DNA of 64,000 bases, from positions 38,304 through 102,303 of the forward strand of contig JAJYLW010000007.1 of assembly GCA_021787475.1 (NCBI GenBank). The letters run 5' to 3'. Positions within the stretch are counted from its first letter, which is position 1, and each line of letters begins with the position of its first letter. A program made the position numbers and the translations under genes. This document shows positions 1-64,000 of the stretch, in pieces. Source of the stretch: Actinomycetes bacterium. GTDB taxonomy: Bacteria; Actinomycetota; Thermoleophilia; BMS3ABIN01. The notes under the pieces are model-generated. The model worked only from the letters and a program-made list of their open reading frames with translations, ran no database searches and was not told the origin of the DNA.

Positions 1-40
1 GACTTTGGTTGTATTTGCAATGAGAGAAAGTTGTATTTTT
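1..40 (-). promoter_or_regulatory. direct-repeat regulatory element, second copy, oriented off the left edge
   Basis: reverse complement AAAAATACAACTTTCTCTCATTGCAAATACAACCAAAGTC, same 22-bp period. Confidence 0.6.
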
Positions 41-141
41 ATCAAGATCAGGAATGTGTTTCAGAGCGCATCGTAAAGATTGTGAACGCGCCCCAGGCCG
101 GTTGAAAGGGCCTCCGAAATCTTCGAAACTGGAAGGCTGCT

Positions 142-1374
142 TCAACTGGTTGCCGGCGGCGCCGTTTTCCTGAAGGCGGCCAGCAGGATGGCGGCAGCCG
201 CCAGCGCGGCGGCGGCGCCAAAAAGGAAGGGCGCGAACGGGCCGACGGCGTCCCAAAGCAGTCCCGCGATCAGGCTGGAGAAAAAAGTGAGCAGGCCGGT
301 GGCGGTCTGGTAGGTTCCCAGACCGGTGCCGCGGGCATGAGCGGGCGCCATGTCGGCGGCAAATGCCTTGCCGACTCCCTCGGTGAGGGCCATATAGAGG
401 CCGTATACGGCAAACAGTGGCCATACCATGGCCGTGCTGCTTGCCAAAGCAAAGCCCAGGTAAACCAGGGCAAAAATGACAAACCCGGCGCCGATTAGGC
501 GGCGGCGGCCGATCCGGTCCGAGAGCGAGCCGGCCGGCATGGAAAAAAAGCTGTAGACCAGGTTGTAAATCACGTAAGCGAAGACAGCCGCAAAGGCCGA
601 GAGCCCCAGGTTCTTTGCCCTGAGAATGAGGAAGGCGTCGCTGGAGTTGCCCAGTGCAAAGACGGCGCTCGCCAGCAGAAATATTTTAAATTTGTGGTCG
701 AACTGTGATAAGGAGAGCCGCGGCGGCGCCTGCCGCGGATGCGGCCGCACCCGCTCGCGCACCAGCAGCAGGCTGGCGACGCCAAGGGCGGCCGGAATGG
801 CGGACAGCAAAAAGATGGTGCGGTACTTCTCCCCGAGCAGCCCCAGCGCCGCCAGCGCCAGCAGCGCCCCCAGGGCGGCGCCAGCTGTGTCGGCGGCCCG
901 GTGGAAACCAAAGACGCGGCCGCGGCATTCAGGCTCGCAGGAATCTGCGATGAGCGCGTCGCGGGGGGCGGCGCGCATTCCTTTTCCCAGGCGGTCGCCA
1001 AAACGGAGCAGGAGGACAACTGGCCAGACTGTGGCTGTCGCCAGCAGCGGCTTGGACAGCGCCGATATCCCGTAACCAATTATTGTCAGGGGCCGGCGTC
1101 GTCGCATCCGGTCCGACAGCCAGCCGGAGAACACCTTCAGGATGCTGGCGGCGCTCTCGGCGATGCCCTCGATCAGGCCCACTACCAGGAAGGGCGCCCC
1201 CAGCACCGATGTCAGGAAAAGCGGCACCAGCGGGTAGATGATCTCGCTGGAAACATCGGTAAAGAAACTGGTGACGCCAAGGATGAAAACGTTGCGGCTG
1301 ATGCCGGCAAACAGCCCTGCCGTCCTCACGGGCGCGTTGCCCGTTTCCTTTTGGCGCCGGTCTCGCAAGGTCAC
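142..1374 (-). CDS. MFS transporter
   Basis: 410-aa ORF, about 12 hydrophobic segments, MFS motifs (GWLSDRMRRRRP, GSLSDRIGRRR). Confidence 0.9.
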   Translation of the reverse strand: MTLRDRRQKETGNAPVRTAGLFAGISRNVFILGVTSFFTDVSSEIIYPLVPLFLTSVLGAPFLVVGLIEGIAESAASILKVFSGWLSDRMRRRRPLTIIGYGISALSKPLLATATVWPVVLLLRFGDRLGKGMRAAPRDALIADSCEPECRGRVFGFHRAADTAGAALGALLALAALGLLGEKYRTIFLLSAIPAALGVASLLLVRERVRPHPRQAPPRLSLSQFDHKFKIFLLASAVFALGNSSDAFLILRAKNLGLSAFAAVFAYVIYNLVYSFFSMPAGSLSDRIGRRRLIGAGFVIFALVYLGFALASSTAMVWPLFAVYGLYMALTEGVGKAFAADMAPAHARGTGLGTYQTATGLLTFFSSLIAGLLWDAVGPFAPFLFGAAAALAAAAILLAAFRKTAPPATS

Positions 1375-1470
1375 CTGATTACGCCCTGGGCAAGCCCTTG
1401 AAACATATCTATAAATATCTTTTTGATCAAATTTGTGAGAAGTGACAGCATTTGTTTTACGGAAAGAGCG

Positions 1471-1704
1471 TCAGGAGTTGCCGGCAAATACATAATTAAC
1501 CAGGACATAGCCAACTGCCAGGGTCAGGACAAACATGACGGCAAAGGTGAAAACCGCTGTTCTGATGGAATGAAGCAGTGGCGCTTTGCCGTGGGTGAAA
1601 TGACGCCGGTATTCATTGTAGGCAATCAGGAAAGCCATCAGCCCGGCCAGAAAGCCAAAGATGAGGCCAATGACGGTAAATAACGTCAGAAAATTTTGCT
1701 GCAC
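1471..1704 (-). CDS. small two-TM hypothetical membrane protein
   Basis: 77-aa ORF with two hydrophobic helices. Confidence 0.55.
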   Translation of the reverse strand: MQQNFLTLFTVIGLIFGFLAGLMAFLIAYNEYRRHFTHGKAPLLHSIRTAVFTFAVMFVLTLAVGYVLVNYVFAGNS

Positions 1705-1765
1705 GCCAGGTTGGGATTTTGGGGTTTATCCACCATCCACAGTCTACCATCCACCATCCGCTTTT

Positions 1766-2464
1766 TTACGGCATCCCCGCGTTTTCCAGGATAAAAACAA
1801 GCTCCTCAACCGCTCTTTTCTCCAGCGGCAGGGCCCGCAGTTTGGCCACGGCCGCCTCGATGTCGTACTCCACGCGCTTTAACTCGGCCCGGCCGTCTTC
1901 CAGAATGGCGTAGCTGGCGGCGGCGATGCTGTCGCGCGGCTGGCCGACGCTGCCGACATTAACGTATGTGCGGCCGCCGGTCTCGCGGATGAAAGGCCTG
2001 TGCGTGTGGCCCATCAGGACAATGGCAGAGCCGGCAACGTTCCCCTGCTCGGCCAGCTCTTCATCCGAAACCTCCGGCGCCACATATTTAAAGAGATGGT
2101 CGCTGGGGGCGGCGTGAACGGCAAAGACGCTCCGGCCGCCGCTTGACAGCTCCAGGCTGGTCTGGGCCGCGCCGGTCCAGTCAAGCAGTTCCTGGTCCAG
2201 CAATTTCCACATCAGCTTGCGTGTCAAAACTGACAGGTGCCGGTAGGCCTGGCCGCAGCCGCAATCCACCCGGAAAGCAACGGCGTTGTCATGGTTGCCG
2301 CGCACGCGCGTGGCCCCCCGCTCCCGCAGCCAGCCGATGCATGACACCGGATCAGGACCGTAGTCAACGGCGTCGCCCAGGAACAGGACCTCGTCGAAAG
2401 ACTCGTTGATGGCCCTGAGGGCGTCAATGTTTGCGTGGATGTCAGAGACAACGAGAATACGCAT
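1766..2464 (-). CDS. metallophosphoesterase family protein (YfcE/MJ0936-like)
   Basis: MRILVVSDIHANIDAL, GDAVDYGPDP, RGNHDNA, GHTHRPF motifs. Confidence 0.92.
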   Translation of the reverse strand: MRILVVSDIHANIDALRAINESFDEVLFLGDAVDYGPDPVSCIGWLRERGATRVRGNHDNAVAFRVDCGCGQAYRHLSVLTRKLMWKLLDQELLDWTGAAQTSLELSSGGRSVFAVHAAPSDHLFKYVAPEVSDEELAEQGNVAGSAIVLMGHTHRPFIRETGGRTYVNVGSVGQPRDSIAAASYAILEDGRAELKRVEYDIEAAVAKLRALPLEKRAVEELVFILENAGMP

Positions 2465-2473
2465 AGCAATATC

Positions 2474-3618
2474 CTATCCTTCCTCGCCGCCGATAGTGAT
2501 GTCCTTGGCCGCCTCGCTCTGGGGCGGGAAGTACCTCAGCGCCGTAATCGTGGGCAGCACGGCAGAGACGATGACGACGCTAATCAGCACCGAGAACTAG
2601 GTTACGGTGATTATATGCTGGCTAAGCCCGTAGAGTGAAGAGATGATGCCAAAGGTGAGGCCGGTGCTCATGAGCAGCGTCGTAAACACGCTGTCTTCTT
2701 TGTGGTATTTTTTGGCGAATGGGAAAACGCCGGCGAACTTGGTCACCAGTTTGATGGCGAGAAACATGGCTGTGATGGCCAGCGCCCCCTCGACCTCCCG
2801 CAAGTCGACATTAAGCCCTCCTTGGAAAAAGAAAAGGGCGTCACCATGGCAAAGGCGGCTCCGCATTTTGTTGCGCAGCGGCTTGTGCCTGGCCAGGAAG
2901 CGGGAGAGGACCAGGCCCAGAAAGAAAGCAGGCAGGCCCGGCTGGTTATTTCCTGCTCCCCCCAGCCATTCCAGCAAAAACAGGCGGAGAAAAAGGAACT
3001 TCAGCTCGGGCTCCACAACCTTGTTGCCGAATTTTTCTACAAACCAGGGATAAATCCGGGGCAGGCCCAGTAGAGCGGAAATTGATGCAATTACAAAAAA
3101 AGAGAATAGACGTTAAAGTTAAAAAACAGCAGCGTCAGAAAAATGGCAGTGAGGGCGTCCTCGACAAATGTCGCTGCCATCAGCCGTTTCCCAAAAGCCG
3201 TCCGCGAGAGGCCGGTTTCCACCAGGACTGCGTAAACAACGGCCAGCGAGGTAGTAGAGAGCGCAATCGCTGCGATTTCAGAGGCGTCAAAAGTCCAGCC
3301 AAGCAGGTAATAAGCGGCTATGAACTCAAAGACGAAAGGAACAAAGAACGCCGCCCCTCCGATGAGCAAAGCCTCCCGGAAATGTTTTTTAAAAAGATCA
3401 ATGTCTACTTCTGCCCCGGCTTGGAATGAAAGATAGATGCTTCCAAATGAAGCGAGAAAGGCAGTAAACGGCAGATTGTTTGGTACGTTAAAGAAATTGC
3501 CTGCTATTACGCCAAAGGTTATCTCGCAAACCGCGGCCGCGATGCCAAATCTCACCGAGATCAGGCTGGCCAGAAACACCAGGGTAAAAAAAATGGTTGC
3601 AGCCAGAAATACCGACAT
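2474..3618 (-). pseudogene. CPA-type cation:proton antiporter, disrupted (in-frame TAG at 2597-2599, frameshifts near 3095 and about 2815-2870)
   Basis: N-part ORF 3091..3618 and C-part ORF 2597..3016 are adjacent pieces of one antiporter. Reading through TAG continues FSVLISVVIVSAVLPTITALRYFPPQSEAAKDITIGGEEG* to 2474. A shifted frame restores FVIASISALLGLPRIYPWFVEKFGNKVVEPELKFL between the pieces and AFAMVTPF inside the second. Confidence 0.85.
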
Positions 3619-3641
3619 TACTTTCCTTTCATCATCCGGAC

Positions 3642-3725
3642 AAAAAAAGGCCTCTTCTGCATTAGCAAGAAGAAGCCATTAGCGCCCGCGGATGGGGCGC
3701 GTTTGGTGAGCTTCATCACCAGGGC
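3642..3725 (-). promoter_or_regulatory. fluoride riboswitch (crcB motif) with overlapping intrinsic terminator, upstream of antiporter
   Basis: Minus strand GGTGATGAAGCTCACC-AAAC-GCGCCC-catccgc-GGGCGC-TAATGGCTTCTTCT; then 10-bp hairpin GGCTTCTTCT...AGAAGAGGCC followed by TTTTTTT (3649-3677 hairpin, 3642-3648 T-run). Confidence 0.9.
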
Positions 3726-3741
3726 CTCAGCCCGTTTTGCG

Positions 3742-5517
3742 TTAAGTGATTTTTTCGGGCTCCTTTGCGATGATATTCTCGATCTCCGTAAGCTCCTGCC
3801 TGGCGCTCTCAAATGTCCGCAGCCGCAGCCGCTCTTCGAACTGCTGCAGCTCCGCCTCGCTTTTCTGCTGGGCCTGACGCGCGGCCATGAGAGCCTGGCG
3901 GATGCTCTCTTCGGTGCTGTCCACGGTATCATCCAGCCGGCCGCTGAACTCCTTGAGCGTGGCCCCGATCCTGGCCACGAAATCGTGGCGCAGGCGGCCG
4001 CAGTGGCGGTCGATCTGTTTTTCCAGCCGCTCCCGCGCTTCCTTCAGGATCAGGTTGTGCGCCAGCCGCCGGGGGAGCAGCAGCGTCGCCGATTCGGCCA
4101 TCGACTCAAGCGAGACCTTGACATCCTCGTCGATCTTGAACTGAAAGCGGGACTCGGCCGCCAGCGATTCATCGATGGTAAACGGTTCTATCTTGAGGTC
4201 AAAGATGCGGGAAGAGATCTCAACCAGGTGGCCGATGATGACGTTGGTACGCTCCAGCAGGCGGCTGATGATGCGAGCCAGCATCTTCTCCAGCTTCTTT
4301 TCTTCCTCCAGCCGGAAATCCGTGAAGATTTCCTGGATGCGCTCATGCACATAGTCGTCAAACAGCCGCGCCAGGGCGCGGTTGCCCTCTTTTTTGACCT
4401 CCTGATAATATGCGCCAATATCGGCGCCCGCCGCCCCCGTCTGGCGGATCTTCAGTTCGTTTAAATCTTCTTCGAGGACGCCGGCAATCAACTCGTTGGC
4501 CTCCGCCCTCAGCAGGCGGGTGCTGTCCCGGCGCTCCTGCTTGATATCTGCCAGGGCTTCCTCAAACATGCGCATTTTTTCTTCCAGGTCCTGCAGCGGC
4601 TCGCTTAGGCTTTTTTGCATCAGCTGCGCCGAAAAAGCTTCCTGGGATATCAGGTTCCTGATTTTGCCGACGGCCGAAATCAAAAAGACGCGCCCCTTTT
4701 CCCCGAGCAAGAACCTGTCCAGCATCTGCTCAAATGCCGGCAGGCCGCTTGCATCCAGCCCCGCCTCGCCATCGCCGGTTTTCGCATCCAGCGCCTGCCT
4801 GGCCGACAGCGGAAAAATCTGAACATCATCCAGTCCCGCCTGTTCTTCGATCACCTGCCGGGTAAACTCCAGCGACTCCTGCCTGTCGGCGGCGCTGACC
4901 ATGTCAATCTTGTTGAGCACAAAGAAGATTCTGGTGGCATACCCCTTGAGGTCGCCCAGGAACTCGAACTCCGCCTCTGTGATCGGTGGATCGACACTGA
5001 CCATGAACACGGCGGCGTCCGCATGAGGCAGGTAGCGGTAGGTTGTGTCCGTGTTATGGCCGTGCACCGAGGCAATGCCCGGAGTGTCAATGATCTGGAC
5101 GCCATTTTTCAGGTATGGTGACGGATAAATGATCTCAACCCTGCCAACATTTTTCTTGTTTTTGGGGTTATGCTTCTCCGTGATGTAAAAGGGCAGGTCG
5201 GCGGCGTCAATCTCCCGCCGGGAGCCGTCGTTGAAGAAAACCTGCATCTCAAGAGCATCGCCGAACTTGATGATGGTGATGATTGATGTCAGCGGAATGA
5301 TCGCTGTGGGCAGCAGGTTTTCACCCAGGATGGAGTTGATGAAGGTGCTCTTGCCCCGCTTGAATTGCCCGGCAACGACCAGCGAGAATTCGTTTTCGGC
5401 AATCTTGCGGCTGAGCGAGTCCAGCACCTGTTTGGCCGCCTCGCCCTCGACGGCGCCGAGCAGCCCCGCCGGAACCCGCGCCAGCCTGTCCTTCAGTGTT
5501 GAATAATCTTCCAGCAT
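3742..5517 (-). CDS. dynamin-family GTPase (bacterial dynamin-like protein)
   Basis: GQFKRGKSTFINSILG P-loop, TSIITIIKFG, DTPGIASVHGHN, LNKIDMV; long coiled-coil C-terminal part. ORF is open from 5556, but residues 1-13 are riboswitch terminator sequence, so start MLEDYSTLKDRL at 5517 is preferred. Confidence 0.92.
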   Translation of the reverse strand: MLEDYSTLKDRLARVPAGLLGAVEGEAAKQVLDSLSRKIAENEFSLVVAGQFKRGKSTFINSILGENLLPTAIIPLTSIITIIKFGDALEMQVFFNDGSRREIDAADLPFYITEKHNPKNKKNVGRVEIIYPSPYLKNGVQIIDTPGIASVHGHNTDTTYRYLPHADAAVFMVSVDPPITEAEFEFLGDLKGYATRIFFVLNKIDMVSAADRQESLEFTRQVIEEQAGLDDVQIFPLSARQALDAKTGDGEAGLDASGLPAFEQMLDRFLLGEKGRVFLISAVGKIRNLISQEAFSAQLMQKSLSEPLQDLEEKMRMFEEALADIKQERRDSTRLLRAEANELIAGVLEEDLNELKIRQTGAAGADIGAYYQEVKKEGNRALARLFDDYVHERIQEIFTDFRLEEEKKLEKMLARIISRLLERTNVIIGHLVEISSRIFDLKIEPFTIDESLAAESRFQFKIDEDVKVSLESMAESATLLLPRRLAHNLILKEARERLEKQIDRHCGRLRHDFVARIGATLKEFSGRLDDTVDSTEESIRQALMAARQAQQKSEAELQQFEERLRLRTFESARQELTEIENIIAKEPEKIT

Positions 5518-5523
5518 GACAAT

Positions 5524-5595
5524 AAAAAAGCTCCCGCAGTTAGCTGCAGAAGCCATAAGTCCCTGGGGACGTTTTAGGCGAGCTTCATCGCCTCA
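5524..5595 (-). promoter_or_regulatory. fluoride riboswitch (crcB motif) with overlapping intrinsic terminator, upstream of dynamin-family GTPase
   Basis: Minus strand GGCGATGAAGCTCGCC-TAAAAC-GTCCC-ca-GGGAC-TTATGGCTTCTGCAG; overlapping 10-bp hairpin GCTTCTGCAG-CTAA-CTGCGGGAGC followed by TTTTTT (hairpin 5530-5553). Confidence 0.92.
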
Positions 5596-5658
5596 TAAAA
5601 TATGCGCTCTTTAACAGGAAATATAACAGTTCGGCCCCTTTTGGGCAAGATTTCTTTC

Positions 5659-7091
5659 TTACTGCCCGGTGGCGTAACGGATGATCATCTGGTCGGTGAG
5701 CCACTCCACCGGCGCCTCGTCGTCGGTGAGGATCTCGCCGCCGGGCTGGACCGTCCTGATCCGGCCGGCGATCTGGCGGGCCAGGGCGGCCACCGGCGCC
5801 GGCATCAGCGCCTGGCGGCCGCCACCGCGGCCGCAGTTGAGGGGCTGCGGGTGGCCACCAGCAGCTGGTTGAACTCGCCGGCTGAGAACGAATAAACCGA
5901 TGGGAAAACATCCCGCATGGTGGCGGCGATGGCATTCGCCAGGGCGCTGTCGCCAGGGACCTTGCCCACGTTCACCATCACTACTCAGTCTCCGGTGAGG
6001 TGGTCATCCGCCGCCTGGAAGAATTCGCGCGTCGCCAGGTAAAATGGTATGTACGGCTGGCGGAAGGCGTCGACGGCAATCAGATCATAATAATTTTTTG
6101 TGGTCATCAGAAACGGGCGGCCGTCGCCGACATGGACGGTCAGGTTTGCTTCATTCATGCCAAACAGCCTCCGGCCGATTTCAACTACCTTCGGGTCAAT
6201 CTCCACCCCGTCAACATGGACGTCCGGGTCAAAGTGGATCAGCTGGCCGGGAACGGTGCCGGCGGCGCTGCCGATTACGAGCGCCTGCTGCGGCGGCCGG
6301 CCGGAGCCGAACCAGGGCGCCAGCGAGAAATAATCCCAGTAACCGCCGGTCATGATCTGGCCGGGCTTGTAGATGGAGTGGACCGCCCAGCCTTCATTGA
6401 GCGTCAGCTCGCGGCTGCCGTCCGGCTGCTGGACCACCTCGATGTAGTGGTAGGGCGATTCGGCTTCATAGATATTGCCGGCCGATGGTTTGATCTGGCC
6501 CTGGGGGATGGCCAGCGCCGCCAGGATCAGGAGCGGCGGACCGGCCCCGAGCCAGCGGCCCGCCGCCGAGGTTGCCGCCAGGACGGCGGCAAACAGCAGC
6601 ATCGTGTCGCGGGTGCCGATCGAGGGAATCAGCAGGAAAACCGGCATGAAGGTGCCGAGAATGCTGCCGATGGTGGAGAGAGCGTAAAGGCCGCCGGAGA
6701 CATTGCCGGCGCTTTCCACCCGCTTCATGCTGAGGCGGATGGCGAAAGGGGTCACCATCCCGAGGATGGTCACCGGGAGCGAGAACAGGAGGACGGTGAC
6801 GCCAAACGATCCCAGGAAGGCGCCCGCGGAAACCTGCTCAATTCCTTCAATCGCAACGCTCATGATCGGCTTGGCCACAAACGGAACAACGGCGATCGTG
6901 GCCGCCGCCAGCGTCAGGCTGTAAAGCAGCCGCGGCTCCGGCCAGTGGTCGGCAACGCGTCCGCCCAGGTAATAGCCGGCGGTCAGGTAAATGAGAATGA
7001 GACCGATCAGATTGGCCCAGATGAACAGGGAGTCGCCGAAATAAGGAGCCAGCAGGCGCGAAGCCGACATCTCCACCGCCATCGTGGTCAT
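5659..7091 (-). pseudogene. spermidine-synthase-like (fused membrane/methyltransferase-type) protein, disrupted (in-frame TGA at 5985-5987, frameshift near 5815)
   Basis: 368-aa membrane plus SpeE-like part (VIGSAAGTVPGQLIHFDPDVHVDGVEIDPKVVEIG). The same frame continues past TGA as VVMVNVGKVPGDSALANAIAATMRDVFPSVYSFSAGEFNQLLVATRS; after a 1-nt shift QALMPAPVAALARQIAGRIRTVQPGGEILTDDEAPVEWLTDQMIIRYATGQ*. Confidence 0.8.
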
Positions 7092-7129
7092 GCCGCCGAT
7101 AAAGACGGTGATATAAAGAAGCGCCCGGC

Positions 7130-7597
7130 TCAGCGCCTGTCCTCCAGTTCCCGCCGGCGCTGCTCCGGCTCGCCGGTGGGAGTTTCATAACCGGGCGGGG
7201 CGGGGCCGCCTGTCCAGAGCCGGAAACTGCGGGCATGAGCAGCTTTTTTCAACCGCCGCCTGGCACAGGTCCGCACCAGCCTCCGCACCGGAGGAAGCAG
7301 GAACAGCAGTCCGGCGGCGTCGGTGATGTAACCGGGCGTGATTAACAGGACTGCCGCCGCTAGGATAAGGGCGCCGTCAATCAGCGAGTCCGCCGGCATG
7401 TTGCCCGCGCTTATATCTGCCTGGATCTGGGAAACGGCGCGGTAGCCCTCGCGCCTGGCCAGCGCCGCGCCGCCGAAGCTGATCAGGATCAACAGGATGA
7501 TCGTATAGCAATAGCCGATTCGCGCGCCAATCTCGATGATCACGAGCAGTTCCATCAAAGGAACAATGATGAACAATATCAGCAATTTTGCGAACAC
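7130..7597 (-). CDS. fxsA: FxsA family membrane protein
   Basis: MFAKLLILFIIVPLMELLVIIEIG...LLLITPGYITDAAGLLFLLPPVR. Confidence 0.9.
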   Translation of the reverse strand: MFAKLLILFIIVPLMELLVIIEIGARIGYCYTIILLILISFGGAALARREGYRAVSQIQADISAGNMPADSLIDGALILAAAVLLITPGYITDAAGLLFLLPPVRRLVRTCARRRLKKAAHARSFRLWTGGPAPPGYETPTGEPEQRRRELEDRR

Positions 7598-7942
7598 AAT
7601 TCATTGTCTACCCGGCCGGAAGTAAAAACAAGAATGCCGGGCTGATTTGCCAAGCGGCTGCCGAATTACACTTTTTGCCGCAGAAGAATCAAACCAAAGT
7701 CCGATGGAAAGAAATCAGCAATCTGATAACATGGAATTAGGGGCGCCCCCATGCGCCTGTTTTGTTGTGCTTTTTTATTTGCGCCATCTTTTTGTGATGT
7801 GAAACCATTGCCGTACTGTTTCCGGGGGCGGCATGGCCGCGACGTTGCCGGCCGCTCTGTGCGGCGCCGCTTTTTCTGTCCGCCGCCTGTGATAGGCTAA
7901 CGCCGTTCATTGGCAGTGGGGCGGACATCGGCGGAGGTTGAA

Positions 7943-9744
7943 ATGGATGCGGACGGCTTAAGGCAGAAGCTCAGTCAGGTTGACGGCAAGGGTTACAAAG
8001 CATATCGGGACTTAAAGGGCTCGTACGATTTTCCCCGGTTTACCCTGTTTATTGACCACGTCCAGTCCGACCCATTCGCCGCGCCCTCCCGGCTGCGGGT
8101 GCGGGCAGACCAGGTCTCAGCCCGGTTCGCCCCGCGCTTGTTCGAGACCAAAGTCAGCCAGGTTGCCCTCTAGGATTGGCTTGCCCGCAGATTTGCCATA
8201 TCGATTGCGCTGATTGTCAAAGGCCGCCGGGGTACGGGAAAATCGGGATTTGTAGGGGGGGACTGTGGCGGCCAGGAGATCATCGAGCGCACCGCCGCCA
8301 TCATAAACGAACGCTTCGCCGAGGTCAGGTTTTCCGTCGACCTTCCCGCCGTCGGCAGGCGCTGTCTGGGGCAGGAAGCGGCCGCCATGCTGCTTGAGGA
8401 GGTCCCCCGCCTTGTTGAGTCAACGCTGTTTTATCATGCGCAGGACATGCCGCTCATGTCCAGGCGGCCGAGGACCAGGATTGGCTCCGGCGACGGTTGC
8501 CGGGCCTGGGCCTGGTTGCTTCCGTGGCCGATGGCTCAATCCTGCCCCGCGAAAGCGGCGTCAGCGACAAGCCGCTCAGGCAAGGCAGGGTGCTTGAGTT
8601 CCAAAGTCCCGCGGAACTGTGGGTCGAAATTGACCTTCCCCACCGTGGCAAGGTGGCCGGAATGGGCATTCCCGAGGGCGTCACCCTCGTTACCGGCGGC
8701 GGTTACCATGGCAAATCGACGCTGCTCAGCGCGCTCGCGCGCGACGTTTACAGCCACATACCCGGGGACGGCCGCGAGCTAGCGGTCACGCGCGCCGATG
8801 CGGTCAAGGTCAGAGCGGAAGACGGTCGCGGGTTGAGAAAGTTGACATCAGCCCGTTTATCTCAAATCTCCCCTTTGGCATTGACACTTCATCCTTTTCC
8901 ACTGAAAACGCCAGCGGCAGCAAATCCCAGGCGGCCAGCATTCTGGAGGCGCTCAGGCGGGAGCGGCCCTGCTGCTGATGGACGAGGACACCTCCGCCAC
9001 CAACTTTATGATCCGGGACAGCCTCATGCAGCAGCTCGTCCCGAAGCAGAAAGAGCCCATTACGCCCTTTATCTATCAGGTTCGCAACCTGAAAAGGGAT
9101 CACGGGGTATCGACGGTGCTGGTCATGGGCGGCTCCGGAGATTATTTCGCCGCCGCCGACACGGTCATTGCGATGGAGAACTATCTGCCTCGCGTGGTCA
9201 CGGCCCGCGCCCGCCAGATCGTTGCCGGCCGCAAGGACGTGCGCCGTCCGGAAGCTCCGGCCGAACTCGGGGTGATAAAAGCCCGGAGGCCGCTGGCGCG
9301 GGGCCTCGACCCGCGCCTGGCCGGAAAGGAAAAATTGGCGCCAAGAACCTGAAAACCATCGCCTTTGGCAAGGAAACCGTCGATCTGGCAGCAGCGGAGC
9401 AGCTCGTTGATATTAGTCAAACCCGCGCCGTTGGCTACATTATCTGGCACGGTCTCAGGCAGGGATATTTTGACGGGGAGTCATCGCTGGCCTGGATTCT
9501 GGGCCGGCTTCTGACCGAGACCGATATCGATTGTTTTGGCCTGGGAGTAATAGCGGCAGGCCGCTGGCGCCACGAGGCCGGAGCGCCGAATATGGAGGGG
9601 GTGGACGGCGGTCGCTGCAGGCTTGCCTCGGGTCAAGCCGGCTTCGTCGGGACAGGCGAACGGCACCCCGGCGATTTCGCCCGTCCGCGCCGGTTTGAGA
9701 TTGCCGCGGTGCTGAACAGGATGAGGTCGCTCAGGGTCAAGTAA
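7943..9744 (+). pseudogene. ABC-class P-loop ATPase (COG3044-like), disrupted by in-frame TAG and several frameshifts
   Basis: Pieces in different frames: KGYKAYRDLKGSYDFPRFTLFIDHVQSDPFA; TAG at 8171-8173; PEGVTLVTGGGYHGKSTLLSAL; VEKVDISPFISNLPFGIDTSSFSTENASGSKSQAASILEAL; LLLMDEDTSATNFMIRD; RHPGDFARPRRFEIAAVLNRMRSLRV. Confidence 0.85.
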
Positions 9745-9767
9745 CGGGCTCAAGCCCGCCGCTCCTA

Positions 9768-9862
9768 AGAGCCAGCCCATTTGGGTGTTGGTGGCGCCGA
9801 GCGAAATGCTTTTATGGCTTTGCGGCCGGCCGCAGCAGAAGATGCTCACGGGATATGCTCCA
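9768..9862. repeat. dispersed palindromic repeat family A, copy 1
   Basis: AGAGCCAGCCC...GGGATATGCTC plus internal GGCCGGCCGCAGCAG shared with the 21.5-kb and 21.7-kb copies. Confidence 0.55.
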
Positions 9863-9879
9863 AGGGCGATAATGTAATA

Positions 9880-9904
9880 AATCGGGGGAATAAAGCCCCC
9901 GATT
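9880..9904. terminator. hairpin AATCGGGGG-AATAAAG-CCCCCGATT
   Basis: perfect 9-bp inverted repeat, no strong T-tract. Confidence 0.4.
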
Positions 9905-10004
9905 CGGTTACAATATGATCATCCAAACTGCCTGCCGCCATTATGCGGGAAACAGGCGCGACAAACGGGGAGCGGTGAGCGGCTTGAGCCCAGATCAGGT
10001 AAAT

Positions 10005-10676
10005 ATGCAGACGCTTGAAGAAAAGGAAGCCAGGAGCATCGAGGTCTTGGCCGATGCCCTGAAACGTTTTGAAGGCAGGGTTGCGACAACTTTTACCGGC
10101 GGCAAGGACTCGCTTACCGTGTTGCACCTGCTGAAGCGCATTGGCGGCGGCAAAGTGCCCGTGCCGGTGCTTAACCTTGACACCACCGTCAAGTTCAAGG
10201 AAGCGCTGGAGTTTCGCGACCGGATTGCGCGCGAGTGGGCTCTTGACCTGATCATTGCCACAAATCACGAAGGGCTAAAAAGAATCAAAATCGCCGTTGA
10301 CCATGAGCAGTGCTGCCTGGTGATGAAGGCCCAGGCCATCGATGCGGCGGTCGAGGAGAACGGCTGGCAGGCGCTTATCACCGGCGTCCGTTGGGACGAG
10401 CAGCCTGCCAGGGCGAACGAGGAATACTTCTCCAACCGCCCCGGACATATGCGCGTGCAGCCAATCCTTCATTTTAGCGAGCTGGATATCTGGGATTATA
10501 TTGGCAAATACGAGCTGCCTTACTGCTCGCTTTATGATCAGGGATACCGCAGCCTTGGCTGCCAGCCATGCACTGTAAAGAGCACCCGCCCCCGGGGCGA
10601 CGGTCCCGAGCGCGAGGGCCGCGCCCAGGAAAAGGAGCAAATCATGGCCCAACTGCGCGACCTCGGCTATTTCTAA
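10005..10676 (+). CDS. phosphoadenosine phosphosulfate reductase family protein
   Basis: TTFTGGKDSLTVLHL PP-loop; GVRWDEQPAR; YRSLGCQPCT. Confidence 0.88.
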   Translation: MQTLEEKEARSIEVLADALKRFEGRVATTFTGGKDSLTVLHLLKRIGGGKVPVPVLNLDTTVKFKEALEFRDRIAREWALDLIIATNHEGLKRIKIAVDHEQCCLVMKAQAIDAAVEENGWQALITGVRWDEQPARANEEYFSNRPGHMRVQPILHFSELDIWDYIGKYELPYCSLYDQGYRSLGCQPCTVKSTRPRGDGPEREGRAQEKEQIMAQLRDLGYF

Positions 10677-10755
10677 GCCGGGGTTGGCAACCGAGAACGC
10701 TATGTGAGCTCCCTCTTTCCCCCGCTTCTGGTTCCGGATTTAATCTGACCGCGAG

Positions 10756-11322
10756 GTGTATGCCGAGATCAAGTTATTAATCGTCCCCCTTGGCGAGGTC
10801 GAACCGAATCTGCCGGCGCAGCTGGCCGATTCACTGACGCAGATTGGCTTGGAAGCAAGCGTGGGAAAGCCGCTTCCCCTGCCAGGTGCTGCCTGGACCA
10901 GGCACAGGCGCCAGCACCACTCGGGAAAAGTGCTCACCGTCCTGGCAAATCCGGCGGGCACACCCCCCGGATCCCGTCCGGTGATTCTCGGGGTCACGAA
11001 CGCCGACCTTTTCACTCCCGGCCTGAACTTCGTCTTCGGCGTTGCCGATCCCAAAGAACGCGTGGCCGTGATTTCGCTGGCCAGGCTGGGCGGCCGCACC
11101 GGCGCCTCCGGCCGCGAGAGCCTGCTGCCGGAGCGGGCGCTCAAGGAGGCCGTTCACGAGTTGGGCCACGTTTTCGGCCTTGCCCACTGTGGCAACCCGG
11201 CCTGCATCATGCATTTTTCCAACTCTGTCATGGACACCGACCGCAAAGGCCCCGGTTTTTGCCTGGACTGCCTGGCCAGCCTATCTTCCTCAGGCAGCGG
11301 TTTCGCACGGGCCGCTCAGTAA
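10756..11322 (+). CDS. archaemetzincin-type zinc metalloprotease
   Basis: HELGHVFGLAHCGNPACIMHFSNSVMDTDRKGPGFCLDC matches HExxHxxGxxHC...CxM...FCxxC. Confidence 0.88.
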   Translation: MYAEIKLLIVPLGEVEPNLPAQLADSLTQIGLEASVGKPLPLPGAAWTRHRRQHHSGKVLTVLANPAGTPPGSRPVILGVTNADLFTPGLNFVFGVADPKERVAVISLARLGGRTGASGRESLLPERALKEAVHELGHVFGLAHCGNPACIMHFSNSVMDTDRKGPGFCLDCLASLSSSGSGFARAAQ

Positions 11323-12167
11323 AATTCGCCTATTTCTTTCTCTGGCTCGCTGATAGGGGAAGTCTGGCGCACGAGGGGCTCCTTGCCGGCAATGACCGGG
11401 ATTTCATCCTCCAGCAGCGGCCGCTCGCGTTTATAGATAACGCCGGTGGGAATTTTCTCCTGCTGCAGCGCCAGCCGGAAGGCGGCCTCGCGGTCGGCGG
11501 CATCATGTTCCGGCCCGACATTGTAGACGCGGTCGTGATACCAACGGTAGGTGTTTAGCTTGTTGAATGTAACGCACGGCTGCAGGATGTCAACAAGGGC
11601 GAAGCCGCGGTGCCGCATGGCGGCGGTCATCATCCCGGCAAGGAAGCGCGTGTCTCCGGCATAGGCGCGGGCGGCAAAGCTGGCGTCCATGGCCACCGCC
11701 AGCGCCACCGGGTTGAGCGGCTCCAGCAACACGCCGAAGGGCTGGACCTTGGTGACCATCCCTGCCTGCGAGGTTGGAGAAGCCTGGCCCTTGGTAAGGC
11801 CGTAGATCTGGTTGTCGTGGACGAACAGTTTGACATTTACATTCCGGCGCATGGCGTGGAGAAAGTGGTTGCCGCCCTCGCCGTAACAGTCGCCGTCCCC
11901 GGCCACCGCCACTACAATCATGTTATGGTTTGCCAGCCGGATGGCGGTGGCCACCGGCAGCGGCCGGCCGTGGAGGCCGTTAAAGGTATTGCCGGCGGTG
12001 TAATGCGGCAGCTTGCTGGCCTGGCCGATGCCGGAGACCAGCGTTATTTGGTGAGACTTCAGGTCCAGGCCGGTCATGGCGGCCTTGAACGCCTTGAGGA
12101 TATTGAAGTTGCCGCAGCCGGGGCACCATGACGGTTCCTGGCCGCTGAACTCTTCCGGCTCAGTCAA
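11316..12167 (-). CDS. korB: 2-oxoacid:ferredoxin oxidoreductase subunit beta
   Basis: WCPGCGNF..., GDGDCYGEGGNHFLHAMRRN TPP motif. Confidence 0.92.
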   Translation of the reverse strand: MTEPEEFSGQEPSWCPGCGNFNILKAFKAAMTGLDLKSHQITLVSGIGQASKLPHYTAGNTFNGLHGRPLPVATAIRLANHNMIVVAVAGDGDCYGEGGNHFLHAMRRNVNVKLFVHDNQIYGLTKGQASPTSQAGMVTKVQPFGVLLEPLNPVALAVAMDASFAARAYAGDTRFLAGMMTAAMRHRGFALVDILQPCVTFNKLNTYRWYHDRVYNVGPEHDAADREAAFRLALQQEKIPTGVIYKRERPLLEDEIPVIAGKEPLVRQTSPISEPEKEIGEFY

Positions 12168-13884
12168 TCAGGGCCTCGACTTTCTCCACCAGCTCATCAA
12201 GCAGAAACGGGCGGCCGTCGAATTTGTTGATCGCGTCTCTGAATTGATATCCAGTCTGCTCACGGAGCAGGCGGGCGAACTGGGAGGTCGCGTTGTTCTC
12301 GATGCAGATCGTGTGGCTGGCCTCCCGGAGCAGCTTCAGGTAATCAAATTTATCGGTTCCCGCCCAGGGCCAGACCTCGCTCCAGTGCAGCATTGCCAGG
12401 CTGCGCTTTTGCCCGAGCACATCGACGGCTTCCCTGATGACGCCGTAGGTCGAGCCCCAGCCGGCCAGCACAATCTCCGGCTCGGTGGCGCCGTACAGGA
12501 GCGGCGGCTCCATCTCCGCCTTCAGCAGCGGCATTTTTTTCAGCAGCCGCTTCTCCACCATCCTTGTTCTGGTGCCGGCGTCTTCGATGATATGACCATC
12601 TTCGTCGTGCTCGTCACTGTCGGTAACGACCAGGTGCGGCGAGGCGCCCGGCTCGGCCAGCGGCGAAACGCCGGTCTCTGTGAACGCGTGCCGCTTGTAA
12701 TCCTTTATCTCTTCCAGATCGCCGGCACGGAGCCGGTAGTCTGTGTAATGCAGCCGGGAGACGTCAAAGCCGGCAGAGGTCCACTCACTGTCGTTCAGAT
12801 ATGTATCGGAGAGGATCAGCGACGGCACCTGGTATTTTTCCGCCAGGTCAAAAGCCTTGTTGACAAGATAAAAGGCCTGCTCCGGACTGCCGGGGGCCAT
12901 CACCACGCGCGGAAACTCGCCGTGGCCGGCATTTAACGTAAACAGCAGGTCGCCCTGCTCGGTCCGGGTGGGAAGCCCGGTAGCCGGCGCCGGCCGCTGG
13001 CCGACAAAAATGACGACCGGCGTCTCGGTCATTCCCGCCAGCGACAGGCCTTCCACCATCAGGGCAAAACCGCCGCCGGCAGTGCCAGTCATGGCGCGCA
13101 CGCCGGCGAAGGAGGCGCCGATTGCCATATTGATTGCGGCGATCTCATCCTCAGCCTGCTCAACCACAAGGCTGTGCCTCCTGCTTTTGGCGGCCATATA
13201 ATTGAGCACCGCTGTAGAGGGGGTCATCGGGTAGGCCGAATAAAAGCGGCAGCCGCTTAACAGCGCCCCCAGGCCCACCGCCGACGCGCCGTCGATCAGC
13301 ATCCGGCGGGTGCCGGTTTGCTGTGCCGGTATCATAAAAGAGCAAGCCGGGCAGTTTTCCCGGGCAAACTGATGGCCGCCGCGGGCGGCGGCAACATTCT
13401 TGTCAACCATTTCATCGCCCTTACGCCGGAACTTCTCTGACAGAAGTTCTGCCAGCAGGGCGATGTCCATTTCGAGCATGCCGGTAACGGCGCCGGCGGC
13501 GGCCGCGTTCTCCATCAGCCTGCTGCCAGCGGCGGCCTCCGCGATCCGGCGCGAAGGCACATCCAGGAAAGCGGGTCCGTCATATTTTTGGCCGACAGCT
13601 TCGGCGTCGTAAACAACAATCCCGCCCGCAGTCAAATCGCCGCGATGGATGTCCACGGTGTTCTGGTCAAGCGCAACCAGAATATCAACCTTGGTTCTGG
13701 AGGAGAAAACCGGCCGGTCGGCAAAACGGATCTGATTGAAGTTGTGGCCGCCGCGAATGCGGGACATGTAATCCTGGTGGGTAAAAACGTGGCAGCCCGA
13801 GCGGACCAGCGTTTTTGCCAGGGCGGCGCTGACCGTCTGGATGCCTTGCCCGGCCTGCCCGCCGATTCTGATCGAATAGTCCAT
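12160..13884 (-). CDS. korA: 2-oxoacid:ferredoxin oxidoreductase subunit alpha (gamma-alpha fusion)
   Basis: MDYSIRIGGQAGQGIQTVSAALAKTL gamma domain; YPMTPSTAVLNYMA alpha domain; ORF extension up to 14268 is antisense to pyrE and rejected. Confidence 0.92.
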   Translation of the reverse strand: MDYSIRIGGQAGQGIQTVSAALAKTLVRSGCHVFTHQDYMSRIRGGHNFNQIRFADRPVFSSRTKVDILVALDQNTVDIHRGDLTAGGIVVYDAEAVGQKYDGPAFLDVPSRRIAEAAAGSRLMENAAAAGAVTGMLEMDIALLAELLSEKFRRKGDEMVDKNVAAARGGHQFARENCPACSFMIPAQQTGTRRMLIDGASAVGLGALLSGCRFYSAYPMTPSTAVLNYMAAKSRRHSLVVEQAEDEIAAINMAIGASFAGVRAMTGTAGGGFALMVEGLSLAGMTETPVVIFVGQRPAPATGLPTRTEQGDLLFTLNAGHGEFPRVVMAPGSPEQAFYLVNKAFDLAEKYQVPSLILSDTYLNDSEWTSAGFDVSRLHYTDYRLRAGDLEEIKDYKRHAFTETGVSPLAEPGASPHLVVTDSDEHDEDGHIIEDAGTRTRMVEKRLLKKMPLLKAEMEPPLLYGATEPEIVLAGWGSTYGVIREAVDVLGQKRSLAMLHWSEVWPWAGTDKFDYLKLLREASHTICIENNATSQFARLLREQTGYQFRDAINKFDGRPFLLDELVEKVEALID

Positions 13885-13922
13885 GGCATTAATTTGCCGG
13901 ATGCTAAGCCGGCTAAACATCC

Positions 13923-13984
13923 CCAGGGCTTGCCTCGACCTGCCTATGTCCGGCCGGCTCCGCGGCAAGCCCCTCGCATCATCA
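13923..13984 (-). repeat. dispersed repeat family B, copy 1
   Basis: reverse complement GATGATGCGAGGGGCTTGCCGCGGAGCCGGCCGGACATAGGCAGGTCGAGGCAAGCCC matches 39713-39772. Confidence 0.8.
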
Positions 13985-14059
13985 TTTTTTCTGAATATCA
14001 TGAGTGAAGAGGATGTCAGTCTCCATTTTTCTGCCCGGGCGGCGCGGACGGGCAGAGAC

Positions 14060-14614
14060 TCAACCAAACAGCTCGCTGTATTTAAACAGCGGCTCCAGCT
14101 CAAGCCCGCAGGCGCGGCTGATTTCTTCGGCGCCGCCTTCCTCGCGGTCGACCAGCGCGTAGGCGGCGGCGGGCTCGAGGCCCTCGCTAAGGCAGCTATT
14201 GGCGGCCTCGATGATGGAGCCGCCGCTGGTGACGACATCGTCCACAATGGCAACTTTCGTCCCGGCAATCAAAGAACCCTCGATCTTTTTGCCGGTCCCA
14301 TGCTGTTTTTGTTCCTTCCTGACAATAAAGCCATTGATGGGATAATCCAGCCGCAAGCTTGTCGCCACGACCCCGGCGACGAGGGGATCGGCGCCAATGG
14401 CGAGGCCTCCGATGGCGGCAAGCGAGGCCTGCCGCATTTTCTCGATCAGCAGCTCCGAGGCGAGGGCCAGGCCTTCGGGGTCCAGGGTCACTCGCCGGCA
14501 ATCGAAGTAGTGAGCGCTATGTTTGCCTGACGAAAGCACAAAATCTCCGGTCAGGTAGGCTTTTTCAAACAGCAAAGTCCGCAGCCGCAGGCGCATGGCT
14601 TTAGTATTTGGCAT
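14060..14614 (-). CDS. pyrE: orotate phosphoribosyltransferase
   Basis: VAIVDDVVTSGGSIIEA PRPP motif; LSSGKHSAHYFDCRR. Confidence 0.93.
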   Translation of the reverse strand: MPNTKAMRLRLRTLLFEKAYLTGDFVLSSGKHSAHYFDCRRVTLDPEGLALASELLIEKMRQASLAAIGGLAIGADPLVAGVVATSLRLDYPINGFIVRKEQKQHGTGKKIEGSLIAGTKVAIVDDVVTSGGSIIEAANSCLSEGLEPAAAYALVDREEGGAEEISRACGLELEPLFKYSELFG

Positions 14615-14744
14615 GAAAACCCCACATATTTTTAACTTCAAAGTTATCCCGCCCGGCCAAGTTTATCAGTTTTACAACCGCCGGGGCCGGGCAGGAAATT
14701 GGCCAGGTGCTGAGAATTATTTCCCAAACCATCGGAGGCTGAAA

Positions 14745-14921
14745 ATGAAAACCGACCGCGCCACCATCGTTGCCGCAGTTCAGATTATCTTTGGCGTCAT
14801 TATTTTCACCAGCGCCTGGTGGCTCACCAGCGACCAACGCGTTACCGCCCTCTACATCTTTGGCTTTGTCACCGTGCTGCTGGGAATTGCGACTTTCGGG
14901 CTGTTGACCGGGAAGAAATAA
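14745..14921 (+). CDS. small two-TM hypothetical protein
   Basis: 58-aa ORF MKTDRATIVAAVQIIFGVIIF... Confidence 0.5.
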   Translation: MKTDRATIVAAVQIIFGVIIFTSAWWLTSDQRVTALYIFGFVTVLLGIATFGLLTGKK

Positions 14922-14923
14922 CT

Positions 14924-15802
14924 TCAGTTGGCGTAGCAGTAGACGCAATGTCCGCCCGAGCAGCGCTGCGCGTAACTGCCAATATCAATGCTGCTGGTGC
15001 AGCCGCATTCGGTGCGCTGCGACCGGTCCTTTGCCGAAGAGGCGGCCGCGCCGCCGCCGCGGAGATTGTTGAGCAAATCGCCGTCAATGCAGTGGCCTTT
15101 GGCGATGCCCGGCGCCGCCAGCAGGGCGTCATTTGAACAGGTGGCCAGCCGGATACCCAGCCTCGCCGCCTCGCCTGCCATTGTTGCGGCGGCCTCCAGC
15201 TTCGCGTCCGGGACCGGATCGACAAATTCAAATCCCTGCTTTTGCGCCCGCCTCCGGCTCTTGCTATACCAGTGGGCAAATGAGAAGGTGCAGCCGCTTA
15301 TGCCGAGGCCTGCCACCGCCGCCCCCAGGCGGGCAAACATGGGCAAATTTGAGGCAAGCCCGCTTTTTTCCGGCCAGAAGAGCACCGGGTCGAAGCGCCA
15401 ATTTACCCGGCCGGCGCCAAATTCATTGACCAGTTTTTCCATCTGCGATATCGTTTCATGCCAGGCGGGAATGGCCGGCTCCCAGAAGGAATTTCCCAGA
15501 CCGGTGATGGTGAAATGAAAGAAGGGGTTCAAATCGTGAAGCCGGCGGAGCAGCCGTGGCCGTTTCAGCAGCGCCCCGTAATCCTTGGACCAGAGCACCA
15601 GCGAATGCACCGCTTCGGCCGCGAGACTTACCGACCGGACGCCGCTCCGGGGGGCCCTGAAAACTACCTCGCCGGCGACCAGTTTTTCTTCCAGCCAATG
15701 GGGATAACAGCGCGGAATATCGGTGCGGCGCGAGCAGCTGATCACCGGGGTGGCAAGCATCGAATTCGGGCCGGTTTGTTTGACTGAGGTGTTTTTTTTC
15801 AT
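14924..15802 (-). CDS. DUF1848-type protein
   Basis: ISCSRRTDIPRCYPHWLEEKL; C-terminal CSGGHCVYCYAN cysteine cluster. Confidence 0.85.
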   Translation of the reverse strand: MKKNTSVKQTGPNSMLATPVISCSRRTDIPRCYPHWLEEKLVAGEVVFRAPRSGVRSVSLAAEAVHSLVLWSKDYGALLKRPRLLRRLHDLNPFFHFTITGLGNSFWEPAIPAWHETISQMEKLVNEFGAGRVNWRFDPVLFWPEKSGLASNLPMFARLGAAVAGLGISGCTFSFAHWYSKSRRRAQKQGFEFVDPVPDAKLEAAATMAGEAARLGIRLATCSNDALLAAPGIAKGHCIDGDLLNNLRGGGAAASSAKDRSQRTECGCTSSIDIGSYAQRCSGGHCVYCYAN

Positions 15803-15995
15803 ATTAACTTATGAAAAACGGCCAGCGGAACTTAAATTTTTTTACATAGATTTTACAGGGCCGCGCTAAGTTATGTTTTAAGTTTTTTTGCGGGGACGTT
15901 TGGCTGGGGGCGGCACGATCTTATTGGGGCCGAACGAATTTGAATGTTTGCGGGCCGGCACGGCGAAACTGTTAAGTACACAAGGAGGGTTTGCC

Positions 15996-17249
15996 ATCAG
16001 GATCATTATACTTGGCGGTGATGGTTTCTGCGGCTGGCCGACGGCGCTGCATCTGTCGGCGGCGGGGCATGCCGTTGCCATATTCGATAACTTCAGCCGC
16101 AGAAAGATTGACCGGGAACTGGGCGCAAGCTCGCTAACGCCAATAGCGCCGCTGGCCGGGCGCCTGGATGCCTGGAAGCGCCTGACCGGCAGGACCATAT
16201 CGTTTTATCCTGTTGACATTGCGCAGCAGTACGGAAAACTGGCGAGCCTGATCGGCGAACTGCGGCCAGATGCGATCGTCCACTTTGCCGAGCAGCGGGC
16301 AGCGCCCTATTCCATGAAGTCTGCTGCCACAAAACGGTATACGGTCAATAACAACACAAACGCGACCCATAACGTTCTCTGCGCGCTGGTGGACTGCGAC
16401 GTGGACGCCCACCTGGTGCATCTGGGCACAATGGGGGTTTACGGTTACGGCTGGACCGGCTCCATGCCCGTTCCGGAAGGGTACGTCCAGGTGAAACTGG
16501 CGGGCAGGGACAGTGAGCTGAAGCGGGAGATCCTTCATCCGGCCAACCCGGGCTCCGTATATCACATGACCAAGACGCTTGACCAGTTGATGTTCGCCTT
16601 CTATGCCCAGAATGACAATATCCGCATCACCGATCTGCATCAGGGAATTGTCTGGGGAACGCAGACTCCCCAGACAAGCCTCGATGAAATGCTGATCAAC
16701 CGCTTCGACTACGACGGCGATTACGGCACGGTGCTGAACCGGTTCCTGATGCAGGCTGCCATCGGCCATGCCCTGACGCTGTACGGCAGCGGCGGTCAGA
16801 CCCGGGCCTTCATTCATATCCGCGACACCGTCCGCTGCGTTGAACTGGCCATCCTCAACCCGCCGCGGCGGGGCGACAAACCAGCCATCTTTAACCAGGT
16901 CACGGAAACATACCGGCTCAAGGACCTGGCGGCGTTAATCGCCAGGCTGACCGGCGTCGCGATTGAGCGTCTGGCCAATCCCCGCCTGGAGGCGGCCGAG
17001 AATGAGCTTGTCGTTGACAACAGCAAATTCCTGGCTCTAGGGTTGAACCCGACAACGCTTTCCGAAGGGCTCCTGGCCGAGGTTCATGACGTGGCCAGAA
17101 AATATATGCGCCGTGTTGACAGATCAACAATCATGCCAACGTCATTGTGGCGCGCGACCCGGCCGGCTGCCGGCCGGGAGCCATCATCGCAGCCCGCTTC
17201 GCCGGAAACCGGGCGGGGGCAGCGGCGCCTGAAACCGGTACGCATCTGA
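15996..17249 (+). CDS. UDP-sulfoquinovose synthase-like NAD-dependent epimerase
   Basis: RIIILGGDGFCGWPTALHLSAAGH; HFAEQRAAPYSMKS; SQD1/SqdB-like TMGVYGYG; strong SD AAGGAGG at 15982-15989; apparent ATC start. Confidence 0.85.
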   Translation: MRIIILGGDGFCGWPTALHLSAAGHAVAIFDNFSRRKIDRELGASSLTPIAPLAGRLDAWKRLTGRTISFYPVDIAQQYGKLASLIGELRPDAIVHFAEQRAAPYSMKSAATKRYTVNNNTNATHNVLCALVDCDVDAHLVHLGTMGVYGYGWTGSMPVPEGYVQVKLAGRDSELKREILHPANPGSVYHMTKTLDQLMFAFYAQNDNIRITDLHQGIVWGTQTPQTSLDEMLINRFDYDGDYGTVLNRFLMQAAIGHALTLYGSGGQTRAFIHIRDTVRCVELAILNPPRRGDKPAIFNQVTETYRLKDLAALIARLTGVAIERLANPRLEAAENELVVDNSKFLALGLNPTTLSEGLLAEVHDVARKYMRRVDRSTIMPTSLWRATRPAAGREPSSQPASPETGRGQRRLKPVRI

Positions 17250-17252
17250 CCG

Positions 17253-18230
17253 ATGAAGCTGGTAATCATGATTCCCTGCCTGAACGAAGAGGCAACGCTG
17301 TCGCTTGTCATCAGCGGGATCCCAAAGCAGATTGCCGGCGTCGATGAAATTGACATCCTTGTCATCGACGATGGCTCAACCGACAGGACGGTGGCGGTCG
17401 CCAGAAAGCTGGGCGTCCGGCATTTCATCCGCCATGCGAAAAACCGCGGCCTGGCGCTGTCGCTGCGCGATGGCATTCGCGGCGCCCTCGACCTGGGGGC
17501 CGATATTCTGGTGCTGACCGACGGCGACAACCAGTATCCGCAGGAGCGGATACCGGATCTGATTCGCCCGATTCTTGCCGGCAGCGCCGATACCGTCATT
17601 GCCGACCGCCAGGTAAGCACCATCGAGCACTTCAGCCCGATGAAGAAGTTCCTGCAGAGATTCGGCACCGGCGCTCTCAATCTTGCGGCCGGCATCAGCA
17701 TTCCCGACGGCGCCAGCGGTTTTCGCGCTTATTCGAGGGAAGCGGCGGCAAAGCTGAACCTGATCGGCCGGTTCAATTTTGCCATGGAGACAACCTTGCA
17801 GGCCGCCCACAAACGCTTGAAGATCATGACGATTCCGATCAAAACCAACCCGAAGACGAGGGAGTCGCGGCTGTTTAAATCTTCCGGGGAGCATGTGCGC
17901 AAGTCAGCCGCCGCCTTGATCAACGCCTTCATCATGTACAAGCCGTTGATGCTGTTTATGACTGTTGGCGTTATGCTGCTTGCCGCCGGCCTCGTGCCTT
18001 TCGCGCACTACCTCTATCTTTCGTTGACTTCCCCCTCTTATTTTGGCTCGGATCATTCCCAGTCGCTGATTGCCGCCAGCGCGCTGCTGACCGGCTCATT
18101 TATTTCATTTATCCTGGGTGTTGTCGCCAATCTGATTCGCATCAACCGCGTGCTGATGGAGGACATCCTGGAAGAGCTTCACCGCGGCCGGCCCGGGGGA
18201 TTTGTGGAAACAGTCGAGGATGATCGGTAG
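17253..18230 (+). CDS. family 2 glycosyltransferase (DPM1/polyprenyl-phosphate-hexose synthase-like) with C-terminal TM segments
   Basis: MKLVIMIPCLNEEATL, VIDDGSTDRT, TDGDNQYPQE. Confidence 0.9.
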   Translation: MKLVIMIPCLNEEATLSLVISGIPKQIAGVDEIDILVIDDGSTDRTVAVARKLGVRHFIRHAKNRGLALSLRDGIRGALDLGADILVLTDGDNQYPQERIPDLIRPILAGSADTVIADRQVSTIEHFSPMKKFLQRFGTGALNLAAGISIPDGASGFRAYSREAAAKLNLIGRFNFAMETTLQAAHKRLKIMTIPIKTNPKTRESRLFKSSGEHVRKSAAALINAFIMYKPLMLFMTVGVMLLAAGLVPFAHYLYLSLTSPSYFGSDHSQSLIAASALLTGSFISFILGVVANLIRINRVLMEDILEELHRGRPGGFVETVEDDR

Positions 18231-18263
18231 CGGCGTGCAACCGGTCCGGACGGTCCAGCAGTA

Positions 18264-19373
18264 GTGCCCGGAGCAAAGATTCCCGCTGTTTCCAGGCTGA
18301 AAGCCTTGCCGGCTGGCAACGACCTGCTGCTGGCGGCGGCAATTGCCGTCGCCGTGATTGCCGTCGGCGCCGGCATCGCCTGGCATAACAACAAAACGGT
18401 TCAGGTCGACCGCCAGTTCTCCTATACTGCCGAGCCCGCCAATCAGCTTAGCTTCCTGTCAAACTGGGACGGCCCCGCTTATCTCAACATCGCCAGGATC
18501 GGCTACCCCACTTATGTCGAGGCCAGCCTGTTTCCGTTTTACCCGATGGTGGTTTATGCCGTTAACCGCCTCATCCCCTCGCCTCTGGACAGCGCCCTGC
18601 TGGTGTCCTGGCTCAGTTTCGCCGGCGCCATTTACTTTTATATAAAAATTGCCAGGAAGCTGCTTGACGCCAGGGATGCCGCCAGCGCCCTCCAGGCGGC
18701 CACCTTCCTGGTGCTGTTTCCGACGGCGGTTTTCTTTCTGGCGACATATACAGAAAGCCTGTTTGCGATGCTGTCCCTGGGCGCCATCTACTTTGCCCTG
18801 GAAAAGCGATGGCTCTGGGCTTCGCTTTTACTGATGCTGGGCACCGCCACCCACGTCACCGGCGTCTTTGTCGTGGTGCTGGTGGGGCTTGTCCTGCTCG
18901 AGCAGGGAGAAAAAATCCGACACGCCGTCGCCAGCGTCATCATCGGCAGCGCCGGACTGCTTGGCTACACTTTTTATTTGTATGTCCACCTGCATGACGC
19001 TTTCGCCTTCCTCAGGTCCCAGACTCATATCGACGAATGGATGCAGCACGGCTTTGGCTATCTGATCAGCGTCACCAATTACTTTAACTTGACGTTTATT
19101 GCATTGCTGATATTGTCCGCCTGGTACTGGTGGCGGCGCGGGCGGCGCAGCTTTTCCGTCTACTCGGCCCTGTTTTTGCTGATTCCAATTGCTGGCCGCC
19201 AGTATGGCGGGTTCAACCGCTATGTGCTGATGGCTTTTCCGGTTCAGCTGATGCTTTACGGATTTTTTAAAAACAGGAGAGCAGCATTTCCTTACGTCGC
19301 CGCCCTGATGGCCGTCATCTGGACATATTTCCTGCTTCAGTACGCCGGCGGCTACATCGGCAGCGGCAGTTAA
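18264..19373 (+). CDS. polytopic membrane mannosyltransferase (PIG-V-like)
   Basis: multi-[35 protein letters not shown]. Confidence 0.8.
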
Positions 19374-19444
19374 ACCGGAAAGACCTGTCGATTGGCTCAA
19401 CCGGAATCAACTCGAAATGGGTTGTGGGTTTTCCTCTTTTTTTG

Positions 19445-19473
19445 TTGACACCCATTGCCGCTTGCTTTATCAT
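19445..19473 (+). promoter_or_regulatory. sigma70-type promoter for rplM-rpsI
   Basis: TTGACA-N17-TATCAT about 28 nt upstream of the rplM start. Confidence 0.65.
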
Positions 19474-19500
19474 CCAACCTTGTGCCTTAATGGAACGATG

Positions 19501-19932
19501 ATGAAGACATTTGTAGCCAAACCTGCCAATATCGAGCGCAAATGGTATCTTGCCGACGCCAAAGACCAGCGCCTTGGCCGTCTGGCCACGCGCGTCGCCG
19601 ATATGCTGCGGGGCAAGAACAAGCCCGAATACACGCCAAACATTGACACCGGCGATTTCGTCATTGTCATAAACGCCGAGCGGATAGCGGTTACCGGGCG
19701 CAAGCGGGAGAACAAGATTTATTACCGCCACACCGGTTACCCTGGTGGCCTGAAGCAGCGAACGCTGGCTGAGATGATGGAAAAAAAGCCGGAGGAAGTT
19801 ATCCGGCTGGCGGTCAAGGGCATGATGCCAAAGAACCGGCTGGCCCGTGCCCAGCTGAAAAAACTGAAGGTGTTCGCCGGTCCGGGGCACAACCATGAGG
19901 CGCAAAAACCGGAGGAGCTCAAGCTTGGCTGA
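19501..19932 (+). CDS. rplM: 50S ribosomal protein L13
   Basis: [41 protein letters not shown]. Confidence 0.98.
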
Positions 19933-20311
19933 ATACAAGGCAACCGGAAAACGCAAATCTTCCATCGCCCGCGTCGTACTGATGCCCGGGGATGGCCGGA
20001 TCACGGTGAACAGCCGCACGTTTGATGAATTTTTCCCCCGCCCGCGGCTGCGGACAGAGGTGCGGATGCCGCTGGTCACAACCGGCACGGAGAAGCGCTT
20101 TGACGTCGTCGCCAACATCTCCGGCGGAGGGGTCGGCGGCCAGGCGGGCGCCCTCAAGCACGGCATTGCCAGGGCCCTGCTTCAGGCTGATGACTCCCTG
20201 CGCAAGGAGCTGCGCGTGGGCGGGTTCCTCACCCGCGACTCGCGCGTCAAGGAGCGCAAGAAGGCCGGCCTGAAAAGCGCCCGCAAGCGGCCGCAGTTCT
20301 CGAAACGATGA
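19925..20311 (+). CDS. rpsI: 30S ribosomal protein S9 (TTG start, overlaps rplM end)
   Basis: [14 protein letters not shown]...[19 protein letters not shown]...[25 protein letters not shown]. Confidence 0.97.
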
Positions 20312-20361
20312 TTATTCAGATGCCGGATGCTGGACACTAGCTACCGGATAAGCCCCAGAAG

Positions 20362-20418
20362 GGAATCAACAGCGGACCTGAAGGCCCGCTGTTTCATTCC
20401 GGAATCGTTTTTTGGTTG
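20362..20418 (+). terminator. intrinsic terminator after rpsI
   Basis: AACAGCGG-acctgaagg-CCCGCTGTT flanked by GGAAT/CATTCC, then GGAATCGTTTTTT. Confidence 0.65.
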
Positions 20419-20464
20419 ACAATCGTTAAAAAATAGATTCATTTTTTCGGAACTTGGAACTGTC

Positions 20465-21511
20465 ATGCCCACCCTCCACATTAACCTCGCCAAGATCGAG
20501 CATAATACACGCCTGATTGCGGACATGCTCCGGCGGCACGGCGTCAGGCTGGTGGGCGTCACCAAGGCGTGCCAGGGAAATGAGCGCGTGGCCGGGGCAA
20601 TGCTGGCCGGAGGCGCGGCAGCGCTGGCGGACTCGCGCGCCACCAGCATCGATAATTTGCGCGCCCATTTTCCGAATGCCGAGCTGGAGCTGATGCGACC
20701 CGTCATCGAAGCCGGAAACCTTTCCGCCGCCGCGGATATCTTTTTTGTCTCGACTGAGGCGCAGGCACGGACAATGATGCAGCTTTTCCCGGCCCGGCCC
20801 ATCCGCTTCTGCCTGATGGTTGAGGCGGGCGACGGCCGCGAAGGCGCGCCGCTGTCGGTGGCGACGCGCGAAGCTGCCTGTATCGCCTCGCTGGCCGGCG
20901 CCGAGCTGGCAGGGCTGGCGACAACGCTTGCCTGCGTCCGGCCTCAGGCCCCGCTGGCCGGAGCGATGGAGGCGTTTTCCCGGGCGGTTGCCGAAACCGA
21001 TGGCCTGTTTGAAGAAACAGATCGCGCCTCGGACTCCAGGGCTCCTCTTGTTTCAGTAGGCGGATCCGGCCTGCTGGCGCTTTTTGATGAGAGGGGCGCC
21101 CGCCCGGGGCTACCGGGCGGGCGCCCCTCTCCCCTGGGGACGGCCACCGAGCTGCGCTCCGGCGAAGCCATTTTGCTGGGAAGTCTTCCTTCCGATCGGG
21201 ACGGATTGTTTCTCTCCGGCGCTCACAGCGATGCCTTTCGTATTGAAGCGCCGGTGCTGGAGGCATTCGAAGCCGGCGGCGGCATCCGGGCCGTTGCCGG
21301 CATTGGCATCCAGGACGTGGGCCTGGGGCGGATAATTCCGGCCGGGGAGGGAATTGAACCGGTGGGGATTACCAGCGATTACCTCATCTTGCAATGCCCG
21401 GCTGCGGCAAAGGAGTATTGCGCCGCCGGCGCATCCGTCTCTTTCATTCCCACCTATTACTCCCTCCTGGCGGCAATGACCTCGCCATACGTTGAGAAAA
21501 TCTTCCATTAA
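20465..21511 (+). CDS. alanine racemase N-domain PLP protein (ornithine racemase/YhfX-like)
   Basis: PTLHINLAKIEHNTRLIADML, GVTKACQGN, ELRSGEAILLG. Confidence 0.88.
   Translation: MPTLHINLAKIEHNTRLIADMLRRHGVRLVGVTKACQGNERVAGAMLAGGAAALADSRATSIDNLRAHFPNAELELMRPVIEAGNLSAAADIFFVSTEAQARTMMQLFPARPIRFCLMVEAGDGREGAPLSVATREAACIASLAGAELAGLATTLACVRPQAPLAGAMEAFSRAVAETDGLFEETDRASDSRAPLVSVGGSGLLALFDERGARPGLPGGRPSPLGTATELRSGEAILLGSLPSDRDGLFLSGAHSDAFRIEAPVLEAFEAGGGIRAVAGIGIQDVGLGRIIPAGEGIEPVGITSDYLILQCPAAAKEYCAAGASVSFIPTYYSLLAAMTSPYVEKIFH
21090..21130. repeat. perfect 18-bp inverted repeat with 5-nt loop inside a coding region
   Basis: AGAGGGGCGCCCGCCCGG-ggcta-CCGGGCGGGCGCCCCTCT. Confidence 0.95.
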
Positions 21512-21517
21512 GAGCTT

Positions 21518-21697
21518 AGAGCCCATCCCATTATGCATTTTCTGCTGCGGCCGGCTGCAAAAGCCATCGGCGGCGTCCTCGGAGAAAAAAGTCCTCGACG
21601 TACCTACAGGTACGACTGCGGTCTTTTTCCTCCTGCGTCCTTGCCCATGGCTTTTTCGCCCGCCCTCGCTACGAACAGCCCAATGGGATAGGCTCTT
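21518..21697. repeat. dispersed palindromic repeat family A, longest copy (MITE-like)
   Basis: AGAGCCCATCCCATT...CAATGGGATAGGCTCT terminal inverted repeats with internal long imperfect hairpin around CGTACC-taca-GGTACG. Confidence 0.8.
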
Positions 21698-21718
21698 AAG
21701 CTGAGCGAAAGTTTATAG

Positions 21719-21783
21719 GCAAAGACGCAGCTAATGGCCTCTGAGCCGGCCGCAGCAAGAAACACGCCGGGGTAGGCTCTAAT
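21719..21783. repeat. dispersed palindromic repeat family A, partial copy
   Basis: GAGCCGGCCGCAGCAAGAAACACGCCGGGGTAGGCTCT. Confidence 0.55.
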
Positions 21784-21876
21784 CTGTCAGACCGCAGCGA
21801 AGCGCCCCGCCGGCTCTGTTATAATTTGGTCCTTGGGAATTTCCGGCCGATTAGCTTCTTTCACCACGAGGATTTC

Positions 21877-23208
21877 ATGATACGCAAGTTTTTTGGCACC
21901 GATGGCATCCGCGGAACCGCCAACACCGCCCTCTCTGCCGAGCTGGCGATGGCGGTGGGCCGGGCGGCAGTGGCCGTCCTGCCTGGGGATGCGCCAATGG
22001 TCCTGATCGGGCGCGATACTCGCGTCTCCGGCTCCATGCTTGAAGCGGCCCTGGTCGCAGGCATCAACTCCGCCGGCGGCGCGGCCATGAGCGCCGGCGT
22101 CATTCCCACGCCGGCGGTGGCCAGCCTGGTCGTTTCCGAGGGCGCCGACGCGGGCGCCGTCATCTCCGCCTCCCATAATCCCTATCAGGACAACGGCATC
22201 AAATTTTTCGGCCCTTCGGGTTTTAAATTCAGCGATGCTCAGGAGCTGGAGATGGAGAGCTATCTGGCAGGCGATGAGGCGATGCCGCCGCTGCCGGCTG
22301 ATCCCGGGCCGGGCTCCTTCATTGATAATCCGGTGGCGGACTATGTGGACAACCTGCTTGGCGGTTTCGATCTTGACCTTTCCGCGTTGAACATTCTCGT
22401 CGATTGCGCCAACGGCGCCACCTTCCGCTCCGCGCCGCAGGCTCTTAAGCGTCTGGGCGCCAGTGTCGCCCTTATCAATGCGGCGCCGGACGGCTTCAAC
22501 ATTAACCGCGACTGCGGTTCCACCCACATCGGGGCGCTTCAGGCGGCGGTCCGGGCGGACGGCTTTGATCTGGGGCTGGCCTTCGATGGCGACGGCGACC
22601 GCGTCATCGCCGTCGACGCCGGCGGCGATGTGGTCGACGGCGACTTCATTATGGCGATCTGCGGCAGGTATTTAAAAGAAAAAGGGCGCCTGCCCCGGAA
22701 CACGATCGTAACCACGGTGATGACAAACCTCGGCTTCCACTTGGCGATGAAGGAGCTCGGCATTGACGTGATCACCACGGATGTGGGAGACCGTTACGTG
22801 TTGGAAGAAATGCTTGCGGGGGAATACGGGTTTGGCGGCGAGCAATCCGGGCACATAATAAATCTTGAGGCCAGCACCACCGGCGACGGCCTGGCGACAT
22901 CGCTGCTGCTGCTTCAGGTGATCGCTGAGACCGGCTTGCCGCTGACAAAGCTGGCCCGGGTAATGCGGCGCCTGCCGCAGAGGCTCGTTAACATACAGGT
23001 GGAGAAGCGTCAGGAACTTGATAGCAAATCAGAAATTTGGGATACAATTGAGGAGGAAGAAGGGCGGCTGAAAGGTGAAGGCCGCATCCTGGTGCGCCCC
23101 TCGGGAACCGAGCCTGTCATCCGGGTGATGGTCGAAGCCGCCAGAGTTGATATTTGTGTTGATATTTGTGAAACTATTGCTGTGGCAATCAGGAAAAATT
23201 TGGGGTGA
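21877..23208 (+). CDS. glmM: phosphoglucosamine mutase
   Basis: MIRKFFGTDGIRGTAN; ISASHNPYQDNGIKFF; FDGDGDRV. Confidence 0.97.
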   Translation: MIRKFFGTDGIRGTANTALSAELAMAVGRAAVAVLPGDAPMVLIGRDTRVSGSMLEAALVAGINSAGGAAMSAGVIPTPAVASLVVSEGADAGAVISASHNPYQDNGIKFFGPSGFKFSDAQELEMESYLAGDEAMPPLPADPGPGSFIDNPVADYVDNLLGGFDLDLSALNILVDCANGATFRSAPQALKRLGASVALINAAPDGFNINRDCGSTHIGALQAAVRADGFDLGLAFDGDGDRVIAVDAGGDVVDGDFIMAICGRYLKEKGRLPRNTIVTTVMTNLGFHLAMKELGIDVITTDVGDRYVLEEMLAGEYGFGGEQSGHIINLEASTTGDGLATSLLLLQVIAETGLPLTKLARVMRRLPQRLVNIQVEKRQELDSKSEIWDTIEEEEGRLKGEGRILVRPSGTEPVIRVMVEAARVDICVDICETIAVAIRKNLG

Positions 23209-23350
23209 GTTAGATGAATGACTGGCGAAAACCAGTTTTTTGGATGAATTTGGTTTATTTGGCTTCAGGTTTGACCGGTCTACGATCCTGGGATGGCCGC
23301 CTCCGGTTTTGTCCACCATCCACCGTCGACAATCAACCATCCGCTTTTTC

Positions 23351-25180
23351 ATGTGCGGCATCGTTGCCTACGTAGGGCCGAGGTCCTGCACGAGCCTGCT
23401 CTATCAGGGGCTGCGGAAGCTGGAGTACCGCGGCTACGATTCCGCCGGCCTGTCCGTCTTGGTTGACGGGCAAATAGAGGTTGTTCGCGCCGTCGGCAAT
23501 ATGGACAGCCTTGAGCAGGAACTCAAAGGTAACGGCCACGCCGAGGCGCGGCTGGGGCTGGGACATACCCGCTGGGCCACCCACGGCCGCCCTTCGACGG
23601 AGAACGCTCACCCTCACTCCGATTGCAGCGGCAAAATTTCAATCGTCCTGAACGGCATTATCGAGAATTACGCCGGGCTCAGGAAGGAACTGGCCCGGCA
23701 AGGCCATCAGTTTGCCTCCGAGACGGACGCCGAGGTTGTCGCCCATCTGATCGAGAAGCACTACCACGGCGATCTGCTCGAAGCGGTGCGGCTGACTTAC
23801 GCTGACATCGCGGGCCACTTTGCTTTTTGCGCCATCCACAGCAGTCACCCCGAGATGATTGCCGGCGCCCGCAAGGAGTGCCCCCTGCTGATCGGGGTGG
23901 GCGATGGCGAGATTTTCGTCGCTTCCGCCATTCCGGCCTTCCTCTCCGAAACCCGGGACGTCGTTATCGTTGGCGATGAGGAGCTTTTCGTCGCCACGCC
24001 GGGGGACGTGCAGATCCTTGACCTGGAGAAAAAGCGGCTGGAGCGCGAGATCACACGGGTGAACTGGGACGTGGACGCGGCTGAAAAAGGCGGTTACGAG
24101 ACGTTCATGCGCAAGGAGATCTTCGAGCAGCCTGACGCCCTCGTCGACACGATTGCTGGCCGCCTGCCCGGCGGAGGGCAGGTCGTCCTCGAGGAAATGC
24201 TCATTCCTGATGAAGTGCTGGCCGGGATTGACAAGGTTTACATAGTTGCCTGCGGCACCTCATATCATGCCGGCATGGTCGGCAGGTACGTGCTGGAAAA
24301 CTGGGCACGCGTCGCCGTTGAACTTGATATTGCTTCCGAGTTTAGATACAGAGAGCCGGTGTTGTCGCCGGCGACGCTGGTGGTGGGGATATCGCAGTCG
24401 GGCGAGACCGCCGACACCCTCGCCGCCATGCGCCAGGCGCGCCGGATGGACGCCAGGGTGCTGGCCATAACCAACATCATGGGCAGCCAGGCCACCCGCG
24501 ATGCCAATGGCGTCATTTACACCCGCGCCGGACTCGAGATCGGCGTGGCCGCCACCAAGACTCACTTGGCCCAGATCGCCGCCATCCATTTGCTTGCCCT
24601 GAAGCTGGCGCAGGTAAAGGGCGCACTCGATGTGAATGAAATTGAGGGGATTGCGTCAGAACTGAAAGCGGTTCCGGCGCTGCTGAGGCAGTACCTGAAG
24701 AATGAATCCGCCGCCCATGAGATCGCCAAGCGTTATTATCAGCAGCCTTTCTTTCTCTATCTCGGCCGCGGCGTCGGCCTTCCGGTCTGCCTGGAGGGCG
24801 CCCTCAAGCTAAAGGAAATCTCATATATCCCTACCGAGGCCTACGCCGCCGGCGAAATGAAGCACGGCCCCATCGCCCTGCTCGACAAGGGCTCGCCGGT
24901 AGTGGTGGTGGCCACCGACGGCCACGTCTATGAAAAAGTCGTCTCCAACATCGAGGAGGTGCGGGCGCGCGATGCCGCCGTAATTGCAGTCGCGACCGAA
25001 GGAAATGAAGGCATCAGGGCTTACAGCGACGATGTGATGTATGTGCCGGCGACATCGGAGATGCTGTCGCCGCTGGTGTCGGTCGTTCCCCTCCAGCTTC
25101 TCGCCTATCATATTGCCCAGCTCAAAGGGTGCAATGTCGACCAGCCGCGCAACCTTGCCAAGACAGTCACCGTGGAATAA
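23351..25180 (+). CDS. glmS: glutamine--fructose-6-phosphate aminotransferase
   Basis: MCGIVAYVG; LEYRGYDSAG; ISQSGETADT; C-terminal QPRNLAKTVTVE. Confidence 0.98.
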   Translation: MCGIVAYVGPRSCTSLLYQGLRKLEYRGYDSAGLSVLVDGQIEVVRAVGNMDSLEQELKGNGHAEARLGLGHTRWATHGRPSTENAHPHSDCSGKISIVLNGIIENYAGLRKELARQGHQFASETDAEVVAHLIEKHYHGDLLEAVRLTYADIAGHFAFCAIHSSHPEMIAGARKECPLLIGVGDGEIFVASAIPAFLSETRDVVIVGDEELFVATPGDVQILDLEKKRLEREITRVNWDVDAAEKGGYETFMRKEIFEQPDALVDTIAGRLPGGGQVVLEEMLIPDEVLAGIDKVYIVACGTSYHAGMVGRYVLENWARVAVELDIASEFRYREPVLSPATLVVGISQSGETADTLAAMRQARRMDARVLAITNIMGSQATRDANGVIYTRAGLEIGVAATKTHLAQIAAIHLLALKLAQVKGALDVNEIEGIASELKAVPALLRQYLKNESAAHEIAKRYYQQPFFLYLGRGVGLPVCLEGALKLKEISYIPTEAYAAGEMKHGPIALLDKGSPVVVVATDGHVYEKVVSNIEEVRARDAAVIAVATEGNEGIRAYSDDVMYVPATSEMLSPLVSVVPLQLLAYHIAQLKGCNVDQPRNLAKTVTVE

Positions 25181-25291
25181 CAGATTTTGGATGCTGGATT
25201 CTGGATGCGGGGAAAAATCTTAAACACAAATGATTGGCACTTGACAATAGGTTAATAATCGGCGTAATTTCGGGACTCGGAACTATAAACT

Positions 25292-25732
25292 ATGTTTGTG
25301 GGCGTTGACATAATCGAAAATGAGCGCATGGCAAAAGCGATGGCGCGGCGGCCGCGTCTGCTTGATCGCGTGTTCACGCGGCAGGAGCGCGAATACTGTC
25401 TGTCGAAAGCCAATCCGGCGCGCCACTTCGCGGCCCGCTTTGCCGCCAAGGAGGCGGTCGGAAAAGCGTTGGGCCGGGGCGTTCCCTCCTGGCAGGAGAT
25501 TGAAGTGACAAGCTCCGCCGGCGGCAGGCCGCAGGTGCGCATCAGCGGCGGCGCCGAGGCGGCAGCGCTGGCTGCCGGAACGGGCACAATTTCGCTTTCT
25601 ATCAGTCACACCGATTTTGCCAGCATCGCAGTGGCCGTGATAAACCGAATAGCGGACGCCGGACGCTGGACGCAGGATCCTGGATTAAACCAAAAACCAA
25701 AACCAAACCCAAAAATCAAACCTAAAAACTGA
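25292..25732 (+). CDS. acpS: holo-ACP synthase
   Basis: MFVGVDIIENERM; ARFAAKEAVGKALG; SISHTDFASIAVAV. Confidence 0.95.
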   Translation: MFVGVDIIENERMAKAMARRPRLLDRVFTRQEREYCLSKANPARHFAARFAAKEAVGKALGRGVPSWQEIEVTSSAGGRPQVRISGGAEAAALAAGTGTISLSISHTDFASIAVAVINRIADAGRWTQDPGLNQKPKPNPKIKPKN

Positions 25733-25735
25733 CTT

Positions 25736-25765
25736 GACAGACAGAAAATAATCGCTATATTTTTC
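25736..25765 (+). promoter_or_regulatory. sigma70-type promoter upstream of nnr
   Basis: TTGACA-N16-TATATT in AT-rich intergenic DNA. Confidence 0.5.
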
Positions 25766-25792
25766 GGGAAATAGGAAACAGTCGGGAGGCAA

Positions 25793-27391
25793 ATGGGCGG
25801 CCAGGGCAAAACACGAGAAGTAAAAGGCGGAGCGGGACTTTCCGATTTCCCTCCCCTGTTTACCGCCGCCCAGATGCGCCGCGCCGACAGCGCCGCCATC
25901 AAGGGGCTCGGCATCCCCGGCCTTGTCCTGATGGAGCGCGCTGGCATGGCCGTGGCCGAGTACCTGCTGGAAAACTATTGTGAAGATCACTGTTTTGTGG
26001 TCATTGCCGGCAAGGGCAACAACGGCGGCGACGGCTTCGTCTGCGCCAGGCACCTGCATCAGGCCGGCGCCGGTGTCCGTGTCCTGGCGGCGGCGCCCGC
26101 CTCCCAGTACGACGGCGACGCCCTCGTCAACCTGAAGATCCTTGGCAGGCTGGGCGTAAAGGTTGACCATGCGCCGGCGGCTGCGACGCTCAGGCGGGCG
26201 CTGGCAACCGATTGCGTTGCCGTGGACGCCATTTTCGGAACGGGCTTCGCCGGCGAGCCGCGCGGCAAGTCGGCTGAATTTATCCGGGTGGCGTCGGAAA
26301 TGGCCGAGCGTCACGGCATCCCGGTGGTGGCCGTGGATATCGCCTCCGGCGTGGACGCATCCAGCGGCGAGGCAGCCGCCTGTCTGCCGGCTGACGCCAC
26401 GGTCACTTTCCATACGCCCAAGGTTGGCCACTTTGTCGCACCGGGGGGGTATTTCTCCGGCGACCTCATCCTGGCGGATATTGGCATTCCGGCCGAATGT
26501 GACGCGCCGGGTGATCATTTTCTTGCCGATCCCGGTCCGCTGGCGGGGCTGATGCCGGCAAAAATGCAGTTTGACCACAAGTTCAGCGCTGGCAGGGTGC
26601 TGGTTGCCGGAGGATCCGCTGGGCTGACCGGCGCCGCCTGCATGGCTTCGGAGGCGGCCCTGAGGGCCGGGGCGGGCGTTGTCACCGCCGCCGTGCCCGC
26701 CAGCCTCAATCCGGTTTTTGAGCAAAACCTGCTCGAGGTGATGACGATGCCGCTGGAGGACGGAGGCGCGGGGCGCCTTCCGGAGAGCTGTCTTGATGAT
26801 CTCCTGGAAGCGGCCCGCTCGTTTGACTGCGCGGCTGTTGGCCCGGGAATGGGTCGGTCGCAGGAAGCCGCCGCGTTGGCGCGCGGTTTTCTGCCGCGGG
26901 CAGAAGTTCCGCTGGTGATCGACGCGGATGCGCTTAACGCGATTGCCGGCAGACTGTCGCTGCTTAAAAGCCGCACCGCCGCCACCGTGCTGACTCCCCA
27001 TGCCGGCGAACTGGGACGGCTGCTGGGGGTTGCGGCAACCGAGGTTGCGGCCCGCCGCCTGGCGCATGCGCGCGTGGCGGCAAAAAAATCGGGAGCAGTG
27101 GTCGTGCTCAAGGGCAGCGGTACGATTATTACGGATGGCAGGTCAACTTTTATAAATCCGACCGGCAACCCCGGCCTGGCCACCGCTGGCGCGGGCGATG
27201 TCCTGACCGGGCTGATTGCCGCCCTGCTGGCCAAGGGGATGGAGCCGTTGCTTGCCGCCGCAGCGGGCGTTTACCTGCACGGTGCCGCCGCCGACCTGGC
27301 CGCCGAGGACCTGGAGCAGAACAACCTGATCTCGTCCGACCTGATAGACTATTTGCCGCTGGCGTTCGCGGACTTGTACCGGGAAGAATAA
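25793..27391 (+). CDS. nnr: bifunctional NAD(P)H-hydrate repair enzyme (epimerase/dehydratase)
   Basis: GKGNNGGDGFVCARHL; TPHAGELGRLLG; GSGTIITDG; NPGLATAGAGDVLTG. Confidence 0.96.
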   Translation: MGGQGKTREVKGGAGLSDFPPLFTAAQMRRADSAAIKGLGIPGLVLMERAGMAVAEYLLENYCEDHCFVVIAGKGNNGGDGFVCARHLHQAGAGVRVLAAAPASQYDGDALVNLKILGRLGVKVDHAPAAATLRRALATDCVAVDAIFGTGFAGEPRGKSAEFIRVASEMAERHGIPVVAVDIASGVDASSGEAAACLPADATVTFHTPKVGHFVAPGGYFSGDLILADIGIPAECDAPGDHFLADPGPLAGLMPAKMQFDHKFSAGRVLVAGGSAGLTGAACMASEAALRAGAGVVTAAVPASLNPVFEQNLLEVMTMPLEDGGAGRLPESCLDDLLEAARSFDCAAVGPGMGRSQEAAALARGFLPRAEVPLVIDADALNAIAGRLSLLKSRTAATVLTPHAGELGRLLGVAATEVAARRLAHARVAAKKSGAVVVLKGSGTIITDGRSTFINPTGNPGLATAGAGDVLTGLIAALLAKGMEPLLAAAAGVYLHGAAADLAAEDLEQNNLISSDLIDYLPLAFADLYREE

Positions 27392-27411
27392 TTGGAAATT
27401 GGCACAAAGGA

Positions 27412-27894
27412 ATGGACATGGCGAAGAACCCGGACGTAACTGAGCCGACCGCGGCTGACATCATGACCGCCGACGTCATTATCATCAGCGCCGACGCGAC
27501 CATCGACGAGCTGGCCAAACTGATGGCAAAACACAGGATCAGCGGCATTCCGGTTACCGATGAGCAGAACCGGGTGGTGGGCATGGTGACTGAGGGAGAC
27601 GTGGTCGAGCTCGACGCCGACGTTCATTTCCCCCATTCCATCAGCCTCTTTGACAGCGTCATCTTCCTGGGCAGCATGAAAAAGTTTGAGGACCGGCTCC
27701 GCCATGTTGTCGCCGCCACAGTTCGCGACATTATGAGCACAGATGTGATTTCTGTCAGCAAAGACGCGACGCTACGCCAGATCGCGACGCTGATGGCCGA
27801 CAAGCAGGTGAACCGGCTGCCAGTAATTGATGGCGGCAGGCTGGTTGGAATCGTCACCCGCGCCGACGTCGTTCGGGCCATGGCCCGGTCCTGA
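27412..27894 (+). CDS. CBS domain-containing protein
   Basis: two CBS repeats (GIPVTDEQNRVVGMVTEGD; RLPVIDGGRLVGIVTRAD). Confidence 0.92.
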   Translation: MDMAKNPDVTEPTAADIMTADVIIISADATIDELAKLMAKHRISGIPVTDEQNRVVGMVTEGDVVELDADVHFPHSISLFDSVIFLGSMKKFEDRLRHVVAATVRDIMSTDVISVSKDATLRQIATLMADKQVNRLPVIDGGRLVGIVTRADVVRAMARS

Positions 27895-27896
27895 TC

Positions 27897-29009
27897 ATGC
27901 CGCGGGCGCTGGCGACCGTTGATCTGGGCGCGGTGCGTGGCAACGTTGGCATGCTGCTCGGCATGCTCAGCCCCGGCACCGGCCTGATGGCGGTCGTCAA
28001 GGCGGACGGCTACGGACATGGTGCCGTCCCGGTGGCCCGGGCCAGCCTGGCAGCGGGTGCTGAATCATTGGGAGTAGCGACGGCTGCGGAAGCAGCCGCG
28101 CTGAGAGAGGCCGGCCTTGACTGTCCCGTTCTCGTCATGGGGCCGCTGACCGCTGCCGAGGCCGGTGAGGCCATCGGCGCCGGCGCCGAGATCGTAGTCT
28201 GGTCAACATCATTTTTAAGAATGATGATCAAAGAGGCGCGCCGTCAGGACCGGCGCGTGCGCGTACATGTGAAGCTGGACACGGGCATGCGCCGCCTCGG
28301 GCTTTATCCGCGCGGCCTGGCCGTCTTTCTAGACGAGCTGGCGGCGCAGCCGGAGGTGGAACTCGCCGGCGTAATGACTCATTTTGCCACTGCCGACGAG
28401 GAAGACGGCGACTTCTTCGACTTTCAGCTGCGCGCCTTTGACGAGGCGGTGCAGGCGGCGCTGCTGCGCGCCCACGCACCGCTCCGTTTTCACTGCGCCA
28501 ACAGCGCCGCCGCCATCCGCTATCCGCAGTCGCATTTTGATTTTGTCCGCGCCGGCATAGCCATTTACGGCATGTCGCCTTTCCAGTCCGACCCCGCCTC
28601 TGATCACCTGCAGCCGTCGCTGTCCTTGACCTCATATGTGGCCGATGTCAAACGGCTCACGGAAGGGGACAGCGTTGGCTACGGCCGCACCTGGACGGCG
28701 CCGGATAACAATTATATCGCCGCCGTCCCGATCGGATACGCCGACGGCGTCAGCCGGCTGCTCTCAAACAAGGGACGGGTGCTCATCGGCGGCGGCTCCT
28801 TCCCGATTGTCGGCCGCATATCGATGGACCAGATCACGGTTGACCTGGGACCGGCGCCGCTGGCTGGGCCCGGCGATGAAGTCGTTCTCATCGGCCGCCA
28901 GGGCGGGGAACTGGTCACCGCCGAGGAGGTGGCACGCCTCGAGGGGACCATCAACTATGAAGTCGCCTGCGCCATCTCAACGCGGGTTGAGAGAAGGTAC
29001 ACCGGATAG
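27897..29009 (+). CDS. alr: alanine racemase
   Basis: MAVVKADGYGHGA; VHVKLDTGMRRLG; VGYGRTW; GRISMDQITVDL. Confidence 0.97.
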   Translation: MPRALATVDLGAVRGNVGMLLGMLSPGTGLMAVVKADGYGHGAVPVARASLAAGAESLGVATAAEAAALREAGLDCPVLVMGPLTAAEAGEAIGAGAEIVVWSTSFLRMMIKEARRQDRRVRVHVKLDTGMRRLGLYPRGLAVFLDELAAQPEVELAGVMTHFATADEEDGDFFDFQLRAFDEAVQAALLRAHAPLRFHCANSAAAIRYPQSHFDFVRAGIAIYGMSPFQSDPASDHLQPSLSLTSYVADVKRLTEGDSVGYGRTWTAPDNNYIAAVPIGYADGVSRLLSNKGRVLIGGGSFPIVGRISMDQITVDLGPAPLAGPGDEVVLIGRQGGELVTAEEVARLEGTINYEVACAISTRVERRYTG

Positions 29010-29032
29010 AAATCGGGCCGGGGACAGCGGCT

Positions 29033-30475
29033 GTGGCGGCGGTGCGGTCCTTTCTTAAGGAAGAGGGCCGGCGCGCCTGGCTGGTGGGGGGCACGGTCCG
29101 CGACCTGCTGCTTGGTCTCGATCCCCTCGATGTCGATCTTGCCGTTACAGGCGACCCCCGCGAGCTGGCCCGGCGTTTTGCCGACGCCACCGGCGGCAGC
29201 TTCTTTATCCTGTCGGAGAAGTTCAAGGCCTGCCGTGTCGCCTGCTCGTCGGCGGCGCGGGAGGAGCATGACGGCGGCGTCAAGGGAGCGCCACCCTGCC
29301 CCGGTAATACCTGGGATTTCGTCGCCCTGCGCGGAGATTCGATTGATGCGGATCTGCGCGCCCGCGATTTTACCGTAAACGCGATGGCGGTGGAGCTGCC
29401 CGGCGGCGAGGAAGTGATCGACCCGCTTGGCGGCCGCGCCGATCTGGCTTCCCGGCGCCTTAAGGCGGCGAGCAGCGGCGCCTTCGATGACGATCCCCTC
29501 AGGTTGTTAAGGGCGGTGCGGCTGGAGCGGGAGGCGGGCCTGAGGGCCGGCCGGGAGACCGAAAAGCTGATCCGCAGCCGCGCCGGCCTGGCGGCCCGGC
29601 CGGCTCCGGAGCGCATCTTTGCCGAGCTGGTCCGCCTGCTTCAGGCTCCCGGACCTGCGGACGGCATCCGCCGCCTTGACGGTCTGGGCTTGCTGGAGCC
29701 GCTGCTGCCAGAGATTTACGCCCTCAAGGGCGTCCGGCAGAATGAATACCATCACCTGGATGTCTACAATCATACCTTGGCCAACATGACGGCGCTTGAC
29801 CGCATCGTCAGGGGGCCCGCCTCTTTCTTCCCCGGTCAGGCGGAGGAGATAATCAGGCGCCGGAAAAATACATTTGGCGGCGTGAGTTGGCGCTCGCTGA
29901 TGATGTCCGCCTCGCTGACGCATGATATCGCCAAGCCATTTTGCCGGTCCGCCGGTGATGATGGCCAGGTCCGTTTCCTCGGGCACGACCGCGAGGGCGG
30001 CGGCATGGCCGCCGCGTTGCTGTGCCGCCTGAAAGCGCCGGGAGAGTTCGTGCGGGCGGTGTCATTCCTGGTCCGCCGGCACATGCGTTTTGAAGGCCTG
30101 CTCCAGCAGCAGCCGCCCAGCGCCAGGGCGCGCCTGCGCTATCTCAGGGCAACCGCGCCGCTTGCACCCGAGCTTATCATGCTGTCTGTGTCCGACAGGC
30201 TGTCGGTCCGTGGCCGGCTTGTTTCAAGGGAAGATATTGAGTTGCACCTGAAGCTGGCGCGCGAGATGATGGAGATGTGCTTTGCCCCGGAGTCGGCTCC
30301 CCCGCCCAGACTGGTGCGGGGGGATGATTTGATCAGGGAGCTGTCGCTTGAGCCGGGCCCGGTGATTGGCAAGCTGCTTGACCGGATCGAGGAAGAGCAG
30401 CAACTGGGGCATGTGACAACAAGATGGCAGGCGCTTGCGGCCGCTGCCAGGATGTTGGGCGAGGAGGGGAAATGA
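29033..30475 (+). CDS. CCA tRNA nucleotidyltransferase / poly(A) polymerase-type with HD domain
   Basis: AWLVGGTVRDLLLGLDPLDVDLAV; ARDFTVNAMAVEL; LLRAVRLE; HDIAKP. Confidence 0.92.
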   Translation: MAAVRSFLKEEGRRAWLVGGTVRDLLLGLDPLDVDLAVTGDPRELARRFADATGGSFFILSEKFKACRVACSSAAREEHDGGVKGAPPCPGNTWDFVALRGDSIDADLRARDFTVNAMAVELPGGEEVIDPLGGRADLASRRLKAASSGAFDDDPLRLLRAVRLEREAGLRAGRETEKLIRSRAGLAARPAPERIFAELVRLLQAPGPADGIRRLDGLGLLEPLLPEIYALKGVRQNEYHHLDVYNHTLANMTALDRIVRGPASFFPGQAEEIIRRRKNTFGGVSWRSLMMSASLTHDIAKPFCRSAGDDGQVRFLGHDREGGGMAAALLCRLKAPGEFVRAVSFLVRRHMRFEGLLQQQPPSARARLRYLRATAPLAPELIMLSVSDRLSVRGRLVSREDIELHLKLAREMMEMCFAPESAPPPRLVRGDDLIRELSLEPGPVIGKLLDRIEEEQQLGHVTTRWQALAAAARMLGEEGK

Positions 30476-30723
30476 GCAAGGCGGCCCGGGAAAAATACGC
30501 CGTCACTATAATTCCCGCCGGCAGGGATGACCGGGTGGCGCGAATTACGGACCGGAGTGGAAATGACATCAAGCTGGTGTTCTGCCGGCGGACGCTCGCG
30601 GGCGCGCACGGGATGGAGCTCGACGAAGTGATCAAGCATGACCTTGAAACGATGAGCGCCGCCGATTTTGCCAGGAAGTACGGGCTGCCGGAGGACCGGC
30701 CGGGGAAAGATGTTCACACCTAG
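30472..30723 (+). CDS. hypothetical protein
   Basis: 83-aa ORF overlapping both neighbours, in the operon. Confidence 0.6.
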   Translation: MSKAAREKYAVTIIPAGRDDRVARITDRSGNDIKLVFCRRTLAGAHGMELDEVIKHDLETMSAADFARKYGLPEDRPGKDVHT

Positions 30724-31609
30724 TGACGATCTCTCGCCGGGCGAGTCCGCCGCTTCGGCGATCGTCATTGACGGCCTTTACAAGGCTTACGGCTCGGTCA
30801 GCGCCCTGTCCGGCGCTACGCTTGCTGTTGACGCCGGTGAGATATTTGGTCTGGTTGGCCCCAACGGCGCCGGCAAGACGACACTGATCAAGGCGATTTG
30901 CGGCGTCCTCAAGCCTGATCGGGGCGCAGTCCGGGTGCTGGGGCTTGACTCCGGCCGCGACCGCCACGCCGTCCGCCGCCGCCTGGGTTACATGCCGCAG
31001 GAGCCGGCCCTTTACGAGGATCTCAGCCCCCGGGAGAACCTTGCTTTTTTTGGCAGCGGCTACGGGGCCGCCGGCCTGGAGCAGCGCATCCGCGACTCGC
31101 TGGAGTTTGTCGGGCTTTGGGAGCGGCGCGACGATCCCCTCCACACCTTTTCCGGCGGCATGCGCCAGCGCGCCTCGCTTGCCTGCTCCCTGCTGCGCGA
31201 CCCGGAGCTTCTCATCCTCGATGAGCCCACCGCCGGCGTCGATCCCACGCTCAAGGCAGCTTTCTGGGAGCATTTCCAGGGGTTGAAGCAGCGCGGCGTC
31301 ACCATTTTTCTGACCACCAACATGATGGATGAGGCCGTCCGCTGCGACCGCGTCACCGTCATCCAGGGCGGCCGCATCCTGGTAACGGAAACGCCGGACG
31401 CCATCCGCGCCCGGGGCAGGACCAGGGTGAGGCTGGAGCTGGCCGGCGGCGTCATCCGGGAAGCCGAGATTGGCCGCTACGAGGAGGAGTTGCCGCGCCT
31501 GCTGACGGACTACGGCTTAAGCGGCGAGGTCCGGCGGATCAGCATTCACCGGCCAAGCCTGGAAGATGTGATCCTGTCGATGATCGAAAACCGAAATCCG
31601 GATGGTTGA
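30710..31609 (+). CDS. ABC transporter ATP-binding protein
   Basis: GPNGAGKTT Walker A; FSGGMRQRASLA; LLILDEPTAGVDP. Confidence 0.95.
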   Translation: MFTPSDDLSPGESAASAIVIDGLYKAYGSVSALSGATLAVDAGEIFGLVGPNGAGKTTLIKAICGVLKPDRGAVRVLGLDSGRDRHAVRRRLGYMPQEPALYEDLSPRENLAFFGSGYGAAGLEQRIRDSLEFVGLWERRDDPLHTFSGGMRQRASLACSLLRDPELLILDEPTAGVDPTLKAAFWEHFQGLKQRGVTIFLTTNMMDEAVRCDRVTVIQGGRILVTETPDAIRARGRTRVRLELAGGVIREAEIGRYEEELPRLLTDYGLSGEVRRISIHRPSLEDVILSMIENRNPDG

Positions 31610-31762
31610 TGGTGGAGGGTGGATAAAACCGAGTACGTTTCAAGTTTAACGTTTCACCTTTAATGCGGGGAAGATTCCAAGTGAAATGTTAAACGAAAGA
31701 AAAGTTATCTAGAAGACAGGTTATAATGTCAAAACGATCGAGTGGCAGAAGGATGGGCCGTC

Positions 31763-32512
31763 ATGATCAGCAACTTAAACGCCATCGCCGTGCGCATCAA
31801 CCGCCAGTTTTTGCGCGACCGACGTTTCATGGCCCTGTCGGTTGCGGTGCCGCTGGTGCTGATGCTGCTGCTCAAGTATGTGCTTAATTCGCTCCCCCAA
31901 CTGGCGCGGCTGGGCGTGCATGTTTCCGATTACTCAATCCTGGCGGCGGCGTTTCTGGTGCATTTCCTCGCCTACGTTCTTTCCACGATCGTGTTGGTGC
32001 GCGACCGCAAGGATGGCACCCTGGCGCGGATGTTCGTCTATGGTTTCCGCCGGCGGGAGATCGTCCTCGGCTACGTCGGCGGCTACTCCACCATCGCCGC
32101 CGTCCAGACGGCGGTTGTGCTTCTGTTGATGAAATATTTGTTTGATGTCAACCTGCTGGCGGATATCGTCCCGGTGGCGCTGACGATGCTGGCGCTGGCG
32201 GTCGTGTCCGTCGGCCTGGGTGTGTTCATCTCCAACTTCGCCCGCAATGAGGGCCAGGTGTTTCCGTTCATTCCGCTGATGATCGTGCCCTCGGCGCTGC
32301 TTTCCGGCGTCGCCATCCCGATCCGCAACCTGCCGGCGGCTTTGCAGTGGGTCAGTTATGTGGTGCCGCTCCGCTACGCTGTCAGCGTGCTGGCGGGCGT
32401 GGTGCAGCAGCGCCAGTCATTCTTTTCGCGACTGACCCCGTTTCTGACGCTGCTGGGAGTGGGCGCGGCGCTGCTCGCCGGCGCCAGCCTGACGTTAAGG
32501 GAAAGGGAATGA
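31763..32512 (+). CDS. ABC-2 type transporter permease
   Basis: 6-TM ORF following ATPase. Confidence 0.88.
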   Translation: MISNLNAIAVRINRQFLRDRRFMALSVAVPLVLMLLLKYVLNSLPQLARLGVHVSDYSILAAAFLVHFLAYVLSTIVLVRDRKDGTLARMFVYGFRRREIVLGYVGGYSTIAAVQTAVVLLLMKYLFDVNLLADIVPVALTMLALAVVSVGLGVFISNFARNEGQVFPFIPLMIVPSALLSGVAIPIRNLPAALQWVSYVVPLRYAVSVLAGVVQQRQSFFSRLTPFLTLLGVGAALLAGASLTLRERE

Positions 32513-32513
32513 G

Positions 32514-34913
32514 TTATGATGCCTTCGCCTGGCGGGGGCGCAGCAGTTCGATAAAGGCGTCAACGACGTCGGGGTCGAACTGGGTGCCGGCGCCCAGCTG
32601 CAGTTCCCTGAGCGCTTGGTCGGTGTCAAGCGCCTTGCGGTAGGGACGCTCCGTCGTCATGGCCTGGAAGGCGTCGGCGACGGCGAGAATCCGCGCCCCC
32701 AGCGGAATTTTTTCCGACGTGAGGCCATCGGGGTAGCCGCAGCCGTCAAAGTGCTCATGATGATGGCGCACGATGGGCAGGAAGCTTTGCAGGCTGGCGA
32801 CGTGCCTGAGGATGGCTTCGCCGATCTTCGGATGCTCCTTGATGCGCAGCCATTCCGATGGGCTCAGGCGGCCGCGTTTGTTGATTATTTCTTCCGGGAC
32901 GCTGACGAGCCCGATGTCATGCAGCAGGCCGGCGACCCGCACGCGGTGAATTTCGTCATCATCGAGTCCCATTTTGAGCGCTATGCCGGAGGCAAGCCTG
33001 GCGACCGATTCCGCATGGCGTTTGTCGTAAATGTTCCGCTCGTCGACTGATACCGCCATCGCCTGCGCCGCCGCCAGATTCAGCTCCTCCCGCACCAGGT
33101 CCTCCAGAGAGACGCGGCCGTATTCGTCTGACTCCTCATGGAACAGAGTGACGCGGTTGCCGCCCTGGCGCTTGCCGTAATACATGGCCCAGTCCGCCTT
33201 GTCAACGAGATCGTGGCCATGGCCGGCGTCGCCGGGATAGCTTGCCACACCGATGCTGACCGTGAGCGGCGCGCTTGCCCTCACTTTCGTTTCGAAGGCA
33301 AACGCCGCCATCCGCCGCCTGATGCGGTGGGCAATGATCTGCGCGCCGGAGCTGTCCGTCTCCGGCAGGATGATGGCGAACTCCTCGCCGCCATAGCGCG
33401 CGGCGACATCGATGGCGCGCTTGGACTGGATGATGATCCGGGCTGCTTCCTTGAGCGCCTGGTCGCCGAGAGCGTGGCCATTTAAGTCGTTGAAAGTCTT
33501 GAATTTGTCCAGGTCGCAGAAAACAACCGACAGGGGTTTACGGCTGCGGGCGGAGCGCCCGATCTCTTCCTTCAGACGCGAATAGAAATAGCGCTGGTTG
33601 TAAAGGCCCGTCATGCCGTCGGTGACCGCTTCCTCGCGGCTGCGCTCGAACAGCTGCGCGTTCTGGATGGCGACGGCGGCCTGGCTTGCAAGGATGGACA
33701 GGATGGCCAGCTCCTTGTGACCGTATGCTTCCACCTCGCGGCTGTAAACATAGAAAACTCCCAGCTTATGCTGCCGCACTTTAAGCGGCAGGCAGATAAA
33801 CGCCCTGATGCCCTCGCTGCGGGCCAGCCGGCTCAACCGGTGTCTCGCCCCGATGTCGTCGCTGAAGACTGCCTCATCACCCAGCAATACTTCGTCGGCA
33901 AGGCCTCCCGGTCGAAACTGCATGTTGCGGACGAAATTGTCGCTCAGACCCTTGGTATAAGAATCAGTAAACTTGCCCAGCCCGTCATCGCAAAGGACGA
34001 TGGCCGCCGCCTGGGAATCGGTGAGCTCCATCCCTTTTTCCAGCACAATGTTAACGACCCGCTGCCAGTCAATTTCCGAGCTGACGGCGAGAGCGATGTC
34101 GGACAGCCGCGTCAACTGATGGATCTTGTGCTGGATCGACTGCGCCAGGCGGTTGAAAGAATGACCGATCTCGGCCAGCTCATCCCTGGTCGAAATTTTT
34201 ACACGCCGGTCAAGGTCGCCCCCGATCATGGCGACACTGGCGGATTTGAGCTCCCTTAGCGGCCGGTTCAGCTTCAGGACGACCGCGGCCGCGATCAGAA
34301 TGCTGAGCCCCAGTCCAATGATCGAAGCGAAGATGAGATAGCTCTGCGCCCGCGAGGCGGCCGCGTTGTCAATGGAAATCGCCTCCCGGTACCGGTCCTG
34401 GAAGCTGGACTCAAGCTGGCCGGAAAGGCTCTCGATCTGGTTCAGGAGGCCGTCATCCTGTTTTTCCTTGGCAATGGCGGTGTTCATGTTGCCGGACTGC
34501 CAGGCCGGCACCACTCCGCTGAGGAAATTGGCGTCGAAAGTGGTGCCGGCTGCCGCCAGTTGGTTGAACCATTGCCGCTCCTGGGCCGTCGAAGCGTGCG
34601 CCTGCGCCCCGGCCAGCGCCCGGTCGCGTTCGGCGCTGGCGTTCTTGAACTGGGTAATCTTGTCCTGCCGGTTTTCCAGCAGCAGCTCGTAATGAAACTG
34701 GATCTGCCGGGCGGCCGCCAGCCTGGCTTCGCCCAGCTCGCGCAGCGCGTCGGAGCGGCCTGCCGCCAGCCGGGCGGCGCTGTTCATTTCACTGATCTGG
34801 TGCGAAGCCAGCAGTCCGAGGACGGAAAAGATGGCGATGATGAGAACGAAGCCGGCAATTATCTTGGTGCTCAAGCGCCGGAAAATGGAGATCCCCCAAA
34901 TTTTACCCATCAA
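32514..34913 (-). CDS. membrane sensor with HAMP-GAF-GGDEF-HD-GYP
   Basis: GGEEF diguanylate cyclase motif (ARYGGEEFAIILPETD), HD-GYP (LLHDIGLVSVPEEI, HHEHFDGCGYPDGL). Confidence 0.94.
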   Translation of the reverse strand: MMGKIWGISIFRRLSTKIIAGFVLIIAIFSVLGLLASHQISEMNSAARLAAGRSDALRELGEARLAAARQIQFHYELLLENRQDKITQFKNASAERDRALAGAQAHASTAQERQWFNQLAAAGTTFDANFLSGVVPAWQSGNMNTAIAKEKQDDGLLNQIESLSGQLESSFQDRYREAISIDNAAASRAQSYLIFASIIGLGLSILIAAAVVLKLNRPLRELKSASVAMIGGDLDRRVKISTRDELAEIGHSFNRLAQSIQHKIHQLTRLSDIALAVSSEIDWQRVVNIVLEKGMELTDSQAAAIVLCDDGLGKFTDSYTKGLSDNFVRNMQFRPGGLADEVLLGDEAVFSDDIGARHRLSRLARSEGIRAFICLPLKVRQHKLGVFYVYSREVEAYGHKELAILSILASQAAVAIQNAQLFERSREEAVTDGMTGLYNQRYFYSRLKEEIGRSARSRKPLSVVFCDLDKFKTFNDLNGHALGDQALKEAARIIIQSKRAIDVAARYGGEEFAIILPETDSSGAQIIAHRIRRRMAAFAFETKVRASAPLTVSIGVASYPGDAGHGHDLVDKADWAMYYGKRQGGNRVTLFHEESDEYGRVSLEDLVREELNLAAAQAMAVSVDERNIYDKRHAESVARLASGIALKMGLDDDEIHRVRVAGLLHDIGLVSVPEEIINKRGRLSPSEWLRIKEHPKIGEAILRHVASLQSFLPIVRHHHEHFDGCGYPDGLTSEKIPLGARILAVADAFQAMTTERPYRKALDTDQALRELQLGAGTQFDPDVVDAFIELLRPRQAKAS

Positions 34914-35075
34914 CCACTGATCCTCCCGCCCATTAATGCAGGCCGCCCCAGCGCGTCAATGCGCACTGATAAACGGCCGATTAAAAGACCTATCGGCAAG
35001 AGGACCTAATATCTAAACCGGGGCTCTTTTATCAGGCCTCAGACATGCACGCCGGAAGAAACTCGGGGATACGAT

Positions 35076-35114
35076 CCCAATTTCCTTCGGAAATTGGGTC
35101 ATGTCCCCATTATA
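35076..35114. repeat. REP-like palindrome
   Basis: CCCAATTTCC-ttc-GGAAATTGGG flanked by GGGGATACGATCCC and GGGTCATGTCCCC. Confidence 0.6.
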
Positions 35115-35643
35115 TGATCTCCGCCCCGAGAACGTCATGGATGTGGGCGAGGGCGAACTTTCCCGCCTCATCGCCGTCATGGCCGGGGGCGTCATATGTT
35201 TCGACGCAGAACCGGGGCACGATGACCCGGTAGCCCCGGTTGACCAGCCCCTCGGTGGTGTGCAGCACGCAGATGTCGGTGCAGACTCCCGTCATGATCA
35301 CCTCATCCGGCCCGGCGGCAGTCAACTCTGCCTCCAGGGCGGTGCCGAAGAAGCCGTCATACTTGGTCTTGGCTATCAGCGCCGCTCCGGCCGTGTAAGG
35401 AATCAGCTCCTCTACAACCAGGGTCTCATCGGTGCCGGCGATGCAGTGGGGCGGGAACATCTTGAACTCGGGATCGTCGGGGGCATGGTTGTCATGCAGA
35501 AAGATTATTTTCGAGCCGGCCCCGATCTCCCGCTTGAGGTGCTCTTCAATGCAGGGCAGCACCCTCTCCATCCGCGGGCTGGCCAGGTTGCCGAACTTGA
35601 GGAACCCGTTGATGGCGTCGGCGATGATCATTGCCCGTTTCAT
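35110..35643 (-). CDS. isochorismatase-family cysteine hydrolase (nicotinamidase-like)
   Basis: MIIADAINGFL; CTDICVLHTTEGLVNRGY. Confidence 0.88.
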   Translation of the reverse strand: MKRAMIIADAINGFLKFGNLASPRMERVLPCIEEHLKREIGAGSKIIFLHDNHAPDDPEFKMFPPHCIAGTDETLVVEELIPYTAGAALIAKTKYDGFFGTALEAELTAAGPDEVIMTGVCTDICVLHTTEGLVNRGYRVIVPRFCVETYDAPGHDGDEAGKFALAHIHDVLGAEII

Positions 35644-35679
35644 GGCGTCCCCCTCGTTTCCGCTTCTTGTCGCTTATCC

Positions 35680-35738
35680 TAGTCCATGGACTTTTCGCTC
35701 GGCCTCGCCACGAATTACCTGCCGGGAAAGGCTCTTAT
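35680..35738. repeat. dispersed palindromic repeat family A, half copy
   Basis: CATGGACTTTTCGCTCGGCCTCGCCACGAATTACCTGCCGGGAAAGGCTCTTA. Confidence 0.6.
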
Positions 35739-36826
35739 GTCACTTTTTTCAGCCGCTCGTTCGGCCGGAACCGGCGGCCGACCTTGGCTACCGGTTTCCC
35801 CTCAACCATGACGATATCGGCTGTGTAGTCATTCTCTCCCCGGAGGAGGCTGCTGCCAACCCCGTAAGCGTCAACGGGAGCGCCGGCGGTCTCGAAGCGG
35901 GCGATTTTGGCGGCGTCAAAACCGGCGCTGACGATAATTTTGACATGAGAGAATCCTTCCGCGTCCAGCGCCCGCCTCACCTTGAAAGCCAGCTCCGGTT
36001 GCACGCCGGTTGGCTTGAAATAGCCCATCTCATCGATCAGGCTGCGGTCCACCAGCGTCTCGGCATTGTCGAGCCGCACCCCCCAGAGCTTTTCCTTAAG
36101 CTCGCGGGCCACCGCCAGCGATGTGTTGACACAATCATTGTCAAAGTCAACAAGGGAGACGACTTTGACGTCTGGGTAGTAAAGATCGGCAAAGGCGCGC
36201 GTGGCCCCCACCGTGTCGCCGTCAAAAGAGGCGATCAGGCTGTGGGGGATGGTGCCGATCCCCTTTCCGCCCCAGAGCGAAGCCTGGGCGTCGGTTGACA
36301 CCTGGTCCATCCCTGCCAGACTGGCCGCCAGCCCGTCCAGCGGCTGCACCGAGTAATGGTCATGACGGGCGCCAAACATGAGCACCGGCTTGCCGCCAGC
36401 CGCGGCCAGCGCCGCCCGGACGTTCTTGCAGACGAGCGTTCCCCGCGCCAGCGAGCCCAGGTAAACCGTCTCCAGGTGGGCAAACAGGGAATAGTCGCCT
36501 TCGATGGTCATGACGGTCTCATAGGGTGAGATCCGGTCGCCGTCGCGAAGGGCGCGCACTTCAAGCCGGTCCCAGCCGTCCGCCCAGTTGCCGCCGCCGT
36601 CGAAATGGCCGCTGCAAAGCTTCAAGGAGGCGATGGCCTCGTCGATGCCGCCCAGCCAGGCATCCTTTTTTTGAAAGACCTGCATGACGACGCGCGGGTG
36701 CCGGCCCAGTTTTTCCAGCACTGCTTTGGTGCGGTAAAAATAAACATCGGTGTAAAAGCCGCGCCGGATTTCGTCCACGGGCAGGTTAAAGCTCTCGGGA
36801 GAAAGCCGTCCTGGCAAGCCGCTCAC
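35735..36826 (-). CDS. pncB: nicotinate phosphoribosyltransferase
   Basis: RGFYTDVYFYRTKAVLE; GTIPHSLIASFDGDTVGATRAFAD; VRLDNAETLVDRSLIDEMGY. Confidence 0.9.
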   Translation of the reverse strand: MSGLPGRLSPESFNLPVDEIRRGFYTDVYFYRTKAVLEKLGRHPRVVMQVFQKKDAWLGGIDEAIASLKLCSGHFDGGGNWADGWDRLEVRALRDGDRISPYETVMTIEGDYSLFAHLETVYLGSLARGTLVCKNVRAALAAAGGKPVLMFGARHDHYSVQPLDGLAASLAGMDQVSTDAQASLWGGKGIGTIPHSLIASFDGDTVGATRAFADLYYPDVKVVSLVDFDNDCVNTSLAVARELKEKLWGVRLDNAETLVDRSLIDEMGYFKPTGVQPELAFKVRRALDAEGFSHVKIIVSAGFDAAKIARFETAGAPVDAYGVGSSLLRGENDYTADIVMVEGKPVAKVGRRFRPNERLKKVT

Positions 36827-37662
36827 CCGACCGGATAGGAGCCCAGCATTTTGACCCGGGCCAGCTTGCACTCGAGGCACTTCAGCGCCGCCGCCACGGG
36901 GGGATCGGCCTGTTTTCCCTCGACATCGATGAAAAAGATATAATCGCCGAGCCCTTTTTTGGAGGGGCGGGACTCGATCTTGGTCAGGTTGACGTAGCGG
37001 TGGGCGAACTCCTGAAGGATCTGGAGCAGGCTGCCGGGCTGGTCATGGGCGATGGTGCAGACGATGGAAGTCTTGTAGGGGCGTTCGCCGTTCTGGGGAG
37101 CCGGGCTGGTGGAAAGGAGCACAAACCGGGTTTCGTTGTCAGGACGGTCGGCAATGTTGTCTTCAAGGACAACGCATCCGTAGGTGTCCGCTGCCAGCTG
37201 GCTGCCCACCGCCGCCCACTTTTCGTCCGACCCGCCGACGATCCTGACCGCCTCGGCGGTGCTGCCGGCCGCGCTCGTTTCAACGCCGGCCAAGCGGTTC
37301 CTGACGAACTTGCGGCACTGCGCCAGGGCATGCGGCAGGGAGATGATCTTTTCGATCTCATCGAGTCTGAGCGGGGTGCGCGCAATCAGCTTGTGCCGGA
37401 TGGGATGATCGATCTCCCTGACGATAAAGACATTTTCCACCTCGAAAGCAAGGTAATCGAGGGTGGCGCTGATCGCGCCCTCAAGCGCGTTTTCCATCGG
37501 CACGATTCCCTCGCCGATCTCGCCTGCCGAAACCGCCATGATCACGTCGGGCACCGACGGCATCGGCACCGTGTCGGCCGGCGAAAGGCCGGTATGCCCA
37601 AGCAGCGCTTCCTCGGACCACGTGCCCGCCGGGCCCAGGAATCCGGTTTTGCCGCTGGTCAA
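36823..37662 (-). CDS. pheA: prephenate dehydratase
   Basis: GFLGPAGTWSEEALL; ENALEGAISATLDYL; TRFVLLS; ACT domain. Confidence 0.95.
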   Translation of the reverse strand: MTSGKTGFLGPAGTWSEEALLGHTGLSPADTVPMPSVPDVIMAVSAGEIGEGIVPMENALEGAISATLDYLAFEVENVFIVREIDHPIRHKLIARTPLRLDEIEKIISLPHALAQCRKFVRNRLAGVETSAAGSTAEAVRIVGGSDEKWAAVGSQLAADTYGCVVLEDNIADRPDNETRFVLLSTSPAPQNGERPYKTSIVCTIAHDQPGSLLQILQEFAHRYVNLTKIESRPSKKGLGDYIFFIDVEGKQADPPVAAALKCLECKLARVKMLGSYPVG

Positions 37663-38183
37663 CCGGCCCTCCCAACCGCCGGGGAAGGCCTGGGAGTCAC
37701 ACCCATAGCTTCTTTAAGAACCTGGATTTCTTCCGGGGACAGCTTTTCCTTGCTCTCGCCGTGCCGGACTTCCTTCACATAAATGCGGGCATCTTCGCGC
37801 GACTGGATGGCGCTAATGATTACTCCGGAAAACCCGGCGTCAAGCAGGGCCACCGAGCTGCTCTGCATCCCGCTTAAGTCCCGGTAAGCGTCATAGCGGA
37901 TGACGCTGTGGAACATCAGGCACTGGTCAACCCGGCGCTCCGCCTGATCGAGGCTGCCTGCCAGGCGCTTAAGTCCTTCGCCCAGGCCATCGACGTTTTC
38001 ATGAAGCTGGCGGCTGTGGGCGAGGATGTCGCGGACGCCGGCGTCGCCCAGCACCACTTTCTGGTCGCGGCGAAGGCGGGAAAGCTTCATGAACAGGTAG
38101 CCGGAGAGCAGTAGCGCCAAAACCGCAAGCGAAATAACAAGTATGAAGCTGATTGTCAAATTGGAAGCAAAGAATGTTCCCAA
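37659..38183 (-). CDS. DUF4446 family protein
   Basis: N-terminal TM; RYDAYRDLSGMQSSSVALLDAGFSGVIISAIQSREDARIYVKEV. Confidence 0.88.
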   Translation of the reverse strand: MGTFFASNLTISFILVISLAVLALLLSGYLFMKLSRLRRDQKVVLGDAGVRDILAHSRQLHENVDGLGEGLKRLAGSLDQAERRVDQCLMFHSVIRYDAYRDLSGMQSSSVALLDAGFSGVIISAIQSREDARIYVKEVRHGESKEKLSPEEIQVLKEAMGVTPRPSPAVGRAG

Positions 38184-38258
38184 GACGCCATCCTCTTGAT
38201 TGCCGCGCCGGGCAGGCCGCCGGCCTTCACACGTGCCGTTCCCCCAACAGCACTGATT

Positions 38259-39356
38259 CTAACTAAAAACAATCTGGTATTGAGCCGTGGTGCCGTCAAG
38301 ATTGGTCTGCCCCGGCACCGGCCCGCAACTTGCTTTCAGAATTGCGACCTGGGGGCCGGCTTGCGCCGCCAGGCCGGTGAGGCTGATTGTCTTATGCTCG
38401 TTGGGGGCGATTGACGGCACTTTTCCGTCAACCTTCTGCGGCGTTGGCTGGCCGGGGGCAGTCAGCGTCAGGCTCACAGGCACGTCGGTCTCGGTTGACT
38501 CGCCAATATTCTCGATTTCCACGGTGAAGGCGAGCGAATCGGAAGCCTTGAGGCTGTTCTGGCTGTCCACCTTTACCCTCATGCCGCTGGGTTGCACGTG
38601 AAGGCTGACCAGATCGACGTCATGCAGCCCGGAAACCTGCGCTTGAGGCCCTCCCTTGAGCTTCTCCAGCAAGGTAACCGCGGACTGCTCGCTGGCAATG
38701 GCTGGATCCGCCAGGAACTTGGACTCCGGCACTTTTACGTCGTTTATCTGCTCGTTTTTAAGCTCGTTCTCGCAGGGCTGGTAAAAGAATTCATCATAGG
38801 AGACGTCGCTGGTGAGCAGGATCAGCAGTTCTTCCGAGACCTGGGCGGCGCCGGCCTGGTTGTCCTGCGCTCCGAGCGCGTTCAGAAGGGCCGGTTGCAA
38901 GCCTTTGAGGCCGCGGGAGCGCACCTGCATGCTGGCGATAAACCACTCATCCTCCTGCTTGAACTGGTCAGGCGCATCGATTGCCTTGGCCCTTTCCACG
39001 ATCTTATCCGAGGCGGTCTGGAAATCGCCCAGCTTGTTTTCCAGCGATTGGCGCATGTTCGGGTTGGGATTCTGCAGCATGTCGGAGAGCTGCTTGCCAA
39101 TCGCATCCGAATCCTTGGTGACGCTGGCGACCGCATCAAAGTAATCGTGGAACTCACCCGCCTTTTTCCGGTCCAGGCAACTCTTGATGCCCAAGCTGGT
39201 CGCGAGAACCAGCACAACGACGGCAGCCAGGATAACCAGCACCCTGGCGAGCGGGGATTTTCCTCCCGGGCCGCGGCTCTTCCTGCCGGTCCTCCGCTCC
39301 CTTACCGGAGGAGGCTCGTAAAATGGTTCCTCTTCCTCATCCTCAAAAAAAGACAC
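38259..39356 (-). CDS. membrane-anchored protein with CARDB-like C-terminal domain
   Basis: N-terminal TM after basic region; SLAFTVEIENIGESTETDVPVSLTLT. Confidence 0.7.
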   Translation of the reverse strand: MSFFEDEEEEPFYEPPPVRERRTGRKSRGPGGKSPLARVLVILAAVVVLVLATSLGIKSCLDRKKAGEFHDYFDAVASVTKDSDAIGKQLSDMLQNPNPNMRQSLENKLGDFQTASDKIVERAKAIDAPDQFKQEDEWFIASMQVRSRGLKGLQPALLNALGAQDNQAGAAQVSEELLILLTSDVSYDEFFYQPCENELKNEQINDVKVPESKFLADPAIASEQSAVTLLEKLKGGPQAQVSGLHDVDLVSLHVQPSGMRVKVDSQNSLKASDSLAFTVEIENIGESTETDVPVSLTLTAPGQPTPQKVDGKVPSIAPNEHKTISLTGLAAQAGPQVAILKASCGPVPGQTNLDGTTAQYQIVFS

Positions 39357-39428
39357 CCGCTTTTCCTTTCAAAGCGAATAATGGTTAGCAACCCGCGGTC
39401 CGTGGATATCCACCGTCCGCCATCCGGT

Positions 39429-39515
39429 TGGTGGGCGAGGGGGGATTTGAACCCCCATGCTCGTAAGAGCACTAGACCCTGAACCTAGCGTGTCTGCCAG
39501 TTCCACCACTCGCCC
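39429..39515 (-). tRNA. tRNA-Leu (CAG)
   Basis: class II cloverleaf: GGGCGAG acceptor, anticodon loop TTCAGGG, variable arm TGCTCTTACGAGCA, GGTTCAAATCC T-loop, encoded CCA. Confidence 0.95.
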
Positions 39516-39712
39516 GCATGAAGGCGCCAGCCCAGCCGAGGCGCCGGTCCCAAAATCCGTTTCATGACCAGAAATGCCTGCATATTAAACTTTTTTGTCG
39601 GATGCAACGCCTGCCGATTTTAGGCGACTGTATTATAACACAGGCAAACAAATGCAAAACGACCTAAAAGGTGATTGATCATCTTATCCACTCAGGATAA
39701 TCAGAAAAAAAT

Positions 39713-39772
39713 AATGATGCGAGGGGCTTGACGCTGAGCCGGCCAGACATAGGCAGATCGAGGCAAGCCCCG
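39713..39772 (+). repeat. dispersed repeat family B, copy 2
   Basis: AATGATGCGAGGGGCTTGACGCTGAGCCGGCCAGACATAGGCAGATCGAGGCAAGCCCC. Confidence 0.8.
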
Positions 39773-39817
39773 AGTTCATTTCTGGGCAAATTGGAAGATC
39801 AGCAAAAGGCGTGGCGT

Positions 39818-40369
39818 TTAGTTGATTTCCTTCGGGTGGGCGTTTGCCACCGCGTCGGCGGCGTTTTCTGCGTCCTGGATATTCTTGTCCTGTTGAGCTT
39901 CCTGCTGTTGCAGCTGGAGAAACTGCTTCTCCGAATCCGGATTATCGAGGCCGGGGTCGGCCAGCATCAGATTGATCTTCTGAAGCTGGGTCTCTCTCAA
40001 AGCCAGCGCCGCGTCCAGCGCTTTGCTCTTGTCCTGAAGGTACTGGTGAAAGGCGCTGCTGATCTGAAGGCCTTCGGCCTCATTAATTTTGGACCGGGCG
40101 GACTCGATCTGCGAAACTGCGGCTGTTACAATGCTTTTTGCCTGCGACAGGTTCGCCTTTTCCGTCTCCAGTTGCCGCTGGTTGGACTCCACAGCCGCCT
40201 GGCTCAACAGGGAGTCCGCCTGTTGAAGCTGCCCAGAAACGGAATTAATGATATTGCCCGCCTCGTGGACGAGCCGGTTGGCGTCTCCAGTCTGCGGGCC
40301 GCAGCCTGTCAGAGACGCCGACACAATCGCCAGCACGCCGGCGACAATCAAACCGCCTGCAATCTTCAC
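39818..40369 (-). CDS. lipoprotein, coiled-coil, hypothetical
   Basis: signal peptide with LTGC lipobox. Confidence 0.7.
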   Translation of the reverse strand: MKIAGGLIVAGVLAIVSASLTGCGPQTGDANRLVHEAGNIINSVSGQLQQADSLLSQAAVESNQRQLETEKANLSQAKSIVTAAVSQIESARSKINEAEGLQISSAFHQYLQDKSKALDAALALRETQLQKINLMLADPGLDNPDSEKQFLQLQQQEAQQDKNIQDAENAADAVANAHPKEIN

Positions 40370-40651
40370 GTTAACTTAACCATGGGAGCTTAGAGCAGGA
40401 CTTTCCGCCCGGGAATATTGCCAGTATATTTTAAGTTTAGCTGGTTTTTTTACCGGCCTCCAAACGGCGGGGGAAAGGAATCCCGCCACTTGAGAAAGAA
40501 GAAATCAACCAGATGCGGAATGCGGATTTTGGAATGCGGAACGAAACCCTTAAATTGTTTCATGCTTGACGTTTCACGTTTAACGTAACAAAAAGAGTTT
40601 CTGTGAAACGTTTGTGAAACGCAGAACGCAGGTCGACTCAGACATTCACCA

Positions 40652-42409
40652 TTGTCCAGGCCAACGTCAAAAATAACCCGGAAAATGACCGGAGCGCCCG
40701 GCGCTCATCCGGTTGTCCTTGGGCGCTACCGGCTGATTGAACGCATCGGTCATGGCGGATTCTCCACGGTTTACCGCGCCGATGATCTGAAAATGGGACG
40801 CCAGGTCGCCGTCAAAGTGATCCGGCGGACCGAGGAGCAAAGCAGCCGCGCCGGACATGAAGCGCGGGCGGCGGCCAAGCTCAGCAGCCCCCACATTGTC
40901 ACGGTATTTGAGTTGGGCGAAGACGAACAGAATGTCTACCTGGTTTCAGAGCTTGTCGAGGGAACAACGCTAGCACGCCGCATTGCCGAAGCCTCCCTTA
41001 CTGACAGAGAGGCAATCATAATAACGCTGCAGGTGCTGGAGGCGCTTCAGCATGCGCACTCGCGCGGAGTGATTCACCGGGACATCAAGCCTGACAACAT
41101 CATGCTTGCCGGAGGCCGCGGGGTCCTGGCGAAAGTGACGGATTTTGGCATTGCCCAGTTGGAAAACAGCCAACGCCTGACCAGGCAGGGAGACGTTGTC
41201 GGCACCCTGATGTATATGTCGCCGGAACAAGCTGACGGCATGACCGTTAACGATTCTACTGATGTTTATTCGACCGCGCTCACCCTTTACGAGTGCCTGG
41301 CAGGCTTCAACCCGTTCAAGGGAGAAGGCGCCGCCGAGACGATCGCAAAAATAAATGCCGGCGCCTTGCCGCTCTCGCGTCTGCGGTCCGATCTTCCCGA
41401 GGCCCTGTCCCGATTGATCGGTGAGGCGATGGAGCACGATCCGCTGCTCAGGCCCGGTCTCGGCAGTTTTGCCGCCGGCTTGGCCGGGCAGCTTCCTGCC
41501 GGCGTAGCCGCGCAGAAAACCACACTGCTAAGAAGGGAGCGCGGGCGCGGCCCGGCTCTGCCCGGGGCAGTGGCCGTCCGCCTGGAATTCCTGGCCCCGC
41601 GCTTCGGCAGCGCCGCTCTTGCGGGCCTGGTTGCCTGGATGGCAGCCTACGGCTCTTTTTATTATCCTCAACCGTGGCGGCTGCCGCTGGTGCTGGGGGC
41701 AGCCGCAGTGGTGGGCCTGCTTCCCCGGCTGGGGCTGGCGGCTCTTGCCCTGCTGGTTCTGTTTCCCGTGGCCGCCTACTCAATGGCGCTGGGGGCCTTC
41801 CTGTCCGCCGCCGCCGCCGCCTATTATTTTGTCTTTGGGCTGGCGTGGCCGCGGTCGGCCCTGCTGCCGGCGCTGGCCGCCGGCCTGGGAGCGCTGGGCG
41901 TCGGGTTGGTTTACCCTGCCGTTGCCGGCTCGCTGGGCCGCCTGCGGCGCGGCCTTGTCCTCGCCCTGTTTGGCGGAGCTGTCTTTACCGCCCTGCAGCT
42001 TTTTTCAAACCGGTCAACCATTGATTTTCTCGGCATTCCCAACAGCTTCGCGCTCCCGGGGAAGCTGGCCGGATCGAGCAATCCGGTGTTTGTGCTCAAG
42101 GAGCTGGCGCGGCCGTTCAGAGAGCAGCCCGCGCTGGCAGTTCAGCCGTTTATCTGGATGGCTGCCGCCCTGCCGGCGGCGCTGATGATCCGCCGCCGGC
42201 GCCTCTGGGCCGACCTGGCAGGACTGGCCCTTTCCAACGGCCTGCTGGCGGCAGGGTATCTGGCGCTGCCGCGGCTGCTTCATAACTACCGACTTCCGGA
42301 GCTCTTTTTTATGAAAACGCTGCTAATATGCGTTATAATCCAGATCGTGCTGATTCTGTTTTCTCCCAGGACCGGGCCGCCGGCTGCCACTCCTCATGAG
42401 CTTGCTTAG
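40652..42409 (+). CDS. serine/threonine protein kinase with polytopic membrane C-terminal domain
   Basis: GHGGFSTVYRADD; HRDIKPDNIML; DFGIAQLE; GTLMYMSPEQ; many C-terminal TM segments. Confidence 0.93.
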   Translation: MSRPTSKITRKMTGAPGAHPVVLGRYRLIERIGHGGFSTVYRADDLKMGRQVAVKVIRRTEEQSSRAGHEARAAAKLSSPHIVTVFELGEDEQNVYLVSELVEGTTLARRIAEASLTDREAIIITLQVLEALQHAHSRGVIHRDIKPDNIMLAGGRGVLAKVTDFGIAQLENSQRLTRQGDVVGTLMYMSPEQADGMTVNDSTDVYSTALTLYECLAGFNPFKGEGAAETIAKINAGALPLSRLRSDLPEALSRLIGEAMEHDPLLRPGLGSFAAGLAGQLPAGVAAQKTTLLRRERGRGPALPGAVAVRLEFLAPRFGSAALAGLVAWMAAYGSFYYPQPWRLPLVLGAAAVVGLLPRLGLAALALLVLFPVAAYSMALGAFLSAAAAAYYFVFGLAWPRSALLPALAAGLGALGVGLVYPAVAGSLGRLRRGLVLALFGGAVFTALQLFSNRSTIDFLGIPNSFALPGKLAGSSNPVFVLKELARPFREQPALAVQPFIWMAAALPAALMIRRRRLWADLAGLALSNGLLAAGYLALPRLLHNYRLPELFFMKTLLICVIIQIVLILFSPRTGPPAATPHELA

Positions 42410-43190
42410 GAAACTCGAGGAAAAGATCCAGGACCTGTTTGAAGGCAGCTTCAACCGCGCCTTTAAGTCCCCGGTCCAGCCGGTGGAGCTGGCCCGCAAG
42501 CTGGTGAAGGAGATGGACGATCACAAAGTGGTGAGCGTCTCCCGGATCTACGCCCCCAATGAATACACCATCTTTCTGGCTCCTGCCGACGGGCGGCAGT
42601 TCGAGGCGTATGAAGAGGATCTCAAGGTCGACCTGACTGATTACCTGACCGAGCATGCCCGGCGTGAAAATTACAACCTGCTCAGCCGCCCCGTTGTCAT
42701 TATGGAGACCGATGAGGAGCTGCAGGTGGGTGAGTTTGGCATCGCCACGCGGATGGTTTCCAGTCCCAAGCCGCCGCCGGAAGCCCTGCCGGAAGAGCCG
42801 GAGATCAGCCGCACGGTGATCTACCGGCCATCGCCTGAGGGCACGATGGCGGTAAGCGCCAGCGAGGCGCACGAGCTAGGCCTGGCACGCGAGTGCGTGA
42901 CTCTCACCGCCGAGGACGGCGCCGGCGGGGAAGGACAGGTCTACGAGGTTGACAAGCGCGTCATCCTGATCGGCCGCAGCAGCCATGCCGATTTTGTCCT
43001 CACGGACGCGAATGTGTCGCGGCGCCATGCGGAGCTGCGCCGGCGCGGCAGCGATTACGTTATCGTTGACATGGATAGCACAAATGGCGTCGAGGTCAAT
43101 GGCAGGCGCGTGCGGACGCAGACGCTCGCCGATGGCGATGTGATCACGCTCGGCGCCACCAGGGTGAGATTTGAGAGAAAATCATGCTAG
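42396..43190 (+). CDS. FhaA-like protein (DUF3662 + FHA)
   Basis: LRKLEEKIQDLFEGSFNRAFKSPVQPVELARKLVKEM; GRSSHADFVLTDANVSRRHAEL. Confidence 0.94.
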   Translation: MSLLRKLEEKIQDLFEGSFNRAFKSPVQPVELARKLVKEMDDHKVVSVSRIYAPNEYTIFLAPADGRQFEAYEEDLKVDLTDYLTEHARRENYNLLSRPVVIMETDEELQVGEFGIATRMVSSPKPPPEALPEEPEISRTVIYRPSPEGTMAVSASEAHELGLARECVTLTAEDGAGGEGQVYEVDKRVILIGRSSHADFVLTDANVSRRHAELRRRGSDYVIVDMDSTNGVEVNGRRVRTQTLADGDVITLGATRVRFERKSC

Positions 43191-43729
43191 AGCCCGCCCT
43201 GCTGGGACTTAAAATCCTCTTCCTGCTGCTTCTGTACCTGTTTATCTTCCGCATGGTGCGCAGCCTGGTGCGCGATTTGAAAGGGGGGGCGGAGCCGGTG
43301 GCGATGCCGGCGGCGGCTCCGGTGCCGCAACTGCGTTCCGCGCCGGCGCGCGGCCAGCGGCGGCCGATCCCGGCGGCGGATCCCGCCGAGGCGGAAGTTG
43401 GCAACACCAGCGAGTTTGACTTCCTCACCGCCAGGATCAAGCCGCGCCTGGTTGTACAGCACAGCAAGATCCTTGAAGACGGCAAGACCTTCAGGCTCAA
43501 GGGCGGCGCCACCATTGGCCGCTCCCCGCGCAGCGACATCGTCCTCGAGGACGATTATGTTTCATCAACGCATGCGCGCATTTTCGCCCGGCGTCAGTTT
43601 CTTTTTCTGGAGGACCTCGGCAGCACAAACGGCACTTTTGTGGACGGCCGCCGTGTCGACGGGGAAGCCCAGATCAGGCCGGGGCAGGACATCGTGATCG
43701 GGGACACGGTTTTCCGCTATGAAGAATAG
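43184..43729 (+). CDS. FhaB-like FHA domain protein
   Basis: N-terminal TM; IGRSPRSDIVLEDDYVSSTHARI; LGSTNGTFVDGRRV. Confidence 0.93.
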   Translation: MLEPALLGLKILFLLLLYLFIFRMVRSLVRDLKGGAEPVAMPAAAPVPQLRSAPARGQRRPIPAADPAEAEVGNTSEFDFLTARIKPRLVVQHSKILEDGKTFRLKGGATIGRSPRSDIVLEDDYVSSTHARIFARRQFLFLEDLGSTNGTFVDGRRVDGEAQIRPGQDIVIGDTVFRYEE

Positions 43730-43783
43730 CGGCGGCCCCGCCCCATTAAAACAACATACTTAAAACATCACAAGCTTTTATTC

Positions 43784-45040
43784 ATGCCTGCAACATTCGT
43801 CACATTAACTGATACGGGCCGCCTGCGCAGCTCCAACGAGGACGCCCTCTTTGCCCGGCCGCCGGTGTTCATGGTTGCCGACGGCATGGGCGGCCCCCAG
43901 GGAGGAGAGGTTGCCTCCGGCATCACCGCCAAGGCGTTTGAATGGTACATGCCCCAGGGCGAAGCCACCGCGGATGAACTAACAAGGCTGATCCAAAAAG
44001 TCAACGAGAGAATTTACCGGCAGGCGCTGGAAGAAGGGCGCCTGGGGATGGGGACAACGGTTACGGCCGCCGTCATCGAGGCGGGCGCGGTTATCCTTGC
44101 CCACGTCGGCGACAGCCGCGCCTATCTCTGGCGGGCCGGCAACCTCACGCAGCTGACCGAAGACCACTCGCTCGTAGCGGAGATGGTGCGCGAGGGAAAG
44201 ATCAGCTCCGCCGAGGCCGAAGATCACCCCCAGCGGAGCATCATTACCCGCGCCCTCGGTGTCGAGTCAAGCGTGCTGATCGACACGATCAGGGTGCCAT
44301 GGGAAACCGGCGACATTTTCCTGCTTTGCAGCGACGGCCTCTCCTCCATGGTTCCCGACCCGGAAATAACCGCAAAAATGGGTGCTGGCGGCGACCTGGG
44401 GAGCAGAGCGCAGGCGCTTGTCAAAGAAGCCAATGAGCGCGGCGGCCATGACAATATTTCAGTGGTTTTATTCTGCCCGGACGGTTTCGTTCCCGCCGGC
44501 GGGGCCTCCGACGCTGATACCGGCGTCATCCGGCTTCCCGACGGCGTCGTTGCCGGGCCGGAGGGCGCCGTAACCGCCCAGAAGCCGGCGCCCACCCATG
44601 CCCGTGAGCAAAAGACAGGCTTGCTCCGGAGCATCGGCCGCAACTGGATGTTCCGGACGGTCCCGGGCGTGTCGATTATCGCTATCCTGATTGCCGCCGT
44701 GCTGTTCGGAGGGGCATGGCTGGGCACGCGCGAGATCTATTTCCTGGGCGTGGATCATGGCTATGTAACCATTTACCGCGGCGTCCCCTACGATCTCGGT
44801 CCGCTGAGCCTGTTTTCCCTCGACTGGCGCAGCCCGGTGAAATTCAACGACCTGGCCCAGGATGAGCAGGATCAGATTGGCAGGCAGGAGCCGCACACGC
44901 TGGGCGGCGCGCATGCGATTATTGACAATTATCTGGCCGAGGTTAAGGCAAACCAGGACAAGGCCGCCCAGCAGGCAGCGATAAAAGGCGCCGGCGCCAC
45001 TGGAACGACGGGCACGACGGGTTTCGGGGTGGCGCCCTAG
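43784..45040 (+). CDS. PP2C-family protein phosphatase (PstP-like)
   Basis: SNEDALF; VADGMGGPQGGEVAS; HVGDSRAYLW; GGHDNISVVLF. Confidence 0.95.
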   Translation: MPATFVTLTDTGRLRSSNEDALFARPPVFMVADGMGGPQGGEVASGITAKAFEWYMPQGEATADELTRLIQKVNERIYRQALEEGRLGMGTTVTAAVIEAGAVILAHVGDSRAYLWRAGNLTQLTEDHSLVAEMVREGKISSAEAEDHPQRSIITRALGVESSVLIDTIRVPWETGDIFLLCSDGLSSMVPDPEITAKMGAGGDLGSRAQALVKEANERGGHDNISVVLFCPDGFVPAGGASDADTGVIRLPDGVVAGPEGAVTAQKPAPTHAREQKTGLLRSIGRNWMFRTVPGVSIIAILIAAVLFGGAWLGTREIYFLGVDHGYVTIYRGVPYDLGPLSLFSLDWRSPVKFNDLAQDEQDQIGRQEPHTLGGAHAIIDNYLAEVKANQDKAAQQAAIKGAGATGTTGTTGFGVAP

Positions 45041-45041
45041 G

Positions 45042-46382
45042 ATGGAAAGAAGGCGCGAGCTCGTCAGTTTCCTGCCGGTGCTGCTTTTAACCGTCGTCGG
45101 CTTCGCCAGCGTCTACGCGGCTCGCTCTTCCCAAATCGGCGCCGGCTCGATGGGCTACGGCCTCCTGTTTCTGGGGGTATTCGTCGCCATCCATATCATT
45201 CTCCGCCTGGCGGCGCCTCACGCCGATCCGCTGCTGATGCCAATTACCGGCCTGCTGGCCGCGATTGGCATCATGATGATCTACCGCATCGATCCGGCCC
45301 TGGCGGCGGCACAGGCCACCTGGCTGCTGGTGGGGGTTGGCCTGTTTGGCGCAATCATTTTTTTCCTGCGCGACTACCGCAAGTTGGACGATTACATATA
45401 CGTGCTCGGCCTGGCTGGCGTTTTGCTGCTGGCCATAACCGCCGTCGCCGGCTACGATCCGAATAACTCCGGCGTCCGCCTCTGGTTAAAAATCGGCGGC
45501 ATATCAATGCAGCCGGGCGAATTCTCCAAGATCCTGATCACGATCTTTTTGGCCGGCTATCTTCATAGCAAAAGAGAGCTTTTGTCAACGACAAGTTGGC
45601 GTCTGGCCGGCCTGCCGATGCCCCCGGCCAAGCATCTTGGCCCCCTGCTGACCGTCTGGGGAATGTCATTCGGGATGCTGCTCCTGATGAACGACCTTGG
45701 TCCGTCACTGCTGCTGTTTGGCATATTCCTGGCGATGGTCTATGTGGCCACAAACCGGCTCTCCTATCCCGGCATCGGCCTGGTGCTGATGGCGGGCGCC
45801 GGCCTGTTTGCCTATTTCACCAAGGCGGTCGTTCACCTGCGTGTTGACATCTGGCTGAATCCGTGGACTGACATCCAGGGCAAGGGCTACCAGCTGGCGC
45901 AGTCGCTGTTCGCCATCGGCGACGGCGGCTTGTTCGGCACCGGCCTCGGCAAGGGCTACCTGCTCCTGGCGAGCGGAAGGCCGCTGATTCCGGCCCTGCA
46001 GACGGACTTCATTTTTTCGGCCATTGCCGAGGAGTTGGGCCTGGTGGGCGCCTCCGCCGTCATCGTCCTGTTTTTGCTTCTTTGCTACCGCGGCTTCAAG
46101 ATCGCCATCCTCGCCGAAGACGGGTTCTCGAAGCTGCTGGCGGCCGGCATCGCTGCCGGCTTTGGTCTGCAGACGTTCTTTATCCTCGGCGGCGTGATGA
46201 AACTGATCCCGCTAACGGGAATCACGCTCCCGTTTGTCAGTTACGGCGGCAGCTCGATTGTCGCCAATTTTGCCTCGCTGGCGATGCTGATCCTGATCAG
46301 CAACCGCACCAATTCGGCCAGGGCGGGGGCGGGCCGCGGAGCGGCCCGCCCCCTCGCCGCCCGCTCGGAGGGCGCCGCATGA
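45042..46382 (+). CDS. FtsW/RodA/SpoVE family SEDS protein
   Basis: multi-TM; PGEFSKILITIFLAGYL; LTGITLPFVSYGGSS. Confidence 0.95.
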   Translation: MERRRELVSFLPVLLLTVVGFASVYAARSSQIGAGSMGYGLLFLGVFVAIHIILRLAAPHADPLLMPITGLLAAIGIMMIYRIDPALAAAQATWLLVGVGLFGAIIFFLRDYRKLDDYIYVLGLAGVLLLAITAVAGYDPNNSGVRLWLKIGGISMQPGEFSKILITIFLAGYLHSKRELLSTTSWRLAGLPMPPAKHLGPLLTVWGMSFGMLLLMNDLGPSLLLFGIFLAMVYVATNRLSYPGIGLVLMAGAGLFAYFTKAVVHLRVDIWLNPWTDIQGKGYQLAQSLFAIGDGGLFGTGLGKGYLLLASGRPLIPALQTDFIFSAIAEELGLVGASAVIVLFLLLCYRGFKIAILAEDGFSKLLAAGIAAGFGLQTFFILGGVMKLIPLTGITLPFVSYGGSSIVANFASLAMLILISNRTNSARAGAGRGAARPLAARSEGAA

Positions 46383-47812
46383 ACGGCCCTATCCGGCGCC
46401 TGTTCTACGCCACCGCCGCCCTGTTTGCGGCGCTGCTCGGCATGCTCGCCTATCAGCAGGTCGTCAACGCCGGCTCGCTGGCGGACAACCCATATAACAC
46501 GCGCAAGGTTTACGCGCAAATGACCATTGATCGGGGGTTGATCCTTGCCAGTGACCGGACAGAGCTTGCCAAAAACCGGGAGGAAAACGGGCTCTACTAC
46601 CGTGTTTATCCCCAGGGCGACATCGCCTCGCAGTTGCTGGGCTACAACGATGTCAAGTATGGCCAGACCGGCCTCGAGCATTCCCAGAACGACTACCTGA
46701 CCGGCACCGCCGACGAGGTGGAGCTTGCCAGCCTGTTCGACACGCTCAGCGGCAAGCAGCAGCGGGGGGCGAATGTCAAACTAACGCTGGATCCGAAAGT
46801 GCAGCGGACGGCGCTTGGGGATCTTGAAAACTTGGGCAAACGGGGCGCAGTGGTGGCGCTCGACGTCCACACGGGCGCCGTGCTGGCGATGGCGTCCACG
46901 CCAACCTATGACCTGAATAACCTTGAGGCGGACTGGAACCAGCTAAACAAGGATCCGAACGGACCGCTGGTAAACCGGGCCACCCAGGGGCTTTATACGC
47001 CGGGCTCTTCATTCAAGCTGGTCACCACGGCAGCGGCGCTGGAAAGCGGCGCTTTCACCCCGGACAGCAAATTCAATGACGAGAAGGGGACGCTTGACGT
47101 CAACGGCAATGTCATCCATAACTGGCGTGATCAGCCCTTTGGCGAGCATACTTTTTCCGAGGCGTTCGCCCAGTCCATCAACACCACTTTTGCCCAGGTC
47201 GGCTTGAAGCTGGGCCAGGACAAGCTCGTTGAGTACCAGCAGAAATTTGGCTTATATGATAAGCCGCCGCTGGAGCTGCCGCCGGACGAGATCGCCGTCA
47301 GCGGCCGCTACGAAAACGGCAGCCTGGCCTCGCCCGGCGCCAGCCTCGACCCGGTGCAGGTGGCCTGGATGGCGGTCGGACAGGAGAACCTGCAGGTGAC
47401 GCCGCTGCAGATGGCGATGATCGCCCAGGCAATTGGCAACGGCGGCGTCATGATGAAGCCTTACGTGGTTGATTCGATCATCGACCGCGACTCAAATGTC
47501 ATCAAGCAGGCCGCGCCCGGCGAGTGGAAGCGCCCCATCCGTCCCGACACCGCCCAAACAATGACTGACATGATGGTCAAGGTAGTCAATGAAGGCACCG
47601 GTTTCGGCGCCAGGTCAAACAAGGTCCAGATCGCCGGCAAGACCGGCACCGCTGAGGTTGGCGGCCATGGACCCAATGCCTGGTTCGTGGGGTTCGCTCC
47701 GGCCGGGGATCCGAAGGTTGCCGTGGCGGTGGTCGTCGAAGACGCCGACGAGAGCGGCCACGACTCCAGCCCGATCGCCCGCGACGTGCTTCTGGCGGCG
47801 CTGGGGATGTGA
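46379..47812 (+). CDS. penicillin-binding protein (PbpA-like)
   Basis: TPGSSFKLVT SxxK; SIN; KTGTAE. Confidence 0.95.
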   Translation: MNGPIRRLFYATAALFAALLGMLAYQQVVNAGSLADNPYNTRKVYAQMTIDRGLILASDRTELAKNREENGLYYRVYPQGDIASQLLGYNDVKYGQTGLEHSQNDYLTGTADEVELASLFDTLSGKQQRGANVKLTLDPKVQRTALGDLENLGKRGAVVALDVHTGAVLAMASTPTYDLNNLEADWNQLNKDPNGPLVNRATQGLYTPGSSFKLVTTAAALESGAFTPDSKFNDEKGTLDVNGNVIHNWRDQPFGEHTFSEAFAQSINTTFAQVGLKLGQDKLVEYQQKFGLYDKPPLELPPDEIAVSGRYENGSLASPGASLDPVQVAWMAVGQENLQVTPLQMAMIAQAIGNGGVMMKPYVVDSIIDRDSNVIKQAAPGEWKRPIRPDTAQTMTDMMVKVVNEGTGFGARSNKVQIAGKTGTAEVGGHGPNAWFVGFAPAGDPKVAVAVVVEDADESGHDSSPIARDVLLAALGM

Positions 47813-47950
47813 AAAGATGAGTTCCGAGTTGGAACTTTTGGCTTAATGCTGGAGGAGAAATGGCGGCAAAATTTGAATTAAAAGGAACCTCTGGAATGAC
47901 AACGCTGCAACAGAGGCCAGAACCGGGAACTCGGAACTCGGAACAAAACG

Positions 47951-49834
47951 ATGCCTGAACTGCCTAAAATATTTGACAACCGCTACGAGATTGTCAGGCT
48001 GCTTGGCAGCGGTGGCATGGCTGATGTCTATCTGGCCCGCGACATTCACCTCGGCCGTGAGGTGGCGATCAAGGTTTTGTACGGGCGCTACTCCCGCGAC
48101 GAGGAGTTCGTCACCCGCTTCCGCCGTGAGGCGCAGGCGGCCGCCGGCCTCAACCATCCGCACATTGTCAGCGTTTATGACCGGGGCGAGTCGGACGGCA
48201 GCTATTATATCGCCATGGAATACCTGGAGGGCAAGAGCCTCAAGGAGCTGATAGCGGAAAAAGGCCGCCTGCCCACCGACAAGGCCATCTTCGTCGCCCG
48301 GCAGATCCTGCAGGCGCTCCAGTTTGCCCACGAGCACAACGTCATCCACCGCGACATCAAGCCGCAAAACATTGTCATCAACGGCCGCGGGCAGGTAAAG
48401 GTCACCGATTTCGGCATCGCCCGGGCTGGCGCCTCGGCCAAGATGACGGAGACGGGCTCCATCCTGGGGACGGCGCAGTACCTGTCGCCGGAGCAAGCCA
48501 AGGGCAAGTCGGTTGAGCAAAATTCTGATATGTATTCCGTCGGCATAGTCCTTTACGAGATGCTTACCGGCCAGGTTCCGTTTGAGGGAGAGAACCCGGT
48601 GGCCATCGCCCTGAAGCACATTAGCGACGAGCCGGTTCCGCCGCAGGCGCTGGTGCCGTCGATCCCCGACAACCTGAATACGGTCGTCATGAAAGCGCTC
48701 GCCAAGGACGCCCACGACCGCTACCGGACCGCTGAAGAGTTCATCGCCGATCTGGAGCGGTGCCGCGCCAACCTGCCGGTGTCGCCGGCACCCGTCGCCG
48801 CCGCCCGGACCACAATCATCCGTCCCGAAGCGCGCCGCGCTGATCCGGCCAGCGCCACCATGGTCAGGCAGGCGCCTGCTCCTCAGGAAAAAAAATCGCG
48901 CCGGAAGTGGCTTTATCTGCTCATCCTGCTGGCGGCGCTGGCGCTGGTGGGGGCCGGTGTTTATCTTCTCGCTTTTGCCCAGCAGACTGTCATGATTAGC
49001 GTCCCCAACGTGGTCGGCATGTCCCAACAGCAGGCGGAGAACACCATCAGGAATCAGGGGCTTCAGCCTGCCGTTGAGTCGCAGGAATTCAGTGACACCG
49101 TCCCGGCGGGCGCGGTTATCAGGCAGGATCCGCAGGCCAGTGCCCGGATCAGGAAAGGCGGCACTGTCAACCTAGTGATTAGCAAGGGAAGCGATAAGGT
49201 GGCGGTTCCGGACGGACTGACGGGGGAGACGGCCGGCTACGTGGAGGATAAATTGAAGGAAGCCGGCCTGAATCCGGAGCGCCTGCCCGACGCCTACGCC
49301 AGCTCGGTTGACGCCGGCAACGTCATCTCGGTTGACCCGCCCTCGGGAACCAAAGTGCAAAAAGGATCGACGGTCAAGTACACGGTCAGCAAGGGGCCCG
49401 TGCCGCCGAAGCAGGTCACCGTCCCCGATGTGACCGGCCTCACCCAGTCAGACGCGGTGGCGAAGTTGGGCGACGCCGGTTTGAAAACCGGCGATATCAC
49501 GCAGCAGTATTCCGATACCGTCCCCAACGGCGAGGTGATCAGCCAGAATCCGGCTGCCGGGCAGACGGTCAAAGCGGGAGATACGGTGGGCCTGGTCGTG
49601 AGCGAGGGGCAAAAACCGCCGGCCAAGGTTGCCGTGCCGGACGTTACCGGCATGAGCCAGGCAACCGCCGTTTCAACCCTGTCGGCAGCGGGTCTGCTGA
49701 CGACGGTCACGGAAGTGGCGACGGCGGACCCGACGCAGGTGGGCGTGGTTATGCAGCAGAACCCGGCCGCCGGCACGATGGTCAACGTGGACAGCACCGT
49801 GGCGATCACAGTGGGAAAGAAGTCAGGTCCGTAG
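47951..49834 (+). CDS. pknB: PknB-like Ser/Thr kinase with four PASTA domains
   Basis: GSGGMADVYLARD; HRDIKPQNIVI; TM; four PASTA repeats. Confidence 0.96.
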   Translation: MPELPKIFDNRYEIVRLLGSGGMADVYLARDIHLGREVAIKVLYGRYSRDEEFVTRFRREAQAAAGLNHPHIVSVYDRGESDGSYYIAMEYLEGKSLKELIAEKGRLPTDKAIFVARQILQALQFAHEHNVIHRDIKPQNIVINGRGQVKVTDFGIARAGASAKMTETGSILGTAQYLSPEQAKGKSVEQNSDMYSVGIVLYEMLTGQVPFEGENPVAIALKHISDEPVPPQALVPSIPDNLNTVVMKALAKDAHDRYRTAEEFIADLERCRANLPVSPAPVAAARTTIIRPEARRADPASATMVRQAPAPQEKKSRRKWLYLLILLAALALVGAGVYLLAFAQQTVMISVPNVVGMSQQQAENTIRNQGLQPAVESQEFSDTVPAGAVIRQDPQASARIRKGGTVNLVISKGSDKVAVPDGLTGETAGYVEDKLKEAGLNPERLPDAYASSVDAGNVISVDPPSGTKVQKGSTVKYTVSKGPVPPKQVTVPDVTGLTQSDAVAKLGDAGLKTGDITQQYSDTVPNGEVISQNPAAGQTVKAGDTVGLVVSEGQKPPAKVAVPDVTGMSQATAVSTLSAAGLLTTVTEVATADPTQVGVVMQQNPAAGTMVNVDSTVAITVGKKSGP

Positions 49835-49899
49835 AGCCTATCCCGGTGGGTAATTCGTGGCGAGGCAGCAGCAGGATACACCTGTCGGGATAGGCTCTT
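49833..49899. repeat. dispersed palindromic repeat family A, compact copy overlapping pknB stop
   Basis: AGAGCCTATCCCGGTGGG...CTGTCGGGATAGGCTCT. Confidence 0.85.
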
Positions 49900-49940
49900 G
49901 GATCGATTCCCCGCCGCCCGCGCCGCTCAGCCCGGCCGTA

Positions 49941-49982
49941 AAAAATACAACTTTTATCTGCGCAAAATACAACTAAAGTTGG
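49941..49982 (+). promoter_or_regulatory. direct-repeat regulatory element (TACAAC x2, 22-bp spacing)
   Basis: AAAAATACAACTTTTATCTGCGCAAAATACAACTAAAGTTGG; near-identical element on minus strand at 1-40. Confidence 0.65.
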
Positions 49983-50070
49983 ATTGCGCGCACCCCTGGG
50001 AAGCAGTATGCTCTAGCAGCAATCCTCTCACCTGATCAAGCTGCAAAGTTGTGGAAAGGGTGGGAGAACA

Positions 50071-53000
50071 ATGCGCGTTTCTGGCCGTACTTCTGGCAAT
50101 ATTTCTGGCCGCGCCGGCAATTTTTTCAGAAATGCAGTCTTTGCCAGTCTGCTTTTGGGGGGTATTCTGATAATCATCTGGTGCGCTCCCGCCGTTTGGG
50201 CGGCTTCGGAAGATGATTACATTTTGGGAGCGGCGGCGCCGCTGACGCAGACACACGAAGGCCCGCAGCAAATTCCAGATATCAGCGGCAGCATCGCCGT
50301 CTGGAGCGACCCCAGGCCCGGAGGCGGCATGGGCAATCCCGCCCGAATTTTCTTCAAGGACCTCGCCGGCAGCGCAACCGAGCAGCCGCTGGTTCAGGTT
50401 CCCGGCCGCGGCGCGACTATCGATGGGCAGGTTAATCCGGTCATCAGCGGGAATCTGGTTGCCTGGCTGGCCGGCGCAGATTCATTATATGTTGCTTGGA
50501 AACGGCTGCCCCGGCCTTGCCGGTTGCGAGCACGCCCTTAATCTTGCCGGTGCGGTGCCATCCCATCCGGGCGTCTCCGGCCACCGCATCGTCTGGGCCG
50601 ACTCGAGGCTGGGTTATGACCAGACCGACATTTACATGTTTGATCTGGACATGCCCGCGGCCGGGGCGCAGCCGGTTGTCACCATGTCCGGCGACGATGC
50701 CCAGCCCGTTATCGACGGCGACTGGCTGGTCTGGATTCACAGTGATAATTACAACATGGGGCGCCCGGCCGTCAATGACGTCTATGCCAAAAACCTGGCC
50801 ACCGGGGAAACCAGGCAGCTTACAAACGACGGCGGCGCCGTCCTCCAGGAAGCCCCCAGGATAAGCAGAAACCGCGTCATCTGGCAGGTAAATTCAGGCT
50901 ACCGGGACAACCAGGCCACCGGCGGCATCTGGGTGTATGACCTGGACGCCGGCCAGGCAAGGCAGATCTTTGATGATAGCGGTATCGACGAGAACCCCGA
51001 TATCGACGGCATGGCTGTCTGGACTCACACGGCCTATGAAACACCGACGCGGCCGGAAATATACGTGTATGATTTTGCCACTGCGAAGGTCACCCGGGCT
51101 GAGACCGGCCCGGCATACATGGGCCTGCCGGCGGTCTCCGGCAACCATATTGTCTGGCAGGACGACCGCCTCGGCCTCAGATCGGTATTCGGCAGCGTTC
51201 TCGGAGGCACCGCGCTTGAGCTGGCGGAGAAGTTCATGCCCGAATTCAGGCTGGCCCGGGGGGAGAACTTCCGGCCAATGCCGGTGGAGCAGTTTCTGAG
51301 CGCTCCCGGAACCTTCTTAAGGAAGAGGAACGACCAGGCATTCCAGCCGCTGGCGAATCCAACCGCCCCGATATTAGCATCCCTTGCCGGCACGCCCGAT
51401 CTCTACCTCGACCTGGCCGGAAGCTCCGTCGCCGCGGGCGGCGGCGATCCTTCGATTTCCATAGATCATAAGCTGGTCAATCAATGGTATGGGCAGCCTT
51501 ATCAGCAGCGCCGCGGCCAGTTTCCGGCGACTGTTTACGCCCGTGTCGTCCCAAGGCCGGCAGGGAGCCCCGGCTCTTTTATCCAGTACTGGCTGTTTTA
51601 TTACGCCAACGATCATCCGGAATTGTTTCATGAGGGCGACTGGGAAGTGGTGCAGGTTGATCTCGATGCAAATCTTGACCCCTACAGGGCCGACTATAGC
51701 CAGCATGGCGGCGGCCAGTGGCGCAACTGGAATGGCCCTGGCGGCGTCGAGAAATCGAGCGGCGATTCCAGCCATCCGGTGGTGTATGTGGCGCAGGGGT
51801 CGCACGCAAATTACTTTTATGCCGATGATAGGCACTACGTCAAGTGGCCGGTCAGTTGGGATGCGGCCGCCGGTGACGGCAGCATTCTGAACGATCCCGG
51901 AAACTCAGATCCGGCCCAGCGGACGTCGGCAACTGTCGTTCCCGAAGTTGAAATGTCGGCGGACACACCATTTCAGTGGCTGCGGTTTGCTGGCCAGTGG
52001 GGCGAATACACCGGCGCAAATGTCGGCAAATGGCCGGTTCAAACCGGCGGCGAGCGCGACGGCGCCGACAACCCGCCCCTGCAGGGTTACTGGAACAACG
52101 CCTTCGGCTGGCCCGGTGAAGCCTGTGACGGCTGCCAGGATCAGGTCGGCCAGGGGACGGACATCGAGTATACCTGGCTCTCGCCGGTTGACATGAGCGT
52201 CTACGACTCACAAGGCCGCCGCACCGGCAGGAATCCGGACGGCAGCATCGATGAGCAGATTCCCGGTTCACAGTACCTGGAATATCCGGAACAGCACAGG
52301 AAGAGCGTCATTATCCACGGCGCCGACATCAGCGCCGGCTACCGGATGCAGGCAAACGGAACCGGCGCCGGCACAGCCGATCTTGTCGTCACCGCTCCGG
52401 ATCATGCCGCCGGCAGGGTGGACACTCTCGATTACAATAATATCCAGGTTAATGCATCAACAAAGATCTCCATGACGCTTGACACGTCGAGGAATTATCT
52501 CGCCACGGTGGATGTTTACGGCGACAGCACGGATGTGCTTCAAAAGCCAGCTGACGCCGCAACCGCGTACATGGTTGACTTCACGCCGCCGGCCCGGATA
52601 ACTGATCTGGCTGTGACCGCAACAAGCTCCGGCACGGCAACCCTGTCATTCACAGCCCCCGGTGACGACGGAAACACCGGCACGGCCACCGCTTACGACC
52701 TGCGCTACTCGGCTTCCGCCATCAACGATCAGAACTGGAATGAGGCCACTCCGGCCGGTGAGCTGCCGGCGCCGCTTGCCGCCGGCGGCGCCCAGACCAT
52801 CACCGTCAGCGGGCTCGATGCCGGCGCCACCAATTACTTTGCTGTGAGGGCCATGGACAAGGCGGGCCTGTTTTCACCGGTCTCCAGCTCTCCGGCAGCA
52901 ACCACCGCGATGCCTCGGCTTTCCTGGTCTTTTAAGGATGTTTTCTGGGCCGGCCTGGAAGATTATCAGCTCGGGCAAATCTCGGTTGATTACAATATTG

Positions 53001-53245
53001 GCAACCCGGGCACAGGGACGGCCAAAAACCCCGTGATCGCCGCATCCATCTGCACAAACGGGGTTAATATAGCCACGCTACTGCCGCAGGTGTTCCCGGA
53101 CATTGATCCCGGCTCCGCCGGAACCGTCACGCTTAAATACATCGTCCCGCCGGCAGTCACAAGTTTCATGGCCCGCACCTTTGCCACCTGCCAGGATGAC
53201 GCCGGCAGAAGCTACTGGTTTCCGCAAGCGCTGCCGCAGGATTAA
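50071..53245 (+). pseudogene. large secreted protein (propeller-like repeats, VPS62-like, fibronectin type III), apparent single frameshift near 50480-50530
   Basis: signal peptide in ORF 50071..50541; repeat motif VSGxxIVWxDxR crosses into ORF ..53245; GDWEVVQVDLD...VVYVAQGSHANYF; FN3. Confidence 0.75.
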
Positions 53246-53282
53246 TGGACTAATGAACCAGGCGAAGAGTGGTAGGTGAAGA

Positions 53283-53606
53283 GTGGCAAAAAAAAGAACG
53301 CTATGGTGGTTTGTTAATATCCTCTGGCTTGTTATTTTGACTGCCGCAGGTTATGTATACCTCTACATACCTTATGTTCTTTTTTTGGATTTTTTCGGTA
53401 AAAATTCATCGTGGCTGCTCCGTGTTGTTTTATCAATTGGTCCTTTTCTGATTTTGCAGGGTTTTTTTCACCATTGGGTGCTCAATCGCGTCTTTCCCGG
53501 CCGGGGTTTAAACAAGTTTGCGGTAATGACAATGCCAATATTATTCCTGTTTACGTTGTTTGTGACGGCGTTGATTTTATTTCTGTCGTCGAGCGCGCCT
53601 TCATGA
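53283..53606 (+). CDS. hypothetical membrane protein
   Basis: 107-aa ORF, 3 TM. Confidence 0.65.
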   Translation: MAKKRTLWWFVNILWLVILTAAGYVYLYIPYVLFLDFFGKNSSWLLRVVLSIGPFLILQGFFHHWVLNRVFPGRGLNKFAVMTMPILFLFTLFVTALILFLSSSAPS

Positions 53607-53765
53607 TTACCGGTTGACAATGGTTTTGTCTTTATTGATTGTACAACCCGCTCAGGATAGCCACGGAAATGCATTGTTGCGGCTCTGCCGGGATTTGGCC
53701 GCAGGGAGGCCGCAGCAAAGCAAGCAGGACGGGCGGGGTTTCCAGCAAGGATTGTCTGTCTGAGC

Positions 53766-53823
53766 CCCGCAGGGGCGAGTTACGCAGCCGGCCGGACATG
53801 GGCAAGTCCAGGGCAATCCCCCG
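53766..53823 (+). repeat. dispersed repeat family B, diverged copy 3
   Basis: GCAGCCGGCCGGACATGGGCAAGTCCAGGGCAATCCCC. Confidence 0.6.
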
Positions 53824-53873
53824 AGCAATTCCTGAACGAACCATATGATCAGTTTATCTTTTGTCCGAAGCGC

Positions 53874-53948
53874 TAGGAGCCTATCCCGGCAGGCGTATCA
53901 TGCTTCCGGATGCAAAGTTGCATGGCCGCACTTCTTCCGTTAGCCTAA
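53874..53948. repeat. dispersed palindromic repeat family A, half copy
   Basis: TAGGAGCCTATCCCGGCAGG... Confidence 0.6.
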
Positions 53949-54111
53949 AAAGAGAATTTTCACCGGGAATTTAACCGCATTATTTCGGATTACGATTATC
54001 CAGCTTGCTCAGATGCCAGAGAAATGTAAAATTGCGGAGGGGGCTTCCTGGATAAACTGTATAATCAGCTTCGGATTTTGTGACAAGTCAGGTTGTTATG
54101 GAGGTGGCTCA

Positions 54112-54303
54112 TTGGCGGGAAAACCCGAAATCGACGCCGACGAATGCACCGGCTGCGGCATCTGTGTTGACGAATGCCCGAATGAATGCCTGGAGCTTGG
54201 CTCCGAAGACGTGGCCGTGCTTGTCAAGGATGACATTTGCGATGGCTGCGCCACTTGTGAAGAGTCCTGTCCAACGGAAGCCATCACTATGACGGAGCAA
54301 TGA
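54112..54303 (+). CDS. 2[4Fe-4S] ferredoxin (TTG start)
   Basis: CTGCGICVDECPNEC and CDGCATCEESCPTEA; SD GGAGG upstream of TTG. Confidence 0.9.
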   Translation: MAGKPEIDADECTGCGICVDECPNECLELGSEDVAVLVKDDICDGCATCEESCPTEAITMTEQ

Positions 54304-54328
54304 CCCGGCGGAGAAGTCAGGCCGTACC

Positions 54329-55132
54329 CTATTTAAGGTCCTTCCTCTTAAACGCTCTTACCCCAAGCTGAAGCAGCGCCGCGATGTAAATCACTTCATA
54401 GGCGACAAACAGGTTGCCGGGAACGAGGAAAGCCGGGGTCTGGCCGGGCGAATTTACAACCAGACTGTGTAGCTGGTCGCCGACCACGCCGACGGGCAGC
54501 ATCAGGCGAAACAGGTTGCCGATTATTGTTTCCGCCGTCTCGCCCGCCGCCGCCCCGGCAACGTTGATAAGGCTAAGATTAGTGGTGGCAATGAACACCA
54601 GGAAAACAAGAACCGCGTTTGCCGCCGCCGGCAGGAAGACAGAGACGGCGAAGGTCAGTGTCATCATCGTTGTCACGTTCAGACACACCAGCGCCAGCGC
54701 CGGGATGTAGCCCAGGAATGGTTCGCCGGTGCCCAGCACGACGGCGAGCCAGAGGACGAGGCCGATGATGAGCACGTACCCCGTCATCAGCGCCGCGTAT
54801 CCCGCCCAGCGGCCCGTGATTATTCGGGCGCGGCTGAGCGGTTTTGTAATGATCATCGCCATGGTGCCGTTCTCGATGTCGGTGTGAATCGAGCCCAGCG
54901 TCAGGAACAAGGCCATGAACATGCCGATCAGGTTTAGCCCGCCGAGGGCGTAACCCAGGAACTGGGCTGCGGCCGTTGTGCCTTGGCCGGCGCTCCCCAC
55001 CGTGACGGTTCCGCCGCCGGTGGCGCTAAACAACGGCAAGGCCGCCAGGTAAAGCAGGCTGACCCCCAGCCCGGCAATCATGCTTTTTGACCTCAGCGTT
55101 TGCCTGAGGGTATAAACGGCAATCGTTTTCAA
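54329..55132 (-). CDS. ABC-2 type transporter permease
   Basis: 6-TM ORF, overlaps ATPase gene. Confidence 0.88.
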   Translation of the reverse strand: MKTIAVYTLRQTLRSKSMIAGLGVSLLYLAALPLFSATGGGTVTVGSAGQGTTAAAQFLGYALGGLNLIGMFMALFLTLGSIHTDIENGTMAMIITKPLSRARIITGRWAGYAALMTGYVLIIGLVLWLAVVLGTGEPFLGYIPALALVCLNVTTMMTLTFAVSVFLPAAANAVLVFLVFIATTNLSLINVAGAAAGETAETIIGNLFRLMLPVGVVGDQLHSLVVNSPGQTPAFLVPGNLFVAYEVIYIAALLQLGVRAFKRKDLK

Positions 55133-56058
55133 CTGCTGCCGTCCTCCCCGATTTCTTCGAGAAACGCGTCCTCAAGGCTGATGCGGCGCGGTGAAAACTC
55201 TTTCAGGGCGCCGCCGCCGCGAGTGATGATCTCCGCCAGCTTGCCAAGTTGCTCTTCGCTGTCAAGCGTCGCCGTGAAACGGCCGTCCAGCCCAAATTCC
55301 ACCTTGGCGGCAAGCCGCCTGATGGCGGCGGCCGTCTCCGAGGAGATTCCCTCCGCCTTGACATCGACGACCTGGACCGGCCCGGTGATGTCGCCTAACT
55401 TGTCAACGCGGATGAGTTTGCCATGATTGAGAATGCCGACGCGGCCGCAAACCAGCTCCACTTCCGAGAGCAGATGGGAATTGAGAAAAATTGTCGTGCC
55501 CCGGTCCCTGAGCCCGGTGATAATTTCCCGCAGGTCTCGCCGGCCCAGAGGATCGAGGGCCGAGGCCGGCTCATCCAGAAACAGCAGGTCCGGCTCGTTG
55601 ATGATCGCCTGGGCCAGTATGATTCGCTGCATCATTCCCTGGGAAAAGTCCCTTACCCGCGAGCCGGCCCTGCCCGCAAGGCCGGTCCGGGCCATCACTT
55701 CTTTTACCCGCGCGCGGCTGCGGCCGGCATCCATGCCGTAGAGGCGGGCGTGGAAACCGAGCCAGTCCTCGGCGCGCATGAATGTGCTCAGGCGGACGGT
55801 CTCGGGCATGAAGCCAATCCGCGCCCTAGTGGCAACGTCTCCAAGCGGCTTGCCCAGCAGGCGGGCAGCCCCGGAAGTGGGGAAAATGATGCCGGCCAGC
55901 ATCTTGACGGTGGTGGTCTTGCCGGCGCCATTGGGGCCAAGAAACCCAAAAATCTCACCTTTGTCAACACGAAGGCTGAGGTGGTCGACCGAGGCAATCG
56001 CATCCGGTCCGTGGCCGAAGGTCTTGGTCAAGCCTTCAATTTCAATGGCAGCTTCCAT
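55129..56058 (-). CDS. ABC transporter ATP-binding protein
   Basis: GPNGAGKTTTVKMLAG; FSQGMMQRIILAQA; LLFLDEPASALDPLGRRDL. Confidence 0.95.
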   Translation of the reverse strand: MEAAIEIEGLTKTFGHGPDAIASVDHLSLRVDKGEIFGFLGPNGAGKTTTVKMLAGIIFPTSGAARLLGKPLGDVATRARIGFMPETVRLSTFMRAEDWLGFHARLYGMDAGRSRARVKEVMARTGLAGRAGSRVRDFSQGMMQRIILAQAIINEPDLLFLDEPASALDPLGRRDLREIITGLRDRGTTIFLNSHLLSEVELVCGRVGILNHGKLIRVDKLGDITGPVQVVDVKAEGISSETAAAIRRLAAKVEFGLDGRFTATLDSEEQLGKLAEIITRGGGALKEFSPRRISLEDAFLEEIGEDGSS

Positions 56059-56226
56059 CAGCCCATCTTGGTTTTATCCGGGTTTCTGAAGAGCCTAAAA
56101 AACCGGCTTGCGCCCGCCCCCAAAGACTAACGTGGAATTTAATTTTAACAGCGGCGCCTGCCGGCAACAAGGGAAGGGAATCTAAGACAGGTACTTTAGT
56201 CGTATCGATTAACTTAAATCCGTTTC

Positions 56227-56280
56227 TTGACAATCAGAAAAGGGAAGAATAAAATTTGTTCCAGATTACCCATATGGGTA
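56227..56280 (+). promoter_or_regulatory. sigma70-type promoter plus operator-like palindrome for cytochrome operon
   Basis: TTGACA-N17-TAAAAT (56227-56255) followed by perfect palindrome TACCCATATGGGTA (56267-56280). Confidence 0.6.
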
Positions 56281-56393
56281 TTCGGGGAAGAGCCTGTAGC
56301 ATCGCATTCCAACCTCAGGGAGGGTGGCATGGAATGGGCCAAGATTGGCGGATGTTACGGGGCGGGGGGCCGCAATTGTCCTCGTGACCAGCG

Positions 56394-57404
56394 ATGAGAT
56401 GGCTGGCGCACAAGGCGAGGGGCCTGATTCGCAGAATCTCACGCCTGTCGAGGACAAAGAAGACTGTTTTGGCGTCGGCGGCGCTGATTGTTTTGTTCAG
56501 CGGCAGCTATGGAAGCTTCAGGCTCTATAGCTATACGCAGGATGACCCGAATTTCTGCCGGCTGTGCCACACCATGAACACGGCATGGAGCAGGTGGTCA
56601 ACAAGCTCGCACAGCCAGGTCAACTGCCACAGCTGCCATGAGGTCAGCCCGATTACGGGCGCGGAACTGGTTGTCAATTATTTGATAAACAAGCCGGACC
56701 GCGTCACGAATCACGCCAGCGTTTCGGACGCCGCCTGCAAGAGCTGCCATTACAGCGGCGATCCGGAGTGGGTGCAGGTTGCTAACACGGCCGGGCACAA
56801 GGTGCACGCCGATCAGGCAAACATCGCCTGCCAGGTTTGTCATGGCATGAACCTGCACCAGTTTGAGCCGTCGACGTTTATTTGCGATGCCTGTCATCCC
56901 GGCGAGGTTGCCGGAGAGCAGGCTGCGATCAAGGTTCCGCAGATGGCGGAGCTGCATTGCGAGGAGTGTCATCCGTTTCTGGCGGAGAACAGCCCGCTGA
57001 GGCCGACGCGCGAAACCTGTCTCAGTTGCCACCAGAAGCTGCCGGTCCAGGTGACGTTTCCGCATCAGCCGGCCCCACGCACGGTGGTGTTCCCGGGCAA
57101 CGGGCCGATGAAGTGGGACTGCATGCAGTGCCACAAGCTGCATCAGGCTGAGAAGCCGGTGGTGGACTGCAATTCCTGCCACGGGCAGGTAAAGACGGAA
57201 GGGCTGCACGCGGTGAGCGCCCATTCTCAGGCGGGGTGCACGTCATGCCACTGGCCGCACCAGTGGCGGGTGACAGACCGGAGCGCCTGTTTTGGTTGCC
57301 ATAGCGACAAGGCGCAGCATTATGCGGGCCAGTTTTGCGGCCAGTGCCACAACTTTAAGGGGAAGCCCGCAGCCAGCGCCGCCGGCGCCCAGTATGGAGC
57401 TTGA
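56394..57404 (+). CDS. membrane-anchored multiheme cytochrome c (12 CxxCH)
   Basis: N-terminal TM and CRLCH, CHSCH, CKSCH, CQVCH, CDACH, CEECH, CLSCH, CMQCH, CNSCH, CTSCH, CFGCH, CGQCH. Confidence 0.94.
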   Translation: MRWLAHKARGLIRRISRLSRTKKTVLASAALIVLFSGSYGSFRLYSYTQDDPNFCRLCHTMNTAWSRWSTSSHSQVNCHSCHEVSPITGAELVVNYLINKPDRVTNHASVSDAACKSCHYSGDPEWVQVANTAGHKVHADQANIACQVCHGMNLHQFEPSTFICDACHPGEVAGEQAAIKVPQMAELHCEECHPFLAENSPLRPTRETCLSCHQKLPVQVTFPHQPAPRTVVFPGNGPMKWDCMQCHKLHQAEKPVVDCNSCHGQVKTEGLHAVSAHSQAGCTSCHWPHQWRVTDRSACFGCHSDKAQHYAGQFCGQCHNFKGKPAASAAGAQYGA

Positions 57405-57552
57405 GCGCCGCCGGCCTGCTTGCAGGAAACCGGCGTTGACGCTGTAATGGTTAACAACCGGAAAGCACATTGTGGAAAGAGGCCCCAACGGGGTGTGGCT
57501 TGTGTCGGTTTTCACAAAAACCGGCAAGCATATATAAAACTTATCATCTGAT

Positions 57553-57696
57553 ATGTGGTATATAGAACAAAATTTGCGGTTCTTCCTGGTCAACGTGATC
57601 ATGACGGTTATTGTTCTGACCGGACTCACGTTCGCTACGCCTCCGTTCATAAACTGGTTGATCAGGAAGATCCAAGGGGATGAGGATAGCAAGTAG
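57553..57696 (+). CDS. 47-aa single-TM small protein between cytochrome and Fe-S genes
   Basis: MWYIEQNLRFFLVNVIMTVIVLTGLTFATPPFINWLIRKIQGDEDSK*. Confidence 0.55.
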   Translation: MWYIEQNLRFFLVNVIMTVIVLTGLTFATPPFINWLIRKIQGDEDSK

Positions 57697-57922
57697 CAAG
57701 CTCCGCAAGTAATTTACTTTTTGGCGGAAACTCTGCATTTTACCTATCCTTGCTGCGCATGAATAGCTTGTTCCTGCGCAGAGGTCAACAAAGGGCGGCA
57801 TGTGCCGCCGGGGTTTGTCATCGTTCACCACGTCTTGGGGAAGGGACAGGAAGGGCTGGGCACGCTAATGACAGGCAATCCTTGATTGCCTGATCAATGA
57901 GGGAGGACTAGCAATAGCGACT

Positions 57923-58546
57923 TTGGCCAAGAAGCGTTACGCAATGGTGATTGACATGCGCCGCTGCATTGGCTGTCACGCCTGCACGGTTGCCTGTAAG
58001 GCAGAGATGGCGGTGCCGCTTCAAGTCAACGCCACCTGGGTCAAGATCGTTGAGAAGGGACCCTATCCCTCCGCCCGCCGTTTCTATCTCCCCCGGCTCT
58101 GCAATAATTGCACCAATCCCATCTGTGTCCGCAACTGCCCCACCCAGGCTTCCTACAAGCGCGACGACGGCATTGTCGTTGTTGATCCGCACCGCTGCAT
58201 TTGTTGCAAATACTGCATCGCCTCCTGCCCGTATGACGTCCGTTACGTCAACCCATTCAAGGAGATCGTGGAGAAGTGCTACTTCTGCCAGCACCGCGTC
58301 GACGCCGGGCTGGAGCCCGCCTGTGTCGAAAGCTGCCCCACGAGGGCGATGGTCTTTGGCGACCGCAACGACGACAAGAGCGAGATCTCACAGCTGCTGG
58401 CGTCCAACGCCACTACCGTGCTGAAGAAAGAGATGGAAACGGAGCCGAATGTTTATTACATCGCCGGCGATGAGACGGCAATGAGCAATGATGAGAAGGG
58501 TATCAATTACCGTGCTGAAGGGGCGTTCATCAATCTGCGTCTCTAG
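57923..58546 (+). CDS. 4x[4Fe-4S] ferredoxin subunit of CISM-type oxidoreductase
   Basis: CIGCHACTVAC, CNNCTNPICVRNC, CICCKYCIASC, CYFCQHR...ACVESC. Confidence 0.94.
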   Translation: MAKKRYAMVIDMRRCIGCHACTVACKAEMAVPLQVNATWVKIVEKGPYPSARRFYLPRLCNNCTNPICVRNCPTQASYKRDDGIVVVDPHRCICCKYCIASCPYDVRYVNPFKEIVEKCYFCQHRVDAGLEPACVESCPTRAMVFGDRNDDKSEISQLLASNATTVLKKEMETEPNVYYIAGDETAMSNDEKGINYRAEGAFINLRL

Positions 58547-58587
58547 CATCGGCCGGGAAAGCTTCAGAACGAAGGGCCAGGTTCCAA

Positions 58588-59508
58588 ATGGACAATACTG
58601 ATGTAAATGTAGTCTATTCGGTTCAGCACCAGCTGCCGCTGGTGATGTACATTGCCCAGTACTTTTTCTTCACCGGCCTCAGCGCCGGGTCATTTGTCAT
58701 CTCCGTGGTGGCGACGATGCTGGGACGCAAGGAGTTCAAGCCCATCGGCCGCATTACCGCCGTCCTGGCGCCGGTCCTGCTGATCATCGCCCCCCTGAAC
58801 CTGATCGCCGATCTTGGGCAGCCGCTCCGCTTCTGGCACCTGTTTTTTTTCTATAACTGGACTTCGCCGATCACCTATGGTTCATTCCTGCTCACGCTTT
58901 ACCCGATCATGGGCATCATCTATGCGATCATGGTTTTCACCAACCGCGGCACCGCGGCGAAGATCCTGGGCATCATCGGCGTTCCCCTGGCGATCTCGGT
59001 CCACGGTTACACCGGCTTTATTCTGGCGCTGGCCAAGGCGCGGGCGCTCTGGAACACGGCCGCCATGCCAACCATCTTCCTGGTGTCGGCAATGGTATCC
59101 GGAATTGGCTTTGTGGTTGTAGTTGCGGCCGTTCGCTGGAAGTGGTTTGACAAGAAAACCACTGAGGAGCAGCGCGCCAAGGACAAGCGGCTGATCATCC
59201 AGCTGGCCCAGTTCATGGCTTACACTATCATGCTGGATCTGTTCCTGATCGTGTCGGACATCCTGGTGCTGCTGACCGCGCACGCCGACGCCTACCAGGC
59301 CGGCATGCTCATCCTGACGGGCAACTTGGCCCCCATCTTCCTGGGGGTGGAAATTTTCCTCGGCTCAATCGTCCCCATGGTGCTCGTCCTGGGGCCGACG
59401 CGCAAGAATCTGACCGCGATCGTGATCGCTTCGATTCTGGTGAACATCGGCGTCTACGCCATGCGCTTTGTTATGGTCATTGGCGGGCAGACAATCCCGC
59501 TCAGTTAG
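58588..59508 (+). CDS. NrfD/PsrC-family integral membrane subunit
   Basis: multi-TM; QYFFFTGLSAGSFVISVVATMLG. Confidence 0.92.
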   Translation: MDNTDVNVVYSVQHQLPLVMYIAQYFFFTGLSAGSFVISVVATMLGRKEFKPIGRITAVLAPVLLIIAPLNLIADLGQPLRFWHLFFFYNWTSPITYGSFLLTLYPIMGIIYAIMVFTNRGTAAKILGIIGVPLAISVHGYTGFILALAKARALWNTAAMPTIFLVSAMVSGIGFVVVVAAVRWKWFDKKTTEEQRAKDKRLIIQLAQFMAYTIMLDLFLIVSDILVLLTAHADAYQAGMLILTGNLAPIFLGVEIFLGSIVPMVLVLGPTRKNLTAIVIASILVNIGVYAMRFVMVIGGQTIPLS

Positions 59509-59520
59509 GGGAGCACAGCC

Positions 59521-61887
59521 ATGCGCAGCATCACCCGCAGGGATTTTTTAAAGATAGGAGCAGCGGGAACGGCGCTGCTGGCGATTGAGAGCCAGCTGCA
59601 CCCGATCGCCCAGGCGATGGAGATGATGGATGGCGGCCGTTCCGTCAACCGGGTCTCGGGGCTGCCCCGCTCGTTCCTGCCCAGCACCTGCACGCAGTGC
59701 CCGGCCGGCTGCGGCATCATCGGCTACGTTGAAGAAAGCAAGCTGGTCAAGATCGGCGGCAACCCCAAGCACTTAAGCAACCAGAGCGCGCTCTGCGCCC
59801 GCGGCCAGGCCGGTATCAACGCCCTTTATGATCCCGACCGCATCCTGACGCCGCTCAAGCGCGTCGGCGGCCGCGGCGAGAACCGCTGGGCCAAGATCAA
59901 ATGGGACCAGGCTTATGAGGAAGTGGCAAAGGCGATGCAGCCACTCAAATCCCAGCCGGGCCGGTTCGTTTACATGACTGAGGATCTGGGGCATGACACG
60001 CTGGGCAAGCGCTTCGCTTACTCTTTTGGCTCCGGCAACGCGCTGGGAGCGGCCAGCATTTTTGGCGGCAACAAGCAAGTAGCGACCCAGCTGACCTGGG
60101 GCGCCGCCGGCGACATGCCCGACGTTGCCAACACAAAATACATTCTTGTCTTTGGCGCTAACCCGCTCGAGAGCCATCCCCAGTTCGTCGGCTTTGCCCG
60201 CCGCCTGATCGAGGGCGTTCAGGACAACCAGGCGAAGATGGTCGTGTTTGATGTGCGCCTCACCAACACCTCGACCCGCGCCAATGAGGTTTATTATGTC
60301 AACCCGGGGACTTACGCCATTGTGGCGTTGGCGATGGCCAACGTGATTATGCAGGAGGGCCTGCACAACGCCGCCTTCATTGATCAGTGGGCCAACATCA
60401 GCTCCGGCGATATCGCCGCCCATCTGTCCCAGTTTACCCCTGAGAAGGCGGCGGCGGCATCAGGGGTGGACGCGGCTGCCATCCGGCGCGTAGCCACGGA
60501 ATTTGCTTCCACCAGTCCCGCCACCACCCTGTCGGACGGGCTGGTCTCCGTCCATGGCAACGGCACCCAGAATGAGCGGGCCGTGATGCTGCTTAACATT
60601 ATCACCGGGAACATCGACAACCGCGGCGGCCTCTGCCTGCCGCGCGAGTTCAACCTGCCTGACGCCGATCCGGCGCCGGCCGTCCCGGCGCCGACGCCGC
60701 TCAGCAATCCTGCTGATCTTCCGCTGGCGAGCCAGCAGGCAATTGATCGCTCCTGGCAGCTTATCCGGGACCGCAAGCACCGGGTGGGAGTGCTGATGAC
60801 ACGTTCCTACAATCCGGTCTATTCCGATCCCGACGGCGGCGGCGTCGCTGACCTGCTCAAGGATGATACGATGGTGCCCATCCACGTCGCCGTCAGCCCG
60901 TTCATGACCGAGACCGCGGCCCTGGCCGACATCGTGCTGCCGGAGACCACTTACCTGGAGGGATGGGATCTTGAAGTCAGGCCCTCGCCCGAGCTTGTTC
61001 CGTTCATTTCCCTCAGGCAGCCGGTTGTGCCGCCGCTTAAAGACGCCCGGCCGTTCTTTGAAATCGCGACATCGCTCGCAAATACGATAAAAGGCGGCAT
61101 GGAGCAGTATTTTGGCTTCAAATCAGTGGAAGATTATCTGAAGGGCCGGATTCAGAACGTCGGCGGCCTGGCTGCGGCCGGCGGTCTTGATTACCTGAAG
61201 CAGCACGGCGTCTGGTTTAACCCGAGGAGCAAGCCCGACTACGGCTCCTTCGGCGGCGGCTTCAGTACCCCCTCCGGCAAGCTCGAGGTTTATTCCTCGG
61301 TGCTTAAGGACAAAGGGTTCTCGCCGCTCCCGGACTATGAGCCAGTCCCCGCTTTCTCCTCGCTGTCAAAGGATGAGCTGGTGCTCACCATTTTTGACAC
61401 CGCCATCCAGACGGACGCCAAAACGGCAAACTGCATGTGGCTGGACGAGATCCTCCATAACAACCCGGTCTGGATCAATCCGGCCACGGCCGAGCAGCTT
61501 GGCATCAAAGACGGCGACAAAGTGAGGGTGGTGCGGGCGGCCCGCACCGGTCAGGGAATCTCACCTGTCGATGACAGCCAGCTTAATCCGCGGGCAAGGT
61601 CGCTGGAGACGACGGCTTTCCTGACTGAGGGAATCCACCCGCGCGTGGTGGCGATGGCCAATGGCGTCGGCCACACTGGCTTCGGCCGAATCGCCCAGGG
61701 CGAGAAGATCAGCAAGGATGAAGAGTCAGGCGCGCTTAAGAATCCGAACACAGAGCTGGTCTGGTGGCGGGAAAAGGACGGCATCGGCACAAATCCCAAG
61801 ACCATTGTCCCGGCGATGGCGGATCCGGTCGGCGGCGGACAGGCCTGGGGCGATGTCGTTGTCACCGTTGGCAAAATCAAGGAATAG
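59521..61887 (+). CDS. molybdopterin oxidoreductase-family subunit with Tat signal and N-terminal [4Fe-4S]
   Basis: TRRDFLKIGAAG; CTQCPAGCGIIG...LCARGQAG; GANPLESHP. Confidence 0.94.
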   Translation: MRSITRRDFLKIGAAGTALLAIESQLHPIAQAMEMMDGGRSVNRVSGLPRSFLPSTCTQCPAGCGIIGYVEESKLVKIGGNPKHLSNQSALCARGQAGINALYDPDRILTPLKRVGGRGENRWAKIKWDQAYEEVAKAMQPLKSQPGRFVYMTEDLGHDTLGKRFAYSFGSGNALGAASIFGGNKQVATQLTWGAAGDMPDVANTKYILVFGANPLESHPQFVGFARRLIEGVQDNQAKMVVFDVRLTNTSTRANEVYYVNPGTYAIVALAMANVIMQEGLHNAAFIDQWANISSGDIAAHLSQFTPEKAAAASGVDAAAIRRVATEFASTSPATTLSDGLVSVHGNGTQNERAVMLLNIITGNIDNRGGLCLPREFNLPDADPAPAVPAPTPLSNPADLPLASQQAIDRSWQLIRDRKHRVGVLMTRSYNPVYSDPDGGGVADLLKDDTMVPIHVAVSPFMTETAALADIVLPETTYLEGWDLEVRPSPELVPFISLRQPVVPPLKDARPFFEIATSLANTIKGGMEQYFGFKSVEDYLKGRIQNVGGLAAAGGLDYLKQHGVWFNPRSKPDYGSFGGGFSTPSGKLEVYSSVLKDKGFSPLPDYEPVPAFSSLSKDELVLTIFDTAIQTDAKTANCMWLDEILHNNPVWINPATAEQLGIKDGDKVRVVRAARTGQGISPVDDSQLNPRARSLETTAFLTEGIHPRVVAMANGVGHTGFGRIAQGEKISKDEESGALKNPNTELVWWREKDGIGTNPKTIVPAMADPVGGGQAWGDVVVTVGKIKE

Positions 61888-61899
61888 GCGGGGCGAACG

Positions 61900-62682
61900 A
61901 TGAAAAAACCAAAGCTTTCCAAACCGGTGTGGGGGCTGATCGTTGTCGTGGTGATCCTGGTGGCAGTGTCGCCGCTGCTGGGCCTGGCTCACTTTACTAC
62001 CACAAGTCCTACGTTTTGCCTAACCTGTCACGGCACTGGCGAGACGGCCGACATCAGCCAGCAATCGAAAGTCCACCCTGATTACGGCACCGTTGGCTGC
62101 ATCGAGTGCCATGCCAGCGGCGGCGGCAGTTTCATAACGGACGGCTACCATGGCGGCTACTCGGCCAAGCCCGACCGGGTGAACAGCAACTGCATCCGCT
62201 GCCACGGGAACATGACCAGCAAGAATGATACGTCGGGCTTTAAGTACAACGTCGTCAACATCAATATCTCTCACGCTCAGCATCTGTCGCTTGGCGCCAA
62301 GTGCACCGACTGCCACCGTAATATCGCCCACGACCTCAACATCAACCCCACCAACCGGCCGCGGATGGCCTACTGTTTCCAGTGCCACTCCAGCCAGACC
62401 AGCTGCAACAAATGCCACGTCGGCGGGCCGCCCAAAGGGAGCCCGTCCGAACCGATTCCGCCGCCGGCCAAGATGCCGCAGACGCCGTCGCCCGACGCCG
62501 CCCAGGAAACCTGGCAGGTCAAGTGCTCGCAGTGCCATGCGCTCTATCCGCCCGGCACGCACACGGGCCAGGAATGGAGCACGATCGTCAACAAGATGGC
62601 CGGCTTTACCGGGTCAAACATCAGCGCCGAAGACAAAGCGAACATCATCTCTTATTTAAACACGGTAGCAAAGCAGCAGTAA
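61900..62682 (+). CDS. membrane-anchored multiheme cytochrome c (7 CxxCH)
   Basis: CLTCH, CIECH, CIRCH, CTDCH, CFQCH, CNKCH, CSQCH; N-terminal TM. Confidence 0.92.
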   Translation: MKKPKLSKPVWGLIVVVVILVAVSPLLGLAHFTTTSPTFCLTCHGTGETADISQQSKVHPDYGTVGCIECHASGGGSFITDGYHGGYSAKPDRVNSNCIRCHGNMTSKNDTSGFKYNVVNINISHAQHLSLGAKCTDCHRNIAHDLNINPTNRPRMAYCFQCHSSQTSCNKCHVGGPPKGSPSEPIPPPAKMPQTPSPDAAQETWQVKCSQCHALYPPGTHTGQEWSTIVNKMAGFTGSNISAEDKANIISYLNTVAKQQ

Positions 62683-62706
62683 CTAGGGGGCATGCCCCCT
62701 AGTTAC
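62679..62706. terminator. perfect 28-bp palindrome at end of cytochrome operon (terminator or protein-binding site)
   Basis: GTAACTAGGGGGCATGCCCCCTAGTTAC. Confidence 0.7.
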
Positions 62707-62723
62707 CCTTATCCCATAATGCG

Positions 62724-63056
62724 CTACCAGTCCTTGAACAGGTGCGGGTTCTCCGACTTGGCCTCGGCAATGATATTCTTGTCGCCTTTCTCGGCAACCG
62801 CCGTCAGCCGCTGCTCAGCCACCGCCGCGCGCCGCTCGGCTTTGTCCTTGCCCGACTGGCCTGCCACGTAGCCGATCAGCGTTCCCAGCAAGCCGGTCAC
62901 CGCTCCCAGCACGGCGACGATGTTTTCCGCCGCCTTGTCCGAATTTCGAAAAAGCAGCGCCGAAACTAGGAACACGATTAGCAGAAACGTGATGCCGATA
63001 ACGACTATCCAGAACGTCAGCTTTTCCTGCAGCGCCTTGTTGCCATCGCCAGCCAT
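62724..63056 (-). CDS. hypothetical membrane protein
   Basis: 110-aa ORF with two TM segments. Confidence 0.65.
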   Translation of the reverse strand: MAGDGNKALQEKLTFWIVVIGITFLLIVFLVSALLFRNSDKAAENIVAVLGAVTGLLGTLIGYVAGQSGKDKAERRAAVAEQRLTAVAEKGDKNIIAEAKSENPHLFKDW

Positions 63057-63238
63057 TCAAACCCCCCGTGATCCAATTTACCGTTGATTAACTTGCCCGG
63101 TTTGCGGCATTTAAATGAGATTTCTGCCCGGCCGGATGATATCCTGCCCGGACGCTTAAGATATTAAAGCCGGTTCGAATCGATGAAATGGAGGGCCAAG
63201 TTTAAATCAGGATTTGCCCGGATTGGGGAGGCTAAAAA

Positions 63239-63691
63239 ATGAAGCGTTTGTTTGCTATTTCTTTTCTTTTTACCGCGCTGATTTTTGATATTTTGCTTGC
63301 CGCTCTGCTGATCTTTCCTTCGGCCGGGCTGGCCGGGACCAACCAGTGGACCACCAACGGGCCTTTTGGCGGGAATGTTTCCTCCCTGGCCGTATCGCCC
63401 AACTTCGCCAGCGACCGCACCCTCTTTGCCGGCACCTTCGGCGGCGGCGTCTTTAGCTACACTTACACTGCTGGTGACACCACCCCGCCGGCGGTAAGCA
63501 GCGTATCCCCCAGTGGCTGGATAAACACAGCCTCGCCTACCATAAGCGCCGATTACTCTGACTCCGGCTCGGGCATAAACACCGCCTCGGTGGCGGTATA
63601 CCTGGACGGGCGAACGCCGCCGGGATGTACGGCAACAGCCACTTTGGTAAGCTGCCTGGCCTCGGGGCTCACCGATGGATCCCACTACAAG
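63239..63691 (+). pseudogene. secreted repeat/Ig-like protein, 5' part only, truncated by IS remnant
   Basis: signal peptide; FGGNVSSLAVSPNFASDRTLFAGTFGGGVF; DTTPPAVSSVSPSG; coding similarity stops at GSHYKC before IS end. Confidence 0.7.
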
Positions 63692-64000
63692 TGTCAAGTG
63701 ACACCAAGATTTCCGAAGTTAAGTGACAGCAACCTTCCCGCACCCGGCGTTTGATTAATCCTTGAACATCACCTCCTTGTCCTTCAGCCGGTAACTCCTG
63801 CCGCTGATGCTGATGGCATAGGCATGATGCAATAGCCGGTCCAGTTGCTGTCCAGACAACCCCGACCACTTCTGCCGCGGCTGTGCGAGAACGTCAGGAT
63901 AAAGGCGCAAAGCTCCACCAGACGGCCGCAGATGTTTAGGTTGAAGGAGCCCCAGTCGGCCTGGGCCTGAATGCCCGGTGGTGTTTCTACCCGCCGGCGC
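63692..64000 (-). mobile_element. decayed IS21-family remnant (IstA fragment joined to IstB C-terminus)
   Basis: end TGTCAAGTGACACCAAGATTTCCGAAGTTAAGTGACA; minus-strand ETPPGIQAQADWGSFN...ILTFSHSR (IstA-like) then LLHHAYAISISGRSYRLKDKEVMFKD* (IstB-like). Confidence 0.75.

Follow-up and report, generated by a model that had tools for sequence, protein, structure and literature searches.

Bacterial dynamins are widespread, and for most of them neither a trigger nor a cargo is, to our knowledge, known. Mycobacterial IniA is a drug-induced dynamin-like protein (DLP) that carries out GTP-dependent membrane fission and has been proposed as a keeper of membrane integrity (PMC6715688). DynA is linked to membrane surveillance (PMC8844932). 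Most bacterial DLP genes are paired (PMC6104087).

Fluoride enters as HF, lowers the pH of the cytoplasm and dissipates the proton gradient (PMC11139923). The known fluoride regulon includes exchangers, enolase, pyrophosphatase and formate hydrogenlyase, and among the classes of gene associated with the riboswitch, Na+/H+ antiporters rank second in frequency (PMC11139923). Genes reported for the crcB motif comprise mutS and those for K+/Cl- transport and formate hydrogenlyase, and dynamin is not named among them (Weinberg, 2010). A link between a fluoride riboswitch and a dynamin appears in no paper found by our literature search, which did not cover the supplementary gene list of Baker (2012). 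It is possible that dynamin stands in an earlier list as an unremarked associated gene. The original prediction for this locus had placed dynamin outside the described fluoride regulon, and the literature found indeed does not name it.

Here we describe a fluoride riboswitch (RS1) in front of a gene for a dynamin-like GTPase. Both lie in a 64 kb stretch of DNA from an Actinomycetes bacterium, which is called the window (Table 1). The riboswitch and the GTPase superfamily are each of a known kind, while their conserved union, which defines a fluoride-dedicated dynamin clade, is absent from the literature found. We consider it very likely that this dynamin family is controlled by fluoride.

Table 1. 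Positions of the features of the riboswitch-dynamin locus in the window
Feature	Position	Strand	Basis
Candidate promoter of RS1 transcript, TTGCCC-17-TATATT, extended -10 TG	5620..5648	-	Consensus scan
Fluoride riboswitch aptamer RS1	5540..5601	-	RF01734, 40.3 bits; covariation in relatives
RS1 P1	5592-5589/5580-5577	-	Read from sequence
RS1 pseudoknot, GAAGC with GCUUC	5586-5582/5553-5549	-	Read from sequence
RS1 P3	5570-5567/5562-5559	-	Read from sequence
RS1 intrinsic terminator, 11 bp stem and T6	5524..5554	-	Fold, terminator scan, layout in relatives
Dynamin-like GTPase, 591 aa	3742..5517	-	PF00350, BDLP 2j68 profile, AlphaFold model, Foldseek
Second fluoride riboswitch aptamer RS2	3663..3729	-	RF01734, 31.1 bits (cut-off 34), E = 3.9e-6
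RS2 terminator, hairpin GGCTTCTTCTTGC-TAAT-GCAGAAGAGGCC and T7	3642..3677	-	Fold, -23.2 kcal/mol, z -3.8
Na+/H+ exchanger gene (CPA2-type), broken	2477..3618	-	PF00999 on first 175 aa; tblastn

The fluoride riboswitch and its expression platform

The leader sequence that had been read as a fluoride riboswitch 5' of a dynamin-family GTPase gene was located at 5592-5549 on the minus strand. The RF01734 covariance model bears out this reading. It matches 5601-5540 (-) over its full length (model positions 1-64) with 40.3 bits, above the gathering cut-off of 34. The E-value is 1.1e-7 when the entire window is searched with all 4227 Rfam families. Searched against the 1.84 Mb genome, RS1 is the top of two credible RF01734 matches (E = 7.4e-10), and the best match beyond the locus of RS1 and the second aptamer, RS2, has an E-value of 0.08. 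Like described riboswitches of this family, RS1 has P1, P3, the pseudoknot, the 3' element and a terminator that overlaps the 3' side of the aptamer.

The terminator stem (5554-5529, -17 kcal/mol, z about -3.2) is followed by a T6 tract at 5529-5524. The T6 tract and the overlap with the aptamer were correctly anticipated by the original prediction; the stem has 11 pairs and not the 10 first counted. Its 5' arm includes the pseudoknot strand GCUUC, so the aptamer and the terminator are mutually exclusive, which is the usual ON arrangement. Unlike in the described riboswitches, the 3' arm also bears a likely Shine-Dalgarno sequence (GGGAG, 5535-5531) 13 nt upstream of the ATG at 5517, and the hairpin would therefore mask the ribosome site too. 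This layout recurs in relatives. A terminator-like hairpin with a T tract lies just past the aptamer at 53 of 61 loci, as against 65 of 610 random windows from the same loci. These results support the proposed transcriptional ON layout.

Pairing was parsed in 106 of 110 distinct aptamers, and the counts that follow carry no phylogenetic correction. All four P1 pairs are present in 103 of the 106 and all five pseudoknot pairs in 105. Two-sided changes are seen in P1 (P1-3 CG83/TA17/GC4; P1-4 GC89/AT13/TA4) and in the pseudoknot (PK2 AT55/GC51; PK5 TA71/CG31). The aligned sequences thus indicate that both helices covary, with pairing kept through compensatory changes. On this evidence we class RS1 as a true fluoride riboswitch, a transcriptional ON switch with fluoride binding predicted. 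That RS1 is a decaying or chance aptamer is ruled out by score, conservation and linkage.

The candidate promoter comes from a consensus scan that gave three matches where 1.3 are expected in shuffled sequences, a weak signal when taken alone. Its TTATATTTCCT segment occupies the same position in the sister genomes G001 and G002. Further 5' lies a gene for a spermine-synthase-like membrane protein, which adjoins FxsA and is present as two reading frames in the window (5985-7091, minus strand). The G002 copy (L053:4190-5567) is likewise split, but in G003 and others one uninterrupted ORF encodes about 495 aa. This gene was considered as part of the RS1 unit and rejected, because the promoter-like site and the aptamer intervene; it is counted as the 5' neighbour.

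The dynamin-like GTPase

The gene is best placed, as judged from alignment, with its start codon at 5517, 23 nt past the 3' end of RS1. Another ATG, at 5556, belongs to the aptamer as its conserved AUG, and the N-terminal MLExYS encoded from 5517 aligns in relatives, hence the choice. The start codon has thus moved from the earlier annotation, which had rightly put an aptamer in the dynamin leader and had missed RS2.

Dynamin_N (PF00350) matches the protein with 101.7 bits against a cut-off of 27 (6e-29). The G motifs are all intact (GQFKRGKST, DTPG, NKID), and G50, K53-K56, T77, D144-G147, K203 and D205 are invariant in 72 sequences. Sequence profiles match the Nostoc BDLP 2j68 (1.3e-36), IniA (4.9e-22), the Campylobacter DLP pair and mitofusins. 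An AlphaFold model based on 72 homologues (mean pLDDT 86.3, pTM 0.73) shows a GTPase domain with a long helical neck/trunk; the predicted tip (450-472) is modelled with low confidence. The best Foldseek matches to this model are BDLP (9e-22) and IniA (6.6e-21), both with probability 1.0. Their global TM-scores are only 0.40-0.46, and a different hinge state or domain arrangement is therefore possible. As modelled, the protein has the BDLP/IniA fold. It resembles Nostoc BDLP (2j68) and mycobacterial IniA (6j72) in its GTPase domain, long helical neck/trunk and tip region, while identity to them is about 18-19%. No transmembrane stretch stands out in the protein.

IniA is stress-induced and the gene described here is predicted to be so too, except that the expected trigger is a fluoride RNA switch and not cell-wall drugs. 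No second DLP gene was found in the window next to the dynamin-like gene, and the riboswitch-linked dynamin is usually single, unlike the mostly paired bacterial DLP genes (PMC6104087). LeoA, DynA and CrfC belong to the same superfamily. The LeoA model of PADLOC (PDLC03839), a family marked by full-length matches and paired leoBC genes, gives 78 bits over residues 138-565, a superfamily-level match. The DynA model (NCBIfam NF052648) gives 73.6 bits, far under its cut-off of 1600, and the 591 aa protein lacks the tandem architecture of about 1190 aa that marks DynA. A phage-defence reading of the gene was set aside, as the PADLOC matches are at superfamily level only. Nothing seen at the locus pointed to phage defence or to a vesicle context, in contrast to LeoA, DynA and CrfC.

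Linkage of aptamer and dynamin across relatives

A dynamin homologue is present in 12 of the 19 genomes of the taxonomic family. In 11 of the 12, no more than about 40 nt separates the start of the ORF from an aptamer; in G006 the closest aptamer is some 600 nt upstream. Of the seven family genomes that lack the dynamin, four gave no aptamer match at E <= 0.01. At the level of the class, 16 of 149 genomes have a strong homologue, and an aptamer lies at most 60 nt upstream in 14 of these. The two exceptions are G006 and G086; in the latter the aptamer adjoins the dynamin gene at its 3' end. No aptamer was found at the five weaker dynamin relatives (other DLPs) in this 149-genome sample.

A wider scan, in which a single genome stood for each species, found 80 homologues in many phyla. 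The aptamer is directly upstream on the same strand in 64 and within about 1 kb in five; for the remaining 11 no aptamer was found in the DNA examined, and a few of these contigs end just upstream. The aptamer model used (R1, built with the pseudoknot helix as nested structure) came from the own class, and Rfam's own model was therefore run as an independent check. With it, all 50 tested genomes carry a fluoride riboswitch, 48 of them above the cut-off. Exactly one is present in 22 of the 50, and comparison of coordinates links it to the dynamin in 21 of these. Where the original prediction turned on whether other genomes share the arrangement, dozens do. The carriers come from about eight phyla, including Actinomycetota-assigned genomes, Thermodesulfobacteriota, Nitrospirota, Bacillota and Planctomycetota. 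In a midpoint-rooted tree of 81 proteins with several long branches, mostly riboswitch-linked sequences stand apart from five non-linked DLPs, with scattered losses. A single origin of the riboswitch-linked clade is suggested by this tree and is likely, though not proven.

Among side observations on the aptamers, the loci L103, L080, L076, L095, L108 and L110 carry divergent, back-to-back aptamer pairs with about 100-250 nt between the two members. Each pair has the dynamin on one side and, on the other, a gene in the opposite orientation, which is CrcB in L103. The fluoride regulon of the deltaproteobacterial genome G160 (L091) is unusually large, with 11 matches to the riboswitch.

A second aptamer and a broken exchanger

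RS2 lies between the dynamin gene and the Na+/H+ exchanger gene. Its score is just below the cut-off, and it is supported by conservation in G002, where a counterpart of 30.3 bits occupies the same place and both aptamers flank the dynamin as well. Apart from RS1 and RS2, the genome of the window, which is 98.7% complete, has no credible fluoride riboswitch. Comparison with the intact G002 relative by tblastn places frame changes in the exchanger gene near 3095 and within 2872-2812 and an in-frame TAG near 2598. The intact G002 exchanger matches TIGR00932 (CPA2) with a score under the cut-off. The broken copy in the window is either a pseudogene or an assembly error; the nearby dynamin, phosphoesterase and MFS genes are intact.

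These results bear on whether the dynamin is simply the first gene of an operon in which RS1 mainly serves later genes, above all the exchanger. Exchanger genes are often found 3' of the dynamin, and the rank of Na+/H+ antiporters among riboswitch-associated genes (PMC11139923) would fit. Against this, a separate aptamer and terminator, those of RS2, stand before the exchanger, and of the two genes it is the exchanger that is broken here and the dynamin that is intact. The G001 locus keeps the aptamer-dynamin pair with neither exchanger nor CrcB, and 21 of the 50 tested genomes have their only aptamer at the dynamin. We regard this explanation as largely refuted and its probability as very small.

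Neighbouring genes and fluoride exporters

As in known RF01734 regulons, the neighbours across carriers include CrcB, exchangers, enolase, pyrophosphatase and formate-hydrogenlyase-like genes; the first controlled gene is here a dynamin-like GTPase, a class unnamed in the fluoride-riboswitch literature found. Neighbour clusters were identified from one representative each, and for the H+-pyrophosphatase one member was checked. Near the dynamin genes are Na+/H+ exchangers (15 loci), universal stress proteins (13), MFS transporters (9), DUF190 (6), enolase (6), CrcB (5) and H+-pyrophosphatase (4). Formate-hydrogenlyase-like subunit genes of a hydrogenase/Hyf-type proton pump are near the dynamin in G001, G003 and G004.

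Several of these neighbours deserve separate mention. In three species of the genus (L052, L054, L055) the hydrogenase/Hyf-type subunit genes lie directly 3' of the dynamin. At the 13 fluoride-riboswitch loci with genes for universal stress proteins, which include L106, L107, L114, L118, L121, L143 and L150, these genes stand beside exchanger and dynamin genes, and the representative matches PF00582; universal stress proteins are not among the targets named in the fluoride-riboswitch reviews found. DUF190 (PF02641) lies 3' of CrcB in the fluoride-riboswitch operons L054, L061 and L118, and some copies also match P-II, which hints at a small regulatory protein.

Neither a CrcB/Fluc gene nor a CLC gene was detected in the genome of the window, and no CrcB was detected in the sisters G001 and G002. 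In G003, G004, G011, G013 and G015 the locus has the order aptamer - CrcB - DUF190 - aptamer - dynamin, and in several of them it occupies the same place beside FxsA and the spermine-synthase-like gene. In the genome of the window, G001 and G002, the exporter was therefore lost or never present there, with the dynamin kept. CrcB was detected in 14 of the 50 carrier genomes, many of which are MAGs of unstated completeness; it was not detected in the other 36, and neither CrcB nor CLC was detected in 12.

The frequency of membrane transporters beside the dynamin (the exchangers, CrcB with DUF190 at 5-6 loci, and the Hyf-type pumps) could mean that the GTPase organises or clusters Fluc, the Na+/H+ exchanger and hydrogenase-type proton pumps and has no part in membrane repair. 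This idea is unlikely in our estimate. It is countered by the lack of a constant transporter partner, by the many loci in which the dynamin is the sole evident riboswitch-linked gene, and by the 36 carriers without detectable CrcB.

Metal fluorides bind GTPases as transition-state analogues. A dynamin GTPase inhibited by GDP-metal-fluoride might thus be made in larger amounts to compensate, as proposed for enolase and pyrophosphatase, and genes for enolase and H+-pyrophosphatase do occur in the same neighbourhoods. GDP-AlF4 has been used with IniA (PMC6715688). Compensation would be expected of a housekeeping protein, and here 7 of 19 family genomes do without the dynamin, the dynamin is nearly always riboswitch-linked where present, and the five other DLPs of class relatives are not so linked. 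Since most members of the clade are linked to a riboswitch and several related genomes have none, the gene has the look of one dedicated to stress, and compensation is the poorer fit. We judge it improbable.

A proposed role in the fluoride response

Our preferred explanation joins the ON switch with a fluoride-dedicated family of BDLP/IniA fold that remodels the stressed membrane, and as a whole we hold it to be probable. Without fluoride, the pseudoknot strand would pair into the 11-bp terminator, the Shine-Dalgarno sequence would also be covered, and the dynamin gene would be off. Binding of Mg-fluoride would stabilise the RS1 pseudoknot and block the terminator, and the dynamin-like GTPase would be made. 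We infer such binding and the ensuing induction in vivo from the aptamer and its platform. The GTPase would then use GTP to drive tethering, fission or sealing of a cytoplasmic membrane stressed by HF entry, a stress that in this proposal would also comprise the loss of the proton gradient.

By analogy with IniA and DynA, the protein is likely to act on the membrane by tethering, cutting or sealing it during fluoride stress. Membrane protection as the role of the family, reached by the same analogy, has about an even chance of being correct. Both original suggestions, membrane repair or fusion in fluoride stress and a GTPase perturbed by metal fluorides, are plausible. The dynamin would act alongside fluoride exporters and in some genomes in their place. 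In a bolder and rather doubtful version, the family would confer export-independent fluoride resistance: it would be made only on fluoride binding, would seal or excise HF-damaged membrane, and would be the main remaining intact fluoride-controlled gene in genomes like that of the window. In this version, GDP-metal-fluoride complexes might even tune the GTPase.

Seen in this light, the scarcity of CrcB among carriers, and the genomes with neither CrcB nor CLC, mean that the dynamin family may help to explain how cells survive fluoride without a known exporter. The family may thus add a non-transport, membrane-remodelling arm to the fluoride response. A whole dynamin clade is tagged with the condition in which it is needed, fluoride, and this makes its physiological role directly testable.
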